A stretch of 64,000 bases of DNA from Chryseobacterium wanjuense. Lineage in GTDB: Bacteria; Bacteroidota; Bacteroidia; Flavobacteriales; Weeksellaceae. Position 1 is the first letter of the stretch, and each line of letters opens with the position of its first letter. The stretch is taken from NCBI RefSeq assembly GCF_900111495.1, contig NZ_FOIU01000004.1, forward strand, positions 124,001 to 188,000. Direction: 5' to 3'. Of this stretch, positions 1 to 64,000 are shown one piece after another. The notes beneath the pieces were generated by a model that ran no database searches, was not told the origin of the DNA, and saw only the letters and a program-made list of their open reading frames with translations. Both the position numbers and the translations under genes were made by a program.

Positions 1-956
1 AGGAAGGCTTTACAGAAAACAAAAACAAGTTTTTTGATTTACTTACTCCATATATTGAGAAAGAATTTAAGAATTTAAACCTTGACATAAAAGAATATGA
101 ATTGGATTCACTAATTCCATTCCAGAGGTTTGTGACTCATGTTGATATATCTTTATTAAAAGGAACATCAGATGAATTAAATATTGATGCTTTTAAAAAG
201 TGGAGACCGGAATTTGCTGATGCCGAATTTATTTTAGAAGAAGATGGAAAATACATTACCGAACGTGAAGTAGAAAAAATGTCCAAATCAAAATACAACG
301 TTGTAAACCCTGATGACATCTGTAATGAATATGGAGCAGATGGTTTAAGGTTGTATGAAATGTTCTTAGGTCCGCTAGAGCAATCCAAACCTTGGAACAC
401 GCAAGGACTGAGTGGTGTTTACGGTTTCCTGAAAAAATTCTGGAATCTTTATTTTAATGGAGAAAATTTTGAAGTTTCAGACGAAGAACCTACAAAAGCC
501 GAATATAAAGTATTGCATACATTAATAAAGAAGGTAGTTTACGACATCGAAAACTTCTCTTTCAACACGTCTGTATCTTCATTTATGATCGCTGTAAATG
601 AATTACAAAAAATAAAATGTAACAAACGCAATATTTTGGAACCTTTAGCCGTTATCATCTCTCCTTATGCCCCGCACATTTGTGAAGAGCTTTGGAGTTT
701 GCTGGGTCATGATACTTCTGTCGAATTCGAGAAATTCCCTGTGCTGAACGAGGATTATCTAGTAGAAGACGAAATAGAATATCCGGTGAGTGTAAACGGA
801 AGAACAAAGTTTAAAATATCCCTATCTGCTCAGTTATCTCCGAAGGAAGTGGAGGATTTGGTGATAAATGATGAGAAAATGCAACAGATTCTGGAAGGAA
901 AAGCGCCGAAAAAAATCATTGTAGTGCCTCACAGAATTGTGAATATCGTAATTTAA
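1..956 (+). CDS. leuS: Leucine--tRNA ligase, C-terminal part (5' end outside the window)
   Basis: Charges tRNA-Leu with leucine in the cytoplasm. The frame is open from base 3, so the gene starts before the window; the first ATG at 102 is internal. The class I signature KMSKSK is at codons near 276-293, followed by the conserved stretch with NVVNPDDICNEYGADGLRLY and then the anticodon-binding helical domain (including PYAPHICEELW) and the short C-terminal domain. About 317 residues are visible, the last third of a usual enzyme of about 930 residues. The stop at 954-956 is followed by a 240-base AT-rich gap before exbB. Identification is firm; the N-terminal catalytic and editing domains cannot be inspected. 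Confidence 0.96.
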   Translation, partial: EGFTENKNKFFDLLTPYIEKEFKNLNLDIKEYELDSLIPFQRFVTHVDISLLKGTSDELNIDAFKKWRPEFADAEFILEEDGKYITEREVEKMSKSKYNVVNPDDICNEYGADGLRLYEMFLGPLEQSKPWNTQGLSGVYGFLKKFWNLYFNGENFEVSDEEPTKAEYKVLHTLIKKVVYDIENFSFNTSVSSFMIAVNELQKIKCNKRNILEPLAVIISPYAPHICEELWSLLGHDTSVEFEKFPVLNEDYLVEDEIEYPVSVNGRTKFKISLSAQLSPKEVEDLVINDEKMQQILEGKAPKKIIVVPHRIVNIVI

Positions 957-1197
957 AAAAAAATTAACATTGGCAAATTAAAAAAAATGAGGGTCTTATT
1001 TTTTTAATTTTTTAACGTAAATGTTAAAATTAAGGATTATTGCCAAAAAAAGAGAAAATAATTATAATATCGAAAGTGTATTAAAATTTCCTTGTCAAAA
1101 AAAAGGCAAATGTTTATTTAAGACTCTTGCATTTTAATTATTTTTGCCTTTAATTTACACCTTGTAAAATTTTTAAAACAATATAATTTAGTTAAAT
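957..1197. other. AT-rich intergenic region upstream of the exbB operon
   Basis: No gene is visible. A TATTTTTG box at 1139-1146 matches the flavobacterial -7 consensus TAnnTTTG and is the likely promoter of the exbB-exbD-exbD-tonB operon, leaving a leader of about 45 bases. No convincing -33 TTTG lies at the expected spacing, so the promoter call is tentative. No clear leuS terminator hairpin was found. Confidence 0.4.
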
Positions 1198-2061
1198 ATG
1201 GAAATGAATGTTTCAAAAAATGATGAGCAAGTAGTTGCTAGAAAAGCAGGAGGTTTAAACCCAGCTTTAATTATTCCTATTCTATTTATTATAGGAGTTT
1301 GTATTTATTTATTCGTTCTTGGTAACCCAGGAAACTTCAAAGATGCAGAAAAACTAGGAGGCGGATCTGTGGCTTTTTCAAGTGTTGAAGGAAAAGACAT
1401 TCATCCAGAATCGTTCTTAGGGATTATCTACAAAGGAGGAGTAATCGTACCAATATTGATTACTTTCATGATCACGGTAATCGTTTTCTCTTTCGAAAGA
1501 TATTTCGTTCTTAGCAAAGCTGCTGGAAAAGGAAACCTAGACAACTTCGTAGTACAGGTAAGAAGCTTACTAAACCAAAACAAAATCGACGAAGCTTTAG
1601 AAGAGTGCGACAGACAACAAGGTTCTGTAGGTAACGTAGTGAAAGAAGGTCTTACTACTTACAAAGCTCTTTCTCATGATACTACTTTAAATAAGGAGCA
1701 AAAAATGGTAGCTCTGAACAAAGCTATCGAAGAAGCTACTACTCTTGAGATGCCAATGCTTGAGAAAAACATGATGATCCTTTCTACTTTAGGTACTGTT
1801 GCAACGTTAGTAGCACTTTTAGGTACTGTAATCGGGATGATCAAGGCGTTCTTTGCATTAGGTTCAGGAGGTGGTACTCCAGATGCGGCTGCACTTTCTA
1901 CAGGTATCTCTGAAGCCTTGATTAACACGGCTTTAGGTATTGGTACTTCAGCAATCGCTATCATCCTTTATAACTTCTTTACTTCTAAAATTGATGGATT
2001 AACTTACAAGATCGACGAGATCGCAATGAGTATCCAACAATCTTTCGCTGAATTCAACTAA
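1198..2061 (+). CDS. exbB: ExbB/TolQ/MotA-family proton channel protein
   Basis: Inner-membrane channel subunit that uses the proton motive force to energise TonB. The 287-residue protein has hydrophobic segments near residues 20-41, 80-103, 195-220 and 240-262, with the family hallmark in the third (LGTVATLVALLGTVIGMIKAF) and the glycine-rich fourth (ALGIGTSAIAIILYNFF). The first segment and the insert after it are an N-terminal extension that is common in Bacteroidota ExbB. It is the first gene of an operon with two exbD genes and tonB, spaced 59, 11 and 24 bases, so the four proteins probably form one Ton complex serving outer-membrane SusC/TonB-dependent receptors. A second ATG four codons in (MNVSK) is an alternative start. 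Confidence 0.93.
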   Translation: MEMNVSKNDEQVVARKAGGLNPALIIPILFIIGVCIYLFVLGNPGNFKDAEKLGGGSVAFSSVEGKDIHPESFLGIIYKGGVIVPILITFMITVIVFSFERYFVLSKAAGKGNLDNFVVQVRSLLNQNKIDEALEECDRQQGSVGNVVKEGLTTYKALSHDTTLNKEQKMVALNKAIEEATTLEMPMLEKNMMILSTLGTVATLVALLGTVIGMIKAFFALGSGGGTPDAAALSTGISEALINTALGIGTSAIAIILYNFFTSKIDGLTYKIDEIAMSIQQSFAEFN

Positions 2062-2120
2062 GAATTAGCAAGATATTTGCATTAAGTAAAAAGAAGTTTA
2101 ATTAAAAATCATTAATAATA

Positions 2121-2729
2121 ATGGCGAGAGTCAAACCTAAAAGACATGGAGTAGTGACGGATATGACGGCAATGTGTGACGTTGCGTTCCTACTACTTAC
2201 GTTCTTTATCTTGACCACTCAGTTTAAAAAACCTGACGTGGAGCAGATCAAACCGCCATCTTCAATATCAGAGAAGTTACTTCCTGATGCAAGTTTGATG
2301 ACTATCAACGCTACTCCGGACGGAAAATTTTATTTCCAGCCGGTAGAAAATGCATCCGAAAGACTTCAGCTTTTAGACAACATGGGACAAAAGTACGGTG
2401 TTACTTTTGACAACAACGAAAAAGCTGCATTCCAAAAAGTACAAGCAATCGGGGTTCCTATGAACCAACTGAAAAGCTTCTTGGATTTGCCGGAAGATGA
2501 GCAGAAGAATTTTAGAAGTCCTAAAGGAATTCCTATGGACAGTACAAATAAGCAATTAGTAGATTGGGTAGAGCAGAGTTTAAAAGTAAACCCTGAGTAC
2601 AAACTAGCTATCAAAGGTGACGTTAGTACAGAATATCCAAAAGTTAAAAGCCTATTTGAAGGTTTAAGAGATATTGATTTTCTTAAATTTTGGTTGATTA
2701 CATCACAAGAAGGTAAACCTAACGAATAA
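2121..2729 (+). CDS. exbD: ExbD/TolR-family biopolymer transport protein (first copy)
   Basis: Accessory subunit of the ExbB proton channel. The 202-residue protein has a short cytoplasmic N-terminus, one membrane helix near residues 19-34 (VAFLLLTFFILTT) and a periplasmic domain. Asp20 in the TAMCDVAFLLL stretch matches the proton-carrying aspartate of the family. It is longer than the E. coli protein (141 residues), mainly through an insert between residues about 75 and 150. It differs clearly from the second ExbD just downstream, so this is a heteromeric pair rather than a recent duplicate. Such exbB-exbD-exbD-tonB arrangements are usual in Bacteroidota. Confidence 0.92.
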   Translation: MARVKPKRHGVVTDMTAMCDVAFLLLTFFILTTQFKKPDVEQIKPPSSISEKLLPDASLMTINATPDGKFYFQPVENASERLQLLDNMGQKYGVTFDNNEKAAFQKVQAIGVPMNQLKSFLDLPEDEQKNFRSPKGIPMDSTNKQLVDWVEQSLKVNPEYKLAIKGDVSTEYPKVKSLFEGLRDIDFLKFWLITSQEGKPNE

Positions 2730-2740
2730 TATCGATAGAA

Positions 2741-3313
2741 ATGGCAGAAGTACAAGTACAGGAAAAGGGCGCCAAAGGCGGCAAGGTACGTTCCAAGAAG
2801 CAGAGTACCAGAGTTGATATGACTCCGATGGTGGACTTGGGTTTTCTATTGATTACCTTCTTTATGTTCACAACCACATTCTCTAAACCGAATGTAATGG
2901 ATTTGGGTCTTCCGGCAAAACCGAAAGATAAAGATAAAAAACCACCTCCAACAGAAATTAAACTTTCTAACTCTATCTCTCTTTTATTAGGGAAGAACAA
3001 TAAAATTTACTGGCACCAACAAGATAATACATCTTTAACGGATCAGAATCTTAATGAAACTTCTTTCGATAGAGAAGGAATTAGAAAAGTTATTGAGCAG
3101 GCAAAAGCAAACGCGGCTGATAGATCTAAGTTTACTGTGATTATCAAACCGACTGACGATGCTGTATATAAAAACTTCGTAGATATTCTAGACGAAATGG
3201 CTATTACTAAGAGTGAGCAGTACGGTGTTACTGATCTTAAGCCTTGGGAAAAAGCTATTTACGATAGAAAAGTAGGTAACTCAGGAGCTCCTGCAGCACC
3301 GGCTACTAAGTAA
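2741..3313 (+). CDS. exbD: ExbD/TolR-family biopolymer transport protein (second copy)
   Basis: Second ExbD subunit of the Ton system, 190 residues, 11 bases after the first. A basic N-terminus (KGGKVRSKKQSTR) precedes a single membrane helix near residues 32-47, with Asp32 in TPMVDLGFLLITFF at the position of the family's functional aspartate. The C-terminus ends in an Ala/Pro-rich tail. The shared motif (TxMxD + LLITFF) with the upstream copy shows common ancestry, but the periplasmic parts differ strongly. It probably pairs with the first ExbD around the ExbB pentamer. Confidence 0.92.
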   Translation: MAEVQVQEKGAKGGKVRSKKQSTRVDMTPMVDLGFLLITFFMFTTTFSKPNVMDLGLPAKPKDKDKKPPPTEIKLSNSISLLLGKNNKIYWHQQDNTSLTDQNLNETSFDREGIRKVIEQAKANAADRSKFTVIIKPTDDAVYKNFVDILDEMAITKSEQYGVTDLKPWEKAIYDRKVGNSGAPAAPATK

Positions 3314-3337
3314 TTTAAACCATAAAATTGTAAATCT

Positions 3338-4180
3338 ATGGCAAATGAAAATGCATACGATCCAAGTCTTACATTAGACGAGATTGTATTTGAAAATAGA
3401 AACAAGGAATATGGTGCATACGATTTAAGACATCAGTATCCAAAACTTTTGACAAAATCTTTCATCGTTGGAACAGCATTATTCCTTATTGCGGCATTGT
3501 CTCCTTTCATTTATCTTACTATTAAGAGACTTACAGAACCGCCTAAGCAAGAAGTAAAGGCAGATCTTGTAGAGATTCTTCAGGAAGATAAAGTTTTAGA
3601 ACAGCCGAAAGAAGAAGAACCACCTCCACCACCTCCACCTCCAAAAGAGGAAGAGAAAATTGAAATTATTCAGAACGTGGTTCCGGAGCCTGTAAAAGCT
3701 CCTAAGATCGAAACTCCACCACCGCCAATTTCTAAGCAGTTAGAAACTACGACTGGTTTGGTGAATCAGGAAGGTGTAAAAGCTCCGGCTTATACTCCAC
3801 CGCCACCGCCACCGTCTACAGGTACTAAGGCTTCAACAGTAGAAGTTAAGCCTCAGGTGACTAATGACGTATATGAGTCTGTAGACCAGGCAGCTGATTT
3901 TAGCTCAGGTGGTATCAACGGATTTAGATCTAAATTCATGGATAACTTTGATAACTCTTCTGTAGAAGGAGAAGGGACTTTAAGTACTGAAATCACTTTC
4001 GTTGTAGAAAGAGATGGATCTTTAAGTCAGGTTAAAGCTTCTGGTTCTAATTCAGATTTCAACAGAGAAGCTGAAAGAACTGTTAAGAGTATCAAAACTA
4101 AGTGGATTCCTGGTAAAGTTAACGGACAACCGGTTCGTTCTCGTTTCCGTTTCCCTGTTAAGATGAATTTCGAAGGATAA
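3338..4180 (+). CDS. tonB: TonB family energy transducer
   Basis: Links ExbB/ExbD to outer-membrane TonB-dependent transporters. The 280-residue protein has a cytoplasmic N-terminus of about 40 residues, a membrane helix near 41-63, a proline-rich periplasmic spacer (a run of eight prolines near 93-100 and further Pro/Glu/Lys blocks to about 165), and a C-terminal TonB domain from about residue 195 (FVVERDGSLSQVKASGS...). The long N-terminal cytoplasmic part, with KEYGAYDLR, is typical of the Bacteroidota type, in contrast to E. coli TonB. It is the last gene of the exbB operon and is followed by a strong terminator. Confidence 0.94.
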   Translation: MANENAYDPSLTLDEIVFENRNKEYGAYDLRHQYPKLLTKSFIVGTALFLIAALSPFIYLTIKRLTEPPKQEVKADLVEILQEDKVLEQPKEEEPPPPPPPPKEEEKIEIIQNVVPEPVKAPKIETPPPPISKQLETTTGLVNQEGVKAPAYTPPPPPPSTGTKASTVEVKPQVTNDVYESVDQAADFSSGGINGFRSKFMDNFDNSSVEGEGTLSTEITFVVERDGSLSQVKASGSNSDFNREAERTVKSIKTKWIPGKVNGQPVRSRFRFPVKMNFEG

Positions 4181-4202
4181 TTTTATCTTTAAATAATAAT
4201 TA

Positions 4203-4231
4203 AAAAAGAGAAGCTTATGCTTCTCTTTTTA
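4203..4231 (+). terminator. Rho-independent terminator after tonB
   Basis: The stem AAAAGAGAAGC / GCTTCTCTTTT with loop TTAT is perfect over 11 pairs and runs into a T-rich tract. It closes the exbB-exbD-exbD-tonB operon. Confidence 0.85.
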
Positions 4232-4253
4232 TTTTTTTTGGTATTTTTGTTAT

Positions 4254-4451
4254 ATGATGTTCAATTGGTTATCCCTAGTTACGGGATTGTTTTATATCGT
4301 TCTGGGAATTGTAGTTATTATCTACAAATTTTTCTTTACAATTCTGGATCCTGGAGTTGCCTATGCGTTAGGTGCACTTCTGATTCTTTATGGTATTTTC
4401 AGAATTTACAGAGCGATTTTGAGATTAAAAAATTCAGGAAATGAAAAATAG
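4254..4451 (+). CDS. Small two-helix membrane protein of unknown function
   Basis: A 65-residue protein with two hydrophobic segments, near residues 8-27 and 33-53, and a short basic tail; I do not recognise a named family. The gene overlaps the start of the next gene by 11 bases (stop at 4449-4451, next ATG at 4441), which suggests translational coupling with the PstS-like lipoprotein. A TATTTTTG promoter-like box at 4242-4249 ends only four bases before the ATG, so the transcript may be nearly leaderless. A longer frame starting at 4217 on the same strand is out of phase, has no such support and begins inside the terminator, so I rejected it. Confidence 0.75.
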   Translation: MMFNWLSLVTGLFYIVLGIVVIIYKFFFTILDPGVAYALGALLILYGIFRIYRAILRLKNSGNEK

Positions 4452-5313
4452 TGTTAAACTCGTAATACTATTTTTTCTTAGTATTATAGCAGTAAGCTGC
4501 AAAAATGAAGACAAATCTCCGTCTTATCACAAAGGAGAAATGACCATTTTTACCGATGAGTCCTTTAAAAGCGTTACAGAAGCGTTAGCGGATGGTTATA
4601 TGATTAATTATCCTGAGACAAAAATCAAAGTTGTTACAAAAAAAGAAGATTTAGGTTTTATCGATTTATTAAAAGATAAGGCCAGAATTATTGTCATGTC
4701 CAGAAACCTGTCTCCTGAGGAAATTAAAACGTATGAAGAACAGGTAGATCTAAAATTTTTACCGGCCAGGTTTGCTGCAGATGCTGTGGTTTTTATCGTT
4801 CCGAAAGATTCTCCGAAAGAGAGTATTTCTATGGAAGAAATTGCACAGGGAATGCAGTCGGATAATAAAGAATTTATCTTCGACGGAGCGAATTCAAGTA
4901 ACTTGAATTTTGTTGCACAAAAGCTTAAAAAACAGCCGAAAGAATTAAAATTCTCCGTGATTCCGGGGAGTAAAAATATTATTGAGGAATTAAGTAAATA
5001 TCCTAATAAAATTGGTGTGATCGGGCTCAATACATTCAGTCGCCCTTATGATAAAGAATCTGAGGAATTGAGAAGTATGGTAAAAATTCTTCCTGTGGAA
5101 AGCAAAGGAAAATTATACAATACAGATTCCGAAAATCTTCGCAAAATGAACTATCCTTTCACAAGAGTACTTTATTTTTTAACCAATGAAGGAAATTTTA
5201 ATATTGCCAACGGTTTTATAAGATATTCTTGTACACAATTAGGACAAATGATCGTTCAAAAAGAAGGCTTACAACCATACAATTTGTACAGAAGAGAGGT
5301 GCAAATGCGTTAA
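4441..5313 (+). CDS. PstS-like substrate-binding lipoprotein
   Basis: Probable periplasmic-binding-protein-like lipoprotein, 290 residues. A lipobox ends at Cys20 (IIAVSC), so it should be membrane-anchored after signal peptidase II cleavage. The mature protein starts with MTIFTDESFKSVTEALADGY, like the phosphate-binding PstS fold, and includes ADAVVFIVPKDSP, also typical of this group. No ABC permease or ATPase genes are nearby, so uptake of phosphate is unproven; the protein may work with the Ton system upstream or have another role. It is translationally coupled to the small membrane protein. Family assignment is fairly sure, the ligand unknown. Confidence 0.75.
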   Translation: MKNSVKLVILFFLSIIAVSCKNEDKSPSYHKGEMTIFTDESFKSVTEALADGYMINYPETKIKVVTKKEDLGFIDLLKDKARIIVMSRNLSPEEIKTYEEQVDLKFLPARFAADAVVFIVPKDSPKESISMEEIAQGMQSDNKEFIFDGANSSNLNFVAQKLKKQPKELKFSVIPGSKNIIEELSKYPNKIGVIGLNTFSRPYDKESEELRSMVKILPVESKGKLYNTDSENLRKMNYPFTRVLYFLTNEGNFNIANGFIRYSCTQLGQMIVQKEGLQPYNLYRREVQMR

Positions 5314-5402
5314 AAAAATATTAAATTAACTTTTTTATCATAATAACTACACTATTTTGGTCTAAAAATTGTGTATAAAATAACTTGATTTATAAATATA
5401 AA

Positions 5403-7052
5403 ATGAAAGATATAATGAATATGAATGTAAAGAAGATTGCTTTTGGAGCAGCTGTGGTGTTTTTTACCAACTTTACCTTTGCGCAGACCGTACAGGATGG
5501 TATCAATAGTATTGATAGTGATAAGTATGCTCAAGCAAAAACTAATTTTACGAACATGATCGCGAAGGAGCCAAGTGCTGAAAATTATTTCTATTTAGGA
5601 AATACATATTTGAAGCAGGTGGATCCGGACTTTGCGGCGGCTACAGAAAACTTTAACAAAGGTATTGCGGCAGACAGCAAAAGCTATTTAAATAAAATCG
5701 GTTTGGCAGCTGTAAAACTTGGTAAAGGTGATAAAAATGCAATTGCTGAAATCCAGAAAGTTGTAACAGATTCTAAAGAAAAAGATGCGGAAGTATTGTT
5801 CAGGGCTGCTGAAGCTTTAACATTATTTGAAAAAAATAACTCTCCTGACTTAGCGATTCAATTTTTGAATAAAGCTATTGAAAGAGCTGAAAAGAAAGGA
5901 GTTCCTGCTCATTACTATTATACTTTAGGAGATGCTTACAGACTGAAAAGAATGCCTGGTGATGCGATGACAGCTTATGAAAAAGCATTACCTCTTGCTA
6001 AAAATAAAGCATCGGTGTATACAAGAATCGGTTCTTTATGGATGGCTGCACAACAATGGCAACAAGCAAAAACAAATATTGAGAAGGCAATCGCTACAGA
6101 TCCGTCTTATGCACCGGCTTACAAAGTAATGGCGGCATATGATATCAGATATCAGCAAAATGCAAAAGCGACACAAGACCTTATCAACTATACAAAATAT
6201 GCTGATGAAGACCCATATACGCAATTAGAGATTTCTAAGCTTTATTTTACAAACGAAGATTATGCAAACTCTAAGCAGGTTTTAGATAAAATCTTTGATA
6301 AAATTAATGATCCGATTAAGTTTAAATTAAGAGCTTATCAATTATATGCTGACGGTAAATACGCTGAAGCAAAACAAAATATGGATAACTTCGTTTCTCA
6401 GGCTGATAAAGCAAGAGTACAGCCTGCAGATCAGGGTCTGCAAGGTTTGATCGCTGCAGGATTGGCTAAAACGGAAACGGATGCTGCTAAAAAATCTGCA
6501 TTGACAGCTGAAGCTCAGCAAAAAATTGCTATCGCAAAAGCTGCTAAGGATGAAACGATGAAGTGGGATATGGAATTGGCTAAAATCGCAGGAGGAGGTG
6601 CTTCTCAGGCTGATATAGATGCAGGACCTACAAACCCGACTATCGAAGGTTTAAAACAAAAAGTTGCGGCTAATGCTCAAGATACAGATTCATTATTTAA
6701 GTTGGCAACAGCTTATCAGGATGCCAAAAACTGGAACGGAGCTATTGTAACTTGGCAGAAAATGAATACACTTCTTCCTGATTGGGCACCTGGATACTAC
6801 AGTTTAGGATATTCTTATCAGCAGGCTGGTAATAATGATGCTGCTAAAATTGCTTATGAGAAATTTATTTCTACCGTAAAACCGGCAGAGCAGGAAGCAA
6901 ACAAACAGACATTGGCATATGCTTACTTTGCCGTTGCATACATGAGCAAAGATTCTGATATGGCAAAAGCTAAAGACTATGTTGCTAAATCTCTTCAGTT
7001 GGATCCTTCTTATCAGGATGCAGTGAAATTAAATGCAGAGATCAACAAATAA
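5403..7052 (+). CDS. Secreted tetratricopeptide-repeat protein
   Basis: A 549-residue exported protein with repeated TPR-type helical pairs along its length, for example YFYLGNTYLKQ, HYYYTLGDAYRLKRMPGDAM, VYTRIGSLWMAAQQWQQAK and GYYSLGYSYQQAGNNDAAK. A signal peptide (MNVKKIAFGAAVVFFTNFTFAQ) ends in the AQ typical of flavobacterial exported proteins. In-frame ATGs at 5385, 5403, 5415 and 5421 all precede the signal peptide; 5403 is a compromise and the true start is uncertain within 36 bases. TPR arrays scaffold protein complexes; the partner is not evident. The gene has its own terminator, which overlaps the promoter of bshB1. Confidence 0.85.
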   Translation: MKDIMNMNVKKIAFGAAVVFFTNFTFAQTVQDGINSIDSDKYAQAKTNFTNMIAKEPSAENYFYLGNTYLKQVDPDFAAATENFNKGIAADSKSYLNKIGLAAVKLGKGDKNAIAEIQKVVTDSKEKDAEVLFRAAEALTLFEKNNSPDLAIQFLNKAIERAEKKGVPAHYYYTLGDAYRLKRMPGDAMTAYEKALPLAKNKASVYTRIGSLWMAAQQWQQAKTNIEKAIATDPSYAPAYKVMAAYDIRYQQNAKATQDLINYTKYADEDPYTQLEISKLYFTNEDYANSKQVLDKIFDKINDPIKFKLRAYQLYADGKYAEAKQNMDNFVSQADKARVQPADQGLQGLIAAGLAKTETDAAKKSALTAEAQQKIAIAKAAKDETMKWDMELAKIAGGGASQADIDAGPTNPTIEGLKQKVAANAQDTDSLFKLATAYQDAKNWNGAIVTWQKMNTLLPDWAPGYYSLGYSYQQAGNNDAAKIAYEKFISTVKPAEQEANKQTLAYAYFAVAYMSKDSDMAKAKDYVAKSLQLDPSYQDAVKLNAEINK

Positions 7053-7076
7053 TTTAAATAGTAAATTATAGATATT

Positions 7077-7110
7077 AAAACTTCCCATTCGTAATGTTTG
7101 GGAAGTTTTT
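7077..7110 (+). terminator. Terminator after the TPR gene
   Basis: The stem AAAACTTCCCA / TGGGAAGTTTT with an 11-base loop is followed by T residues. The right arm contains the -33 element of the bshB1 promoter, so the two signals share sequence. Confidence 0.8.
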
Positions 7111-7128
7111 GTTTAAATCTTATCTTTG
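7097..7128 (+). promoter_or_regulatory. Promoter of bshB1
   Basis: TTTG at 7097-7100, a 20-base spacer, and TATCTTTG at 7121-7128 match the flavobacterial consensus closely. The -7 box ends five bases before the chosen ATG at 7134, implying a very short or absent 5' leader. Confidence 0.7.
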
Positions 7129-7133
7129 AAAAT

Positions 7134-7853
7134 ATGAAAACAGATATACTTGCTTTTGGAGCACATCCTGATGATGTAGAGCTGGGATGTGGCGGAACTA
7201 TTGCCAAAATGGTTTCGGAAGGTAAAAACTGCGTTATCGTAGATCTTACAAGAGGTGAGCTCGGAACAAGAGGAACCGACGAAACAAGAAAAGTGGAGGC
7301 GATGGATGCCGCAAAAATTTTGGGAGTTTCCGCCAGGGAAAATCTTGGAATGAAGGATGGCTTTCTGGTGAATTCTGAAGAATATCAAATGAAGATCGTA
7401 AAAATGATCCGCAAATACAGGCCTGAAATCGTCTTAGCCAATGCGATTGATGATAGACATCCGGATCATGCAAAAGGAGCGAAATTAGTGTCAGATGCGT
7501 GCTTTTTAGCAGGGCTGAGGAAAATTGAAACAGTTTTTGATGGCGAAAATCAGGAGGTCTGGAGACCTAAGCATATTTTCCATTATATTCAATGGAAAAA
7601 TATCGAGCCGGAATTCGTGATTGATATCTCAGAACATCTGGACAAAAAGATTGAAGCTTGTATGGCCTTCAAAACCCAGTTTTATGATCCGACTTCCAAA
7701 GAGCCGGTGACTCCAATTGCCACAAAAGATTTTTATGAAAGCTTAACTTACCGTGCTCAGGATTTAGGAAGACTTTCGGGAGTGACTTATGCTGAGGGAT
7801 TTACGTCTGAAAAGCTGATTGCACTGAAAAATTTTGATGGAATAGTTTGGTAA
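7134..7853 (+). CDS. bshB1: Bacillithiol biosynthesis deacetylase BshB1
   Basis: Removes the acetyl group from GlcNAc-malate in bacillithiol synthesis, a cytoplasmic zinc enzyme of the PIG-L/LmbE family. The motif AHPDDVELGCGG near residues 9-20 holds the metal-binding His-Asp-Asp, and DDRHPDHAKGAKLV supplies the second histidine motif. The product of 239 residues fits the family length. An upstream start at 7098 would add 12 residues but lies inside the terminator and upstream of the promoter box, so ATG 7134 is preferred. Bacillithiol genes bshA and bshC are not in the window. Confidence 0.92.
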   Translation: MKTDILAFGAHPDDVELGCGGTIAKMVSEGKNCVIVDLTRGELGTRGTDETRKVEAMDAAKILGVSARENLGMKDGFLVNSEEYQMKIVKMIRKYRPEIVLANAIDDRHPDHAKGAKLVSDACFLAGLRKIETVFDGENQEVWRPKHIFHYIQWKNIEPEFVIDISEHLDKKIEACMAFKTQFYDPTSKEPVTPIATKDFYESLTYRAQDLGRLSGVTYAEGFTSEKLIALKNFDGIVW

Positions 7854-7876
7854 TTAAAAATTCTTTATTATATTTG
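7846..7876 (+). promoter_or_regulatory. Promoter of tRNA-His
   Basis: TTTG at 7846-7849, inside the last codons of bshB1, a 19-base spacer, and TATATTTG at 7869-7876. The tRNA begins 12-13 bases after the box. Confidence 0.7.
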
Positions 7877-7888
7877 CACACGCAAAAC

Positions 7889-7963
<75 letters not shown>

Positions 7964-7968
7964 CAAAT

Positions 7969-8000
7969 AAAAGTACACTTGTGAAAGTGTACTTTTTTTA
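7969..8000 (+). terminator. Terminator after tRNA-His
   Basis: Stem AAAAGTACACTT / AAGTGTACTTTT with a short GTGA-type loop, followed by a run of T. Confidence 0.85.
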
Positions 8001-8206
8001 TTTCTAACTTCCTTTTTTTGAAATAGTTGATTCAGATTTTTTAACAATTAAAAAGAATAAAATTGTTAAAGTTCGTTAAGGGAAAATGCAACAAGATGTA
8101 AATTGACAGGATAAAAAATCGTTTTTTTTCTTCTTTAAGAATTATTTTAAAACAACTTTTAAATTGAATTTTAGGCTAGTTTTAATTTATTTAAAAATAA
8201 AGGGCA
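8001..8206. other. Intergenic region without a recognisable gene
   Basis: AT-rich spacer between tRNA-His and the convergent DUF3276 gene. A weak inverted repeat AACAATT / AATTGTT lies at about 8043-8067. I see no ORF or RNA gene that can be supported. Confidence 0.5.
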
Positions 8207-8234
8207 TAAAAAAAGCACCTTTTTCAGATGCTTG
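8207..8234 (-). terminator. Terminator of the DUF3276 gene
   Basis: Read on the minus strand, a short stem AAGCA / TGCTT with an 11-base loop is followed by seven T residues, just after the stop codon at 8254. Confidence 0.6.
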
Positions 8235-8253
8235 TGTTTTTAATTATTCTTTT

Positions 8254-8589
8254 TTAGACTTCGTCGTCAGAATCGATCGTATAAGATTTTGATTTGAAGT
8301 CTTTGTCATGTTTTTCTGATATTACATCCTCACCCTTTTCATTAATGATGAATTCTGTGGACTCATTAAACATCTCCTGAAAACTTTTAAAATCCTCCTT
8401 GTATAGGTAAATTTTGTGTTTCTCGAATGTAGCTTCCCCATTCTCCCCGAAGTTCTTTTTACTTTCGGTAATCGTAAGATAATAATCTCCTGCTTTCGTC
8501 TCGCGCACATCAAAGAAATAAGTTCTTCTCCCTGCTTTTAACACCTTCGTGAAAATTTCATTTTCATGGCGTTCCTTGTATTCACTCAT
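8254..8589 (-). CDS. DUF3276 / PUR-family DNA/RNA-binding protein
   Basis: A 111-residue cytoplasmic protein matching the Bacteroidota DUF3276 group, which has the PUR-alpha-like fold. Visible markers are the N-terminal EIFTKVLKAGRRTYFFDVRETKAGDYYLTITESKK, the strand-rich core KHKIYLYKEDFKSFQEMF, and an acidic/basic C-terminal tail ending DSDDEV. PUR domains bind single-stranded DNA or RNA, so a nucleic-acid-binding role is likely, but the target is unknown. It has its own promoter and terminator and is monocistronic. The family is usually strongly expressed and conserved in this phylum. Confidence 0.88.
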   Translation of the reverse strand: MSEYKERHENEIFTKVLKAGRRTYFFDVRETKAGDYYLTITESKKNFGENGEATFEKHKIYLYKEDFKSFQEMFNESTEFIINEKGEDVISEKHDKDFKSKSYTIDSDDEV

Positions 8590-8618
8590 TGTTAGATATT
8601 TTTTAATCTTGTTAAGAA

Positions 8619-8648
8619 CAAATATAAAAGTTTTCTTTTAATCACAAA
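8619..8648 (-). promoter_or_regulatory. Promoter of the DUF3276 gene
   Basis: On the minus strand: TTTG (8648-8645), an 18-base spacer and TATATTTG (8626-8619). The start codon lies 30 bases after the box. Confidence 0.7.
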
Positions 8649-8688
8649 ATTTTTTTTATGATTTATTTAACAATTGAGAATGAAACGG

Positions 8689-10350
8689 CTAAGCGGTTAC
8701 GGAATTGGTAATTTCAGTAAGGTTGATAATTTTATCTGCTCTCTGAGCGCTAGACTCTCTGTGTGTGATGATTATGGATGTTGCATTATGAATTTTCCTG
8801 TCGATATTTTCCAGGATATTTTGTTCCGTTTCGGTATCTAATGCAGATAGAGAATCGTCGAAAATAATAATATTAGGGTCTTTAATTAAGGCTCTTGCGA
8901 TACAAATCCTTTGTTTCTGACCTCCCGAAAGCATCACTCCACGCTCTCCAACCATGGTTTTGTATTGTTCTTTAAACTCAACAATATTTTTATCAACGTC
9001 GGCAATTCTTGCATATTCCACTACTTTTTCGTGCGTAGGTTTGTCGATGGCAAAACCGATATTATTTTCGATAGAATCGGAGAAAAGATAACTTTCCTGT
9101 GGAATATATCCGATAAAATTCCTGTAATTTTCGAGATTATGCTCTTTGAGATTGACGCCGTCAATTAAAATTTCCCCTTCAGTAGGGTCTATCAAACGGC
9201 ACAGAAGAAGGGCAATGGTAGACTTTCCGCTTCCGGTTTTTCCCATGATTGCTAAAGATTCTCCTGCTTTTATTGAAAAACTTAAATTATCAAGCGCTTT
9301 AATCCCTGTATTCGGGTAGACATAAGAAACATTTCTGAACTCAATATTTCCTTTAATAGGATAATTTTCAAAGTTTTTGTTAACGATCTCAGATTTTTTA
9401 TCCATAAATTCATTAATTCTCTGCATGGAAGCTTCCGCCCTTTGGTTCACGGAAGTTACCCAGCCTACCATTGAGAACGGGAAGATCAATGTATTGATGT
9501 ACATGAAGAAATCTGCAATTTTACCGATGCTTAGTTGTCCTGCAATATATTTTTCGCCGCCGATCCAGATGATGGCAACATTCAATAATCCGATTACGAA
9601 TAAAATAATGGTAAAGAAATATGCTTCAGTTTTCGCCAAATCAAGCGCTTTGTCCTGATAGTCGGTGACTTTTACACCGCAATTTTTTTTGATATAATTC
9701 TCTCTTGCGAAAAATTTTACCACACGGATACCGGAGAAACTATCTTGTACAAAAGTTGAAATGGCAGACTGGCTTTTCTGCATGATTTTCGACTTTTTAT
9801 TAATAATAGAACTTACTTTGTAGATAGCATACGATAAAATAGGAAGTGGCAACAACGTCCAAAGCGTCATTGAAACATCGGTTTTTATCATGTAAATTGC
9901 TGTGATCAGGACAAGGACAATCAGGTTGGCAACATACATGACGCCAGGTCCCAGATACATTCTTACTGCCACAACATCTTCACTGAGCCTGTTCATAAGA
10001 TCTCCGATGGTTGTCTGCTTGTAATCCGTTAATGATAAATCCTGATAATGTCTGTAAATTTTATTTTTAAGCTCATATTCGATTCTTCTGGATGCCACGA
10101 TGATGGTTTGTCGCATCATGAAGGTGAAAAATCCGGTCAGTAAAGAACATCCTACAATAATCCCAACATACATCAAGACCTGTTGATTGAAGCCTAAGTT
10201 TCCGTTCTTTGTAAGCTCGTCGACCGACTTACCCACGAACTGAACTTTATATATATTGAAAAAATTACTGGCAATAATAAATAACAGTCCCCAAAACAAC
10301 AATATTTTGTGCTTCCAAAAATAGGGGTTTAAGGTTTTTAGCGCTTTCAT
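8689..10350 (-). CDS. ABC transporter, fused permease and ATPase (exporter type)
   Basis: A 553-residue half-transporter of the multidrug/lipid exporter type that would act as a dimer in the inner membrane. The N-terminal half carries about six membrane helices (LLFWGLLFIIASNFF, MYVGIIVGCSLLTGFF and others). The ATPase half shows Walker A GKTGSGKST near residue 370, the Q-loop in FIGYIPQESYLFSD, signature LSGGQKQR near 475, Walker B IIIFDDSLSALD and the H-loop in IIITHRESS. Substrate cannot be told from sequence. It is divergently transcribed from nusB; a TAATTTTG box on the minus strand at 10367-10360 is a plausible promoter element. Confidence 0.9.
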   Translation of the reverse strand: MKALKTLNPYFWKHKILLFWGLLFIIASNFFNIYKVQFVGKSVDELTKNGNLGFNQQVLMYVGIIVGCSLLTGFFTFMMRQTIIVASRRIEYELKNKIYRHYQDLSLTDYKQTTIGDLMNRLSEDVVAVRMYLGPGVMYVANLIVLVLITAIYMIKTDVSMTLWTLLPLPILSYAIYKVSSIINKKSKIMQKSQSAISTFVQDSFSGIRVVKFFARENYIKKNCGVKVTDYQDKALDLAKTEAYFFTIILFVIGLLNVAIIWIGGEKYIAGQLSIGKIADFFMYINTLIFPFSMVGWVTSVNQRAEASMQRINEFMDKKSEIVNKNFENYPIKGNIEFRNVSYVYPNTGIKALDNLSFSIKAGESLAIMGKTGSGKSTIALLLCRLIDPTEGEILIDGVNLKEHNLENYRNFIGYIPQESYLFSDSIENNIGFAIDKPTHEKVVEYARIADVDKNIVEFKEQYKTMVGERGVMLSGGQKQRICIARALIKDPNIIIFDDSLSALDTETEQNILENIDRKIHNATSIIITHRESSAQRADKIINLTEITNSVTA

Positions 10351-10411
10351 AAAGTTTTACAAAATTACGAAAATGTAAGCAGACTACGAATTTCATAAAT
10401 TTTAAATTTCG

Positions 10412-10419
10412 TATCTTTG
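10412..10419 (+). promoter_or_regulatory. -7 promoter box of the nusB operon
   Basis: TATCTTTG, followed by CA, the common flavobacterial form. The best -33 candidate is TTTC at 10391-10394 with a 17-base spacer. The ATG of nusB is 22 bases after the box. Confidence 0.6.
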
Positions 10420-10441
10420 CACCCATAAAAAAGCTCTTTGA

Positions 10442-11347
10442 ATGTTAGGAAGACGACAAATCCGTGAAAAAGTAGTACAGACTGTGTATTCATACTACCA
10501 GAATCCTGTAAAGTTTGATGTTTTAGAGAAAAACATGTTTGCCGGAATAGAGAAAATCTATTATCTCTATATCTATCAGCTAAACTTTTTGGTGGCTCTG
10601 AAAGAATTGGCAGAGAATCAAATCGAGATCGGTAAAAATAAATATTTGAAAACCGATGCTGATATTAATCCTAATCAAAAATTCATCAACAACCAAGTTT
10701 TAATTAAGCTGGAGGAAAATCCTGAAAGATTGTTCTTCACAGGACAGCACAAGCAATTGAAATGGGATATGCACGATGATTTATTGGTGAAAACTTTCCA
10801 GAGAATCACTGCCGGAAAACGGTATCAGGATTTCATGAAACAGGATGGATATTCTTTTGAGGATGATCAGAAGTTTATCGGAAAATTATTTTTAAGATAT
10901 ATTGCTGAAAATGATGATTTCCACGACTATCTTGGTGACAAAGAACTTTCATGGTATGATGATATTCATATTGCCAATTCGATGGTACAGAAAACGATTG
11001 GTTTCCTGAAGGAAGATGAAGAAAGCAGAACTTTGATCAAAATGATTAAAGATGAAGATGATAAAGATTTTGCCGGGAAATTATTGAGAGATACTTTAAA
11101 CAACTGGGAAAACAACGAAAAGAAACTGGAAGAAAGACTGGAAAACTGGGATTTGGACAGAGTTTCTTTAATGGATAAAGTAATTTTATCAACGGCAATT
11201 TCGGAGCTTGACAATTTTCCTTTTACCCCTTCAAGAGTTATTATTAATGAATATATTGAGATTGCAAAAGTGTTTGCAACAGACCGTTCGAATATTTTCA
11301 TTAACGGAATTTTGGATAAATATTGTAAAGATCTAAATAGAATATAA
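10442..11347 (+). CDS. nusB: Transcription antitermination factor NusB
   Basis: RNA-binding factor that, with NusE (S10), supports antitermination of rRNA transcription. The start MLGRRQIREKVVQTVYSYYQ is typical, and the C-terminal third (from about residue 195) carries the conserved NusB core: VSLMDKVILSTAISELDNFPFTPSRVIINEYIEIAKVF ending in FINGILDKY. At 301 residues it is about twice the E. coli length because of a long insert between, as is common in Bacteroidota. It heads an operon with a DUF1573 lipoprotein (10-base gap) and yajC (4-base gap). Confidence 0.93.
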   Translation: MLGRRQIREKVVQTVYSYYQNPVKFDVLEKNMFAGIEKIYYLYIYQLNFLVALKELAENQIEIGKNKYLKTDADINPNQKFINNQVLIKLEENPERLFFTGQHKQLKWDMHDDLLVKTFQRITAGKRYQDFMKQDGYSFEDDQKFIGKLFLRYIAENDDFHDYLGDKELSWYDDIHIANSMVQKTIGFLKEDEESRTLIKMIKDEDDKDFAGKLLRDTLNNWENNEKKLEERLENWDLDRVSLMDKVILSTAISELDNFPFTPSRVIINEYIEIAKVFATDRSNIFINGILDKYCKDLNRI

Positions 11348-11357
11348 AGAATAAAAC

Positions 11358-11870
11358 ATGAAAAAGACGTTATCAATTATCGCTTTGTCTATCATAGGCT
11401 TTGGTTTGGTTTCTTGCAAAAAAGAAAACAAAGAAGTTCAAAGTACAGAATCTGCTACTACAGATTCTACTGCTGCGCCTACAGCTCCTGTTGCCGGAGA
11501 TTCTACTGCAACGACGGTTTCAGGTGAAACACCAGCTGCACCGGTTTCTAACCAGCCACTAACAACAATTGCTCTTTCTGAAAACAATTTCGATTTCGGA
11601 AACATCAAAAAAAGAGATAAAGTAGAGCACGTTTACGAAATTACAAACACAGGAACAAATCCGTTGGTAATTTCTGAGGTAAAACCCGGATGCGGATGTA
11701 CTGCTCCTGATTTTACAAAAGAGCCGATCATGCCTGGTAAAAAAGGAAAAATCACGTTACATTTCGATTCTTCAAACTTCGATGGAAATGTTCAGAAGTA
11801 TGCTGATGTTTTTGCTAACGTAGAAAAGGCACCGATTAAATTAACATTCACTGCGAATATTCAACCATAA
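11358..11870 (+). CDS. DUF1573 domain lipoprotein
   Basis: A 170-residue lipoprotein: signal peptide with lipobox ending at Cys20 (GFGLVSC), a Ser/Thr/Ala/Pro-rich linker to about residue 70, and a DUF1573 Ig-like domain from about 75 to the end (NNFDFGNIKKRDKVEHVYEITNTG, then EVKPGCGCTAPDF). The GCGC pair is characteristic of the domain. The role is unknown. The gene sits between nusB and yajC, a frequent flavobacterial order, so co-transcription is likely. Confidence 0.9.
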   Translation: MKKTLSIIALSIIGFGLVSCKKENKEVQSTESATTDSTAAPTAPVAGDSTATTVSGETPAAPVSNQPLTTIALSENNFDFGNIKKRDKVEHVYEITNTGTNPLVISEVKPGCGCTAPDFTKEPIMPGKKGKITLHFDSSNFDGNVQKYADVFANVEKAPIKLTFTANIQP

Positions 11871-11874
11871 TATA

Positions 11875-12255
11875 ATGAATATACTAACAATATTTTTACA
11901 GGCACCCGGTCAGGGAGGAAATTCTTCCATGATGCTGATCATGATGGGTGTAATGTTTGTGGGGTTTTATTTTTTAATGATAAGACCACAAATGAAAAAA
12001 CAGAAACAGGAGAAAAACTTCCAGGAAACCCTTAAAGTAGGAACAAGAGTTGTCCTTACTTCAGGTCTTCACGGAAGAATTGCTCAGGTTCAGGATGATG
12101 GTTTTGTTATTGAAACATTATCCGGGAAATTAAAATTCGAAAAAGCAGCTGTTTCAAGAGAATTTACAGAAGCCCGTTTCGGAGATAAAGCAAAAGCTGC
12201 GGAAAAAACAGCAGATAAAGCTACTGACAAAAAAGAAATCGAAGAGAAAAACTAA
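11875..12255 (+). CDS. yajC: Preprotein translocase subunit YajC
   Basis: Small SecDF-associated inner-membrane protein. The 126-residue product has one membrane helix near residues 18-36 (MLIMMGVMFVGFYFLMIRPQMKKQKQ), then the YajC core LKVGTRVVLTSGLHGRIAQVQDDGFVIE, and a Lys/Ala/Asp-rich C-terminal tail. The MIRPQ-KKQK motif after the helix is diagnostic. It starts four bases after the DUF1573 stop and ends the nusB operon in front of a strong hairpin. Confidence 0.95.
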   Translation: MNILTIFLQAPGQGGNSSMMLIMMGVMFVGFYFLMIRPQMKKQKQEKNFQETLKVGTRVVLTSGLHGRIAQVQDDGFVIETLSGKLKFEKAAVSREFTEARFGDKAKAAEKTADKATDKKEIEEKN

Positions 12256-12278
12256 TTTTTCTTTTTTGAAGATATTTC

Positions 12279-12320
12279 GTTTCGGCGGGGTGAGCAAAGC
12301 TCACCCCGCCGAAACTTTTT
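12279..12320 (+). terminator. Long GC-rich terminator hairpin after yajC
   Basis: A perfect 17-bp stem (arm GTTTCGGCGGGGTGAGC at 12279-12295, complementary arm at 12299-12315) with a three-base AAA loop, followed by TTTTT. It is much more GC-rich than the surroundings and probably terminates the nusB-DUF1573-yajC operon. Confidence 0.8.
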
Positions 12321-12355
12321 ATATAATCATATAATTTGTGTTCTTCGTGAAAAAA

Positions 12356-12386
12356 TTTGTGAAATTTGTGGTTTACTCTATCTTTG
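12356..12386 (+). promoter_or_regulatory. Promoter of the SDR gene
   Basis: TTTG at 12356-12359, a 19-base spacer and TATCTTTG at 12379-12386. The ATG at 12391 follows after only four bases, so the mRNA is probably leaderless or nearly so. Confidence 0.7.
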
Positions 12387-12390
12387 CCCC

Positions 12391-13122
12391 ATGAATCAAA
12401 ACACAAACAAAACCGTTCTCATTCTGGGTGCCAATTCCGATGTTGCCAAACAATGTATCAAACAATATATTGAAAAGGATTTTTCTGTAATTGCGGCTTC
12501 AAGAAATACACAATCTCTGGAAGATTTTATCGGCCAAAATAATCTTCATTCAAAAGTTACGGTTTTACATTTTGATTCTGTTGATTTCGATTCACACCAA
12601 AAATTTTACAACGAACTTCCTGTGAAACCTCATCTTGTAGTATATGCTGCAGGATTTTTAGTTGATAACGAAAAAGCATTGAGAGATTTTAAAGGTACTC
12701 AACAAATGATGCTGGTGAATTATATGGGGGCGGTTTCCATCTTAAATATTATTGCGACAGATGAAAGTAATAAAAACTTAGAAAGGATCATTGGGTTATC
12801 CTCACTTTCAGGCGTTCGAGGTCGAAAAAGTAACTTTGTTTACGGAAGCACAAAAGCGGCTTTTACTACTTATCTAGCAGGTTTGAGACAAGAACTGGCT
12901 TCAAGAGATATTAAGGTTAATGCTTTAGTTATTGGTTATATCAGAACAAAAATCAATGAAGGTTTACAGTTGAATGAGTCTTTAATAATGGAGCCGGATT
13001 ATGTTGCAAAATTCATTGTCAATGCCGGGAATTCTTTTACCATTGTTCCGAATTTTAAGTGGAAAATGATTTATTTGATTTTGAAAATTTTGCCGGAGAG
13101 TTTGGTCGCGAAACTTCCTTAA
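12391..13122 (+). CDS. SDR-family NAD(P)-dependent oxidoreductase
   Basis: A 243-residue short-chain dehydrogenase/reductase. The nucleotide-binding region is at the N-terminus (VLILGANSDVAKQCI, residues 9-23), NAG-like strand VVYAAGFL near 88, and the catalytic Tyr-Lys pair in VYGSTKAAF near residues 151 and 155, preceded by a serine in SSLSGVRG. The glycine motif is GANSDVA rather than the more common GxxxGxG, as in related oxidoreductases that act on sugar or lipid intermediates. Substrate is not evident. It is flanked by an operon terminator upstream and converges on ligD. Confidence 0.88.
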   Translation: MNQNTNKTVLILGANSDVAKQCIKQYIEKDFSVIAASRNTQSLEDFIGQNNLHSKVTVLHFDSVDFDSHQKFYNELPVKPHLVVYAAGFLVDNEKALRDFKGTQQMMLVNYMGAVSILNIIATDESNKNLERIIGLSSLSGVRGRKSNFVYGSTKAAFTTYLAGLRQELASRDIKVNALVIGYIRTKINEGLQLNESLIMEPDYVAKFIVNAGNSFTIVPNFKWKMIYLILKILPESLVAKLP

Positions 13123-13172
13123 TTTGTATAAAAATATGTAGTTTTGTCAAAAGAACTTAGCATTAAAAAATA

Positions 13173-15056
13173 TTATTCACCTCCCTGCAACAATTCCAAC
13201 GCCTTCATCATATCAATTCCCTTTCCCAAAACAGGCTTAAACAAATCCCCCTTTTCCTTAATTCTATCCAACGCATTATGAATATTAAAATCCGTAGGTT
13301 TTAAACCGGGTTTTAATTCTTCCCATTCCAACGGCATGGAAACAGAAGCTCCCTCTTTTGGTCGTAAACTGTAAGCGCTGGCCAACGTCTGTCCGGTTCT
13401 GTTTTGAAGATAATCGAGATAGATTTTTTTATCATCTCTTTTCTGCAAGCTTCTTTCTAAAGTGGTGATTTGCGGTAACTTTTCATTAACCTGCTTCATC
13501 AGAATATGAGCAAAATCTTTCACCTGGTTAAAATCATATTTTCCACCCATCGGAATGTAAATGTGGATTCCCGTGCTACCGGAAGTTTTGCAATAGCCTT
13601 GAATTTTAATGGATTTTAAAACTTCATTCACCTGCAAAGCCGTTTCAATGACATCATCATAAGTGTTTTTCTTGGAAGGGTCAAGATCCAGAACCAAAAA
13701 ATCAGGATGTTCCAGGTCAGGAAGCGATGAGTTCCACGGATTTAAATCGATACAGCCCAGATTGTTGAGATAAGCCAAAGTCGCCTTGTCGTTACAGTAA
13801 ATATAATCGATGTATTTATCGTTCGATTCCGAATAAACCTGCGTCGTTTTTATCCAGTCGGGAATATTATCGCTTGCATCTTTCTGATAAAAGCTTTGCT
13901 CTTCAATTCCATTCGGAAAACGGTTTAACGAAAGCGGACGGTTTTTCAAATGCGGCAGAATGTAATCTGCGACGGATTGGTAATAATCGACCACATTACC
14001 TTTTGTTATACTATCTTTCGGGAAGTAGATTTTGTCCTGATTGGTCAGTTTTACTGTATGTTTATTTAAGGTGATTTCCTTTTCTTTTTCGGAAGATTTT
14101 GTACTTTTTGGGGGAGTTTTAGCTTTCATTTCTTTAGGTTTTTCATTAATTTTACTCTTTTCACTCGAATCTGCAATTTCTTCAGGATTTTTATCTTCAC
14201 GGATGGCTACAAAAACCGGGTGCCGGAAAATTCCGTCTTTGGTAATTTCAGAATATTTTATTTCGCACACCAGCTCAGGCTTCGTCCATGTTACGGGCAT
14301 ATTGGTTTTCGGCTTATTTTCAAACGGGGAAGTTTTTACCGCTAATTTCTTAAGCCTTTCATACATTTCATTTAAGGATGTTTTATTAAAACCGGTTCCT
14401 GTATGTCCTGCATAAATCAGCTTTTCATCAATATATTTTCCTAAAATCAACGCCCCGAAACCTTCTCTGGAACCTCGAGGTTCTGTAAAACCACAGATGA
14501 TGACTTCTTCGGTATTGGTAAATTTTATTTTCAGCCAGTCGGAAGTTCTGTGATTTTCAATATACAGGCTGTCTGCTTTTTTGGCGATCATTCCTTCGAG
14601 TTGCATTTTTTTCATCTGTTCAAAAAAATCGATGCCTTTTTCGGGAATATGATCACAGTATTTGATCACATCAGTTTCAACTAAAGCTTCTTTTAAAAGT
14701 TCTTTTCGTTGAATTAAAGGAAGTTCTTCAGTAGGATGACCATTGAGCCAGAGAATGTCAAAAACGTGATACACTAAGGCTAAATTAGGGTTATCTCCAA
14801 TCTGTTGTAATAACTGGAAATTAGGCCTTCCGTTTTCGTCATACGCCACAATTTCACCATCCAGAATCATTTTGTGTTTTTGATTTTTGAAATCCTGCGA
14901 TACTTTATCAAATTTTGATAAAAAAGAAATTCCGTTTCGGGAGTAGAAGAGGGGCTGATCTTTGCTAAGATCGGCAATAGCGCGATAACCATCCCATTTT
15001 ATTTCGAAAACCCAGTCTTCATCATCAAAAGCTTTTTCGTAAGATTTGGCGAGCAT
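13173..15056 (-). CDS. ligD: DNA ligase D, ATP-dependent ligase and primase/polymerase part
   Basis: Joins double-strand breaks with Ku in bacterial NHEJ. The 627-residue ORF has an ATP-dependent ligase domain (adenylated Lys20 in EIKWDGYR, then DGEIVAYD, EGMIAKK and DWLKIK, followed by the OB fold to about residue 290), a Lys/Pro/Ser linker to about 330, and a LigD polymerase/primase domain (VLDLDPSK near 450-457, TSGSTGIHIYIPM near 492). Domain order PE-ligase-polymerase fits other LigD forms once the upstream phosphoesterase ORF is added. The frame is open upstream of the ATG through ...NFIKPMLAK back past a nine-A run, which strongly suggests that the gene is the 3' part of one split ligD. 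Confidence 0.93.
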   Translation of the reverse strand: MLAKSYEKAFDDEDWVFEIKWDGYRAIADLSKDQPLFYSRNGISFLSKFDKVSQDFKNQKHKMILDGEIVAYDENGRPNFQLLQQIGDNPNLALVYHVFDILWLNGHPTEELPLIQRKELLKEALVETDVIKYCDHIPEKGIDFFEQMKKMQLEGMIAKKADSLYIENHRTSDWLKIKFTNTEEVIICGFTEPRGSREGFGALILGKYIDEKLIYAGHTGTGFNKTSLNEMYERLKKLAVKTSPFENKPKTNMPVTWTKPELVCEIKYSEITKDGIFRHPVFVAIREDKNPEEIADSSEKSKINEKPKEMKAKTPPKSTKSSEKEKEITLNKHTVKLTNQDKIYFPKDSITKGNVVDYYQSVADYILPHLKNRPLSLNRFPNGIEEQSFYQKDASDNIPDWIKTTQVYSESNDKYIDYIYCNDKATLAYLNNLGCIDLNPWNSSLPDLEHPDFLVLDLDPSKKNTYDDVIETALQVNEVLKSIKIQGYCKTSGSTGIHIYIPMGGKYDFNQVKDFAHILMKQVNEKLPQITTLERSLQKRDDKKIYLDYLQNRTGQTLASAYSLRPKEGASVSMPLEWEELKPGLKPTDFNIHNALDRIKEKGDLFKPVLGKGIDMMKALELLQGGE

Positions 15057-15130
15057 GGGCTTAATGAAATTCTTTAGTTTTTTTTCGTCAACTAAAGAAT
15101 TGAATCGTTGAAATCGTGGTTTTGTGTCTG

Positions 15131-15733
15131 TTATGACTTCTTTTTGCTGCTTTTTAGGCTTTTTTTTTCCTCTAAAAATTTGGTGACCTGAGAATTTTTG
15201 GCGGTATTTTCTTCTGCATCATAATTTTCTTCTGCAAAATCATCTTTATGTTTAATGAGCAGCCAAGAATTATTTTCGGCATTTTTCATTTTAACCAAGG
15301 CAAATTCACCTTTTAATTTTTTTCCGTGTAAAATGAATTTTAACGAACCGGCTTTTAATTCTTTCAACAATTCTTTTTCGTCAGAAAGTTTAGAATTTTC
15401 GTCCAATGGTTCGTAGGTTCCGCTGTCCCAGATTTCCACCTGTCCGGCTCCATAATTTCCTTCGGGAATATTTCCTTCAAAATCTTTGTAATCGTAAGGA
15501 TGATCTTCCACCATCATCGCCAGACGTTTGTCTTTCGGATCCAATGACGGACCTTTCGGAACGGCCCAGCTTTTCAGAACGCCTTCCATTTCCAACCTGA
15601 AATCATAGTGAAGCCGCGATGCAGCATGCCTTTGAATCACAAAAATAAGTTTGTCTTTGCTTTTTTTTGTCTTTCCTTGCGGTTCGCTGGTTTCGTCGAA
15701 TTTCCTTTTTTCGTTATAATCTTTAAGAGCCAT
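15131..15733 (-). CDS. ligD: LigD 3'-phosphoesterase domain, separated from the ligase by a frameshift
   Basis: The 200-residue ORF is the PE domain that trims 3' ends in NHEJ. Conserved signatures are FVIQRHAASRLHYDFRLE, WAVPKGPS, MVEDHPYDYKDFEG and IPEGNYGAGQVEIWD, containing the metal and phosphate ligand histidines. It ends in a short Lys/Ser tail right after a run of nine A on the coding strand (plus-strand T 15160-15168). A -1 shift there continues into the ligase frame without a stop, giving one protein of about 853 residues. The ATG overlaps the Ku stop (TAATG), so translation is coupled to Ku. Real mutation, programmed slippage and sequencing error remain open. Confidence 0.88.
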   Translation of the reverse strand: MALKDYNEKRKFDETSEPQGKTKKSKDKLIFVIQRHAASRLHYDFRLEMEGVLKSWAVPKGPSLDPKDKRLAMMVEDHPYDYKDFEGNIPEGNYGAGQVEIWDSGTYEPLDENSKLSDEKELLKELKAGSLKFILHGKKLKGEFALVKMKNAENNSWLLIKHKDDFAEENYDAEENTAKNSQVTKFLEEKKSLKSSKKKS

Positions 15734-16518
15734 TACGATGCATTTTTAGATTTGGGAGTTTGTAAACTGGCTTTCAATTGTGCCATCAGGTCAATCACTT
15801 TACCTTCTTTTGCAGGTTCGGCTTTTTTAGCTTTTACACCTTTACCTTTAGCTTTTTGTTTGATTATTTTTAGTAAAGATTCGGTGTAAGTATCTTTATA
15901 CATTTCGGGATCGAATTCTTGGGAAAGCTGTTCTATAAGGCTTATTGCCATTTTGAGTTCGGCAGGTTTCGGAGCTTTTTTGGCCGGAATTTTCAGGTCT
16001 TTATAATCTCTGATTTCCTGGGCAAATCTTAATCTGTTTAAAATCAAAACATCATCATTGTACGGACGGATCATTCCGATCGCTTCACTTTCACGAAGAA
16101 CGAATGTTCCGACTCCTACCATTTCTGTTTCAGATAAGGCTTTTAACAACAGTCTGTAGGCATTTTCGCCATTTTTCTGAGGTTCCAGATAATAAGGATT
16201 TTCAAAATAAACGGAATCTACTTCCACTTCTTTTACAAACTGATCGATAGAAAGTATTTTTGATTTTTCGGGGCTTGCCGCCTCATAATCTTCTTCTTCA
16301 AGAATGATGTATTTATCGTCCATGAGATAACCTTTTACAATGTTTTCCCATTTTACTTCTTTCCCTGTTTTTTCGTTGACTCTTTTGAATTTAATATTAG
16401 AAAAATCGGATTTATCAAGCATATCCAAATCCAACTTGCTGGTTTCTGTGGCGGAATAAATCTTTACAGGGATATTGACTAAACCAAAGCCAATGGCGCC
16501 GTTCCAAATTGCTTTCAT
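15733..16518 (-). CDS. ku: Non-homologous end-joining protein Ku
   Basis: Homodimeric ring that binds DNA ends and recruits LigD. The 261-residue protein begins MKAIWNGAIGFGLVNIPVKIY, the classic bacterial Ku start, and includes GKEVKWENIVKGY, VDSVYFENPYYLEP and YRLLLKALSETEMVGVGTFVLRESEAIGMIRP. A Lys-rich C-terminal tail follows the core, as expected for DNA binding and LigD contact. The gene is directly upstream of the LigD phosphoesterase ORF, with which its stop codon overlaps by one base, so Ku and LigD form one minus-strand operon. Confidence 0.96.
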   Translation of the reverse strand: MKAIWNGAIGFGLVNIPVKIYSATETSKLDLDMLDKSDFSNIKFKRVNEKTGKEVKWENIVKGYLMDDKYIILEEEDYEAASPEKSKILSIDQFVKEVEVDSVYFENPYYLEPQKNGENAYRLLLKALSETEMVGVGTFVLRESEAIGMIRPYNDDVLILNRLRFAQEIRDYKDLKIPAKKAPKPAELKMAISLIEQLSQEFDPEMYKDTYTESLLKIIKQKAKGKGVKAKKAEPAKEGKVIDLMAQLKASLQTPKSKNAS

Positions 16519-16578
16519 TGTCTTACGTTTTGTGTAAGAGCGTGCAATGATTGTGCCGTTGAAAATGAAAATTAATAA

Positions 16579-17121
16579 TTAAACTGCTTTAAAATGTGAT
16601 TTATTCTTAAGGTAATCTATGGTTTTGTTGAAATTTTCTTCGTCGATATTGGCTTTGTCTAAAATGAAATTCATATATGGAGAGACTGTGATATATAAAT
16701 ATTGATCGTCTAGAAGACAATAGCTAATAGTCTCCCAGTTAAATTTAAAATCTGATTTATAGTTTTTGAACCTGAAATAGGTAGGGGTAAATTCCCAAAT
16801 CACATCTTTTGAATTTGTTGTAAGATCTTTAATTTCCTTATCAAGTAAAGTGTTTAATTTCTCTTTCTGCTTTCTATATATTGAGCGATAATTGATAAAT
16901 ATTGAAATATACATTAAGCCCAATCCTGCAAAAAAATAACCTAGATGTTCTTTATAAAACAACATGAAACCCGCTAACAGAAGAAAGAAAACAGTCCAAA
17001 AAAGATTTTTATTGTTTTTTTTCAAATTATTTTCCCAAATTCTTTTGAATTCGTATTGATTGATTTGCCTTAAAATTTGTTCTGAATTTGGAGTATTGTA
17101 GGTCAGAATTTCTTCAGTCAT
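16579..17121 (-). CDS. YcxB-like membrane protein
   Basis: A 180-residue protein with two adjacent hydrophobic segments near residues 42-56 and 61-77, and a soluble C-terminal part including WEFTPTYFRFKNYKSDFKFNWETISYCLLDDQYLYI. This layout (two helices, then a strand-rich domain with a W-E-x-I/T pattern) resembles the YcxB family, whose function is unknown; the match is by eye and moderate. It lies between Ku and aspS on the minus strand, separated from aspS by a terminator, so it is probably transcribed separately. Confidence 0.65.
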   Translation of the reverse strand: MTEEILTYNTPNSEQILRQINQYEFKRIWENNLKKNNKNLFWTVFFLLLAGFMLFYKEHLGYFFAGLGLMYISIFINYRSIYRKQKEKLNTLLDKEIKDLTTNSKDVIWEFTPTYFRFKNYKSDFKFNWETISYCLLDDQYLYITVSPYMNFILDKANIDEENFNKTIDYLKNKSHFKAV

Positions 17122-17134
17122 GATATTTTTAATT

Positions 17135-17160
17135 AAAAAAAGCGGAGAAAAATCTCCGCT
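17135..17160 (-). terminator. Terminator after aspS
   Basis: On the minus strand the stem AGCGGAGA / TCTCCGCT with a four-base loop is followed by seven T residues, six bases after the aspS stop. Confidence 0.85.
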
Positions 17161-17166
17161 CTAAAT

Positions 17167-18924
17167 TTATGCTTTTAAATTCAATTGCAATTGCAATTCA
17201 TCGAGCTGTGCCTCGGCAATCGCAGCAGGCGCATCAATCATCACATCACGTCCTGAGTTATTCTTAGGGAACGCGATATAATCTCTTATCACTTCGTTTC
17301 CGTCGAGAATAGCTACCAAACGGTCAAATCCGAAAGCCAAACCACCGTGAGGCGGAGCTCCATATTTGAAGGCATTCATCAGAAATCCGAACTGAGCTTC
17401 TGCTTCTTCTTTCGAGAATCCTAACAAATCAAACATTTTTGATTGTAAATCTTTATCAAAAATTCTGATAGAACCTCCACCGATTTCGTTTCCGTTAAGA
17501 ACCATATCGTAAGCATTGGCTCTTGCTTTTCCCGGATCAGTTTCCAATAAGTGAATATCTTCCGGTTTTGGAGACGTGAAAGGGTGGTGCATTGCATGGT
17601 AACGTCCGCTTTCTTCGTCAAATTCCAATAACGGGAAATCAACAACCCAAAGTGGTGCAAATACGTCGCCTTTTCTTAATCCCAGACGGTTTCCAAGCTC
17701 CATTCTCAACGCAGAAAGCTGAGTTCTTACTTTGTTTTCGTTTCCTGAAAGAATTAACATTAAATCGCCTTCCTTAGCTCCGAATTTTTCAATAATTTTC
17801 GCTAAATCTTCCTCGTTGTAGAATTTATTCACAGAAGAAGTTTTTACGCCGTCATTCTGGAATTTAACCCAAACCATTCCCGAAGCTCCAATCTGAGGTC
17901 TTTTTACCCAGTCAACAAGCTCGTCGATTTGTTTTCTTGTATAATCTGCACATCCTTCAACATTGATTCCGACAACCAATTCCGCATCATCAAATATTTT
18001 GAAATCTTTTCCTTTTACCAATTCGTTCAGCTCGACAAATTCCATTCCGAAACGGATATCCGGTTTGTCGTTTCCGTATTTCTGCATCGCATCAGCGAAA
18101 GTCATTCTTGGGAAGTATTTGTCAAATTTTTGACCGGTAATATCTTGTAATAATGTTTTCGTCATTCCTTCAAAAACATTCATGACGTCTTCCTGTTCTA
18201 CAAAAGCCATTTCACAGTCAATCTGTGTAAATTCCGGCTGTCTGTCGGCTCTTAAATCTTCATCACGGAAACATTTTACGATCTGGAAATACTTATCCAT
18301 TCCGCCTACCATCAACAATTGTTTGAAAGTCTGCGGAGATTGTGGCAAAGCGTAAAACTGTCCCGGATTCATTCTGCTCGGTACAACGAAGTCTCTCGCT
18401 CCTTCCGGAGTTGATTTAATTAAAACAGGCGTTTCAATCTCAATAAATCCTTCGTCTGAAAGATAATTTCTCACTTTTTGCGCCATTTTGTGACGGAAGA
18501 TCAATTTATCTCTTACCGGAGCTCTTCTGATATCCAGATAACGGTATTTCATTCTCAGTTCTTCACCGCCGTCCGTTTCATCTTCAATCTTAAATGGCGG
18601 AAGTTGAGATTCATTAAGTACTGTTAATTTTTCAACTAAAATTTCAATTTCTCCTGTTGGGATATTTTTATTTTTATCCTTTCTTTCAATTACTTTTCCT
18701 GTAACCTGGATAACAAATTCACGATTTAATTTTTTTACTTCTTCAAATAATTCATTAGAAGAAATTTCTTGACTAAAATACAACTGAGTAATTCCGTAAC
18801 GATCTCGAAGATCTATCCAAATCATAAATCCTTTATCACGAATGGTTTGTACCCATCCTGAAAGTGTAACTTCTTCATTAAGATTTTTAAGAGATAATTC
18901 TCCGTTTGTGTGCGATCGAAACAT
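17167..18924 (-). CDS. aspS: Aspartate--tRNA ligase
   Basis: Class II aminoacyl-tRNA synthetase charging tRNA-Asp. From the chosen ATG at 18924 ([15 protein letters not shown]) the product is 585 residues, the usual bacterial length. An N-terminal OB-fold anticodon-binding domain ([23 protein letters not shown]) precedes the catalytic domain with motif 2 in [18 protein letters not shown], and motif 3 in [17 protein letters not shown]; a bacterial insertion domain lies between. An ATG seven codons upstream (18945) is also in frame but gives a poorer match to family N-termini. It is transcribed from a promoter at 19036-19069 through a leader of about 100 bases that carries heptamer repeats. Confidence 0.96.
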
Positions 18925-18933
18925 AATTATTTG

Positions 18934-18989
18934 TTTAAAGTTCAATATTTAAAGTTCAAGGTTCAGAGTTTCCCGTTTAAAGTTTTGAA
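18934..18989 (-). repeat. Heptamer-based repeat in the aspS leader
   Basis: Seen on the plus strand, eight consecutive seven-base units all start with TT, including TTTAAAG at 18934, 18948 and 18976, and TTCAATA, TTCAAGG and TTCAGAG between them. The array lies inside the transcribed leader of aspS. Confidence 0.6.
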
Positions 18990-19035
18990 TATCAAACCCA
19001 AAACATAGAATGCTGAACATTGAATTTTCCGAGTG

Positions 19036-19069
19036 CAAAGATAAGATTTTTGGATGTTTTTAAAACAAA
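19036..19069 (-). promoter_or_regulatory. Promoter of aspS
   Basis: Minus strand: TTTG (19069-19066), a 22-base spacer and TATCTTTG (19043-19036), followed by CA. The leader to ATG 18924 is about 105 bases. Confidence 0.65.
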
Positions 19070-19174
19070 TTATTAAGAACTACTTCAAGAATAATTTTTC
19101 GTAAAACTTTCCATATGCTAAGTTTCAATCATTTTTGAATTAATACTTTTGCTTAAAACTAAAATGGAAAGGTT

Positions 19175-20569
19175 ATGACGAAGTATATAGACTTTATCAA
19201 GAAGGCGTTAAGCGGTGACGATGTAGATTACACAAAGACGAGTATAAGAACGGCAGTGCTTCTGCTGGCGATTCCCATGATGCTGGAAATGGCGATGGAA
19301 TCTGTTTTTGCGTTGGTCGACTTATATTTTGTAGGGCACCTGAAAGAAAGCGGCTATGCGATCCAGACGGTAGGTCTTACGGAATCTGTGCTTTCTGTCA
19401 TGTATTCCATCGCGATCGGGATGAGTATGGCTGCAACGGCTTTGGTAGCAAGAAGAATCGGGGAGAAAAATCCTGAACAGGCTTCCAGAAGTGCGGCGCA
19501 GGTTTTATTGGTTTCGTTTGCGGTAACTTTTATTTTAAGTTTATTCGGAGTGATCTATGCTGAAGAAATTTTAATTCTGATGGGCTCAAAACCGGAAGCC
19601 GCCTTTTACGGGAAGGATTTTACGAGAATTATGATGGGAAGCAGCGTTATTATCATGCTTTTATTCTTAATTAACGGAATTTTCAGAGGGGCAGGAAATG
19701 CCGCCATTGCTATGAAATCTCTTTGGATCGCGAACATTGCCAATATTATTCTGTGTCCGGTTTTAATCAAAGGTTTTGGACCAATTCCGGCAATGGGTTT
19801 AACGGGAGCCGCTTTGGCAACCACGATCGGAAGAAGTATTGGCGTTATATATCAATTGTACCATCTTTTAATTGCAGATACGCAAATTAGAATTCAAACA
19901 AAATATTTTAAACCTGATTTTGATTTAATAAAATCTGTCATAAAAATCGCAACCCCAGGGATTTTTCAGTTCGTGATCGCTTCCTGCAGCTGGATTTTCC
20001 TGGCACAACTGGTTGCCACAACTGGCGGTGAAAATGCTTCGGCGGGATACCAAACGGCTTTACGACTTATGATGTTTTTCATGCTTCCGGCTTGGGGACT
20101 GAGCAATGCTGCATCCACTCTGGTCGGACAAAACATGGGAGCCAACGAAATGCTGAGAGCCGAACAATCTGTCATGAAAACGGTGAAATACAATGTGATT
20201 TTCATGCTGACGGTAAGCTTAATATTTTTCTTGCTAGGTGACTTCTTGGTAGGATTTTTTACACAGGAGATTGAAATTAAAAATTTTGCTAAAAATGCCT
20301 TACACATTATGAGTGTCGGATTTATTTTCTACGGAATCGGGATGGTAATGATCAACGCTTTCAACGGGGCAGGCGATACATGGACGCCGACCTGGGTGAA
20401 TGTTTTTGGGTTTTGGCTGTTTCAGATTCCTTTGGCATATTTTCTTTCCAAACATTTCGGGATGGGGCCAAAAGGCGTTTTTATCTCCATTCCTGCTGCG
20501 GAAACTCTGATCACAATTGTCGCTTTTATTTTGTTTAAAAGAGGAAAATGGAAGACGGTGAAAGTGTAG
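19175..20569 (+). CDS. MATE-family multidrug/sodium antiporter
   Basis: Inner-membrane exporter driven by sodium or proton gradients, 464 residues with about twelve membrane helices in two homologous halves. Visible markers are AVLLLAIPMMLEMAMESVF near the start, the glycine-rich loops ALATTIGRSIGVIYQ and GLSNAASTLVGQNMGA, and FNGAGDTWTPTW near residue 405, all usual in MATE proteins. A TACTTTTG box at 19144-19151 with TTTC at 19123-19126 is a possible promoter. The gene stands alone; the exported compound is unknown. Confidence 0.92.
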   Translation: MTKYIDFIKKALSGDDVDYTKTSIRTAVLLLAIPMMLEMAMESVFALVDLYFVGHLKESGYAIQTVGLTESVLSVMYSIAIGMSMAATALVARRIGEKNPEQASRSAAQVLLVSFAVTFILSLFGVIYAEEILILMGSKPEAAFYGKDFTRIMMGSSVIIMLLFLINGIFRGAGNAAIAMKSLWIANIANIILCPVLIKGFGPIPAMGLTGAALATTIGRSIGVIYQLYHLLIADTQIRIQTKYFKPDFDLIKSVIKIATPGIFQFVIASCSWIFLAQLVATTGGENASAGYQTALRLMMFFMLPAWGLSNAASTLVGQNMGANEMLRAEQSVMKTVKYNVIFMLTVSLIFFLLGDFLVGFFTQEIEIKNFAKNALHIMSVGFIFYGIGMVMINAFNGAGDTWTPTWVNVFGFWLFQIPLAYFLSKHFGMGPKGVFISIPAAETLITIVAFILFKRGKWKTVKV

Positions 20570-20571
20570 GT

Positions 20572-20660
20572 GGCAGGGAAGATAGAAGATGGAAGTTACT
20601 ATTGCAACGTAAATTTTCTTGGGTTTAAAACTTCCAGCCTCCAGCCTCTATCTTCCAGCC
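20572..20660. repeat. Inverted heptamer repeats downstream of the MATE gene
   Basis: The left arm (20577-20597) is three seven-base units, GGAAGAT, AGAAGAT and GGAAGTT. The right arm (20629-20660), read on the minus strand, has GGAAGAT, AGAGGCT, GGAGGCT and GGAAGTT. The arms can pair into an imperfect stem around a loop of about 30 bases. Confidence 0.65.
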
Positions 20661-20698
20661 AAAAATAAAAGATTATAAAAATTTTAACAGCCCGGATA

Positions 20699-20729
20699 TT
20701 TGTCCTTAAAGCCAGATTTTCTAAATTCG
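20699..20729 (+). promoter_or_regulatory. Probable promoter of the THX gene
   Basis: TTTG at 20699-20702, a 19-base spacer and TAAATTCG at 20722-20729, one base off the TAnnTTTG consensus. Confidence 0.5.
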
Positions 20730-20753
20730 TAATAATCAACTAAATTTATTATT

Positions 20754-20873
20754 ATGGGAAAAGGAGACAAAAAATCAAAAAGAGGAAAAATCAACAACGG
20801 AAGTTATGGTAAAAGAAGACCTAGAAAGGCTTCAAAATCGATAGAAGCTTCCGCAGAAAAAGCTAAAAAGTAA
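20754..20873 (+). CDS. 30S ribosomal protein THX
   Basis: A 39-residue, very basic peptide: MGKGDKKSKRGKINNGSYGK, then RRPRKASK. The start GKGD-KKSKRGKI, the N-G-S/T-YG motif and the RRPRK motif match the small ribosomal protein THX found on the 30S head in Thermus and Bacteroidota. The gene is shorter than the usual ORF cut-off and easy to miss. It has its own promoter-like sequence and a strong bidirectional terminator. A C-terminal extension (SIEASAEKAKK) goes beyond the core. Confidence 0.9.
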   Translation: MGKGDKKSKRGKINNGSYGKRRPRKASKSIEASAEKAKK

Positions 20874-20879
20874 AGACAT

Positions 20880-20916
20880 AAAAAAGGCCGGAGAAATTTT
20901 CTCCGGCCTTTTTTTA
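20880..20916. terminator. Bidirectional terminator between THX and the DUF937 gene
   Basis: Stem AAAGGCCGGAGAAA / TTTCTCCGGCCTTT with A and T tracts on both sides; it can stop transcription from both convergent genes. Confidence 0.9.
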
Positions 20917-20928
20917 TTACAAATTAAA

Positions 20929-21588
20929 TTATTTTCCGCCAAAAAAGCCTCCGAGAATATCTCCCAATCCGCCACCGCCTTGCTGCTTTTGCTGATTGCC
21001 TCCTCCAAGAACGCTTCCCAGAATATCATTCAAAGGATTGCCCGAAGATTGAGATTGTCCACCACCTAAAACACTTCCTAAAATGTCGTTCAACGGACTG
21101 GATTGCTGATTCTGAGCCTGATTGGAAGCATTTCCGAGAATTCCTCCCAAAAGATCTCCCAAACCACCGGCACCAACATTATTCTGTTGTTTTTCTCTGC
21201 CGATATATCCCATGATTACCGGAGCCAGCATTGATAAAATCGGTCCGATCTTGTCAATGGAAATCCCTGTATTCTGAGAAAGCTGATTTTCTACATTCTG
21301 CTTATCTCCACCAAAAATATGATTTAGAATAGAGCCTCCTTCAGCCTGTCTTGCATCTGCCTGAGAAACATCGTCCAGGATGCTTCCGTCATGATCTTTA
21401 TCCAAAGCATTGTTCAACGCTTCAGCTTCATTCGTGTCCTGAGATTTGTTTCTGAGATAAGAAATAATCAATGGGGCAGCTACTGCCAATAAAGCAATGA
21501 CCTGGTTTCTGCTGATCCCGAATTTGTTTTCGGCCTGTTCAGCAACCTGATTGCCTGTGTTTCCTGTAAGTAGGTCGATTAAACTCAT
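20929..21588 (-). CDS. DUF937 domain protein with glycine-rich C-terminal repeats
   Basis: A 219-residue protein. The N-terminal DUF937 region (residues 1-135) includes MSLIDLLTGNTGNQVAEQAE, ISRNQVIALLAVAAPLIISYL and IDKIGPILSMLAPVIMGYIG. The last 80 residues are low-complexity, with PLNDILGSVLGGG present twice and related GGLGDLLGGILG and GGLGDILGGFFGGK units separated by Gln/Ser/Asn spacers. There is no signal peptide. Function unknown; the amphipathic repeats suggest self-assembly or membrane contact, which is inference. Confidence 0.85.
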   Translation of the reverse strand: MSLIDLLTGNTGNQVAEQAENKFGISRNQVIALLAVAAPLIISYLRNKSQDTNEAEALNNALDKDHDGSILDDVSQADARQAEGGSILNHIFGGDKQNVENQLSQNTGISIDKIGPILSMLAPVIMGYIGREKQQNNVGAGGLGDLLGGILGNASNQAQNQQSSPLNDILGSVLGGGQSQSSGNPLNDILGSVLGGGNQQKQQGGGGLGDILGGFFGGK

Positions 21589-21711
21589 AGTTTGTGTTTA
21601 TTTTAATTGTTAAGTAAACCAAAGTTATCAAAAATATTCTTTGATAATTTTTTTTAATTAAAAAACACTGTTAAAGTTTATAGAATTCTTTAAGCTATTG
21701 ATTTTAAAATA

Positions 21712-22221
21712 TTAATTTTTAAAAACCGGAACGTTTGAACACGCCTCTCCGAACATTAAAGATTTTACGATCGGCTTCAGTTGTTCTACCAATTCGATAT
21801 AAGCATTTTCGGGAATTTCTTTGTCTGAACAGCCTTTTACCAATACTCTTTTTCCCCTCATTTCCCCGAAATCATGATTTCTAATGGCATTATGCATTAA
21901 AATGACTTCCAGATCTTCGCGGTCTCCAAAAACGATCTTTTTAGTGACATCCGTAAGTCTGGCCGTGATTAAAAAATACGCCCAAAGCGGAACAATAGCA
22001 TCCGCAGAATTGTAGATGTAAACATATGTGTCGCGATACTCTTCAACATTGATGTCTGCCACTTTTTCACGAAAATCTTTCTCTTTTAAAATCATTTCCA
22101 TGAAGAGAAAATCTTTCAGATCAATCCCTTTTCTCTCTCCTTTCGGAACAAGATCGGTAAGATCAAAATTGATGAGGCCACTTTCTGCAACTTTATTTCG
22201 GATTTCAAATTCTTCTGACAT
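21712..22221 (-). CDS. DUF2480 family protein
   Basis: A 169-residue soluble protein matching the Bacteroidota DUF2480 group by eye: NKVAESGLINFDLTDL near the start, KGIDLKDFLFMEMILKEKDFR, YVYIYNSADAIVPLWAYFLI, and a C-terminal RVLVKGCSDKEIPENAYIELV. The function is unknown. It has no signal sequence and stands alone, divergent from lpxB. A TAAATTTG box on the minus strand at 22249-22242 may be its -7 element. Confidence 0.85.
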   Translation of the reverse strand: MSEEFEIRNKVAESGLINFDLTDLVPKGERKGIDLKDFLFMEMILKEKDFREKVADINVEEYRDTYVYIYNSADAIVPLWAYFLITARLTDVTKKIVFGDREDLEVILMHNAIRNHDFGEMRGKRVLVKGCSDKEIPENAYIELVEQLKPIVKSLMFGEACSNVPVFKN

Positions 22222-22380
22222 TTTTTATCATTATCTTTGAACAAATTTACAAATTAAGATCGTACAAAGGCTTAATTTGTTCTCTATTCCTATCATAGAA
22301 ACCTCCCATAATTCAAATTTAATTTAAATAGAATAAAAGAGATTCTTGATGACATATAAATAATAAGAGATTTCAGAAAA

Positions 22381-23484
22381 ATGAAGTATTATATTATCGC
22401 AGGAGAGGCTTCCGGAGACTTGCACGGCAGTAATTTGATGAAAGCCTTGAAGAAAAAAGATCCCGCTGCAGAATTTAGATTTTGGGGTGGCGATCTGATG
22501 GCTGCTCAGGGTGGAACATTGGTAAAACATTACAAAGACCTTGCTTTTATGGGCTTTTTGGAAGTGGCAAAAAATCTTCGTACCATTCTGAATAATATTA
22601 AATATTGCAAACAGGATATCAAAAACCATCAGCCGGATATTTTGATTTTGGTTGATTATCCGGGATTCAATTTAAGAATTGCAAAATTCGCCAAAGAGCT
22701 GGGGATAAAAGTTGTGTATTATATTTCACCGCAGCTTTGGGCCTGGAAAGAAGGAAGGGTAGAGATCATCAAAAAATATGTAGATGAAATGATGGTGATT
22801 CTTCCGTTCGAGGAAGATTTTTATAAAAAACATGGGGTTCACTCACACTTTGTGGGGCACCCTTTATTAGATGCCATTTCAGACCTGCAGGAAATTAATA
22901 CTGAAAATTTTAAAGCAGAAAACGGCTTAAACGAAAAAGAAATCATAGCCCTTTTGCCCGGTTCGAGAAAACAGGAGGTGGAAAAAATGTTGGAAATGAT
23001 GCTTTCTGTGAGACCTTATTTTAAAGAATATCAATTTGTAATTGCCGGAGCGCCAAGTCTTCCGAAAGATTTTTATCAGACGTATGTTGATGATAATGTG
23101 CATTTTGTTTCCAATAAAACCTATGACTTATTGCGATGTTCGAAAGCGGCTCTAGTAACTTCTGGAACAGCCACTTTAGAAACTGCTTTACTCAATGTTC
23201 CGGAAGTGGTCTGCTATCGGGGAAGTAAAATTTCTTACGCTATTGCGAAAAGATTAGTTAAAAATATCAATTATATTTCTTTGGTTAATCTCATTATGGA
23301 TCGGGAAGTTGTAAAGGAATTGATCCAAAATGATTTGAATACTAAAAATTTAGTTGAAGAATTGAAAAAGATTATAGATGGTGATAAAAGAGCACAGGTT
23401 TTGAATGATTACGAACTTTTGAGGAAGAAATTAGGAGGTAGCGGAGCCAGTGATCATGCGGCTGAGGTGATTTTGAAAGTTTAA
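22381..23484 (+). CDS. lpxB: Lipid-A-disaccharide synthase
   Basis: Glycosyltransferase of family GT19 that condenses UDP-2,3-diacylglucosamine with lipid X in lipid A synthesis at the inner membrane. The 367-residue protein starts MKYYIIAGEASGDLHGSNLM, the LpxB signature, and includes YYISPQLWAWKEGR, HFVGHPLLDAI, LLPGSRKQEVEKM and TSGTATLETALL. Length is normal. It is followed by a terminator that lies in a 62-bp sequence repeated after the next gene. Confidence 0.95.
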   Translation: MKYYIIAGEASGDLHGSNLMKALKKKDPAAEFRFWGGDLMAAQGGTLVKHYKDLAFMGFLEVAKNLRTILNNIKYCKQDIKNHQPDILILVDYPGFNLRIAKFAKELGIKVVYYISPQLWAWKEGRVEIIKKYVDEMMVILPFEEDFYKKHGVHSHFVGHPLLDAISDLQEINTENFKAENGLNEKEIIALLPGSRKQEVEKMLEMMLSVRPYFKEYQFVIAGAPSLPKDFYQTYVDDNVHFVSNKTYDLLRCSKAALVTSGTATLETALLNVPEVVCYRGSKISYAIAKRLVKNINYISLVNLIMDREVVKELIQNDLNTKNLVEELKKIIDGDKRAQVLNDYELLRKKLGGSGASDHAAEVILKV

Positions 23485-23539
23485 AATTTTTTTAAAAATA
23501 TAATATAAATCGTAGAAGTTTTTCTGCGATTTTTTATTT
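23477..23539 (+). repeat. Direct repeat A (lpxB 3' end and terminator)
   Basis: This 63-base stretch, beginning at the last codons of lpxB, is nearly the same as 25003-25064. It includes the terminator stem AAATCGTAGAA / TTCTGCGATTT at 23507-23532 with a following T run. The two copies bracket the FAD oxidoreductase gene. Confidence 0.8.
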
Positions 23540-23639
23540 GTAATATAATTTTCATTACATTTAAGACGCGTACCTTCTGTTGGATATATGTTTTTGAGCG
23601 CATTGATATTTAAAAAACTTTTAACCAAAAACATATTTT

Positions 23640-24995
23640 ATGACAACGAGAAGGTCCTTTATACGACAAGGTCTGCTTGCTGCCGGTGGTCTGATGATTC
23701 CGAGCTCGTCTTTTGCCAATTTCATTTTATCAGGTAAAAAGAAAGTCATCGTAATCGGAGCCGGCTTTTCCGGGCTTGCAGCCGCAAATAAGCTCAATCA
23801 AAGAAATTTTGACGTAACCGTACTGGAAAGCCAAAACCGAATTGGCGGCAGAGTGTTTTCTCACCAGATGAATGATAATCTGGTTGTAGAACTCGGCGCT
23901 GAATGGGTAGGCAATTCACACAACAGAATTCTTGAGCTTTGTAATGAATTGAAATTAGATTTATCCGAAAACCAAATGGATACCCACCTTTTGTACAAGG
24001 GCATTTATAGTCCTGCACGACAATGGGATTTCAGTAAAAACTGGAAATTAAAAATGGAAAGCCTGCTGGAAAACTACAGGCATCTTAATGATAAAGATAA
24101 ATTGATTCTTGATAAAATGGATTGGTGGCGGTATTTGGTGAATAACGGCTGCAAAGACCGTGATCTTGATCTTCGGGAATTGATGGACAGCACAGATTTT
24201 GGAGAAAGCATAAGAAAAGTCTCGGCCAATGCAGCCCTTTCCGAATATGTGGAAAATACCGGAGATACCCAAAATCAAATGGACAAGAAAATTATCGGGG
24301 GCAACACGATGTTGGCTCAAAGACTTTCGGAAAAATTAGGAAAAGAAAAAATACTGCTGAATCATGCTGTAACCCGCATTGAACAAGGCGATAAGGTAAA
24401 AGTATATTGTGCCAACGGAAAAGTTTTCGAAGCGGATAAAGTCATTTGTACCCTGCCGACTTTTGCCCTTAAAAATATAGACTGGAAGCCCGGTTTACCT
24501 GAAAATAAAATCGAAGCTCTTAATGAACTTCAATATGCACGGATTAATAAACATGCCATGCTGTTCGACAATCGTTTCTGGAAATCAGAAAATTTTGATA
24601 TGGTGACCGATCAGTTGCCACATTATTTCTATCACGCGACCCAAGGGCAATCCGGATCGTCGGGCGTGCTGATTTCTTACAGTATTGGCGACAAAGCCGC
24701 AGTGATAGCCAATCAAAACGATATGACCAATTTTAAAAGTGTTCAGGAGACATTGCAGCCTGTTTTCGGGGATGTAAAGTCTCACCTGAAGCAGCAGGCC
24801 AATTATTATTGGGGCAACGATCAGCGGTCACACGGTTCTTATGCGATTTACGGTCCCGGACAGTGGTTCCGCGTGAGGCCGGTATTGAAAGAACCTTTTA
24901 TGCATACACATTTTGCGGGAGAACATCTTGCAGATTGGCAGGGTTTTATGGAGGGAGCGATTGTTTCCGGAGAAGAGGCTGCCGGAGAATTTTGA
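23640..24995 (+). CDS. Tat-exported flavin-containing amine oxidase
   Basis: A 451-residue FAD oxidoreductase of the monoamine oxidase type. The N-terminus TTRRSFIRQGLLAAGGLMIP is a twin-arginine signal, so a folded flavoprotein is probably exported to the periplasm. The dinucleotide-binding motif GAGFSGLAAA is at residues 40-49, followed by VTVLESQNRIGGRV and VELGAEWVG. The C-terminus has the typical HFAGEHLADWQGFMEGAIVSGEEAA segment. The substrate is unknown. The gene is flanked by 62-bp direct repeats and looks more GC-rich than neighbouring comEC, which suggests acquisition by transfer. Confidence 0.88.
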   Translation: MTTRRSFIRQGLLAAGGLMIPSSSFANFILSGKKKVIVIGAGFSGLAAANKLNQRNFDVTVLESQNRIGGRVFSHQMNDNLVVELGAEWVGNSHNRILELCNELKLDLSENQMDTHLLYKGIYSPARQWDFSKNWKLKMESLLENYRHLNDKDKLILDKMDWWRYLVNNGCKDRDLDLRELMDSTDFGESIRKVSANAALSEYVENTGDTQNQMDKKIIGGNTMLAQRLSEKLGKEKILLNHAVTRIEQGDKVKVYCANGKVFEADKVICTLPTFALKNIDWKPGLPENKIEALNELQYARINKHAMLFDNRFWKSENFDMVTDQLPHYFYHATQGQSGSSGVLISYSIGDKAAVIANQNDMTNFKSVQETLQPVFGDVKSHLKQQANYYWGNDQRSHGSYAIYGPGQWFRVRPVLKEPFMHTHFAGEHLADWQGFMEGAIVSGEEAAGEF

Positions 24996-25002
24996 TTTTT
25001 TT

Positions 25003-25064
25003 AAGTTTAAAATTTTTAAAAATATACTATAAATCGTAGAAGTTTTTTCTGCGATTTTTCTTTT
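25003..25064 (+). repeat. Direct repeat B with terminator
   Basis: Second copy of the 62-base sequence found at 23477-23539, differing by a two-base gap and a few substitutions. It carries the terminator stem AAATCGTAGAA / TTCTGCGATTT at 25031-25057 for the amine oxidase gene. Confidence 0.8.
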
Positions 25065-25160
25065 AAATAATGAATTTGATGAGGTTTTTAAAATTCTGAA
25101 ATTTTGATGTGCAAATTTTTATCTGAATAAATATTTTTGCGGAAACACAAATTTTTTCAG

Positions 25161-26930
25161 TTGAATAAACAGCCTTTACTCATTCTTGCAGTTTGTTTCA
25201 TTGTTGGAGTTTTGCTTCAGGACAAACTTTCTTTGGATAAAAATTATATTTATCTTGTTATCGGGATCTGCCTTTTGGTATTTATTGCTACGTTTTTCAA
25301 GTCGTATTTTTTGCATAAAGCAAAACCTTATTTATTAGGAATAATGTTTTTCGGAATTGGAATTATTCTACATTTTTTTAATTCTTTTTCACCTCAAAGT
25401 TTATCTGTTCCTAGAAATGAATTTATTATTTTTAAAATTTCCAAGAAATTAAATTCAACTGAAAAAAATAAAAAGTATGAAGCGGTAATTAATGTTGATA
25501 AGAAAACTGTGAATGCGGTTTTGTACGTTCCGAAAGATCATCAGGAATTGGATTTTAATCATTATTATAAAACAAAAGCTTTTATCACAAGTCCCAAACC
25601 TGCAAAATATGATTTCCAGTTTGATTATGCTAAATATTTAAAAAGAAAAAGTATTGATTATCAGTGTTATAGTAATGGTGATATTTTGTCTGCTGGAAGA
25701 AAAGATGTAAGCTTCATTGAAAAATTTTCACAAAAACGACTGGAACTGCTTCAAAATATTGATAAGTCAGAGATCTCTCAAAAGACAAAAGATTTTCTAA
25801 AAGGAATTATTCTCGCCGATCGTACAGAGATAGATTCGCAGACCATACAGGATTTCAACCGATCCGGATTGGTGCATTTTCTGGCCATTTCGGGAACACA
25901 TATCGTTGTGATTTTTGGATTGTTTTATTTTTTATTGATGAAATTTTTTCCTTTAAAATTTAGAAAGTATGCAATTATTTTAAGTTTAATTTTCATCTGG
26001 CTTTTTGCTTTATTGATTGGATTGGGAAATTCGGTGGTACGTTCCTGTGTTATGTTGAGTGTTTATTTTGTGTATGTATTGCTTCAAAGGAAGCCGGATG
26101 TATTGCATTCTCTGGCTTTATCTGCTTTTATTATTTTGATTTTTGATACGCAACAGATTTTTGATGTCGGATTTCAATTGAGTTTTCTGGCGGTTTTAGG
26201 AATTTTCTGGCTGAATCAGCCGATTTTAAAATATTTTCCAAAACAGAATAATTGGTTTAAAAAATTAATTTTCAATACGATTTCAATTTCCGTATCTGCA
26301 CAATTGGCTACATTGCCTTTGGTATTGTATTATTTTCATCAATTTTCTTTGATTTCCATCGTGGCCAACTTTTTCATTGTTCCGTTTTCGGAAATTATTA
26401 TTGTCTTCTCATTTGTCATGACGGGTTTGATTGCTTTCAGTCTTGATTTTACTTTAATAAATACCGTTTACGACTATATTATTCAAATTTTATTAAAAGT
26501 GATTCATTGGTTTGCGGATTTCGACAGTGTGTTTTTTGAAAATATTCCTATGAATCTGGCTGAAGTTTTTTCTTTGTTTTTGATTGTTTATTTGATGAGG
26601 TTTGCCATTTTAAAATATAACTTTAAAAATTTGGCAAGATTGATGATGGCTGTGCTTACATTTTTCATTTTAAGGATAGGATTCAACTTTTATGAAAATC
26701 AAAAGACGGAAATTCTGGTTCACGATTTCTCTAAAAATAAAGTATTATCAATAAAAGAAGGAAATAAAGTGTGTTTCTGGATCAAGGAAAATTCAGATAA
26801 ACAGAAGATTACGCAGTTTATTATTAATCCTTATTGCTCTTCAAGAAGGTTGGATAATGTTGAAATGAAGGTTGCCCCGAAGTCTGCCCGGCAAGTTGTT
26901 TATGATGGTAAAATTTATGAGATAAATTAA
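25161..26930 (+). CDS. comEC: ComEC/Rec2-type DNA uptake channel protein
   Basis: Inner-membrane channel for transforming DNA. The protein has an N-terminal helical pair, an OB-like soluble domain (residues about 70-200) and a multi-helix Competence domain with SGLVHFLAISGTHIVVIFG, IGLGNSVVRSCVML and DVGFQLSFLAVLGI. No metallo-beta-lactamase domain follows, in line with shorter Bacteroidota forms. No ATG is available near the start. TTG at 25137 lies within a TATTTTTG promoter-like box (25132-25139), so TTG at 25161 (MNKQPLLILAVCFIVG) is the more likely start, giving 589 residues. Start uncertain, family certain. Confidence 0.88.
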   Translation: MNKQPLLILAVCFIVGVLLQDKLSLDKNYIYLVIGICLLVFIATFFKSYFLHKAKPYLLGIMFFGIGIILHFFNSFSPQSLSVPRNEFIIFKISKKLNSTEKNKKYEAVINVDKKTVNAVLYVPKDHQELDFNHYYKTKAFITSPKPAKYDFQFDYAKYLKRKSIDYQCYSNGDILSAGRKDVSFIEKFSQKRLELLQNIDKSEISQKTKDFLKGIILADRTEIDSQTIQDFNRSGLVHFLAISGTHIVVIFGLFYFLLMKFFPLKFRKYAIILSLIFIWLFALLIGLGNSVVRSCVMLSVYFVYVLLQRKPDVLHSLALSAFIILIFDTQQIFDVGFQLSFLAVLGIFWLNQPILKYFPKQNNWFKKLIFNTISISVSAQLATLPLVLYYFHQFSLISIVANFFIVPFSEIIIVFSFVMTGLIAFSLDFTLINTVYDYIIQILLKVIHWFADFDSVFFENIPMNLAEVFSLFLIVYLMRFAILKYNFKNLARLMMAVLTFFILRIGFNFYENQKTEILVHDFSKNKVLSIKEGNKVCFWIKENSDKQKITQFIINPYCSSRRLDNVEMKVAPKSARQVVYDGKIYEIN

Positions 26931-27022
26931 TTGTTAAGTTTTTCTTAAATTCCTTTATTTGTACCATTTTAAGCTCTTATTTAGAAAGATTACAAACTGT
27001 CTAATTGTGAGATTTCTCACTT

Positions 27023-27051
27023 TTTGATATAGTTAACATTTCTTAATTTTG
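27023..27051 (+). promoter_or_regulatory. Promoter of the sdhCAB operon
   Basis: TTTG at 27023-27026, a 17-base spacer and TAATTTTG at 27044-27051, about 24 bases before the sdhC ATG at 27076. Confidence 0.65.
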
Positions 27052-27075
27052 TGGGAAATCAAATTTAAACTTTTT

Positions 27076-27741
27076 ATGGCAGGTTTAACGAGTTCTACGA
27101 TAGGTAGAAAATATGCTATGGCATTATCAGCTTTATTTTTGCTGATTTTTCTTATACTGCATTTGACGACAAACTTATTATCTGTATTGCCGAATCGTGA
27201 TATTTTCAACACGGCTTCTGACTTTATGGGGTATAATCCGTTTGTACAGTTCTTAATGCAGCCTATTCTTGGTTTTGCGGTTCTTTTCCATTTCATTATG
27301 GGATTTGTTCTTGAAATTAAGAATAACAAAGCACGTCCTGTAAAGTACGCTGCAAACAATCCTTCTGTGAACTCTTCATGGATGTCTAGAAATATGATTA
27401 TTTCCGGAGCTGTTGTGTTGGCTTTCCTGGCATTACACTTTTACGATTTCTGGTTACATGAGATCAATTATAAGTATGTAGAAGGTATTGCTCCTGATGC
27501 AGAACGTTTCTGGCCAGAATTGCACGAAAAGTTTGCTGATATCTGGAGAGTGGCTTTGTATGTAATTGCTTTTGTATTATTAGGATTACACTTGGCTCAC
27601 GGGTTTCAGTCGTCTTTCCAGTCAGTGGGAGCGAGACATCCAAAATATACTCCGGTAATTAAGGCATTTGGAAAATGGTATTCAATCCTTATTCCTGCAG
27701 GTTTTATTTTTATCGCAATTTTTCACTTTGTAACTCAATAA
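27076..27741 (+). CDS. sdhC: Succinate dehydrogenase cytochrome b subunit
   Basis: Membrane anchor of complex II (B-type, five helices, two haems), passing electrons to menaquinone. The 221-residue protein starts [20 protein letters not shown]; helices are visible at about 12-33, 62-82, 103-125, 155-178 and 196-219, with histidines in [24 protein letters not shown] and [15 protein letters not shown] as haem ligand candidates. A GTG at 27049 would add nine codons but falls inside the -7 box, so ATG 27076 is chosen. It is followed by sdhA after 16 bases. Confidence 0.93.
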
Positions 27742-27757
27742 TAATATCAATATACTT

Positions 27758-29770
27758 ATGAGTAAATTAGATTCAAAAATTCCAGCAGGTCCTTTAAAGG
27801 ATAAATGGAAAAATCATAAAGACCATATGAACCTTGTTGCACCAAACAACAGAGATAAGATTGATATTATTGTTGTGGGAACAGGTTTGGCAGGTGGTTC
27901 TGCTGCGGCTACTTTAGCGGAGCAGGGATATAACGTAAAGGCATTCTGCTATCAGGATTCTCCAAGAAGAGCACACTCTATTGCGGCTCAGGGAGGTATC
28001 AACGCAGCTAAAAATTATCAGGGAGACGGTGACTCTACATACAGATTATTCTATGATACCATCAAGGGTGGTGACTATAGAGCGAGAGAGGCCAACGTTT
28101 ACAGATTAGCTGAAGTTTCTGCAAATATTATCGACCAATGTGTTGCTCAGGGTGTTCCTTTTGGACGTGAGTACGGAGGTCAACTAGATAACCGTTCATT
28201 TGGTGGGGTTCAGGTAAAAAGAACTTTCTACGCAAAAGGACAAACTGGTCAGCAGTTATTATTAGGTGCATATTCTGCAATGAGCCGTCAGATCGGTAAA
28301 GGTAGAATTAAAATGTACAACCGTCACGAAATGATGGATCTTGTAATCGTAGACGGAAAAGCAAGAGGTATCATCGCAAGAAACCTGGTAACGGGTGAGA
28401 TCGAAAGACATTCTGCTCACGCTGTTGTCATTGCATCCGGAGGTTACGGAAACGTATATTTCCTTTCTACCAATGCAATGGGATCCAACGTTTCTGCAGC
28501 TTGGAAAATCCACAAAAAAGGAGCGTACTTCGCAAACCCTTGTTATGTACAGATTCACCCGACTTGTATTCCGGTGCACGGAACGCAGCAGTCTAAATTG
28601 ACGTTGATGTCTGAATCATTAAGAAACTCAGGAAGAATCTGGGTTCCTAAGAAAATTGAAGATTCAGTAGCCATCAGAGAAGGGAAATTAAGACCTGAAA
28701 ATATTAAAGAAGAAGACAGAGATTATTATTTGGAAAGAAGATATCCTGCGTTTGGTAACCTTGTACCTAGAGACGTTGCTTCTAGAGCAGCTAAGGAAAG
28801 ATGCGACGCTGGTTTCGGAATCGAAAATAATGATACTCAGGAAGGTGTTTACCTTGATTTCTCTACAGAGATCATGAAAAAAGGTAAAGAAGCCGCTATC
28901 GAAAAACATATTCATAACCCGACCGAACAGCAGATCTATGATCTTGGTAAAAAGTGGATTGAGGAGAAATATGGTAACTTATTCGTAATGTACGAAAAAA
29001 TTACTGCTGATGATCCTTATAAAACTCCAATGAAGATTTATCCTGCAGTTCACTACACAATGGGTGGTGTTTGGGTAGATTACAACCTTCAATCTACCAT
29101 CCCTGGATGTTTCGTAATCGGTGAGGCCAACTTCTCGGATCACGGAGCGAACAGATTGGGAGCTTCTGCGCTGATGCAGGGTCTTGCAGACGGATATTTT
29201 GTACTTCCTTACACGATCGCAGATTACTTATCTGCAGATATCAGAACGGGAGCTATTCCTACAAATTCACCTTCATTCGACGAAGCTGAAAAAGGAATTA
29301 AAGAAAAGGTTGATTTCTTCTTAAATAATAAAGGAACACATTCAGTAGACCATTTCCATAAGCAATTAGGAAACATTATGTGGAATAAAGTAGGAATGGG
29401 AAGAACTCCTGAAGGTTTAAGAGAAGCGATCAAGGAAATCGAAGAAGTAAGAAACGATTTCTGGAAAAATGTTAAGGTTCCCGGAGATAATAACGGGATG
29501 AACACTGAGCTTGAAAAAGCATTCAGAGTAGCAGACTTCCTGGAATTGGGACAATTAATGGCTATCGATGCATTGCACAGAAATGAATCTTGTGGAGGAC
29601 ATTTCCGTGAAGACCACTCAACTCCGGACGGAGAAGCGGAAAGAGATGACGTGAATTACAAATACGTCGGAGCTTGGGAATATCAGGGAGGTGATATCAA
29701 CGCGGAAGTGTTGCATAAAGAAGAGCTGATCTACGACAACATCGAAGTTAAAACGAGAAGTTACAAATAA
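27758..29770 (+). CDS. sdhA: Succinate dehydrogenase/fumarate reductase flavoprotein subunit
   Basis: Catalytic FAD subunit oxidising succinate to fumarate. The 670-residue protein has the FAD-binding motif [19 protein letters not shown] near residues 39-57, the flavin-attachment region [20 protein letters not shown], the active-site part YAVHY-like [14 protein letters not shown], and [21 protein letters not shown] near 450. The C-terminal [16 protein letters not shown] is typical of the Bacteroidota/epsilon-proteobacterial long form. It sits in the order sdhC-sdhA-sdhB. Confidence 0.97.
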
Positions 29771-29794
29771 TCTCCAATCTTTAAATATAACATT

Positions 29795-30562
29795 ATGAGT
29801 GCAAAAAAAGGCTTACATCTTACGCTGAAAATTTGGAGACAAAAAAATAATAAATCTAAAGGTCAGTTTGAGACTTATAAAATATCGGATGTTTCTACAG
29901 ATTCTTCATTCTTGGAAATGTTGGACATCCTTAACGAAAATCTTATTAACGAAGGAAAAGAGCCGGTAGCTTTCGACCACGACTGCCGTGAGGGGATCTG
30001 CGGGATGTGTTCTCTTTACATCAATGGTAGAGCACACGGTCCGGATACAGGGATTACTACCTGCCAGCTTCACATGAGAATGTTCAAAGACGGTGAAACG
30101 ATCGTTATTGAACCTTGGAGAAGTGCTGCTTTCCCGGTTATTAAAGATTTAATGGTAGACAGAAGCGCATTCGACAGAGTAATGGCTGCAGGTGGTTTCA
30201 TTTCGGTGAACACTTCAGGTAATACTTTGGACGCCAATGCAATTCCGGTTCCTAAAGAAGATGCAGACAAAGCAATGGATGCTGCGGCTTGTATCGGATG
30301 TGGAGCTTGCGTGGCTACATGTAAAAACGGTTCTGCAATGTTATTCGTTGGGGCTAAAGTTTCTCAGTTTGCACTACTTCCTCAGGGTAGAGTAGAAGCG
30401 AAGAGAAGAGTTCTGAACATGGTGAAAGCTATGGACGAAGAAGGCTTCGGAAACTGTTCAAACACAGGTGCGTGTGAAGTGGAATGTCCTAAAGGAATTT
30501 CCCTTGAAAACATCGCCAGAATGAACAGAGAGTACATGGCGGCTTTCGTTGATCAAGGATAG
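29795..30562 (+). CDS. sdhB: Succinate dehydrogenase/fumarate reductase iron-sulfur subunit
   Basis: Transfers electrons from SdhA to SdhC. The 255-residue protein shows the [2Fe-2S] motif [20 protein letters not shown] with a further cysteine in TTCQLHM, then the [4Fe-4S] motif [16 protein letters not shown] and the [3Fe-4S] motif with [11 protein letters not shown]. All ligand cysteines appear present. It ends the operon; a 10-bp perfect stem and T run follow at 30582-30617. Confidence 0.97.
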
Positions 30563-30581
30563 AATTGATTTAATATACCAC

Positions 30582-30617
30582 AAAAAAATCGTCTCCTTAT
30601 TGGATGGCGATTTTTTT
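30582..30617 (+). terminator. Terminator after sdhB
   Basis: Perfect 10-bp stem AAAAAAATCG / CGATTTTTTT around a 16-base loop; the right arm is the T run. Confidence 0.8.
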
Positions 30618-30647
30618 AGTTAAATCTTTCATAAAAGTAGTATTTAA

Positions 30648-30679
30648 TTGTAATTAGTTTATCGAAAAACTTATTTTTG
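30648..30679 (+). promoter_or_regulatory. Promoter of the TlpA-like lipoprotein gene
   Basis: TTG at 30648-30650, a 21-base spacer and TATTTTTG at 30672-30679, followed by C; the ATG at 30699 is 19 bases after the box. Confidence 0.6.
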
Positions 30680-30698
30680 CGTAATTATAAAATTCAAA

Positions 30699-32249
30699 AT
30701 GAAAAAATATCTTTTATTGTTTATCATCGCGGTTTTTGCGGTGTCTTGCTCTAAAAAAGTAGAAGTAAAAGGAAAAATTACTGGCGGTTCTCCTTTGGAG
30801 AGAATCGAATTCATTGAAGCTTCGGGAGTTGCTACATTACCATTAATCAATATCGGGGTAAATAAAGACGGAACTTTTTCCGGAAATTTTGAAGCTCCTA
30901 AAAGCGGAATGTATGTAATTTCTTATGGTGGAAAACAAAATTTAATTTATCTAAAAGGAGGTCAGAAACTTGAGATTTCAGGTAATGCATTGACTTTCCC
31001 ATCAGAATATGTGATCACTGGAGATGCTAAGAAAAACAACGATTTCTTTACAGCTACTCAAAAATATCTTTCAACATATGCTCAGACAGTTAACATGAAT
31101 GAGTTGATCATGAAAGATGAAAAAACTTTCTTAAAAGGAATTGAAAAAGTTCAGGCAGATATCAATAAGAATATCGATGAAAATGTAAAAAAATTCAGTC
31201 CTGATAACGAAATCATCACTTGGAAGAAAAACGATCTGGCGAGTACTTTATTGACGATCATGAACCAATATGAGCTGACTCACAAGCAAATGGGTAACCC
31301 ATCTTTCAAAGTGACGAAAGCTTTCACAGATTTTGAAAACAAACTTCAGGAGAATAAAGATGTAATGGTAAAAGAAAACCCTTACTACAGACAATACCTT
31401 TTAGGGAAAATGAGTTCAGATTTCCAGAAATATGCAGAAGCAAACAGCAAAGGAAAAACGGATATTACAACTACAGAATTGTTCTCTGAGTATTTGAAAA
31501 AGAATCAAAAAGATCTTTCACAAACCGCTAAAGATTATCTTTTGGCTTTTGTAATGGCTCAGTCAGATATGCATCTTGGAAGCTCTGAAAAGACTGTTGA
31601 GAAAATCAAAAAGATCATCGATACAGATATTAAAGATGCTACCATCAAGGAAGATTTAAAGAAAATTCAGTTTGCTATCAATGGTTTCAAAGTGGGTGAA
31701 TTAGCTCCTGAAGCATCATTGGTAAAACAAGACGGAAAAGCTTACAAACTTTCTGAAAATAAAGGAAAACCTTACTTATTAACTTTCTACGCATCATGGA
31801 ATCCTTACATCGGTGAATCGACAATCCCTGTATTGAAAGAAGTTGTGAACTTTTACAAGTCTAAAATGAATTTCGTATTCGTAAATGTAGATGATACGAA
31901 AGATCAGTTCATAAAAACAAGTAACTCTCTACTGAAAGGAATTGCAGGAACTAATGTATATGGAGAAGGAGGATTAAATTCTGAAATTGCAAAAAAATAC
32001 GGAGTTTACGGATTCAAATTACCTTGTTTCATCGTTGTAGATAAAGACGGTAAAATTGCAAGCAAAGTATTTGTAAACTTGGGAGAACAAGATGTAATAA
32101 CAGTATTGGATAAACAAACTGGGCTTTCTGCTCCGAAAGTAAATCCTAACGTTCAGTTACAACCGGGAATGGGTATGGATCCTGCTGTAGTAGCGGCTCA
32201 ACAGGCAGCTCAGCAACAGGCAAATCCTCAACCGGCTCAGACAAAATAA
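30699..32249 (+). CDS. TlpA-like thioredoxin-fold lipoprotein lacking the CXXC site
   Basis: A 516-residue lipoprotein with lipobox ending at Cys17 (AVFAVSC). The N-terminal region (20-120) has the DUF4369-like pattern of such proteins (KVEVKGKITGGSPLERIEFIE, LIYLKGGQKLEISG). The middle is helical, and residues about 335-475 form a thioredoxin-like domain: LAPEASLVKQDGKAYKLSEN, LLTFYASW, then a cis-Pro region GFKLPCFIVVDKDGK. The usual WCxxC after ASW is replaced by W367-N368-P-Y-I371, so a classical disulfide exchange is not possible. The C-terminus is a Gln/Pro/Ala tail. Role unknown. Confidence 0.82.
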   Translation: MKKYLLLFIIAVFAVSCSKKVEVKGKITGGSPLERIEFIEASGVATLPLINIGVNKDGTFSGNFEAPKSGMYVISYGGKQNLIYLKGGQKLEISGNALTFPSEYVITGDAKKNNDFFTATQKYLSTYAQTVNMNELIMKDEKTFLKGIEKVQADINKNIDENVKKFSPDNEIITWKKNDLASTLLTIMNQYELTHKQMGNPSFKVTKAFTDFENKLQENKDVMVKENPYYRQYLLGKMSSDFQKYAEANSKGKTDITTTELFSEYLKKNQKDLSQTAKDYLLAFVMAQSDMHLGSSEKTVEKIKKIIDTDIKDATIKEDLKKIQFAINGFKVGELAPEASLVKQDGKAYKLSENKGKPYLLTFYASWNPYIGESTIPVLKEVVNFYKSKMNFVFVNVDDTKDQFIKTSNSLLKGIAGTNVYGEGGLNSEIAKKYGVYGFKLPCFIVVDKDGKIASKVFVNLGEQDVITVLDKQTGLSAPKVNPNVQLQPGMGMDPAVVAAQQAAQQQANPQPAQTK

Positions 32250-32267
32250 TTTAAATTGAATATAGAT

Positions 32268-32298
32268 AAAAACCTTGTCTTCGGATAAGGTTTTTTTT
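32268..32298 (+). terminator. Terminator after the TlpA-like gene
   Basis: Stem AAACCTTGTC / GATAAGGTTT closed by a TTCG tetraloop, followed by a run of T. Confidence 0.85.
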
Positions 32299-32324
32299 AT
32301 TGTATTTTTGCAAACTGAAATGCA

Positions 32325-32353
32325 GATTTTCGACTTTGTCAAAGTTGAAAATC
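32325..32353 (+). repeat. Palindromic element in the rlmD leader
   Basis: Arms GATTTTCGACTTTG and CAAAGTTGAAAATC pair over 14 positions with one G-T wobble; a further TGACAAAGTTT follows at about 32356. It lies between a TATTTTTG box (32303-32310) and the rlmD start at 32403. Confidence 0.6.
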
Positions 32354-32402
32354 TCTGACAAAGTTTAAATATAAAAACAATACGAACAATAGAAATCTCT
32401 TA

Positions 32403-33812
32403 ATGAAAAGAAATAAGAAGAATCTCATTCTTGAAAATATAAAGCTTTTAAATGCTGGAGCCAAAGGAGTAGCAATCGGAAGAACTGAAGAGGGAAAAAC
32501 GGTAATGGTTTCCGGAGCAATTCCCGGAGATATTGTTAATGTAAGAGTAAAAAAAGCAAAATCAAAATACTACGAAGGGGAAGCGATAGAAGTTCTTGAA
32601 AGATCTCCTGACAGGGTAGAACCGAAGTGTATCCATTTTGGGGTCTGCGGCGGCTGCAAATGGCAGAATATGAGCTATGAAAAACAGCTTGCCTTCAAAC
32701 AGGAAGAGGTTTATAATAATATTAAAAGAATCGGAGGCATTGATGACTTCGAAACAGTTCCAATCTTAGGTTCGGAAGAACATTATTTTTACAGAAATAA
32801 AATGGAGTTTTCTTTCTCCAATGCGAGATGGCTTACTCAATATGAAATAAGTTCTGAAGAAAATTTCGGAAATAAAGACGCTCTGGGTTTTCATATTCCC
32901 GGAATGTGGAGCAAAATTCTCGACCTTAAAGAATGTTTCCTTCAGGAAGATCCTTCTAATGCTATAAGATTAGCGGTAAAAGACTATGCCGTGAAGAATG
33001 GCTTAGATTTTTTTGATGTTAAAAATCATGAAGGTTTCTTACGAACTTTAATGATGAGACAAAACTCAAAAGGTGAGTGGATGGTTCTTTTCCAGCTGTA
33101 CAGAGAAGAAAAAGAAAACAGAGAAAAGCTTTTTGAATTCTTACTGGAAAAATTCCCGCAAATTAAAACGCTGGTATATGCGATCAATCCTAAACCTAAT
33201 GATTCTATCTACGATTTAAATATTAATACCTATTTCGGAGAAGGATTCTTAATGGAAGAAATGGATGGATTGAAGTTTAAAATAGGTCCAAAATCTTTCT
33301 TTCAGACCAATTATAAGCAAGCCCTGGAATTGTACAGAAAAACGTTGGAATTTGCTGATTTAAAAGGTGATGAAGTAGTGTACGATTTATACACGGGAAC
33401 AGGAACAATTGCTCAATATGTGGCAAGAAATGCAAAGCAGGTGATCGGAATAGAATCTGTTCAGGAAGCCATCGATGCAGCCATCGAGCACGCCGAACTG
33501 AACGGATTGACCAATACAACATTCTATTGCGGCGATATGAAGGATATTTTCAATGATGAATTCCTTGCCAATCATCCAAAAGCAGACGTGCTGATCACCG
33601 ACCCGCCAAGAGACGGGATGCATCAGAAGGTAGTAGAACAGATATTGAAGCTTTCCCCTGAAAAAGTGGTGTATGTAAGCTGTAATTCTGCAACTCAGGC
33701 GCGAGATCTGGCTTTAATGAAAGAACATTATAAGGTTGTGAAGATCTTACCTGTAGATATGTTCCCGCAAACGCATCACGTAGAAAATATTGCATTGCTG
33801 ATTAAAAAATAA
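32403..33812 (+). CDS. rlmD: 23S rRNA (uracil-C5)-methyltransferase RlmD/TrmA family
   Basis: SAM-dependent enzyme that makes 5-methyluridine, most likely at 23S rRNA U1939. The 469-residue protein has an N-terminal TRAM domain (AKGVAIGRTEEGKTVMVSGAIPGDIVNVRV), the Fe-S cluster cysteines in KCIHFGVCGGCKWQNM near residues 77-91, the SAM motif YDLYTGTGTIAQYVA, the DPPRDGMH motif and the catalytic Cys in VYVSCNSATQARDL. Which uridine is modified cannot be decided from sequence; RlmD, RlmC and TrmA-like members share these motifs. It has a leader of about 90 bases with a palindrome. Confidence 0.93.
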   Translation: MKRNKKNLILENIKLLNAGAKGVAIGRTEEGKTVMVSGAIPGDIVNVRVKKAKSKYYEGEAIEVLERSPDRVEPKCIHFGVCGGCKWQNMSYEKQLAFKQEEVYNNIKRIGGIDDFETVPILGSEEHYFYRNKMEFSFSNARWLTQYEISSEENFGNKDALGFHIPGMWSKILDLKECFLQEDPSNAIRLAVKDYAVKNGLDFFDVKNHEGFLRTLMMRQNSKGEWMVLFQLYREEKENREKLFEFLLEKFPQIKTLVYAINPKPNDSIYDLNINTYFGEGFLMEEMDGLKFKIGPKSFFQTNYKQALELYRKTLEFADLKGDEVVYDLYTGTGTIAQYVARNAKQVIGIESVQEAIDAAIEHAELNGLTNTTFYCGDMKDIFNDEFLANHPKADVLITDPPRDGMHQKVVEQILKLSPEKVVYVSCNSATQARDLALMKEHYKVVKILPVDMFPQTHHVENIALLIKK

Positions 33813-33826
33813 TTTATTTAAATTTG
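33795..33826 (+). promoter_or_regulatory. Probable promoter of the DUF6452-like gene
   Basis: TTG at 33795-33797 within rlmD, a 21-base spacer and TAAATTTG at 33819-33826; ATG at 33849. Confidence 0.5.
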
Positions 33827-33848
33827 ACCATCAAATCTGAATAGGAAG

Positions 33849-34331
33849 ATGAAATATTTTAAACTTCTCATAGCCATTTGTTTTTTAGGCTTGCTGTTTT
33901 CTTGCGGTGGCGATGATGATATTTGCGAAAGCGGAGAAGGAACGCCGAGAATGAAAGTGTCATTCAAAAATTTTGATACAGGAAAAGAAAAAACGATGGA
34001 TTCTCTATATGTAGCCGTAGATTATGGCTCAGGAAAAGTGGAGCTTGGTAAGCAGACATCCATTACTTCCAGGGTAATTCCTTTAAGAGTGGACGATTCG
34101 CCCTTTACAGATGTGTATTTCAGAACTTCAAAAACCGGTGCTGAATCGAAAGTGAGAATAAATTATACGACAAAATCTATTTACGTTTCTCCGGGTTGCG
34201 GAATTAAGAAAACGTACGAAGATTTGAATTCAGTATTAGATCCTACAACAACTAATCCGGTAAAAGCTTTGGAAGCCGGACAAAACTTTATTGAGAATGA
34301 AGACAAGACTAATCTTTACCTTCTTTTTTAG
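33849..34331 (+). CDS. DUF6452-like lipoprotein
   Basis: A 160-residue lipoprotein; the lipobox ends at Cys19 (LGLLFSC) and is followed by GGDDD, an acidic stretch resembling the Bacteroidota surface-lipoprotein export signal, so outer-surface exposure is possible (inference). Mature features include EGTPRMKVSFKNFDTGKEKT and the C-terminal VSPGCGIKKTYEDL. I assign it tentatively to DUF6452 because of its sequence pattern and its overlap with a DUF6048-like gene. Its end overlaps the next gene by about 35-41 bases in another frame, which implies translational coupling. Confidence 0.72.
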   Translation: MKYFKLLIAICFLGLLFSCGGDDDICESGEGTPRMKVSFKNFDTGKEKTMDSLYVAVDYGSGKVELGKQTSITSRVIPLRVDDSPFTDVYFRTSKTGAESKVRINYTTKSIYVSPGCGIKKTYEDLNSVLDPTTTNPVKALEAGQNFIENEDKTNLYLLF

Positions 34332-34956
34332 TGTAATAAGCCTTTTGAGCTTTGCTCAGGAGAATAAGGAAGCCAAAAAAGAAAAATGGAAATACAAACC
34401 GAATTTTATGGTTGGTTTTGATGTTCTGAATACAGGAGTTTCTTTTTTCTCAGACAGAAAATTGTATCAGGGTTTTATATCATCAAAAGTTAAAGATAAT
34501 ATTCACGGAATCATCGAGGCCGGCTTTGAATCTAATGTTTATAATAAAAACAGTTATGATGCAAAAGTCAACGGTCCTTTCCTGAAATTAGGTGCATTTT
34601 ATATGCTGGCTAGAGATCCGGAAAACGAGTTCAACGGCTTTTTCGCCGGAGGGAAAATCGGAGGGTCATTCTATACGCAGGAATATATGGCAGTTCCGGT
34701 TCGCGGTTACGGAGGAAGCAATTCTTCTATTGCATTTCCGTCATCTACACAGTCTTCGTATTGGCTGGAAGGCACGATTGGAGGAAGAGTTCAGCTATTT
34801 GAGTCTGATTTTTATATCGATGTTAATCTTCAGCCGAGATATTTGGTGTTTACCACAAAACAGGATGATATTCAGCCTATGATTGTTCCCGGATTTGGAA
34901 GAAGCTCTTCTAAATTTAATATGGGTTTTGCCTGGAATATTGCTTATAAATTCTAA
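34297..34956 (+). CDS. DUF6048-like outer-membrane protein
   Basis: A 219-residue exported protein with signal peptide MKTRLIFTFFFSVISLLSFA before Q-E-N. The mature part has alternating hydrophobic strands (FMVGFDVLNTGVSFFSD, KDNIHGIIEAGFESNVYN, FFAGGKIGGSFYT, GTIGGRVQLFESDFYIDVNL) and a C-terminal aromatic residue (NIAYKF), as in small outer-membrane beta-barrels. DUF6048 is a tentative match. The start at 34291 adds two residues (MR) and is less signal-like. It overlaps the preceding lipoprotein gene; the two may form an outer-membrane pair. Confidence 0.72.
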   Translation: MKTRLIFTFFFSVISLLSFAQENKEAKKEKWKYKPNFMVGFDVLNTGVSFFSDRKLYQGFISSKVKDNIHGIIEAGFESNVYNKNSYDAKVNGPFLKLGAFYMLARDPENEFNGFFAGGKIGGSFYTQEYMAVPVRGYGGSNSSIAFPSSTQSSYWLEGTIGGRVQLFESDFYIDVNLQPRYLVFTTKQDDIQPMIVPGFGRSSSKFNMGFAWNIAYKF

Positions 34957-35005
34957 TATATCTTTAATTTAAATAATATTTTAAAGTATTAAGCTAAATA
35001 AATAA

Positions 35006-35040
35006 TGAAGGCCTTGAATAGTATTATTCAGGGCTTTTTA
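35006..35040 (+). terminator. Terminator after the DUF6452/DUF6048 pair
   Basis: Stem of about 13 pairs, AAGGCCTTGAATA with TATTCAGGGCTTTT (including wobble pairs), loop GTAT, then T residues. Confidence 0.8.
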
Positions 35041-35136
35041 TTGTTAAATGTAAAAAATAAGTCTTATCCATTATTTTATTTGAAAAAATAATTTTTAATA
35101 ATTTATTTATGTTAAAATATTCTTTTTAATAATTTT

Positions 35137-35171
35137 TTTGACATCTTGTAAGCCTAAAAGGTATATATTTG
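35137..35171 (+). promoter_or_regulatory. Promoter of the M43 metalloprotease gene
   Basis: TTTG at 35137-35140, a 23-base spacer and TATATTTG at 35164-35171. The 12-base sequence AAAGGTATATATTTG-like around the box recurs at 37387-37401 before the next protease gene. Confidence 0.6.
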
Positions 35172-35193
35172 CGAAATTAAAAAAAAGGATTAA

Positions 35194-37206
35194 ATGCGAA
35201 AATCTACTACTTCTAAAGTATTTCTTTTTATGCTATCTTTTTTTGCAGCAGGAATAAATGCTCAAAATACAGGTGGAAAAAAGAATGCTGAATTTAATGT
35301 AAACAAACCACAGAGTGAACTTGCAAAATCGAATGGTTTTGACAGATGTTCTACTGTAGAATACGAAAATTATCTTCAGGAGAAATTTCCTGGAAGAATG
35401 ACTGCCGAACAGTTTGAATCTTGGCTGGCTCCTTTGATCAGAAACGCAAAAGTAGAAAAATCACAAAACGGAAATATTATTACGATTCCTGTTGTTGTCC
35501 ATGTTATTCATAATGGTCAGGCGGTAGGAGTGGCTCCGAATATTGTTGATGAGCAGGTAATTTCTCAAATCACGGTAATGAACAACGATTTCCGTAGATT
35601 AGCAGGAACTCCGGGTTTCAATACAAATGCAGTAGGGGCTGATACACAAATTCAGTTTGCTTTGGCAAAAGTAGACCCGAATGGTAACCCAACAAACGGT
35701 ATCGACAGGGTAAATCTTTGCCAGCCTTCATGGACTCAGGCTCAGATCGAAACATTTGTAAAACCAGAAACAATCTGGGATACTACAAAATATATGAATA
35801 TGTGGAGTATAAACTTCCCAAACAGTTCTACGATTTTGGGATACGCTCAATTCCCTTCAGGATCTGGTCTTCCAGGTCTGAATGCTAATGGAGGAGAAGC
35901 ATACACAGATGGTGTGGTTGCGAGATACACAACATTTGGAAGCAGTGATTATAACAATGGAACGTTTATATTGGCTGCACCTTATGACAAAGGTAGAACA
36001 ATGACTCACGAAGTAGGACACTTTTTAGGGTTAAGACATATTTGGGGAGATCTTGCTTGTGGTACAGATTACTGTGCAGATACACCAACGGCACATACTT
36101 CCAACTATACTTGTAACGCAAGTATTGCTAGCTGCGATAGCCCGTCGATTTTCGAAATGGTTCAAAATTACATGGACTATACAAACGATACTTGTATGAA
36201 TGTTTTTACGGTGAACCAGAAAGACAGAATCACAGCGGTAATGAACAATTCTCCTAGAAGACTTGAACTTAAAACTTCAACTGCAGATATGCCAATTGCA
36301 TTATTTGCAAATGATGCTGAAGTGAAACTGGAAAGAGATTGCAGCACAATAGGTTGTTCTACAACAACAGCTCAAAACGTAAAAGTTTCTCTTTATAACA
36401 GAGGAACAAGCCCGTTAACTTCAGCTGTTATCACATATTCTGTAAACGGAAACACACAAACTTACAACTGGTCAGGAAACCTGGCTCAGGATAAATTTGA
36501 TATTGTAACTTTACCGATGAACGCAGCTTCATTAGGAGGCTATATGAACATCAATGTAACTTCAGCTAATGGAGGAGCAGATCAGAGAGCTTCAAACAGT
36601 AATATTTCTGTTAATTATTTAGGAGCTCCTACAAGAATGGATACAAACGTTGTATTTAATCTTCAGTTGGATTCTTACGGAACTGAAACGACTTGGTCAT
36701 TGAAAAACAGCGCAGGAACAGTAGTTGAGAGCGGTGGTCCTTATACAGATGTTACATTTCCTACTTTACCGGCTTTAAAGACATTTAACTGGACTTTGAA
36801 TCCGAACGAGTGTTATACATTTACAATCAATGACTCTTACGGAGATGGGCTTTATCCATACGGAGGATATTATAATATCAAATCTCAGTCAGGTAATGTA
36901 TTGCTTTCGGGATCTCATTTCAGCTCTACACAAAGCAGAACATTGAAAGCTCAGGTATTAGCTACCCATGAAGTGGTGAAAAAAGAAACTTTCGGATTGT
37001 ATCCTAATCCTGCAAATGATGTATTAAACATCACGAATGTTTCAAACAAAGCTAAATTTGAAATCCACAATGCAGTGGGCCAGCTTGTAAAAGGCGGAAC
37101 CATTGACAATAATCAGGTAAGAGTTGCTGATTTAGTAAAAGGAACTTATATCATTACTATTAAAGACAATACTATTTCTGAAAGCATTAAATTCATTAAG
37201 AAATAA
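35194..37206 (+). CDS. T9SS-exported M43-family zinc metalloprotease
   Basis: A 670-residue secreted protease. Signal peptide MRKSTTSKVFLFMLSFFAAG (to about residue 23), a propeptide to about 90, then a catalytic domain with HEVGHFLGLRH at 272-282 (three zinc histidines and the catalytic Glu) and the methionine-turn region MVQNYMDYTNDTCMNVFT. These are markers of the pappalysin/cytophagalysin M43 group. Two beta domains follow (370-600) and a type A T9SS sorting domain ends the protein (LYPNPANDVLNITNVSNK...IKFIKK). It should be exported by T9SS and cleaved or attached at the surface. It is a different protease family from the four genes that follow. Confidence 0.93.
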   Translation: MRKSTTSKVFLFMLSFFAAGINAQNTGGKKNAEFNVNKPQSELAKSNGFDRCSTVEYENYLQEKFPGRMTAEQFESWLAPLIRNAKVEKSQNGNIITIPVVVHVIHNGQAVGVAPNIVDEQVISQITVMNNDFRRLAGTPGFNTNAVGADTQIQFALAKVDPNGNPTNGIDRVNLCQPSWTQAQIETFVKPETIWDTTKYMNMWSINFPNSSTILGYAQFPSGSGLPGLNANGGEAYTDGVVARYTTFGSSDYNNGTFILAAPYDKGRTMTHEVGHFLGLRHIWGDLACGTDYCADTPTAHTSNYTCNASIASCDSPSIFEMVQNYMDYTNDTCMNVFTVNQKDRITAVMNNSPRRLELKTSTADMPIALFANDAEVKLERDCSTIGCSTTTAQNVKVSLYNRGTSPLTSAVITYSVNGNTQTYNWSGNLAQDKFDIVTLPMNAASLGGYMNINVTSANGGADQRASNSNISVNYLGAPTRMDTNVVFNLQLDSYGTETTWSLKNSAGTVVESGGPYTDVTFPTLPALKTFNWTLNPNECYTFTINDSYGDGLYPYGGYYNIKSQSGNVLLSGSHFSSTQSRTLKAQVLATHEVVKKETFGLYPNPANDVLNITNVSNKAKFEIHNAVGQLVKGGTIDNNQVRVADLVKGTYIITIKDNTISESIKFIKK

Positions 37207-37232
37207 AAAAACTTAATTGTAATATTAAAAAT

Positions 37233-37266
37233 AAAGCCTTGGGTATCTGCTCAAGGCTTTTTTATT
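37233..37266 (+). terminator. Terminator after the M43 protease gene
   Basis: Stem AAAGCCTTG / CAAGGCTTT with a 10-base loop, followed by T residues. Confidence 0.85.
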
Positions 37267-37393
37267 ATGTAGAATATCTTTAAAAATTAAATAATGATAT
37301 CACTATTGGTTGAAAAAAATAGTCTTATTAAATTATCTGCATTATAATATACGTTTTATTGAAAATTAACTGGATACATAGTGCTTAAAGGTA

Positions 37394-37401
37394 TATATTT
37401 G
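37394..37401 (+). promoter_or_regulatory. -7 box of metalloprotease paralogue 1
   Basis: TATATTTG, 23 bases before the ATG. No clear -33 element was found. Confidence 0.5.
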
Positions 37402-37424
37402 TTAATGTAAAAAAATACTCTTAA

Positions 37425-40331
37425 ATGAAAAAACTTATTACAACTTTATTCTGCAGCTTTTTAGGAGGTGCCCTGTTTGCGCAATGGGCTCCGACTACAT
37501 TTGCTGGGGGAACGGACAAAACTTCTCATATAAGAAGTTATTATAAGCTGGATCTTAATAAGATCAGACAACAGCTTAAAGATGCTCAGGAAACAGGAAA
37601 AAATGCAAAGCCAGTAGAAATTTCTTTACCTACTTTGGATGGTAGAATTGAAAAATTTGCAGTGTACAGCTTTCCTGTAATGGCTAAAGATCTTGCAGAC
37701 CAATATCAATTAGGGTCATATGTAGGAGTAGGGATTGATGATCCTTCGAAATACTTGAGATTTTCAGTAGCTCCGAACGATTTCCAGTCTATGATCATCA
37801 AAAATGGGGCGTATGAATTTATAGAACCGGTTGATGCCAATAAAACAACGTATGGAGTACATCCTAAAACGAATAAAGGCAACGGAGATTTCACATGCTC
37901 TACTACTGAAAGTAAAGTATCAAAAGATGAAATGAAGAAGCTTTACGAGATGGGGAAATCCTTTACCAACCAGCCAACAAATTTTGCTAAAAATTCTGAT
38001 AAGAAATACAGAACGATGAGACTGGCAATGTCTGTAACAGGAGAATATACCCAATATTTCGGAGGTACGGTTGCTGGGGCGCTTACGGCAATTAATGCTA
38101 CGATGACCAGAGTAAATGGTGTTTTCGAAAAAGATTTTGCTTTACACTTAAATATGCAGAATTATCCGGCTATCATATATACTAATCCTTCAACCGATCC
38201 TTATTCACCTGCATCACAAATGGGCAACTGGAATTTGCAGTTACAGCAAACGTTGACAACAAACGTAGGAGATGCCAATTACGACATTGGTCACTTATTC
38301 GGAGCTTCCGGAGGTGGAGGTAATGCGGGGTGTATCGGTTGTGTATGTATAGCTCCAACAACAGCAGATCCTGAAGGAAAAGGATCAGGATATACTTCTC
38401 CTGCAGATGCAATTCCGCAGGGAGATAATTTCGATATTGATTATGTGGCTCACGAAATGGGTCACCAGTTAGGAGCCAATCATACATTTTCACAAAATAT
38501 AGAAGGAACAGGGGTAAATATGGAGCCAGGTTCCGGATCTACGATTATGGGATATGCAGGTATTGTTCCGGGAGCAAACGTTCAGATGCACTCAGATGCA
38601 TACTTCCATGTGGCAAGTATCGAGCAGGTTCAGACTAATTTAATGAGTAAAACTTGTGATGTTGAAACTACAATTACAAACAATCCTCCGGTAATAGGTG
38701 CACTTTCAAATTATACAATTCCAAAAGGAACGGCATTTGTTTTAACGGGAACAGCAACTGATCCTGAAAATGATCCGATGACGTATACATGGGAAGAATA
38801 TGATAGCGCTACTTCCCCGGTAACAACCGTTACAGGAAACAATACAACAGGAGCATTATTCAGATCCTGGACTCCGACAGCAACAGGTAATACAAGATAT
38901 TTTCCTAAATTATCATCAGTTTTAGCAGGTAACCTTACTGTTCCTGCAGATTGGGAAACAGTATCTAATGTTGCCCGACCTACAAACTTTAAATTAACGG
39001 TAAGAGACAACAATCCTGTTACTACTTCTCAACAAACACAAAGTGGTCTGGTGACTGTTACAGTATCGAATGATGGACCATTTAAAGTAAATACACCTAA
39101 TGCTCCTCATACAGTACCTGCAACAATTCAATGGACTGTAGCCAATACAGCAGCAGCACCATACAACGCAGCTAATGTTAAAGTCGATTATACAACAGAT
39201 AACGGAACAACGTGGACAGTATTGTCGGCTTCAACTCCAAATGACGGGACAGAAAATTTTACTTTCCCTGCAGCTTTAAGTGGACAGACGATAAAATTGA
39301 GAATTTCTTCGATAGGAAATGTATTTTATGCAGTAAAGCCAATTGCTATTTATACGATGACTCCATGTGATGGTTCGGCACCTACAGGAGTAACGACAAG
39401 TAATATTACACAAAATACAGTAGATGTAAACTGGATGCTAGTCTCAGGAGCTACTTATATTATCCGTTATAAAAAGCTTACCGACACAACTTGGCAACAA
39501 ACCACCTCTACAACTAATAGTATAACGTTGTCAGGTCTTGAAGACAGTACAACTTATGAAGTTCAGGTAGCAGCAGTTTGTTCAGGAACTCCGGGAGCTT
39601 ATTCAGCTTCTTCAAACTTTACAACACAGGGGATGGCCTATTGTACATTAGCATCTGTAGATTCGAATTATGAATATATTTCAAATGTAACGCTGGCAAA
39701 TGTTAATAATAATTCCATGGCGAGTACATATACCAACTATACGACAGACCCTACTAAAGTGGTGAATCTAGTGAAAAATTCAACAAATAACGTAGTATCT
39801 GTTTCTAAGTCATGGGTGAGTACTCTATATGATGAAGCGGTAAGAGTATGGATAGACTTTAATAAAAACGGAACTTTTGATGCTTCTGAATTAGTAATGG
39901 ATTCTCCATTAAGTAAAACCACCCCGGTTACGGCCACCTTTACAGTCCCTTCTACAGCTGTTGTAAATAAAGTATTAAGAATGAGAGTGGCAATGAGTGA
40001 TTCAGCGTCGCCACCTACATGCGGAACTTTTCAGTATGGTGAGGTTGAAGATTATAATGTAATGATCTCCGATGTATTGGCAACAAATGATCTGAATGGT
40101 CCTAAAAATGACATCCAACTATATCCAAACCCTGTTTCAGATATCTTGAATGTAACTAAAGTTTCTGATAAAGCAGCTTATAAAATTTACAGTGCTGCAG
40201 GTCAATTGGTTGAAAGCGGAACTATTAATGGTGGAAAAATTAACGTTTCAGCCTTAATAAAAGGAGGTTATGTGATTACCATTGAAGATAAAGGAAGAGA
40301 TTTATTTAAATCTAAGTTTATCAAAAAATAA
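37425..40331 (+). CDS. T9SS-exported reprolysin-like metalloprotease, paralogue 1
   Basis: A 968-residue secreted protease. Signal peptide to about residue 20 (LFAQ), an N-terminal prodomain (20-190) with VEISLPTLDGRIEKFAVYSFPV, then a catalytic domain with HEMGHQLGANHTF, His343 being the first zinc ligand, and the Met-turn GSTIMGYAGI, typical of the reprolysin-like (PF13583-type) clan MA proteases. After it come an Ig-like domain (NNPPVIGALSNYTIPKGT, 425-645), an Fn3 domain (647-738), a GEVED domain with WIDFNKNGTFDASE and GEVEDYNV (738-880), and a type A T9SS sorting domain (from about 893). First of four tandem paralogues; its own promoter box and terminator. Confidence 0.92.
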   Translation: MKKLITTLFCSFLGGALFAQWAPTTFAGGTDKTSHIRSYYKLDLNKIRQQLKDAQETGKNAKPVEISLPTLDGRIEKFAVYSFPVMAKDLADQYQLGSYVGVGIDDPSKYLRFSVAPNDFQSMIIKNGAYEFIEPVDANKTTYGVHPKTNKGNGDFTCSTTESKVSKDEMKKLYEMGKSFTNQPTNFAKNSDKKYRTMRLAMSVTGEYTQYFGGTVAGALTAINATMTRVNGVFEKDFALHLNMQNYPAIIYTNPSTDPYSPASQMGNWNLQLQQTLTTNVGDANYDIGHLFGASGGGGNAGCIGCVCIAPTTADPEGKGSGYTSPADAIPQGDNFDIDYVAHEMGHQLGANHTFSQNIEGTGVNMEPGSGSTIMGYAGIVPGANVQMHSDAYFHVASIEQVQTNLMSKTCDVETTITNNPPVIGALSNYTIPKGTAFVLTGTATDPENDPMTYTWEEYDSATSPVTTVTGNNTTGALFRSWTPTATGNTRYFPKLSSVLAGNLTVPADWETVSNVARPTNFKLTVRDNNPVTTSQQTQSGLVTVTVSNDGPFKVNTPNAPHTVPATIQWTVANTAAAPYNAANVKVDYTTDNGTTWTVLSASTPNDGTENFTFPAALSGQTIKLRISSIGNVFYAVKPIAIYTMTPCDGSAPTGVTTSNITQNTVDVNWMLVSGATYIIRYKKLTDTTWQQTTSTTNSITLSGLEDSTTYEVQVAAVCSGTPGAYSASSNFTTQGMAYCTLASVDSNYEYISNVTLANVNNNSMASTYTNYTTDPTKVVNLVKNSTNNVVSVSKSWVSTLYDEAVRVWIDFNKNGTFDASELVMDSPLSKTTPVTATFTVPSTAVVNKVLRMRVAMSDSASPPTCGTFQYGEVEDYNVMISDVLATNDLNGPKNDIQLYPNPVSDILNVTKVSDKAAYKIYSAAGQLVESGTINGGKINVSALIKGGYVITIEDKGRDLFKSKFIKK

Positions 40332-40352
40332 CGAATTCTCTAAATAATAATG

Positions 40353-40382
40353 AATCCTCATGTTCGCATGAGGATTTTTTAT
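40353..40382 (+). terminator. Terminator after paralogue 1
   Basis: Perfect stem AATCCTCATG / CATGAGGATT with a TTCG tetraloop, followed by T residues. The same hairpin recurs after paralogue 2. Confidence 0.9.
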
Positions 40383-40462
40383 TTTTTTAAGGGGTATGAT
40401 GAATAAAAAACTTTTTTTTGTTAATTGAGGTTTAAAGTTGATATTTGATTGCTTAAATTAAT

Positions 40463-40470
40463 TATATTTG
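40463..40470 (+). promoter_or_regulatory. -7 box of metalloprotease paralogue 2
   Basis: TATATTTG, 24 bases before the ATG; TTG at 40438-40440 gives a 22-base spacer. Confidence 0.55.
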
Positions 40471-40494
40471 AATAATAAACATAATTGAAAAGCT

Positions 40495-43416
40495 ATGAAG
40501 AAATTTTTTACTTCTTTCTTTTCTCTTTGTGTGTTGGGTGCAGTGAGTGCACAATGGTCGCCAACGGCATTTAAAGGAGAGAAATTAAGAAAAGAGGCTA
40601 ATATCAAAGCCTATTATTCATTGGATATTTCAGCACTAAGATCTCAATTGGCCAATGCTCAGGAGACCGGAAAAGGTGCGAAAGCAGTTGAAATTTCTTT
40701 ACCGACAATGGATGGTAAAGTTGAAAAATTTGCAGTTTACAGTTTACCTGTAATGGCAAAAGATCTTGCAGATCAATACCAATTAGGGTCATATGTAGGT
40801 GTCGGAATTGATGATCCTTCAAAATATTTGAGATTCTCTGTAGCACCGAACGATTTCCAGTCTATGATTATCAAAGGCGGGGAATATGAATTTATTGAGC
40901 CGGCCAATACCGCTAAAACAGTTTACGGAGTGCATCCTAAAACAAACAAAGTAGCAGGAGGTTTCCTTTGCAGCATGAATGAAAGTGCATTGTCTAAACA
41001 ACAAATGGATGCCTTATATGCAAAAGGTAAAACTTTTACGAATCAGCCTACAAATTTTGCTAAAAGTTCTGATCAGAAATACAGAACGATGAGACTGGCA
41101 ATGTCTGTAACTGGAGAATATACCCAATATTTTGGAGGTACAGTAGCAGGAGCCCTTACGGCAATTAATGCTACAATGACCAGAGTAAACGGAGTTTTCG
41201 AAAAAGACTTTGCTTTACACTTAAATCTACAGAGTTTCCCGGGGGTAATTTATACCAACCCGGCCACTGACCCTTATTCTCCAGCAGCAACAGGTGCAGC
41301 AGGTGCATGGAACTTAGAACTCCAAAATACATTAACTACCAATGTAGGAAATGCTAACTACGACATTGGTCACTTATTCGGAGCTTCCGGAGGTGGAGGT
41401 AACGCAGGATGTATTGGCTGTGTATGTACAGACCCTACAACTGCGGAACCGGAAGGGAAAGGATCAGGATATACTTCTCCTGCAGACGCAATTCCGGAGG
41501 GAGATAATTTTGATATCGATTATGTTGCTCACGAAATGGGTCACCAGTTAGGAGCTAATCACACATTCTCACATAATATTGAAGGAACAGGGGTAAATAT
41601 GGAACCAGGTTCCGGATCTACCATTATGGGCTACGCAGGTATTGTTCCCGGAGCAAACGTTCAGATGCACTCAGATGCATATTTCCATGTAGCAAGTATT
41701 TTACAGGTTGAAGATAATCTTTCAACTACAACTTGTGATGTTGAAACAAACATTATTAATAACCCTCCTGTGATCGGAGCTCTTACAGATTATACAATTC
41801 CAAAAGGAACAGCTTTTGTTTTAACAGCAACAGCTACTGACCCTGAAAATGACCCAATGACGTATACTTGGGAACAGTTTGACAGTGCAAGTACTTCGGT
41901 AACAACTGTTACAGGAAACAATACAACAGGAGCATTATTCAGATCTTGGACTCCAACAGCTACGGGTAATACAAGATATTTCCCTAAGTTATCATCAGTA
42001 TTAGCAGGTAACCTTACCGTTCCGGCAGATTGGGAGACAGTATCGAACGTAGCGAGAGCAACCAACTTTGTTTTAACAGTAAGAGATAATAATCCTGTTG
42101 CAACTTCTCAGCAGACTCAAAGTGATATCGTAACGGTTACGGTAGGTAGTCAAGGACCATTTAAAGTAAACACTTCTCAAGTATACCATAACACACCGTC
42201 AACTGTAGCATGGGATGTAGCAGGTACTACTGCAGCACCATACAATGTTGCCAATGTTAAAATCGATTATACAACAGATAACGGAACAACATGGACAGTT
42301 CTTTCTGCTTCTACTCCAAATGATGGGTCAGAAAACTTTACTTTCCCGGTTGCTCTAAATGGACAAAATATTAAACTAAGAGTTTCGGCGATCGGAAATA
42401 TTTTCTACGCTGTAAAATCAATTTTAGTAACAGCCGCTGCTCCTTGTAACGGAACTGCTCCTACAAACGTAACATTTACAAATATCACATCTTCGTCAGC
42501 AGTTGTAAACTGGAATACGATTTTAAATGCTACTTATATTATCAGATATAAAAAATCTACGGAAACAGCTTGGCAACAAACGACTTCCACTACAAATTCA
42601 GTTACATTAAATACTTTGGAAGAAGGAGTTAGATACGATGTTCAGGTAGCGGCGGTTTGTTCAGGAACTCCTGGAGCTTATTCTGCAAACAGCCAGTTTA
42701 TTACACTGTCGTCTGTTTCTTATTGTACATTGACGTCTTCTGATCCTTCTGAAGAGTATATCTCCAATGTTACATTAGCCAATGTTAATAATACTTCAGG
42801 TTCTAGTACTTATACGGATTATGGACCGGATCCTGCAAAATTGATAAATCTTATAAGCGGATCTACCAATAACAATGTTTCTGTAACTAAAACTTGGCCG
42901 GCTGATATTTATCCGGAAGGGGTAAGAGTTTGGATCGATTTTGACAGAAACGGAACTTTTGATACAGCTGAAATGGTATTGAATTCTGCAGCTGGCACAA
43001 CACCAACAGTAAGTGCAACATTTACAGTTCCTGTAACAGCAGTACAGAATAAAACTCTTAAAATGAGAGTGGCACTGAGATATAATACTGTACCTGCTGC
43101 TTGTACATCTTATACATATGGAGAAGTGGAAGATTATAATGTGATGGTTACACCTACTGCATTAGCTACAAATGATCTTAATACTCCTGAAAATGCAATT
43201 CAATTATATCCAAACCCTGTTTCAGATATCCTGAATGTAACTAAAGTTTCTGATAAAGCAGCTTATAAAATTTACAGTGCTGCAGGTCAATTGGTTGAAA
43301 GCGGAACTATTAATGGTGGAAAAATTAATGTTTCAGCCTTAATAAAAGGAGGTTATGTGATTACCATTGAAGATAAAGGAAGAGATTTATTTAAATCTAA
43401 GTTTATTAAAAAATAA
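40495..43416 (+). CDS. T9SS-exported reprolysin-like metalloprotease, paralogue 2
   Basis: A 973-residue protease with the same plan as paralogue 1: signal peptide ending SAQ, prodomain (AVEISLPTMDGKVEKFAVYS), catalytic HEMGHQLGANHTF with His346 as first zinc ligand, Met-turn GSTIMGYAGI, Ig-like domain, one Fn3, one GEVED domain (WIDFDRNGTFDTAE, GEVEDYNV) and a type A T9SS domain. Its last 70 residues are the same as those of paralogue 1, and the DNA is almost the same there, through the terminator. The N-terminal half is closest to paralogue 3. It is presumably secreted and active on extracellular protein; the substrate is unknown. Confidence 0.92.
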   Translation: MKKFFTSFFSLCVLGAVSAQWSPTAFKGEKLRKEANIKAYYSLDISALRSQLANAQETGKGAKAVEISLPTMDGKVEKFAVYSLPVMAKDLADQYQLGSYVGVGIDDPSKYLRFSVAPNDFQSMIIKGGEYEFIEPANTAKTVYGVHPKTNKVAGGFLCSMNESALSKQQMDALYAKGKTFTNQPTNFAKSSDQKYRTMRLAMSVTGEYTQYFGGTVAGALTAINATMTRVNGVFEKDFALHLNLQSFPGVIYTNPATDPYSPAATGAAGAWNLELQNTLTTNVGNANYDIGHLFGASGGGGNAGCIGCVCTDPTTAEPEGKGSGYTSPADAIPEGDNFDIDYVAHEMGHQLGANHTFSHNIEGTGVNMEPGSGSTIMGYAGIVPGANVQMHSDAYFHVASILQVEDNLSTTTCDVETNIINNPPVIGALTDYTIPKGTAFVLTATATDPENDPMTYTWEQFDSASTSVTTVTGNNTTGALFRSWTPTATGNTRYFPKLSSVLAGNLTVPADWETVSNVARATNFVLTVRDNNPVATSQQTQSDIVTVTVGSQGPFKVNTSQVYHNTPSTVAWDVAGTTAAPYNVANVKIDYTTDNGTTWTVLSASTPNDGSENFTFPVALNGQNIKLRVSAIGNIFYAVKSILVTAAAPCNGTAPTNVTFTNITSSSAVVNWNTILNATYIIRYKKSTETAWQQTTSTTNSVTLNTLEEGVRYDVQVAAVCSGTPGAYSANSQFITLSSVSYCTLTSSDPSEEYISNVTLANVNNTSGSSTYTDYGPDPAKLINLISGSTNNNVSVTKTWPADIYPEGVRVWIDFDRNGTFDTAEMVLNSAAGTTPTVSATFTVPVTAVQNKTLKMRVALRYNTVPAACTSYTYGEVEDYNVMVTPTALATNDLNTPENAIQLYPNPVSDILNVTKVSDKAAYKIYSAAGQLVESGTINGGKINVSALIKGGYVITIEDKGRDLFKSKFIKK

Positions 43417-43437
43417 CGAATTTTTTAAATAATAATG

Positions 43438-43466
43438 AATCCTCATGTTCGCATGAGGATTTTTTA
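43438..43466 (+). terminator. Terminator after paralogue 2
   Basis: Same hairpin as after paralogue 1: AATCCTCATG / CATGAGGATT with a TTCG loop and a T tail. Confidence 0.9.
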
Positions 43467-43547
43467 TTTTTTTAAGGGGTGTGATGAATAAAAAACTTTT
43501 TTTCAATAATTAAGATTGAAATTTATCATCCGAAAGCTTAAAATAGC

Positions 43548-43555
43548 TATATTTG
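43548..43555 (+). promoter_or_regulatory. -7 box of metalloprotease paralogue 3
   Basis: TATATTTG, 25 bases before the ATG. The leader end TTAATTGAAAAGCTATG nearly matches that of paralogue 2. Confidence 0.55.
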
Positions 43556-43580
43556 GCTCCGTAAATTTAATTGAAAAGCT

Positions 43581-46520
43581 ATGAAGAAATTATTTACTTC
43601 TTTCTTTTCTCTTTGTATGTTGGGTGCAGTAAGTGCACAATGGTCGCCAACAGTATTTAAAGGAGATAAGGTAAGAAAAGAGGCTAATATTAAAGCCTAT
43701 TATTCTTTGGATATTTCAGCACTAAGATCTCAATTGGCTAATGCCCAGGAGACAGGAAAAGGTGCGAAAGCAGTTGAAATCTCTTTACCGACAATGGATG
43801 GTAAAGTTGAGAAGTTTGCAGTATACAGTTTACCTGTAATGGCAAAAGATCTTGCAGATCAATACCAATTAGGCTCATACGTGGGTGTTGGAGTTACTGA
43901 TCCTTCAAAATATTTGAGGTTCTCTGTGGCACCGAACGATTTCCAGTCTATGATTATCAAAGACGGGGAGTACGAATTTATTGAGCCTGCCAATACTGCT
44001 AAAACAGTTTACGGAGTGCATCCAAAAACGAATAAAAACGGACAAGGCTTCTTATGTTCTACAAATGAAAGCCCGGCTGCTGTAAAGCAGATGCAAGAAT
44101 TATTGAAACAAGGTAAAACTTTTACGAATCAGCCTACGAATTTTGCGAAAAGCACTGATCAGAAATACAGAACCATGAGATTGGCAATGTCTGTAACAGG
44201 TGAGTATACGCAATTTCATGGAGGTACAGTAGCAGGAGCTCTTGCAGCGATCAATGCTACAATGACCAGAGTAAACGGAGTTTTCGAAAAAGACTTTGCT
44301 TTACACTTAAATCTGCAAAGTTTCCCGGGGGTAATTTATACCAATCCAGCTACTGACCCTTATTCTGCAGCAGCAGCGGGTGCAGCAGGTGCTTGGAACT
44401 TAGAACTTCAGAATACATTAACTACCAACGTAGGAAATGCCAACTACGATATCGGTCACTTATTCGGAGCTTCCGGAGGTGGAGGTAATGCAGGGTGTAT
44501 CGGTTGTGTATGTACAGACCCTACAACTGCGGAACCGGAAGGGAAAGGATCAGGATATACTTCTCCAGCAGATGGAATTCCACAAGGAGATAATTTTGAT
44601 ATCGACTATGTTGCTCACGAAATGGGTCACCAGTTAGGAGCTAATCACACATTCTCACATAATATTGAAGGAACAGGGGTAAATATGGAACCAGGTTCCG
44701 GATCTACTATTATGGGTTATGCAGGTATTGTTCCTGGGGCAAACGTTCAGGCACATTCAGATGCATATTTCCATGTAGCAAGTATTTTGCAGGTTGAAGA
44801 CAATCTTTCAACTACAACTTGTGATGTTGAAACAAACATTACTAATAGCCCTCCTGTGATCGGGGCTCTTACAGATTATACGATTCCGAAAGGAACAGCT
44901 TTTGTTTTAACAGCAACAGCTACTGACCCTGAAAATGATCCAATGACATATACTTGGGAGCAGTTTGACAGTGCGACTTCTTCAGTAACCACAGTTACAG
45001 GAAACAATACAACAGGAGCATTATTCAGATCTTGGACTCCGACAGCTACAGGTAACACGAGATATTTCCCTAAATTATCATCAGTTTTAGCAGGTAACCT
45101 TACCGTTCCGGCAGATTGGGAAACAGTATCGAATGTAGCAAGACCGACAAACTTTGTATTAACGGTAAGAGACAACAATCCTGTTGCGACTTCTCAGCAG
45201 ACTCAAAGTGATATCGTAACAATTACAGTAGGAAATAACGGACCGTTCAAAGTAAATACTCAGTATGCAAACGTAAACACTCCGGCTCCAATTGAGTGGG
45301 ATGTAGCAGGTACTACTGCAGCTCCTTACAATGTTGCCAACGTTAAAATCGATTATACAACAGATAACGGAACGACTTGGACAGTTCTTTCTGCTTCCAC
45401 TCCAAACGACGGATCAGAAAACTTTACTTTCCCTTCATCAATGAACGGACAGATTATTAGATTGAGAGTTTCTGCTATCAATAACGTATTCTATGCAGTA
45501 GGAAAAATCACAGTAGCTGCTTTTGCTCCTTGTGACGGTTCTGCTGTTACAGGTGTGACAACTAGTAATGTTACTGTTAGTGGAGTTACAGTAAACTGGA
45601 CGCCGGTTTCGAATGCTACATACATTATCCGTTATAGAAAAGTAGGAGAAACAACTTGGCAACAAACAACTTCTACTACTGCTACGGTAACATTATCAGG
45701 TTTAACTGACAGTACAAATTATGAAGTACAGGTAGCAGCTGTTTGCTCAGGAACTCCTGGTGCTTATTCTACATCAGCTACATTTACTACAAGTGCGATA
45801 CCATATTGTACAGCTTCAACAGTTACTGCTGCTAACCTTTATATTTCAAAAGTACAGGTTGCAAATATCAACAATAACTCTGCAGGAAGCACATATACAA
45901 GTTATACAGCAAACCCGGCTCTTCAGATCAACCTTGTAAAAGGAACTGCTTATCCGATGACTATTAATAGTAATATTGCAGCTTACGATGCAGCAATGGT
46001 ATTTATTGATTACAACAGAGATGGTGTATTTGCTGCTACTGAAAGAGTATTGAACTTCCCTGTAGCCAATGTTTCTACATTCACAGGATCGTTCACGGTT
46101 CCAACTACTGGAGTTGTTGAAGGTCAAACATTAAGAATGAGAGTTCTATTAGGCTATGCGGGACAAGATAACGCTGGACTAAGTGCACCTGCAACATGGG
46201 TATGTGGAGTTAATTTTAATGACGGAGAAGTTGAAGACTACAATGTTGTTGTAACTGCTACACCTTTAGCAACGGATGAAGTTTCTGGTCCTAAAAATGA
46301 TATTCAAATATATCCAAACCCGGTATCAGACATCTTAAATATCACTAAGGTATCTGATAAGGCTGCTTATAAAATTTATAGTGCTGCCGGACAATTGGTA
46401 AAACACGGAACTATCAATAACGGACAAATCAATGTTACTGAGCTTATCAAAGGAGCGTATGTAATTACGATTGAAGATAAAGGAAAAGATCAATTCTCTT
46501 CTAAATTTATCAAGAAATAA
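43581..46520 (+). CDS. T9SS-exported reprolysin-like metalloprotease, paralogue 3
   Basis: A 979-residue protease with the same architecture: signal peptide, prodomain, catalytic site HEMGHQLGANHTF (His346 first), Met-turn GSTIMGYAGI, Ig-like domain, Fn3, GEVED (FIDYNRDGVFAATE, GEVEDYNV) and type A T9SS domain (IYPNPVSDILNITKVSDK...SKFIKK). The first 600 residues are close to paralogue 2, while the Fn3 and GEVED parts differ more and the T9SS domain differs at many silent sites. The GEVED domain has a small extra loop (GYAGQDNAGLSAP). Monocistronic, with its own terminator. Confidence 0.92.
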   Translation: MKKLFTSFFSLCMLGAVSAQWSPTVFKGDKVRKEANIKAYYSLDISALRSQLANAQETGKGAKAVEISLPTMDGKVEKFAVYSLPVMAKDLADQYQLGSYVGVGVTDPSKYLRFSVAPNDFQSMIIKDGEYEFIEPANTAKTVYGVHPKTNKNGQGFLCSTNESPAAVKQMQELLKQGKTFTNQPTNFAKSTDQKYRTMRLAMSVTGEYTQFHGGTVAGALAAINATMTRVNGVFEKDFALHLNLQSFPGVIYTNPATDPYSAAAAGAAGAWNLELQNTLTTNVGNANYDIGHLFGASGGGGNAGCIGCVCTDPTTAEPEGKGSGYTSPADGIPQGDNFDIDYVAHEMGHQLGANHTFSHNIEGTGVNMEPGSGSTIMGYAGIVPGANVQAHSDAYFHVASILQVEDNLSTTTCDVETNITNSPPVIGALTDYTIPKGTAFVLTATATDPENDPMTYTWEQFDSATSSVTTVTGNNTTGALFRSWTPTATGNTRYFPKLSSVLAGNLTVPADWETVSNVARPTNFVLTVRDNNPVATSQQTQSDIVTITVGNNGPFKVNTQYANVNTPAPIEWDVAGTTAAPYNVANVKIDYTTDNGTTWTVLSASTPNDGSENFTFPSSMNGQIIRLRVSAINNVFYAVGKITVAAFAPCDGSAVTGVTTSNVTVSGVTVNWTPVSNATYIIRYRKVGETTWQQTTSTTATVTLSGLTDSTNYEVQVAAVCSGTPGAYSTSATFTTSAIPYCTASTVTAANLYISKVQVANINNNSAGSTYTSYTANPALQINLVKGTAYPMTINSNIAAYDAAMVFIDYNRDGVFAATERVLNFPVANVSTFTGSFTVPTTGVVEGQTLRMRVLLGYAGQDNAGLSAPATWVCGVNFNDGEVEDYNVVVTATPLATDEVSGPKNDIQIYPNPVSDILNITKVSDKAAYKIYSAAGQLVKHGTINNGQINVTELIKGAYVITIEDKGKDQFSSKFIKK

Positions 46521-46844
46521 TCTATACGATTTAAAATAATATTTAGAAATCCTCAGGTTTACCTGGGGATTTTTTTTGTTTTTATTTAATCTAAAAAATG
46601 CCGGTATGATCTTTTTGGAGAAATATGTTTTCTAAATTGAAATGCATTAAAAGATTAATTCACTTTAAAGTTTCTTTAAAATAATTAAGAATACTTTAAA
46701 TATGGGGAATAGTAGGGGATTTTTTTATTTTGAATACATAAATTGAATTGTTGTGAAATTTGTATAAAAAAAATGGATATATTTATAAATTAATAACAAA
46801 AAATGATTAGATTTGTGTAATTAATATAATATATTGAGAAAGTT
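46521..46844 (+). other. Intergenic region between paralogues 3 and 4, with terminator and promoter box
   Basis: The terminator of paralogue 3 is at 46547-46578 (stem AAATCCTCAGGT / ACCTGGGGATTT, then T). The remaining 260 bases are very AT-rich with no ORF. TAGATTTG at 46808-46815 is the likely -7 box for the giant paralogue, 29 bases before its ATG. Confidence 0.7.
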
Positions 46845-49800
46845 ATGAAGAAAAAATTTACTTCTTTCTTTTTCCTCTTTTTGTTTGCGATAACCAGTGC
46901 ACAATGGAGTCCCACGACATTCAGGGGAGAAAAAAACAGAGCGAATGCCGACATTAAAGGCTATTACTCTCTAGACATTTCTTTACTAAAGTCTCAATTG
47001 GCAAAAGCGCAGGAAACGGGCAAAAATGCAAAGCCCGTCACCATCTCTTTGCCAACTTTAGGAGGGAAAATTGAAAAATTTGCCGTTTACAGCTTCCCAG
47101 TAGTGGTGAAGGAACTGGCAGATCAGTATCAATTAGGATCTTACGTAGGAGTTGGGATAGACGACCCCAACAAGTATCTGAGATTTAGTTTGGCGCCCGA
47201 CGATTTTCAGTCGATGATTATCAAGGAGGGCAAATACGAATTTATAGAACCGGTCGACAAAAACAAAACAGTTTACGGTGTGCATCCAAAAACTGATAAA
47301 AGTAATGAAGGCTTCCTATGTTCTATGAACGAAGATCGACTATCTAAACAAGAGATAGAAAATCTTTACACGACAGGAAAAGCATTTTCTAATCAGACAA
47401 TGAATTTCTCTAAAAATTCTGATAAGAAATACAGAACAATGAGACTGGCAATGTCTGTAACAGGAGAGTACACCCAATATTTCGGAGGCACTGTTGCCAA
47501 TGCATTAACGGCTATTAATGCTACCTTAACAAGGGTAAATGGTGTATTTGAAAAAGATTTTGCTTTACACTTAAACTTACAGAACTTTCCGGGGGTAATT
47601 TATACCGACCCGGCTACTGACCCTTATTCACCTGCAGCACAGATGAACAACTGGAATTTGCAGCTACAGCAAACGCTGACTGCAAATGTAGGGAGTGCCA
47701 ATTATGATATTGGGCATTTATTCGGTGCGACAGGAGGTGGTGGTAACGCAGGATGTATCGGCTGCGTTTGTATTGATCCTGCTAATAATACAGCGACTCA
47801 GAAAGGATCAGGATATACTTCTCCTGCAGATGGAATTCCGCAGGGAGATAATTTCGATATTGATTATGTGGCTCACGAAATGGGACACCAATTGGGAGCT
47901 AACCACACATTCTCTCACGGTCTGGAAACAGCTGGTGTAAACCAGGAACCTGGTTCCGGATCTACTATTATGGGATATGCAGGTATCACGGGTGCAAATA
48001 CTGATGTTCAGCCGCACTCAGATCCTTATTTCCATATTGCAAGTATTAAACAAGTTCAGACAAACCTGATCAACAAAAATTGTGATGTTGAAACTACAGT
48101 TACAAACAATCCGCCTGTAATTGCGGCTCTGCCTGCTTATACTATTCCTAAAGGAACGGCTTTCGTGTTAACAGCTTCTGCTACAGATGCTGAAAATGAC
48201 CCGATGACGTACTGCTGGGAAGAAGTAGATAATGCAAGTGTTACGATTAATAAAAATAATTTAGGAACAACTGCAAGCGGAGCAAGCTTCAGATCACTTA
48301 ATCCTACAACCAGCCCTACAAGGTACTTCCCTAAGTTATCTTCTGTATTGGCTGGAGTTTTAAATAACTCAAACAACCAATGGGAATCTGTTTCCACTAT
48401 TGCAAGAAACTCTAAGTTTGCCGTAACAGTAAGAGACAACAATCCTGCTGCAAACCAACAACAGACTCAGTTTGCAGAACAAACGATTACCGTAGGAAAC
48501 GACGGACCTTTTAAAGTAACTACTACGACTGCTTACAATAACGGTCCTACAAACGTTACTTGGGATGTTGTGAATACAACGGCTGCTCCTTATAGTACTG
48601 CTAACGTTAAAATTGACTATACAACAGACAACGGAGTAACATGGACTGTACTTTCTGCTTCTACTGCTAACGACGGAAATGAATCATTTAACATTGCCGG
48701 TCTTACTGTAGGAAATATTATTAAAATCAGAGTAAGTGCAATCGGAAATGTATTCTATGCAATAGGTAGTGCTACAATAGCAAGTTTGGCTAACTGTACA
48801 ACTGCTCCTCCAACAGGTATCACAGTGACTGCAATTACGCAGACTACAGCTACAGTTTCTTGGACAGCAGCTGCTAATGCAACATACGTAATTCAGTATC
48901 ACCCTGTAGGAAGCACAACTTGGACTACCGTTACGTCTACCGGAAACTCTATAGGTCTTACAGGTCTTAGTGATGGTATTCAGTATGAAGTACAGGTGGC
49001 TACAGTGTGTAGTGGTGTTCAGGGACCTTTCTCTGCATCTACCAACTTTACTACACTGGGACTTACTTACTGTACTATGACGTCTAGTAACTTTGGTTCA
49101 GAATATATTTCAAACGTAAGTGTAACGCCTATCGGAGCTGCTCCTATGAGTAACAACTCTGCAGGTTCTACTTATACTGACTATACTACTACGCCAAGTG
49201 CTTTAGTAAACCTTGTCATCGGATCTACCGGAAATACAATTTCTGTTACTAAATTCTTCCCTGGTACTCAATGGAGTGAAGCCGTGGGAGTTTGGATTGA
49301 CTTTAACAGAAACGGAACATTCGAAGCTACGGAACAAATCATGAATACACCAGCTAACACGACTACTCCTGTTACTGCTACATTCAACGTTCCGGCTACG
49401 GCTTACAACGGACCTGCAACGACAAGAATGAGAGTTGCAATGAGATACAGTACAGCTCCTGTAATGTGTCAGAGCTTTGGTGATGGTGAAGTTGAGGATT
49501 ATGCTGTAAAATTAATTCAGCCGATTCCTTGTACAAGTAATGCTCCATTAAACCTTAATGTTACAAGTATCACGGCAACTTCTGCTTTTGTAACTTGGGA
49601 TCCGGTAACGGGAGGTACTTATGTTCTTCAATGGAGACCGGTTGGTTCTACTACATGGACTACGGTTCCTTTAACTACACCTTCTTATGTTATTAATGGT
49701 TTAACAGAGCAGACTCAATATGAAGTACAGGTGGCTTATGTTTGTTCGGGTGTTACAGGTACATTCACTGCACCTTATCAGTTTACAACACCTCCGGTTA

Positions 49801-52800
49801 CGTATTGTAATAATACTCCTACCGCTAATACGAATGGTTATATTTCTAATGTAACAATTACTCCAACAGGTTCTTATGTGATGAGTAATAACTCAGCAGC
49901 AAGCACTTATACAAACTTTTCTGCAGACCCTGCTAAATTGGTTACATTAGTTCGTAACTCTACAAATAACACTATTTCTGTTTCTAAATCTTGGTCTGGA
50001 ACATTCCAGTCTTATATAGCAACTTCTGCTTGGATTGACTTTAACAGAAACGGTATTTTTGAAGCTAGTGAAAAAGTAATAGGCGTAGGTACAAGTATCA
50101 CTACACCTATCACAGCTACGTTTACGGTTCCGGCGACTTCTTACAACGGACCGTTGACATTGAGAATGAGAGTGATTGTTGCTACTAGTACAATCAATGA
50201 TCCTTGTGCAACAATTTCAGAAGGTGAGGTAGAAGACTACGCGGTTAAGATCATCGATCCGCAGCCATGTACAACAGCTCCTCCGACTCCGATTATTGTT
50301 TCAAACGTAACAGCTTCTACAGCCCTTGTTTCTTGGGTAAGTACTACCGGAGCTACTTATACATTAAGATATAGAACAGGTACAGGTGCTTGGACGGTGA
50401 TTGCTGCTGCTACCAACCCGTATACTATTATTAACTTAAATGCTTCTACTACTTATGAAGTACAGGTAGCGACAATCTGTGGCGGTACTACAGGTGCTTG
50501 GTCAAACTCTGTAAACTTTACGACTCCTACAAGTACATATTGTAACTCAGGAACAGCTACGGTTACGGATGGTTATATCAATAATATAACAGTGACGGGT
50601 ACCAGCACACCAACTATGTCTAACAACTCTGGTGCTACTACATATACAGATTATTCAAACGATGCTACTAAGATTATCACATTAGCTCGTAACTCTACGG
50701 GTAACATCTTATCTGTAGGAAGAACAATCTTATCCAGTACATATTCTACATATGCATGGCTGGATTTCAACGGTGACGGAATATTTAATAATAACCCGGT
50801 TACTGTTCCAGGAGGGGAGAGAATCATGAATTTAGGATATTCTTCTACAACTCCTGTTACTGCTACATTTGCTGTTCCTGCCGGAGCTTATGCTGGTACG
50901 AACAAAGTGAAAATGCGTGTAATTGTATACTTCTTGACTCCAACTGATGCTTGTTCACCGCTTACAAGTAACGGGGAAGTTGAGGATTATCAAGTGAAAT
51001 TTATCGATATTCAGCCTTGTACTACAGCAGCTCCTACGGGAATTACAGTTACGAATATTGCAGCTACTACAGCTACAGTATCTTGGATCTCTTCTACAGG
51101 TGCTACTTATTTAGTAAGATGGAGAACTACTTCTCCGATTGGAGCATGGAACGTATCTCCTGCACCGATCACAGGTAATACTTATAATATTACAGGTCTT
51201 ACAGAGCAAACAGCTTATGAAGTACAGGTTGCGACAATATGTGGTGGTGTTCAGGGACCTTGGTCTACTTCATTACCATTTACAACGACACCTATTACGT
51301 ATTGTAATATGACAGGTACGGGAACTACTGATTTCATTTCTAATGTTACAATGACTTCCGTGAATCCTGGTCTACCGGTGATGAGTAATACTTCAGTTCA
51401 AACGAACTATATCAGCTATACTACGCCAGCGACACTTATTAACCTTGAAATTGGTTCTACAGGTAATAAAATTTCTGTAGCTAAAGGATGGTCTGGTGCT
51501 ACACAAAGTGATGCAGTATCTGCTTGGATTGACTTTAACAGAAACGGTGTATTTGAAACTACAGAGCAAATCATGGCTTCTGCAGCAAGTACTACTACTC
51601 CTGTGACGGCATTATTTAACGTACCTTCAACAGCATACAACGGGCCATTGACAACAACAATGAGAGTGGTTCTGAAACGTTCAAGTGCTCCTGTAATGTG
51701 TCAGAATGCAGTGAACGGTGAAGTTGAAGATTACGCTGTGAAGTTGAGACCTTGTGCTACAACGATGCCAACGAACGTAGCAATCAATACGATTACTCAC
51801 GTTTCAGCTAACGTAAACTGGACGGTACCTGCTGGTACGCTTACATTCATCGTAAGATACAGAGTTGCGGGTACTACAACATGGACAGAAGTAACTGCTT
51901 CTACATTGTCTGGAAATCCACCGATAGCTTTAACAGGTTTAACGCCGGCTACTACGTACGAAGTACAGGTTGCAGCAAGCTGCGGAACGACACCAGGTAC
52001 ATTTACCAATATTCAGACGTTCACGACGAGATGTGATCCTACACCTCCGAACGTTACAATCGGTACGATAACCACAAACTCTGCAGTAGTAAACTGGGCT
52101 CCGATTGCAGCTAGCTCAACGTATGTGATTAGATACAGAATTGTAGGAACTACAACTTGGACTACAATTAACGTTACAACTCCGCCTTTCGGTTCTTATA
52201 CTATTACAGGTTTAAGCCCATATACAACATATGAGGTACAGATAGCAAATATGTGTAACGGTGAAACTACAGTTAACCCTTGGTCTAACCCTAAAGTATT
52301 TACTACAGAAAGAACTTGTGAACTTCCGCCTCCGGGACTTACTATCACGAACCTTACGCCTACAACGGCAGTAGTGGTTTGGGATCCGTTCCCAGGTGCG
52401 ACTTATATCTTAAGATATAGAAAAGTAGGTATTCCGAGCTGGACAAATGTTCCTTCTTCTACGAATACGGTTACATTAACAGGATTGACAGAACTGACTC
52501 AGTATGAAATGCAGGTTGCAAACGTATGTAATGGTACACCAGGTACATATACACTGCCGTATTTCTTCACAACACCTACTGTAGTGTACTGTCAGATGGC
52601 TTCTACAGCTTCAAATTCAGAATATATTTCAAAAGTTAATGTGAAGCCTACTGGTAAGCCTGAAATGGACAATCCGTCTAATGCTTCGAACTACACAGAT
52701 TATACAGGTATTCCTGCAACATTTATCGAATTGGTACAAGGTTCTTCAAACAACCAGATTACGATCGAGAAAAAATTATCAGGAAATGCTCAGGCTGGAG

Positions 52801-53297
52801 TTGCAGTTTGGATCGACTTTAACAGAAATGGATATTTTGATGTTAATGAAAGAGTCCTTGTTTCTTCACCGAATAATCAGCAGACGGTAAGCGGAACATT
52901 CTCTGTACCGGCAGACGCGTTCATCAGCTTGACGGACTACAAATATGTAGTAATGAGAGTAGCGATGTCGAAAGATGCTATCCCAGTGAACTGTACAAGC
53001 TTCCCGAATGGTGAGGTAGAAGATTATACCGTAAGAATTTCTAAACAAATTGTACCGAACCCGGTAAACCAAACGGATATCTTGATTTATCCTAACCCGG
53101 TAAGCTCAGTATTGTATGTGAAAAATATCAGCAAAAAAGCTAATTATAAGATCTACAATGCTGCAGGACAATTGGTGTCAAGCGGAATTATCTTAAACAA
53201 CAAGATTGATGTACATGCATTGATAAATGGAGTTTATGTAATAGACATCCAGGATGGAGATGCAATATCTGTTCAGAAGAAATTCATCAAAGAATAG
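46845..53297 (+). CDS. Giant T9SS-exported metalloprotease with multiple Fn3 and GEVED domains, paralogue 4
   Basis: A 2150-residue secreted protease. Signal peptide (to about 20), prodomain, catalytic HEMGHQLGANHTF with His344, Met-turn GSTIMGYAGI, Ig-like domain (about 425-645). Then Fn3 1 (650), GEVED 1 (742), Fn3 2 (894), GEVED 2 (986), Fn3 3 (1140), GEVED 3 (1230), Fn3 4 (1390), GEVED 4 (1484), Fn3 5-7 (1635, 1729, 1823), GEVED 5 (1914) and a type A T9SS domain (about 2070-2150). GEVED units each hold a DFNRNG-type loop with a following Glu, which looks like a calcium site, and a closing GEVEDY. Each Fn3 starts at a Cys, so disulfides are possible. The long tail may reach far from the cell or bind glycans (inference). 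Confidence 0.92.
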   Translation: MKKKFTSFFFLFLFAITSAQWSPTTFRGEKNRANADIKGYYSLDISLLKSQLAKAQETGKNAKPVTISLPTLGGKIEKFAVYSFPVVVKELADQYQLGSYVGVGIDDPNKYLRFSLAPDDFQSMIIKEGKYEFIEPVDKNKTVYGVHPKTDKSNEGFLCSMNEDRLSKQEIENLYTTGKAFSNQTMNFSKNSDKKYRTMRLAMSVTGEYTQYFGGTVANALTAINATLTRVNGVFEKDFALHLNLQNFPGVIYTDPATDPYSPAAQMNNWNLQLQQTLTANVGSANYDIGHLFGATGGGGNAGCIGCVCIDPANNTATQKGSGYTSPADGIPQGDNFDIDYVAHEMGHQLGANHTFSHGLETAGVNQEPGSGSTIMGYAGITGANTDVQPHSDPYFHIASIKQVQTNLINKNCDVETTVTNNPPVIAALPAYTIPKGTAFVLTASATDAENDPMTYCWEEVDNASVTINKNNLGTTASGASFRSLNPTTSPTRYFPKLSSVLAGVLNNSNNQWESVSTIARNSKFAVTVRDNNPAANQQQTQFAEQTITVGNDGPFKVTTTTAYNNGPTNVTWDVVNTTAAPYSTANVKIDYTTDNGVTWTVLSASTANDGNESFNIAGLTVGNIIKIRVSAIGNVFYAIGSATIASLANCTTAPPTGITVTAITQTTATVSWTAAANATYVIQYHPVGSTTWTTVTSTGNSIGLTGLSDGIQYEVQVATVCSGVQGPFSASTNFTTLGLTYCTMTSSNFGSEYISNVSVTPIGAAPMSNNSAGSTYTDYTTTPSALVNLVIGSTGNTISVTKFFPGTQWSEAVGVWIDFNRNGTFEATEQIMNTPANTTTPVTATFNVPATAYNGPATTRMRVAMRYSTAPVMCQSFGDGEVEDYAVKLIQPIPCTSNAPLNLNVTSITATSAFVTWDPVTGGTYVLQWRPVGSTTWTTVPLTTPSYVINGLTEQTQYEVQVAYVCSGVTGTFTAPYQFTTPPVTYCNNTPTANTNGYISNVTITPTGSYVMSNNSAASTYTNFSADPAKLVTLVRNSTNNTISVSKSWSGTFQSYIATSAWIDFNRNGIFEASEKVIGVGTSITTPITATFTVPATSYNGPLTLRMRVIVATSTINDPCATISEGEVEDYAVKIIDPQPCTTAPPTPIIVSNVTASTALVSWVSTTGATYTLRYRTGTGAWTVIAAATNPYTIINLNASTTYEVQVATICGGTTGAWSNSVNFTTPTSTYCNSGTATVTDGYINNITVTGTSTPTMSNNSGATTYTDYSNDATKIITLARNSTGNILSVGRTILSSTYSTYAWLDFNGDGIFNNNPVTVPGGERIMNLGYSSTTPVTATFAVPAGAYAGTNKVKMRVIVYFLTPTDACSPLTSNGEVEDYQVKFIDIQPCTTAAPTGITVTNIAATTATVSWISSTGATYLVRWRTTSPIGAWNVSPAPITGNTYNITGLTEQTAYEVQVATICGGVQGPWSTSLPFTTTPITYCNMTGTGTTDFISNVTMTSVNPGLPVMSNTSVQTNYISYTTPATLINLEIGSTGNKISVAKGWSGATQSDAVSAWIDFNRNGVFETTEQIMASAASTTTPVTALFNVPSTAYNGPLTTTMRVVLKRSSAPVMCQNAVNGEVEDYAVKLRPCATTMPTNVAINTITHVSANVNWTVPAGTLTFIVRYRVAGTTTWTEVTASTLSGNPPIALTGLTPATTYEVQVAASCGTTPGTFTNIQTFTTRCDPTPPNVTIGTITTNSAVVNWAPIAASSTYVIRYRIVGTTTWTTINVTTPPFGSYTITGLSPYTTYEVQIANMCNGETTVNPWSNPKVFTTERTCELPPPGLTITNLTPTTAVVVWDPFPGATYILRYRKVGIPSWTNVPSSTNTVTLTGLTELTQYEMQVANVCNGTPGTYTLPYFFTTPTVVYCQMASTASNSEYISKVNVKPTGKPEMDNPSNASNYTDYTGIPATFIELVQGSSNNQITIEKKLSGNAQAGVAVWIDFNRNGYFDVNERVLVSSPNNQQTVSGTFSVPADAFISLTDYKYVVMRVAMSKDAIPVNCTSFPNGEVEDYTVRISKQIVPNPVNQTDILIYPNPVSSVLYVKNISKKANYKIYNAAGQLVSSGIILNNKIDVHALINGVYVIDIQDGDAISVQKKFIKE

Positions 53298-53326
53298 AAA
53301 TACCATTTAATATTAATCCAATTTAG

Positions 53327-53355
53327 ATAGGCTCTCAGAAATGGGAGCCTATTTT
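53327..53355 (+). terminator. Terminator after the giant protease gene
   Basis: Stem ATAGGCTC / GAGCCTAT (with inner CA-TG pairs and a GAAA loop), followed by a short T run. Confidence 0.8.
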
Positions 53356-53387
53356 GTTGATTTTTCCTTAAGATTTTATGAGGATTC

Positions 53388-53420
53388 AAACCTAACAGGT
53401 TTCAAAAACCTGTTAGGTTT
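53388..53420. repeat. Perfect 15-bp inverted repeat
   Basis: Arms AAACCTAACAGGTTT (53388-53402) and AAACCTGTTAGGTTT (53406-53420) are exact reverse complements around a three-base loop. Each arm is itself nearly palindromic. Confidence 0.8.
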
Positions 53421-53441
53421 TGATTGACAGAACTTTATCAC

Positions 53442-53586
53442 TAGCCCCCATTGAAACGATATCCTTTTTATCGGGCGGAACATGGAGCATAAACTGAAAC
53501 TTTACGAACGTAGTTCAGGAGCCCGTAACCAAAAAGATACAGCACTTCGACAGGCTCAGCATAAAATTCAAGCGGGAGAAAGTTTC
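53442..53586 (+). ncRNA. Candidate structured RNA in the intergenic region before coaE
   Basis: Not a known call; a set of nested pairings is visible: CTTTTT (53464-53469) with AAAAAG (53531-53536), CGGGC (53472-53476) with GCCCG (53521-53525), CTGAA (53494-53498) with TTCAG (53514-53518), and CCC (53446-53448) with GGG (53574-53576). The opening TAGCCCC-ATTGAAACG followed by a C-T-rich strand, and the later AAAAAGATA-AGC, resemble a repeated element I recall from Flavobacteria, possibly the Flavo-1 motif; I cannot verify this. A 25-base stretch with CTTCGACAGGCTCAGCAT sits in one loop and looks inserted. Confidence 0.4.
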
Positions 53587-53604
53587 AAATAAAAGAAGTA
53601 GCAC

Positions 53605-53638
53605 AAAAAAACTCGCAGGAAGTTTATCCGGCGAGTTT
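53605..53638 (-). terminator. Terminator of coaE
   Basis: On the minus strand: stem AAACTCGCCGG / CCTGCGAGTTT with a T run following. Confidence 0.8.
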
Positions 53639-53657
53639 AATTTTTTAGTTAAAAATT

Positions 53658-54293
53658 TTATTCGATATCGAAGATTATTTTTTCGGTTTGATGCTTTAAA
53701 TCTTCCAAATTTGTATTGTTGTAGATAATACAGTCGGCCAGTTTTATCTTGTCTTTTTCGGGCATCTGCTTTTCCATAATGGCCTGTACTTCACGGTAGG
53801 TTTTACCGTCTCTGTCCATCACCCTTTTTATTCTGATATTATCTTCGGCCGTTACCAGAATAGATTTGTAGCATTGCAGATTTAGCTTTAATTCAAATAA
53901 TAAGGCGGTTTCTTTAAAAACCAGATATTTGGTCTGTTTCTTCACCCAATCCTCAAAATCAATGCGTACTGCGGGATGAATGATTTCATTTAATTGATGA
54001 AGTAATTCTTTATTGTTAAAAACTTTTTCAGCGACGAATTTTCTGTCGTAAAGATCATCTTTATCGTAAGCTTCTTCGCCTAAAAGTTCTTTGATTTTTT
54101 GTTTTAAATCATCATTGTCGTTCACAATTTCCTTCGCTCGGTCGTCTGAGTAATATACCGGAAATCCACATTCTTCAATGAATTTTGCAACGGTAGTTTT
54201 CCCCGAACCGATCCCGCCTGTTAAACCAATAACTTTGGATGCTGATAACGGCTCCGGTTCTGCCTTTTGGGGCTCTGAATGTAATTCTTCCAT
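53658..54293 (-). CDS. coaE: Dephospho-CoA kinase
   Basis: Last step of coenzyme A synthesis: phosphorylates the 3'-OH of dephospho-CoA with ATP. The 211-residue protein has P-loop GLTGGIGSGKTTVAKF near residues 23-38, VYYSDDRAKEIV (substrate Asp) and HPAVRIDFEDWV. The N-terminal 20 residues (MEELHSEPQKAEPEPLSASK) precede the usual start and look like an unstructured extension, so a later start is possible, but there is no other in-frame ATG before the P-loop. It starts ten bases after the MBL hydrolase stop, suggesting co-transcription. Confidence 0.94.
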   Translation of the reverse strand: MEELHSEPQKAEPEPLSASKVIGLTGGIGSGKTTVAKFIEECGFPVYYSDDRAKEIVNDNDDLKQKIKELLGEEAYDKDDLYDRKFVAEKVFNNKELLHQLNEIIHPAVRIDFEDWVKKQTKYLVFKETALLFELKLNLQCYKSILVTAEDNIRIKRVMDRDGKTYREVQAIMEKQMPEKDKIKLADCIIYNNTNLEDLKHQTEKIIFDIE

Positions 54294-54303
54294 AGTTTAA
54301 AAA

Positions 54304-55170
54304 TTAATATCCAAAAACATCATTAAAACTAAAAGTCTCATCCAGCCTCACTCCTTTTTCGGTCATTTTAAGGCTCGCCAATTCGTTGTGAGCATCATGT
54401 TCAAAGAACAATAAGTATTCATTATCCACACACTGTTTCAGGAATTTTCCTTTTTCCTCCAATGTCAAAAGTGGTCTTGTATCATATCCCATCACATAAA
54501 CATGCGGGATGTGTCCAGCGGTCGGAATAAGATCTGCTGCAAAAACGATCGTCTTTTCCTGATACTGAATGACAGGTAACATTTGCTTTTCTGTATGGCC
54601 GTCAACGAAAATTACATCCATTTTCAGGTCAGGGGCAAAACCATAATTTCCCGTCGTAGGAAGCGGTAAAAAGTTCAGCTGACCACTCTCCTGAATCGGA
54701 ATAATATTTTCCTTTAAAAAGCTTGCTTTTTCTCTTGCATTAGGCTCTGTTGCCCATTTCCAGTGGTTTTCGTTGGTCCAGAACTGTGCGTTTTTGAAGG
54801 CAGGTCTGTATCCTGTTCTGTCATCATTCCATTCGATGGCGCCGCCACAGTGGTCGAAGTGAAGGTGAGTAAGGAAAACATCTGTAATATCTTCTCTTAC
54901 AAAACCGTATTTTTTTAAGTTTTTATCCAGATTATCGTCACCCCAAAGCGAATAGTGACCAAAGAATTTGTCATCTTGTTTGTTTCCAAGACCGCAATCT
55001 ATTAAGATTAATTTTTTTCCGTCTTCTACAAGAAGGGAGCGGGTTCCCAGCTCAATCAGGTTTCTTTCGTCTGCAGGATTGGTTTTTTCCCACAGACTCT
55101 TTGGGACGACCCCAAACATGGCACCGCCATCCAGTTTAAATTTTCCGCATTGTATTGGATATAGCTTCAT
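54304..55170 (-). CDS. MBL-fold metallo-hydrolase
   Basis: A 288-residue cytoplasmic hydrolase of the metallo-beta-lactamase superfamily. The motif HLHFDHCGG places H102, H104, D106 and H107 as metal ligands; a later VDGHTEKQM and AADLIPTAGHIPHV supply more. Length and the position of the LIDCGLG strand resemble lactonase-type enzymes (AiiA or AttM-like), but without experiment the substrate is open. It is upstream of coaE with a ten-base gap. Confidence 0.85.
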   Translation of the reverse strand: MKLYPIQCGKFKLDGGAMFGVVPKSLWEKTNPADERNLIELGTRSLLVEDGKKLILIDCGLGNKQDDKFFGHYSLWGDDNLDKNLKKYGFVREDITDVFLTHLHFDHCGGAIEWNDDRTGYRPAFKNAQFWTNENHWKWATEPNAREKASFLKENIIPIQESGQLNFLPLPTTGNYGFAPDLKMDVIFVDGHTEKQMLPVIQYQEKTIVFAADLIPTAGHIPHVYVMGYDTRPLLTLEEKGKFLKQCVDNEYLLFFEHDAHNELASLKMTEKGVRLDETFSFNDVFGY

Positions 55171-55227
55171 ATATATTTTTGATTAGTTATCTTTTAATTA
55201 TTTAATATTTCTAAATTAAAACTTTTT

Positions 55228-55836
55228 TTATTTAATGAGTTTCATTTTCTCAGCAATTTTCCTTGCATTTTCATCGCCTTCCTCAAGATTTGAAATGATA
55301 TTCCGGAAGTCATGCTCTTTTCTGTTTTGCGAAAGTTTTTGTTTAATAAAAATCTCAGTCGGAATTATTTTTAAGCCGAAAGCTCCTTTCATTTCCTTTT
55401 CCACAAATTCTCTTCCCATATCTTTTACCATTACAGGACACTGCTGAACTTTTTCGTATTTATAGGTTAATTTTTCCAAATGATGATAGAGTTCCGCATC
55501 ATTCATCAGTTCTACTTTTCCGTAGATTTGTACCGCTTCATAGTTCCAAGTCGAAACATTGATATGATCGTACCAGCTGCTTGAAATGTAGGTATGAGCG
55601 CCCAGAAAATCACAAAGAACTTCATCACCGTTTTTCAACGTTTTCGCCTGTGGATTGGCTCTGGAAATATGGCTCTCAATATAAACATTTTCCGGATCAT
55701 CTTCATTCAGCATCATCATAGAATGGGTAGCCCGGATTTTATCAACTGAAGAAATTAATAAAGCAAAAGAATTTTCTCTGATGATTTCCTTCATCAAATC
55801 GTAGTCTTCACTTTTATATAATTTCGGTATAAACAT
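55228..55836 (-). CDS. PaiB-like FMN-binding protein
   Basis: A 202-residue protein of the PaiB / FMN-binding split-barrel type: MFIPKLYKSEDYDLMKEII at the start, HSMMMLNEDDPENVYIESHISRANPQ, VLCDFLGAHTYISSSWY and WNYEAVQIYGKVELM. PaiB was described as a negative regulator in Bacillus, yet flavin-dependent redox work is also possible. A start ten codons upstream (55866) adds a charged stretch that does not fit the family start MYIPK/MFIPK, so ATG 55836 is used. Confidence 0.87.
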   Translation of the reverse strand: MFIPKLYKSEDYDLMKEIIRENSFALLISSVDKIRATHSMMMLNEDDPENVYIESHISRANPQAKTLKNGDEVLCDFLGAHTYISSSWYDHINVSTWNYEAVQIYGKVELMNDAELYHHLEKLTYKYEKVQQCPVMVKDMGREFVEKEMKGAFGLKIIPTEIFIKQKLSQNRKEHDFRNIISNLEEGDENARKIAEKMKLIK

Positions 55837-55944
55837 AAATTCTTTTATTTTAAATTTTAACCACAAAAGCTTTAGTTTAAATTAAAGAAAATTACAGATT
55901 AAAAATCTTTGGTGACTTTTGCGGTAAAAAAACTTTAAACCAAA

Positions 55945-56967
55945 CTAAAAAAGCTCTCCCGGATTTCTAGGGATGGCAATATTCAGATGTTTATATGCTT
56001 TTTCGGTAACTTCTCTACCTCTCGGTGTTCTGATAATAAACCCTTCCTGAATCAAAAATGGCTCATACACTTCTTCCAGTGTCTCAGGGTTTTCAGCTAT
56101 CGATGTTGCCAACGCTGAAATTCCGACAGGTTTCCCTTTGAAATTTTCTATCATCACCCGCATGATCTTATTGTCCATTTCGTCTAAACCGAATTCATCA
56201 ACATTTAAAGAATTTAAAGCATATTTTGTGATATTAATTTCAATTTCACCATTGCCTTTAATCTCTGCAAAATCACGAACCCTTCTCAAAAGAGCATTCG
56301 CAATTCTGGGTGTTCCACGGCTTCTTCTTGCAATTTCTATCGCTGCGTCTTCGTATATTTTTACGCCTAAAACTCTTGCACTTCTGATGATAATCGTCGA
56401 CAACAATTCTATCGTATAATATTCCAGCCTGCTTTGAATCCCGAATCTTGCTAGCATCGGTTTTGTGAGCATTCCGCTTCTTGTCGTTGCGCCTACCAAT
56501 GTAAAAGGATTTAAGCCGATCTGAACACTTCTTGCATTCGGCCCGGTTTCGAGCATGATATCGATTTTGTAATCTTCCATTGCAGAATACAGATATTCTT
56601 CCACAACAGGCGAAAGACGGTGAATTTCATCAATGAAAAGCACGTCGTTTTCTTCAAGATTCGTCAACAGACCGGCCAAACTGCCGGGTTTGTCCAAAAC
56701 AGGTCCTGAAGTAACTTTACAATTAACCCCAAGTTCATTGGCAATAATATTGGCTAAAGTGGTTTTACCCAACCCTGGAGGTCCGTGCAACAGGACATGA
56801 TCGAGCGCTCCGCCACGTTTTTTGGCAGCAGTCACGAAAACTTCAAGATTTTCCAAAGTTTTCCTTTGTCCCGCAAAATCTTTAAAACTCTGGGGACGGA
56901 TCTGTTCTTCCTGCATGAGCTCTTCGCGGGAATAATTGTCTTTATCTGGATGTAAAAAATCTGGCAT
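55945..56967 (-). CDS. ruvB: Holliday junction branch migration helicase RuvB
   Basis: AAA+ motor that drives branch migration with RuvA. The 340-residue protein contains LRPQSF-like [12 protein letters not shown], Walker [17 protein letters not shown] near residues 60-75, Walker [14 protein letters not shown], sensor-1 [18 protein letters not shown] and the C-terminal winged helix [15 protein letters not shown]. All parts are normal. It is separated by about 110 bases from the PaiB-like gene. A CTATCTTTACGG on the minus strand near 56980-56990 might be its -7 box. Confidence 0.97.
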
Positions 56968-57003
56968 TAACTCAATTTCATTTACCGTAAAGATAGGAAA
57001 TTT

Positions 57004-57056
57004 AGGTTTAGATTGAGGTTGAGGCTGAGATTAATTTCAGGCAAAGATTGAGATTA
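57004..57056. repeat. Hexamer-type repeat between ruvB and hutI
   Basis: Units AGGTTT, AGATTG, AGGTTG, AGGCTG and AGATTA run in succession at 57004-57033, and AGATTG, AGATTA again at 57045-57056. Confidence 0.55.
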
Positions 57057-57186
57057 CAATTGATAGTGTTTAGGATTTACCAGATTGATATATTTTAAGT
57101 ATTTTTGAGAGAGAAAATAAGATAAAACTGTCTGGCATATTTCTATGCAGGTATTCTTAAGGAATGGCAATGTTAAACGCAACTTT

Positions 57187-57205
57187 TGTCATGCTGGAAG
57201 CATCT
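57187..57205 (+). repeat. Copy R1 of a 19-bp palindromic repeat
   Basis: TGTCATGCTGGAAGCATCT, differing by one base from the copies that flank the GIY-YIG gene. It lies 55 bases before hutI. Confidence 0.7.
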
Positions 57206-57259
57206 AAGCAAAGTACAGTCAAAATAATTTTATCTAAAGTTTAGCTTTAAAAAAAATAA

Positions 57260-58489
57260 ATGAAACTTATAGGCCCCTTCAAGCAAGTCGTAACACTTGC
57301 CAACCTTCCTTTAAGAGGAAAACTTTCTGACGATCAACTTGAAATTATTGCAGATGGAGGAATTTTAGTTGATAACAATACCATTCAAAAAGTCGGAAAT
57401 TTTGAAACATTAAAATCGGAAAATCAAAATATAGAAATCGAATCTATTGAAGGCGAACAAATCGTTCTTCCAGCTTTCGTTGATTCCCACACGCACATCT
57501 GCTTTGGTGGAAACCGGGCAAATGACTTTGCCATGCGCAATGCCGGGAAAACATACCTTGAAATCGCAGAAAGCGGAGGCGGAATCTGGAGTTCCGTTCA
57601 GCATACAAGAAACGCATCGGAAGAAGAATTATTAAAAACGATTTTAAAAAGAATTGATTTTTTAATCGCTTTGGGAATCACAACTATTGAAATAAAAAGC
57701 GGTTACGGTTTAGATGTAGCTAATGAGCTGAAAATGCTTCGAATCATTAAAAAAGCACAGGAACAGACGAAAGCTACTTTGGTTCCGACCTGTCTTTCGG
57801 CACATTTGAAGCCGAGAGATTTTGATGGTAGCAATGAAGAATATTTACAATATATTTTAACTGAAATTTTGCCTAAAGTAAAAAAAGAAAATCTAGCAAA
57901 ACGCGTTGATATTTTCATTGAAAAATCAGCATTTCAGCCGGAAGAAAGTAAGGGTTTTTTGCTTAAAACTAAAGATTTAGGTTTTGAAATTACTGTTCAT
58001 GCAGATCAGTTCACGCCGGGAAGTTCAAGAATTGCTGTGGAAGTGGGAGCGCAATCTGCAGACCATTTGGAAGCAACCATTGATGAGGATATCGAGTTTT
58101 TGGCACAATCAAATACGGTGGCGACGGCTCTTCCGGGGGCGAGTTTAGGATTGGGAGAAAAGTTTACTCCGGCAAGAAAATTATTGGATGCAGGAGCCAT
58201 TTTAGCAATTGCGAGTGACTGGAATCCGGGTTCTGCTCCGATGGGAAATCTCGTTACTCAGGCTTCTATTTTAGCAACATTCGAAAAATTGACTACTGCT
58301 GAAGTTTTAGCGGGAATGACTTTCCGTTCGGCTTTTGCGTTGGGATTGGAAGACAGAGGAAAATTGGAAAATGGGTTGAAGGCGGATTTTGTAACTTTTA
58401 AAACGAATAATTTCCAAAATGTTTTGTATAATCAGGGAAGCTTGAAGGCAGAGCGTGTTTATATTGATGGGAATAAAGTTTTAAAATAA
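57260..58489 (+). CDS. hutI: Imidazolonepropionase
   Basis: Third step of histidine degradation: hydrolyses 4-imidazolone-5-propanoate to formiminoglutamate. The 409-residue protein is of the amidohydrolase type. The metal motif VDSHTHICFGG has H77 and H79; AGKTYLEIAESGGGIWSSV, EIKSGYGLD, TVHADQFTPG and ASDWNPGSAPMGNL follow and are HutI signatures. hutG lies 500 bases downstream, interrupted by a small nuclease gene. hutH and hutU are not in the window. Confidence 0.95.
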   Translation: MKLIGPFKQVVTLANLPLRGKLSDDQLEIIADGGILVDNNTIQKVGNFETLKSENQNIEIESIEGEQIVLPAFVDSHTHICFGGNRANDFAMRNAGKTYLEIAESGGGIWSSVQHTRNASEEELLKTILKRIDFLIALGITTIEIKSGYGLDVANELKMLRIIKKAQEQTKATLVPTCLSAHLKPRDFDGSNEEYLQYILTEILPKVKKENLAKRVDIFIEKSAFQPEESKGFLLKTKDLGFEITVHADQFTPGSSRIAVEVGAQSADHLEATIDEDIEFLAQSNTVATALPGASLGLGEKFTPARKLLDAGAILAIASDWNPGSAPMGNLVTQASILATFEKLTTAEVLAGMTFRSAFALGLEDRGKLENGLKADFVTFKTNNFQNVLYNQGSLKAERVYIDGNKVLK

Positions 58490-58517
58490 ATTATGTTTTA
58501 TATTACAAACTAGACTG

Positions 58518-58583
58518 AGATGCTTTCAGCATGACAAACATTGTGCATAATATACCATACGAATTGTCATGCTGAAAGCATCT
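58518..58583. repeat. Inverted pair R2/R3 of the 19-bp palindromic repeat
   Basis: R2, AGATGCTTTCAGCATGACA (58518-58536), and R3, TGTCATGCTGAAAGCATCT (58565-58583), are exact reverse complements separated by 28 bases. Each is a mini-hairpin (ATGCT-GAA-AGCAT), and the pair can form a larger stem-loop just before the GIY-YIG gene. Confidence 0.85.
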
Positions 58584-58616
58584 GAACATAGAATTTAACA
58601 CAAATGATAAAAAACA

Positions 58617-58937
58617 ATGTTTGAATTAAATGAAGGTATTTATAAATTTTACGTATATATTTTAACCAACAAAAACAGAACAGTTTTATATACAGGCGTT
58701 ACAGGAAATTTACATCAAAGATTAAAGGAACATGTAAATAAAATTAATCCGACTAGTTTTACCGCAAAATATAATACTTGTTTTCTAATTTATTATGAAA
58801 AATTTGGTTGGATACAACAAGCTATAGAAAGAGAAAAAGAGATAAAACTTTTAAAAAGAAACTATAAATTTGAGTTGATAAGAAATGTAAATCCTAATTT
58901 GGAATTTTTAAATCACCTTTTTCAACAAGCCGTTTAG
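58617..58937 (+). CDS. GIY-YIG nuclease domain protein
   Basis: A 106-residue single-domain protein of the GIY-YIG superfamily (UPF0213/YhbQ-like). The GIY part is V13-Y14-I15, the YIG part Y25-T26-G27, the conserved Arg is R35 (LHQRLKEH), and E73 in REKEIKLLKR is the metal-binding Glu, so the active site seems complete. It cuts between hutI and hutG and is bracketed by inverted copies of a palindromic repeat; the last copy overlaps its stop codon. This suggests a small mobile or repeat-linked gene. The cellular role of this group is not well known. Confidence 0.88.
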   Translation: MFELNEGIYKFYVYILTNKNRTVLYTGVTGNLHQRLKEHVNKINPTSFTAKYNTCFLIYYEKFGWIQQAIEREKEIKLLKRNYKFELIRNVNPNLEFLNHLFQQAV

Positions 58938-58977
58938 ATGCTTTGACTACGTCGAACCTAAAGGTTTCAGCATGACA
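58936..58977. repeat. Interrupted copy R4 of the palindromic repeat
   Basis: AGATGCTTT (58936-58944) and TTTCAGCATGACA (58965-58977) together equal repeat R2 with a 20-base insert between. Its first bases form the TAG stop of the GIY-YIG gene. It is inverted relative to R3. Confidence 0.75.
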
Positions 58978-59005
58978 AGTGGGACGCAAATTAAAATTAT
59001 CAATA

Positions 59006-59935
59006 ATGAACAACAATATCTGGCAGGGAAGATTAGACGGTGAAGAACTTCTTTACCACAGAATATTTCAGAGAGTAAGAGAAGAAAGTAACTACGATAC
59101 GATTTCAACTAATGATTTCGTTTTACACGGATTTGCAGTAGATGAGGGCGTTAGAAGGAATAAAGGGAGACAGGGTGCAAAAGATGCTCCGGATATCATC
59201 AGGAAAAATATGTCTAATTTTCCGGTGATTCTTCCTGATTTTTCATTGCTTGATTTTGGAAATATCACCTGTGACGACGGAAATTTGGAGGAAACCCAAA
59301 ACAATCTTGCGAAAAATGTTTCTAAAGTTCTGTTGAAAGGCGGAAAGTCGCTGGTTTTAGGAGGAGGGCATGAAGTGACGTATGCTCATTATTTGGGTAT
59401 AAAAACTGCTTTTCCTGAACAGAAAATAGGGATCATCAATATTGATGCTCATTTCGATAACAGACAACCCGAAAATGGAATAGGAGCAAGCTCAGGAACA
59501 GGATTCTGGCAGATCGCGCAGGAAGGTGAAATTAATTCTTTACATATCGGAATTCAAAGAAATTCCAACACCTTGAAATTATTTGATACAGCCCACCAAT
59601 ACGGAATGAAATATATCCTTGCCGATGAGCTTTTCTTTGAAAATTTACCATCAATTTACCAACGGATTGATGAATTGCTGAATAGTGTAGATTACGTCTA
59701 TTTAACGATTTGTATGGATGTTTTTAATGTTTCAATTGCACCGGGAGTTTCAGCTTCTGCATACAATGGGATTTTTGCTGATGCGACATTTATGCATCTT
59801 TACAGGCATATTTTAAAGAATGAAAAACTTTTGGCGCTGGATGTGGCGGAAGTTAATCCTGCTTATGATATCCAGGACAGGACAGCAAGACTGGCGGCAT
59901 GTCTTATGAATGAATGGTTTATGATAATGCCATGA
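59006..59935 (+). CDS. hutG: Formimidoylglutamase
   Basis: Last step of the hut pathway: hydrolyses N-formimidoyl-glutamate to glutamate and formamide. The 309-residue protein is of the arginase/ureohydrolase type. Manganese ligands appear in GGGHEVTYAH, IDAHFDNR and ICMDVFNVSIAPG; the last replaces the more common DxDxxDP. GTG at 58979 would add nine codons but lies in the repeat, so ATG 59006 is chosen. hutI/hutG order is kept despite the insertion of the GIY-YIG gene. Confidence 0.93.
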   Translation: MNNNIWQGRLDGEELLYHRIFQRVREESNYDTISTNDFVLHGFAVDEGVRRNKGRQGAKDAPDIIRKNMSNFPVILPDFSLLDFGNITCDDGNLEETQNNLAKNVSKVLLKGGKSLVLGGGHEVTYAHYLGIKTAFPEQKIGIINIDAHFDNRQPENGIGASSGTGFWQIAQEGEINSLHIGIQRNSNTLKLFDTAHQYGMKYILADELFFENLPSIYQRIDELLNSVDYVYLTICMDVFNVSIAPGVSASAYNGIFADATFMHLYRHILKNEKLLALDVAEVNPAYDIQDRTARLAACLMNEWFMIMP

Positions 59936-60067
59936 AATTATATTTTTTCGATAGAGAAAATCATTATTTAATTTCACTATAAGGAATAAAATTTGTTACC
60001 ATCATGATGCTTTTAAATAGGGCAATACAAATCATTATTCTGAAATTTAAAGTACAGAAACTACATT

Positions 60068-61360
60068 ATGGAACAATCAATTGAAAATAAACTTATTAAA
60101 GCAGATAAGACATTTTCAGAATGGAAAAAAGTACCATTCGAAGACAAACAAAAACTTATTGCAAAAGCTGCTGAAGTTATAAAAGCAAATTCCGAAAAGT
60201 TTGGCAGGATCATCACATCGGAAATGAATAAACCAATTTCCCAGTCGATCGCTGAAATTGAAAAATCTGCTTTAATGATGAATTATTATGCAGATGCCGA
60301 GAATATTTTAAAGCCTGAAAAAATAGATTCTGAATTTGGCTATTCCGAAATTCATTATGCTCCCAAAGGGGTAATTTTAGGTGTAATGCCTTGGAATTTT
60401 CCTTTCTGGCAGGTTCTGAGATTTGCTATTCCTACAATTTTAGCGGGTAATACGGTAGTTCTAAAACATGCTTCCATTTGTTTCGGTAGTGGAAATGCTA
60501 TTGAAGAAATCTTTTTAGAAGCAGGTTTCCCAGAAGGTGTTTTCCAAAATCTTGAGGTAGGACATAAGGTAGTGAAAGAAATTCTTGAACACAAAACAGT
60601 AAAAGGAGTAAGTCTCACGGGAAGCGAAAAAGCAGGAGGTGAAGTAGCATCTATTGCCGGTCTGAATATCAAAAAATCTTTGCTTGAGTTAGGAGGAAGT
60701 GATGCTTTTCTCGTTCTGGATGATGCAGATCTTGATGAAGCGGCAAGAGTAGGAGCTTGGGCAAGACTTCAGAATTGCGGCCAAAGTTGTATTGCTGCAA
60801 AGAGATTTATTATTGAAGAAAAAATAGAGGATGTTTTTCTTCCGAAATTTATTGAAGAATATAAGAAATTTGTTGCTGCCGACCCGATGGACAAAGAAAC
60901 TAAGCTTGGTGGTATGGCAAGACCCGACTTAGCAGATGAGTTGGAAAAACAATTCCAAAAAGCATTGGAAAACGGTGCGGAGATCATTATTCCTCTGGAA
61001 AGAATTTCAAGCAATGAATTCAAGCCAGGATTGATCAGGGTGAAAGAAGGTAACCCGATCTTACAGGAAGAGTTTTTTGGTCCGCTTGGAATGGTAATGG
61101 TGGCAAAAAATGACGAAGAAGCCTTACAAATGGCCAATGATATTCCTTTCGGGCTTTCTAATTCTGTCTGGACAAAAGATATAAACCGACAGTTATTTTT
61201 CGTCGAAAACCTTGAATCGGGAACGGTGAGTGTTAATAAAATGACAAGCTCAGATCCGCGTTTTCCATTTGGAGGAACCAAAACTTCCGGCTATGGAACG
61301 GAACTTTCTTTATTAGCTTTAAAAGAATTTGTGACAGCAAAAATGATTGTCGGAAATTAA
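60068..61360 (+). CDS. Succinate-semialdehyde dehydrogenase-type aldehyde dehydrogenase
   Basis: Oxidises an aldehyde, most likely succinate semialdehyde, with NAD(P). The 430-residue protein is somewhat short for the family (about 455-480). It contains GVMPWNFPFWQ, the LELGGSDAFLVLDDADLDEA motif with the general-base Glu, the catalytic Cys241 in NCGQSCIAAKRF, and EEFFGPLGMV near 345. The closest known type is the YneI/Sad group. It is downstream of hutG by 130 bases and ends before a bidirectional terminator. Confidence 0.88.
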   Translation: MEQSIENKLIKADKTFSEWKKVPFEDKQKLIAKAAEVIKANSEKFGRIITSEMNKPISQSIAEIEKSALMMNYYADAENILKPEKIDSEFGYSEIHYAPKGVILGVMPWNFPFWQVLRFAIPTILAGNTVVLKHASICFGSGNAIEEIFLEAGFPEGVFQNLEVGHKVVKEILEHKTVKGVSLTGSEKAGGEVASIAGLNIKKSLLELGGSDAFLVLDDADLDEAARVGAWARLQNCGQSCIAAKRFIIEEKIEDVFLPKFIEEYKKFVAADPMDKETKLGGMARPDLADELEKQFQKALENGAEIIIPLERISSNEFKPGLIRVKEGNPILQEEFFGPLGMVMVAKNDEEALQMANDIPFGLSNSVWTKDINRQLFFVENLESGTVSVNKMTSSDPRFPFGGTKTSGYGTELSLLALKEFVTAKMIVGN

Positions 61361-61384
61361 TTTTAAAAATAAAATTAAACATAA

Positions 61385-61414
61385 AAAAACTCCCGAATAT
61401 TCCGGGAGTTTTTA
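61385..61414. terminator. Bidirectional terminator between the SSADH gene and pyk
   Basis: Stem AAAAACTCCCG / CGGGAGTTTTT with a seven-base loop, flanked by A and T tracts, between convergent genes. Confidence 0.9.
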
Positions 61415-61446
61415 TTTTATAAAGAAAGCAATGTTGCTTTGTTGTA

Positions 61447-62892
61447 TTAAACTGTTGTTAATCTCAATGTGTTTGTTTTACCTCCTTCATAAGACGGAGT
61501 CGCATTGATGTTGATTACAAAATCTCCACCTTCGATATATCCATAATTGTGCGTCAACATATTTACCTGGATGATTGTCTCGTCAGTAGGTTTTTTCATG
61601 TCATAATAATAAGCGTGAACGCCCCAAAGAAGATTCAGCATCGTGATTACCCTTTTGTTTCCGCTGTATACGATGATATGTGAATTTGGTCTGTGAGCTG
61701 CCAATTGGAAAGCGGTGTAACCAGAATGCGTCAAAGTAACGATAGCTGCTACATTGGTCGTTTTTGCAATCCTTACCGCTGCAAGACATACTCTGTTTGT
61801 AATGAACCTGTCGTCGATACAGTTGTAATCTTTCTCGATCGGCTCATTTTTGTGTTGGTAAAAATGGGTCATCTCGATATTTTTCACAATTTTCGCCATA
61901 TTTTCCACTACCTGTACCGGATATCTTCCTACAGAAGTTTCTCCGGAAAGCATTACCGCATCAGCACCATCCAATACAGAGTTGGCAACGTCATTTACTT
62001 CCGCTCTTGTCGGCGTCAAGCTGTTGATCATTGTTTCCATCATCTGTGTAGCGATGATTACCGGCTTAGAATAAAATCTTGCCTTTTCTACCAAAGTTTT
62101 TTGGATGGCAGGAACTTCTTCCATCGGAACTTCAACACCAAGGTCACCACGGGCAACCATCAATCCGTCGCATTCCAATAGAATTTCGTCGATATTTTTT
62201 ACTCCTTCAGGCTTTTCAATCTTCGCGATAATCGGAGTTTTGAATTTACCATTCGGATGTTTTGCAATTAATTCTTTTAAATCAATAATGTCCTGAGCAT
62301 GACGAACGAATGAAAGCGCAACCCAGTCAACCTCCTGATCTAGCATGAAGTTGGCATCCTGAATATCTTTTTCCGTTAAAGCAGGAAGAGAAACGTTGGT
62401 ATTCGGAAGGTTTACACCTTTCTTAGAACTTAGCGGCCCCCCTTGAATTGTTTTTGCTTTTACGGTATCTTTTTCGTTAGTTTCGATCACCTCCAAAACC
62501 AGTTTACCATCATCAATAAGGATTCTTTCCCCTACTTGTACATCCTGTGGAAACTGTTGATACGTCATATAAACTTTCGTAGAGTCTCCTTCTATTTTTT
62601 CATTGGTAAAAGTAAGAACGTCACCCGGGTTTAGATAAGAGCCTTCCTTTACAACACCTACTCTCAGCTTAGGACCTTGTAAGTCTCCTAAAATACCTAC
62701 TGAGAAACCGTATTCTTTGTTGAGTTCTCTTATTATTTCAATATTTTTTCGAACCAAGTCGTAATCCGCATGTGAGAAATTTATTCTGAAAATGTCAACA
62801 CCTGCTTTCATCAATCCTAACATAACTTCCTTCGACGATGAAGCCGGCCCAAGTGTCGCGATAATTTTTGTCTTCTTTAAATACTTATTCAT
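61447..62892 (-). CDS. pyk: Pyruvate kinase
   Basis: Last step of glycolysis: phosphoenolpyruvate plus ADP to pyruvate plus ATP. From ATG 62892 (MNKYLKKTKIIATLGPASSS) the protein has 481 residues. Motifs: KAGVDIFRINFSHADYD, GDLQGPKLRVG, IAKIEKPEGVKNIDEIL and MVARGDLGVEVPMEEV, plus MLSGETSVGRYP. An upstream start at 62922 adds ten residues of poor fit. The first bases overlap the end of the preceding IPExxxVDY-type gene by eight bases. Confidence 0.97.
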   Translation of the reverse strand: MNKYLKKTKIIATLGPASSSKEVMLGLMKAGVDIFRINFSHADYDLVRKNIEIIRELNKEYGFSVGILGDLQGPKLRVGVVKEGSYLNPGDVLTFTNEKIEGDSTKVYMTYQQFPQDVQVGERILIDDGKLVLEVIETNEKDTVKAKTIQGGPLSSKKGVNLPNTNVSLPALTEKDIQDANFMLDQEVDWVALSFVRHAQDIIDLKELIAKHPNGKFKTPIIAKIEKPEGVKNIDEILLECDGLMVARGDLGVEVPMEEVPAIQKTLVEKARFYSKPVIIATQMMETMINSLTPTRAEVNDVANSVLDGADAVMLSGETSVGRYPVQVVENMAKIVKNIEMTHFYQHKNEPIEKDYNCIDDRFITNRVCLAAVRIAKTTNVAAIVTLTHSGYTAFQLAAHRPNSHIIVYSGNKRVITMLNLLWGVHAYYYDMKKPTDETIIQVNMLTHNYGYIEGGDFVININATPSYEGGKTNTLRLTTV

Positions 62893-63358
62893 AATACTGG
62901 ATAATTTGATAAAGTTCTTCATCAGAACTTAATGTGTAATCTTGAATTGGAAATACAAGATTTTCAGGGAGCAAAATTACGGAAAAATCAGGAAACTGTT
63001 CCGAACTATGCAAAATATATTGCACATCTACCTGATTATTTAATAAAAATTTAATGTTTTCTTCTTCTGAGAAGAGTTCTGTTTGTATTTTTTTTTGTTT
63101 ACTTTCTGAGGATTTGTTTGAAATGAAAGTAAAACAAGTCTTTGTAAACTTGTGATAAGCCTCAAATCTTGGAAAAAAATAATCATAATACGCACCGTGA
63201 AAGATGAGATCGTCAATCCTTTTAAACGTCAGGTCGTTTTTTTGGTTGACATTGAAAAAAAACTCGTGATCGGGTATATTTTTTGCTAATCTTACCAAGC
63301 CTATGGCAATATCTTCAAATTCTATATCATCAAGATCATAAAGTTTTTGGATTTCCAA
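62885..63358 (-). CDS. IPExxxVDY-family protein
   Basis: A 157-residue protein of unknown function, typical of Flavobacteria between rnc and pyk. The N-terminus MEIQKLYDLDDIEFEDIAIGLV and the C-terminal PENLVFPIQDY (a variant of the family name motif) are its markers. Helices around LAKNIPDHEFFFN and the FEAYHKFTKTCF core follow. It overlaps rnc by 23 bases upstream and pyk by eight bases downstream, so all three are probably translated from one mRNA. Confidence 0.8.
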   Translation of the reverse strand: MEIQKLYDLDDIEFEDIAIGLVRLAKNIPDHEFFFNVNQKNDLTFKRIDDLIFHGAYYDYFFPRFEAYHKFTKTCFTFISNKSSESKQKKIQTELFSEEENIKFLLNNQVDVQYILHSSEQFPDFSVILLPENLVFPIQDYTLSSDEELYQIIQYYE

Positions 63359-64000
63359 GTATATTTTCTTTTTTATTTAAAATATAAAATGCTCTCTGTG
63401 CGGCTTTTTCTTCTGCCTTTTTCTTGGAAGTTTCTGTAGCATTGGCGATTCTTTCTTCTCCGAGCCAGACATGACACCGGAAAACAATCGATTTGTTTAC
63501 CTGTATTTCTTCGCAAGTTTCGTACTTTATATTTAGCTTTTTCTTCTGGCTCCATTCGAGCAGAAGACCTTTGTAGCTTACAATTTTATTTTCAAGCTTG
63601 TTAATCTCAGTGGGCGTAAGAAGTCTTTCCAAAATGATCTTTTTACAGGCATCATATTGGAAATCCAGATAAACCGCACCGATAAGTGCCTCAAATAAAT
63701 TCCCGGAGATATTCTCACCTAAAGCCACAGAACCTGATTTTTGCAAAAGATCTGTCAGTTTTAAGTCTTCCCCTAATTTATTAAGATTTTTCCTATTAAC
63801 AATCTTAGATTTCATCTGTGTCAGGTATCCTTCATTAGCCTGAGGATAAGTCTGGAACAAATGACAAGAAATAATTGTACCCAAAACAGAATCTCCCAAA
63901 AACTCAAGTCTCTCGTAATTACTGTCTTGATTTTTAGAAGAGTTTTTCAATGAAAAAGCTTCACGATAAAGAGCAACATTTTGTACCTCAGTACCTAACA
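63336..64000 (-). CDS. rnc: Ribonuclease III (5' end outside the window)
   Basis: Cuts double-stranded RNA in rRNA and mRNA processing. The frame runs from the window edge as ...GTEVQNVALYREAFSLKN and has no start in the window; TTG at 63950 is internal. The endonuclease domain signature NYERLEFLGDSVLG is present with the Glu and Asp metal ligands, then LFEALIGAVYLD. The C-terminal dsRNA-binding domain (KGLLLEWSQKKKL...KKKAEEKAAQRAFYIL) is complete. About 30 N-terminal residues are missing. The stop overlaps the next gene. Confidence 0.94.
   Translation of the reverse strand, partial: LGTEVQNVALYREAFSLKNSSKNQDSNYERLEFLGDSVLGTIISCHLFQTYPQANEGYLTQMKSKIVNRKNLNKLGEDLKLTDLLQKSGSVALGENISGNLFEALIGAVYLDFQYDACKKIILERLLTPTEINKLENKIVSYKGLLLEWSQKKKLNIKYETCEEIQVNKSIVFRCHVWLGEERIANATETSKKKAEEKAAQRAFYILNKKENILGNPKTL

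Follow-up and report, generated by a model that had tools for sequence, protein, structure and literature searches.

The 64,000-nt window of Chryseobacterium wanjuense DNA analyzed here contains a small GIY-YIG nuclease gene that lies between hutI and hutG, as a preliminary description of the region had noticed, with four short palindromes (R1 to R4) in and around the same interval. We infer that hutG begins at an ATG; the open reading frame list has GTG 58979 as its start.

Table 1 Features of the nuclease locus, in window coordinates
Feature	Position	Strand	Basis or remark
GIY-YIG nuclease gene, 106 aa, proposed repeat-dedicated enzyme	58617..58937	+	ORF and Pfam PF01541
hutI, upstream neighbor	57260..58489	+	Pfam amidohydrolase family; name from context and the preliminary description
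hutG, downstream neighbor	59006..59935	+	Pfam arginase family; name from context and the preliminary description
R1, 19-bp palindrome, GGA loop, upstream of hutI	57187..57205	+	
R2, 19-bp palindrome	58518..58536	-	Tag-inward dimer with R3
R3, 19-bp TGTC-tagged palindrome, upstream bracket arm, tag outward	58565..58583	+	
R4, 42-bp long-loop palindrome, downstream bracket arm, tag outward	58936..58977	-	

The nuclease open reading frame matched the Pfam GIY-YIG family with 54.3 bits (cut-off 22.6), and the Pfam search returned no Y1 transposase match at E ≤ 0.001, so the enzyme is of the GIY-YIG type and not an HUH/Y1 tyrosine transposase. The conserved Tyr, Tyr, Arg, His, Glu and Asn of the family correspond to Y14, Y25, R35, H39, E73 and N92, which we take to be the catalytic positions; all six are invariant in the 21 aligned nuclease sequences (alignment A2, made without L164, which has a stop codon), and the site is thus complete, as had been proposed. 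An AlphaFold2 model built from 21 sequences (mean pLDDT 90) predicts a lone GIY-YIG domain. Its nearest solved structure is the UPF0213 protein 1zg2 (sequence E 4.8e-8; Foldseek E 1.7e-4 on the model), followed by weak fold matches to Slx1 chains (Foldseek E 0.015 and above). Elsewhere in this genome (contig C3, 157868-161447), two distant GIY-YIG open reading frames (L032/L033) stand in tandem and adjoin three tRNA-Asp genes; similar tandem GIY-YIG matches with a period near 360 bp occur in two other genomes of the genus, G019 (C1) and G056 (C224).

The preliminary description counted four copies of a 19-bp element at the locus. Three of them, R1, R2 and R3, are indeed 19-bp TGTCATGCTGNAAGCATCT elements of the form TGTC-ATGCT-GNA-AGCAT-CT, with a 5-bp stem and a 3-nt GNA loop; the fourth, R4, is a longer-loop form that shares the same two ends. 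Other details of that account held: R2 and R3 are exact inverted copies of each other, and R4 is inverted relative to R3 and overlaps the nuclease stop codon (58935-58937) by 2 nt. The AT/AT stem base is found in all four palindromes, and the 66-nt span from R2 to R3 is predicted to fold as single-stranded DNA with -20.5 kcal/mol (z -7.2). A search of the window for the 13-bp core with up to two mismatches was unremarkable (5 matches against 2.8 by chance, with 15 of 100 shuffles reaching 5), and an Rfam search of the locus gave no matches up to E 1.

The repeat was also searched for genome-wide, as the preliminary description had advised. The strict pattern TGTCATGCTG-N0-30-AGCATCT found 38 copies in the 4.67-Mb genome and none when the pattern was read backwards, and four of the 38 fall within 1.8 kb at the hutI-hutG locus. 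Longer-loop forms dominate among the genome copies, and the view of the repeat as a simple 19-bp element was rejected. Six palindrome pairs in this genome lie no more than 200 bp apart; all six are tag-inward and four have identical arms, while pairs of the TCC and TGC stem types taken from other genomes are tag-outward. The TGTC tag is present in R1 to R4 and in the 38 genome copies, where the search pattern required it; when it was not required, GTC still preceded the stem in 36 of 46 5-bp GNA hairpins near nuclease genes. The tail in the genus is CT (C 97%, T 95%, n=121).

The paired nature of the element was assessed by comparing the triplet that follows GTCAT with the one preceding the first ATC[TC], the pairing itself not being required by the search. 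Pairing was found in 127 of 152 cases near nucleases of the genus (2.4 expected) and in 98 of 135 near nucleases in named genomes (2.1 expected); as the palindrome copies are related, these cases are not independent. The strongest mutual information also falls on base pairs, namely columns 12-26 (TA 11, CG 9, TG 3) and 17-21 (CG 21, TA 2) among 23 distinct TCT-type sequences, and columns 14-20 (GC 18, AT 5, GT 2), the top pair among 25 distinct TGC-type sequences. GNA triloops are unusually stable in DNA. Here, GNA makes up 178 of the 189 3-nt loops in tagged hairpins, versus 233 of 3122 in untagged ones. On this comparative evidence, the palindromes look as if they were selected as hairpins; a point against this is that single long palindromes folded no better than shuffles (z +1.4 and +0.07). 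Two loci hold tandem direct arrays with one tagged palindrome per unit, with a period of about 230 bp at L269 (G009 C1) and of 142 bp at L277 (G038 C1).

A homologue of the nuclease was detected at E ≤ 1e-3 in 75 of 98 genomes of the same genus. We took 92 loci, 90 from the genus-wide search together with L032 and L033 of this genome (G000); further matches, such as those of G053 and G086, are not among them. By the tree, 80 loci from 54 genomes form a close family and the other 12 are more distant GIY-YIG genes, a split that follows the tree but was drawn after the palindromes had been seen. The 80 close loci were scanned for GTCAT-N3-loop-N3'-ATC within 300 bp of the gene. The preliminary description had asked whether gene copies are flanked by inverted repeats: an outward-tagged pair brackets 61 of the genes, 16 have a palindrome on one side and 3 on neither. 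Both arms carry the same stem triplet at 58 of the 61 bracketed loci (shuffles: mean 19.4, maximum 33), the three with differing arms being L034 (GCT/CCT), L040 and L043 (both CCT/CCC). Outward palindromes reach 12.5 per kb within 50 bp of the 80 genes; their density is 0.16 at 500-900 bp, and reversed palindromes come to 0.25. The 12 more distant GIY-YIG genes serve as a natural negative control: none has a palindrome within 100 bp, and the idea that GIY-YIG genes in general are bracketed was rejected. L152, one of the 12, has palindromes at 111 and 222 bp whose stems differ. The downstream palindrome could be placed at 65 loci, and in 37 of these it directly follows or overlaps the stop codon. 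Decayed nuclease copies exist as well, with L055 lying in three frames and L266 being a two-frame remnant between palindromes.

A comparison of stem type with the nuclease phylogeny showed close agreement. The IQ-TREE tree included 90 of the 92 rows (L055 and L149, shorter than 60 aa, were dropped) and 97 columns, and many of its forks are unresolved. It contains a TGC clade (35 rows, support 100/99), a TCC clade that includes CCT and GCT subclades (22 rows, 100/98), a weakly supported TCT clade (16 rows, 80/44) and a TTC group of 5 rows that is not resolved as a single clade; the window nuclease pairs with that of G040 (100/98). Wherever a row has a palindrome, the stem is that of its own group. 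With the label taken from the upstream stem where two were present, and with the palindrome-less close rows L044, L107 and L112 left unlabeled, the six stem types of 75 labeled rows require 5 changes on the tree, the minimum possible.

Repeat number was likewise coupled to the presence of the matching nuclease. For each stem type we counted repeats less two per nuclease and compared genomes with and without a nuclease of that clade, a few clade labels being set by hand from the tree and nuclease matches beyond the 92 loci (e.g., those of G053 and G086) being absent from the table. Without correction for kinship, the medians were 12.5 versus 4 for TGC (34 and 64 genomes, p=8e-8), 32 versus 8 for TCC (17 and 81, p=1e-7), 30.5 versus 7 for TCT (16 and 82, p=1e-5) and 44 versus 4 for GCT (3 and 95, p=0.002). 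Some off-diagonal pairs also had low p values: TCT repeats with TCC nucleases (6e-4), TCC repeats with TCT nucleases (0.003) and GCT repeats with TGC nucleases (0.03). Among individual genomes, G020 has 70 TCC copies and one weak nuclease match (E 8.8e-8). Short GCT repeats of the GNA form are found in 33 of the 98 genomes, most often in G072 (15), G009 (13), G026 (10) and this genome (9); G072 and G026 thus exceed this genome in short GCT copies, and neither has a GCT-clade nuclease among the 92 loci. G028 has the most TCT-type palindromes of all 98 genomes (113) and the second most of the GCT type (50), yet no nuclease match at E ≤ 1e-3; its enzyme may have been lost, another enzyme may act there, or it is a counterexample. 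Taken together, density, tree and copy number tie the repeats to the nuclease genes, contrary to an even spread of repeats unlinked to any nuclease, which the preliminary description had named as grounds for abandoning its proposal.

The 80 nuclease genes occupy 17 sites when shared flanks on both sides are demanded, and grouping by a match of any flank gives 13 clusters. Inheritance within the genus is thus largely in place, and the sample does not amount to 80 independent cases. At hutI-hutG, where match positions were compared with hutG positions by eye, the listed matches place the nuclease in 3 of 98 genomes (G000, G040 and G009), in the same orientation and bracketed in all three, with the G009 copy in three frames. 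The other situation named in advance as fatal, the same gene at this site in all relatives and no repeat, is thus not what the genomes hold. Empty hutI-hutG sites, about which the preliminary description had asked, do exist: 30 of the 98 hutG loci were read directly, and gaps of 7, 10 and 28 bp were among them. An insertion peculiar to this genome was rejected, as three genomes share the site and both flanks.

The barnase-barstar site is common to 24 TGC units by their flanks, and its gap (L313-L342) may hold a TGC nuclease unit, a metalloprotease-like open reading frame, both, or nearly nothing. Of 30 such loci read, 13 hold a palindrome-to-palindrome unit that starts 1-9 nt past the barnase stop, and 17 are without it; in four of the latter the gap measures 23, 28, 33 and 48 bp, respectively (the 48-bp one with a palindrome remnant), and 13 have the metalloprotease-like frame. 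At the mvaD site, TCC units are forward in G055, G080, G092, G059 and G074 and reversed in G037 and G051, the reversed unit of G037 coming from another TCC subclade; G085 has three TCC palindromes and no nuclease there. No target-site duplication was recognized by eye. Inheritance mostly in place, at 17 sites, and one repeat-rich genome without a detectable nuclease speak against simple mobility.

The bracketing was also looked for beyond the genus. In named genomes, the best 80 of 550 loci have outward palindromes on both sides in 35 cases (23 with the same stem), on one side in 31 and on neither in 14. Same-stem pairs beyond Bacteroidota among these best 80 of 550 come from Oscillospiraceae (3), Woesebacteria, Limnohabitans and Acidobacteria, as given by record titles, where the labels of MAGs may be mistaken. 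Near the gene, reversed palindromes are enriched in this set too, with 2.25 reversed versus 4.6 outward per kb within 50 bp and 3.5 versus 3.6 at 50-100 bp.

Plasmid and phage collections yielded 33 matching records, from which 14 (13 from the plasmid collection and 1 phage) were chosen to span genera. An outward [CT]GTC-tagged pair is present in 8 of the 14, all eight of them Proteobacteria, although the control is weaker here (18 outward hairpins near the gene, compared with 9 reversed ones near it and, farther away, 7 outward and 9 reversed). Shinella, Aeromonas, Rhizobium, Azospirillum and Neorhizobium have [CT]GTC-AT...CCA on both sides, with an AT/AT stem base and a CCA tail. The Neisseria pair has a CTA tail and lies almost 200 bp from the gene amid several other copies, and the Sphingobium and Novosphingobium pairs have an AC or GC stem base instead of AT. 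In Azospirillum lipoferum the unit sits between sufB and sufC, comparable to its place between hutI and hutG here. In Planktothrix, the palindromes on the two sides differ in stem and are some 145 bp from the gene; a single flank carries something in S. meliloti, Spirosoma and R. tumorigenes, and Photobacterium and the phage record have no outward palindrome. On the Planktothrix agardhii plasmid p1 (L344), the GIY-YIG gene stands between a gene for an MmeI-type restriction enzyme and the DISARM gene drmA. Carriage by phages was rejected, with 1 weak match in 50,697 phage records and no palindrome near it. By sequence comparison, the bracketing recurs in Bacteroidota and Proteobacteria, and single records or MAG loci suggest the same for Bacillota, Acidobacteriota, Patescibacteria and, less tightly, Cyanobacteria.

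The bracketing, its orientation, the matching of stem to clade, the covariation within hairpins and the coupling to copy number can all be read from the genomes themselves, and they make a dedicated link between this nuclease and its repeat very probable. We think that the locus probably represents a REP-type system in which a small GIY-YIG nuclease serves as the dedicated enzyme in place of the HUH transposase RAYT. The palindrome has a 5' tag that is unpaired (TGTC/CGTC), then a hairpin, in which the stem starts with AT/AT and continues in a family-specific manner, and a short 3' tail (CT; CCA in several Proteobacteria); each nuclease clade goes with a stem of its own. The enzyme may recognize tag and hairpin as folded single-stranded or cruciform DNA, e.g., during replication, and cut next to the tag, acting on the DNA hairpin much as RAYT does on GTAG REPs. 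Repair or rejoining after the cut could then produce additional palindromes, alone or in pairs, and the two outward-tagged copies that enclose the gene might occasionally allow the whole unit to invert, move or be lost. That the enzyme both cuts and spreads the repeats, the mobilization step, is on balance slightly favored.

Several features would also fit a host enzyme that trims or resolves the hairpins and cruciforms of REPs, in the way that enzymes of the Slx1 type handle branched DNA, does not spread them, and sits amid substrates that also regulate it. The top fold match is to UPF0213 and then, at weak E values of at least 0.015, to Slx1 chains, the gene is mostly inherited in place, and a downstream palindrome at or over the stop codon would suit autoregulation. 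Such a guard should, however, reduce the matching repeats, and genomes with a matching nuclease have more of them; its patchy presence (any homologue at E ≤ 1e-3 in 75 of 98 genomes, and 3 to 34 genomes per clade) and the decayed copies L055 and L266 also fit poorly, and we regard this explanation as unlikely. About equally unlikely is that the palindromes are pre-existing sites, with the nuclease cutting gene-less palindromes and repair copying its gene into them, in the manner of free-standing GIY-YIG homing endonucleases. The TCC units in both orientations at mvaD (the reversed one of G037 being from another subclade), the three nuclease-free TCC palindromes of G085 at that site, and the hutI-hutG and barnase-barstar gaps that are filled in some genomes only would all be expected from homing, but each clade occupies few sites despite many genomes with ten or more cognate palindromes, and homing alone would leave the higher repeat number in genomes with the gene unexplained.

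It is also conceivable, though very improbable, that the association is incidental, with the palindromes being transcription terminators or mRNA stabilizers in intergenic gaps and the nuclease genes merely lying in gaps rich in repeats. REPs are mostly found downstream of genes, according to a survey of these elements (PMC3733652), which agrees with such a role. Against it, palindrome density is about 80-fold lower at 500-900 bp, the 12 other GIY-YIG genes lack a palindrome within 100 bp, and the stem types follow the nuclease tree, on which they need no more changes than the minimum.

Returning to a nuclease dedicated to its repeats, the same family may well, if with some reservation, be the missing dedicated enzyme of the CGTC-type REP superfamily across bacteria, each clade reading and spreading its own tagged hairpin, and thereby a second, independent REP-mobilizing machinery of unrelated fold. 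A dedicated GIY-YIG partner, if true, would answer how CGTC-type REPs arise and would mean that the REP lifestyle originated independently a second time. As every clade comes with its own pair of enzyme and hairpin, specificity swaps are feasible in one tube and the idea is directly testable.

The CGTC-tagged REPs were defined by Di Nocera, De Gregorio and Rocco in 2013 (PMC3733652). As described in the passages considered, they have a CGTC tag (often TGTC or CCTC), an AT/AT stem base, stems of 8-9 bp with a 4-5 nt loop and a CCA tail, occur mainly as head-to-head dimers, and include Neisseria dRS3 (= CGTC-1) and Rickettsia RPE-4/RPE-6. They were catalogued in five phyla and said to "apparently lack a dedicated transposase"; the survey examined transposase genes (section 16), and since none was attached to these REPs, those passages leave their origin open. 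The present repeats resemble them in the unpaired CGTC/TGTC tag, the AT/AT stem base and the spread over several phyla, and the [CT]GTC-AT...CCA elements on both sides of the gene in five proteobacterial relatives are alike as well; dimers occur here too, tag-inward in this genome and tag-outward in the TCC and TGC pairs of others. They differ in that a GIY-YIG gene is bracketed here, where no transposase was reported in those passages. Instead of the 8-9 bp stem, 4-5 nt loop and CCA, the repeats of the window end in CT and show either a stem and loop that are both shorter or a hairpin that is longer and imperfect. Because of these differences in stem, loop length and tail, we call them CGTC-like and not members.

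The preliminary description had suggested an undescribed, repeat-linked mobile unit. The repeat-nuclease link stands; the gene, however, moves little (80 genes at 17 sites), and the repeats are not wholly undescribed, given their likeness to CGTC-tagged REPs in the parts of PMC3733652 considered, so that the GIY-YIG link is the part not found in print. No link between GIY-YIG and repetitive extragenic palindromic sequences was found in the searched literature, which excluded subscription papers and preprints; a set of REP and RAYT papers within it never mentions GIY-YIG. In the parts considered, a 2025 REP survey (PMC12306157) mentions neither nuclease, RAYT nor transposase, and PMC9465073 names both GIY-YIG and REPs by coincidence.

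Among proteins, the single-domain GIY-YIG members of UPF0213 (1zg2, 1ywl) have the same fold and size and give the top sequence and structure match, but the solved members are hypothetical proteins, and the distant single-domain GIY-YIG clade of the same genomes has no palindrome within 100 bp. Slx1 (SLX1-SLX4), the weak second fold match, shares a GIY-YIG domain acting on branched DNA but is a larger host repair enzyme, for which we know of no repeat association. Free-standing GIY-YIG homing endonucleases are likewise small genes with a patchy presence at intergenic sites; unlike them, the gene here is bracketed by dispersed palindromes and is found at several sites that are unrelated to each other, not at a single conserved target gene.

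The GTAG REP/RAYT systems (REPtron, REPIN) are similar in having dispersed tagged hairpins, often as inverted dimers, and an enzyme gene flanked by matching repeats, as far as the passages of PMC3733652 describe them. The likeness to REPs and RAYTs drawn from this one locus extends beyond its own genome, with the nuclease gene flanked by its own repeat on both sides at 61 of the 80 loci of the genus and the two stems being the same at 58. RAYTs, likewise, are inherited vertically and at low copy number. The two systems differ in the enzyme, a GIY-YIG nuclease here versus an HUH/Y1 tyrosine transposase, and in the hairpin it is paired with, which carries a TGTC/CGTC tag in place of GTAG and a stem that begins with AT/AT.
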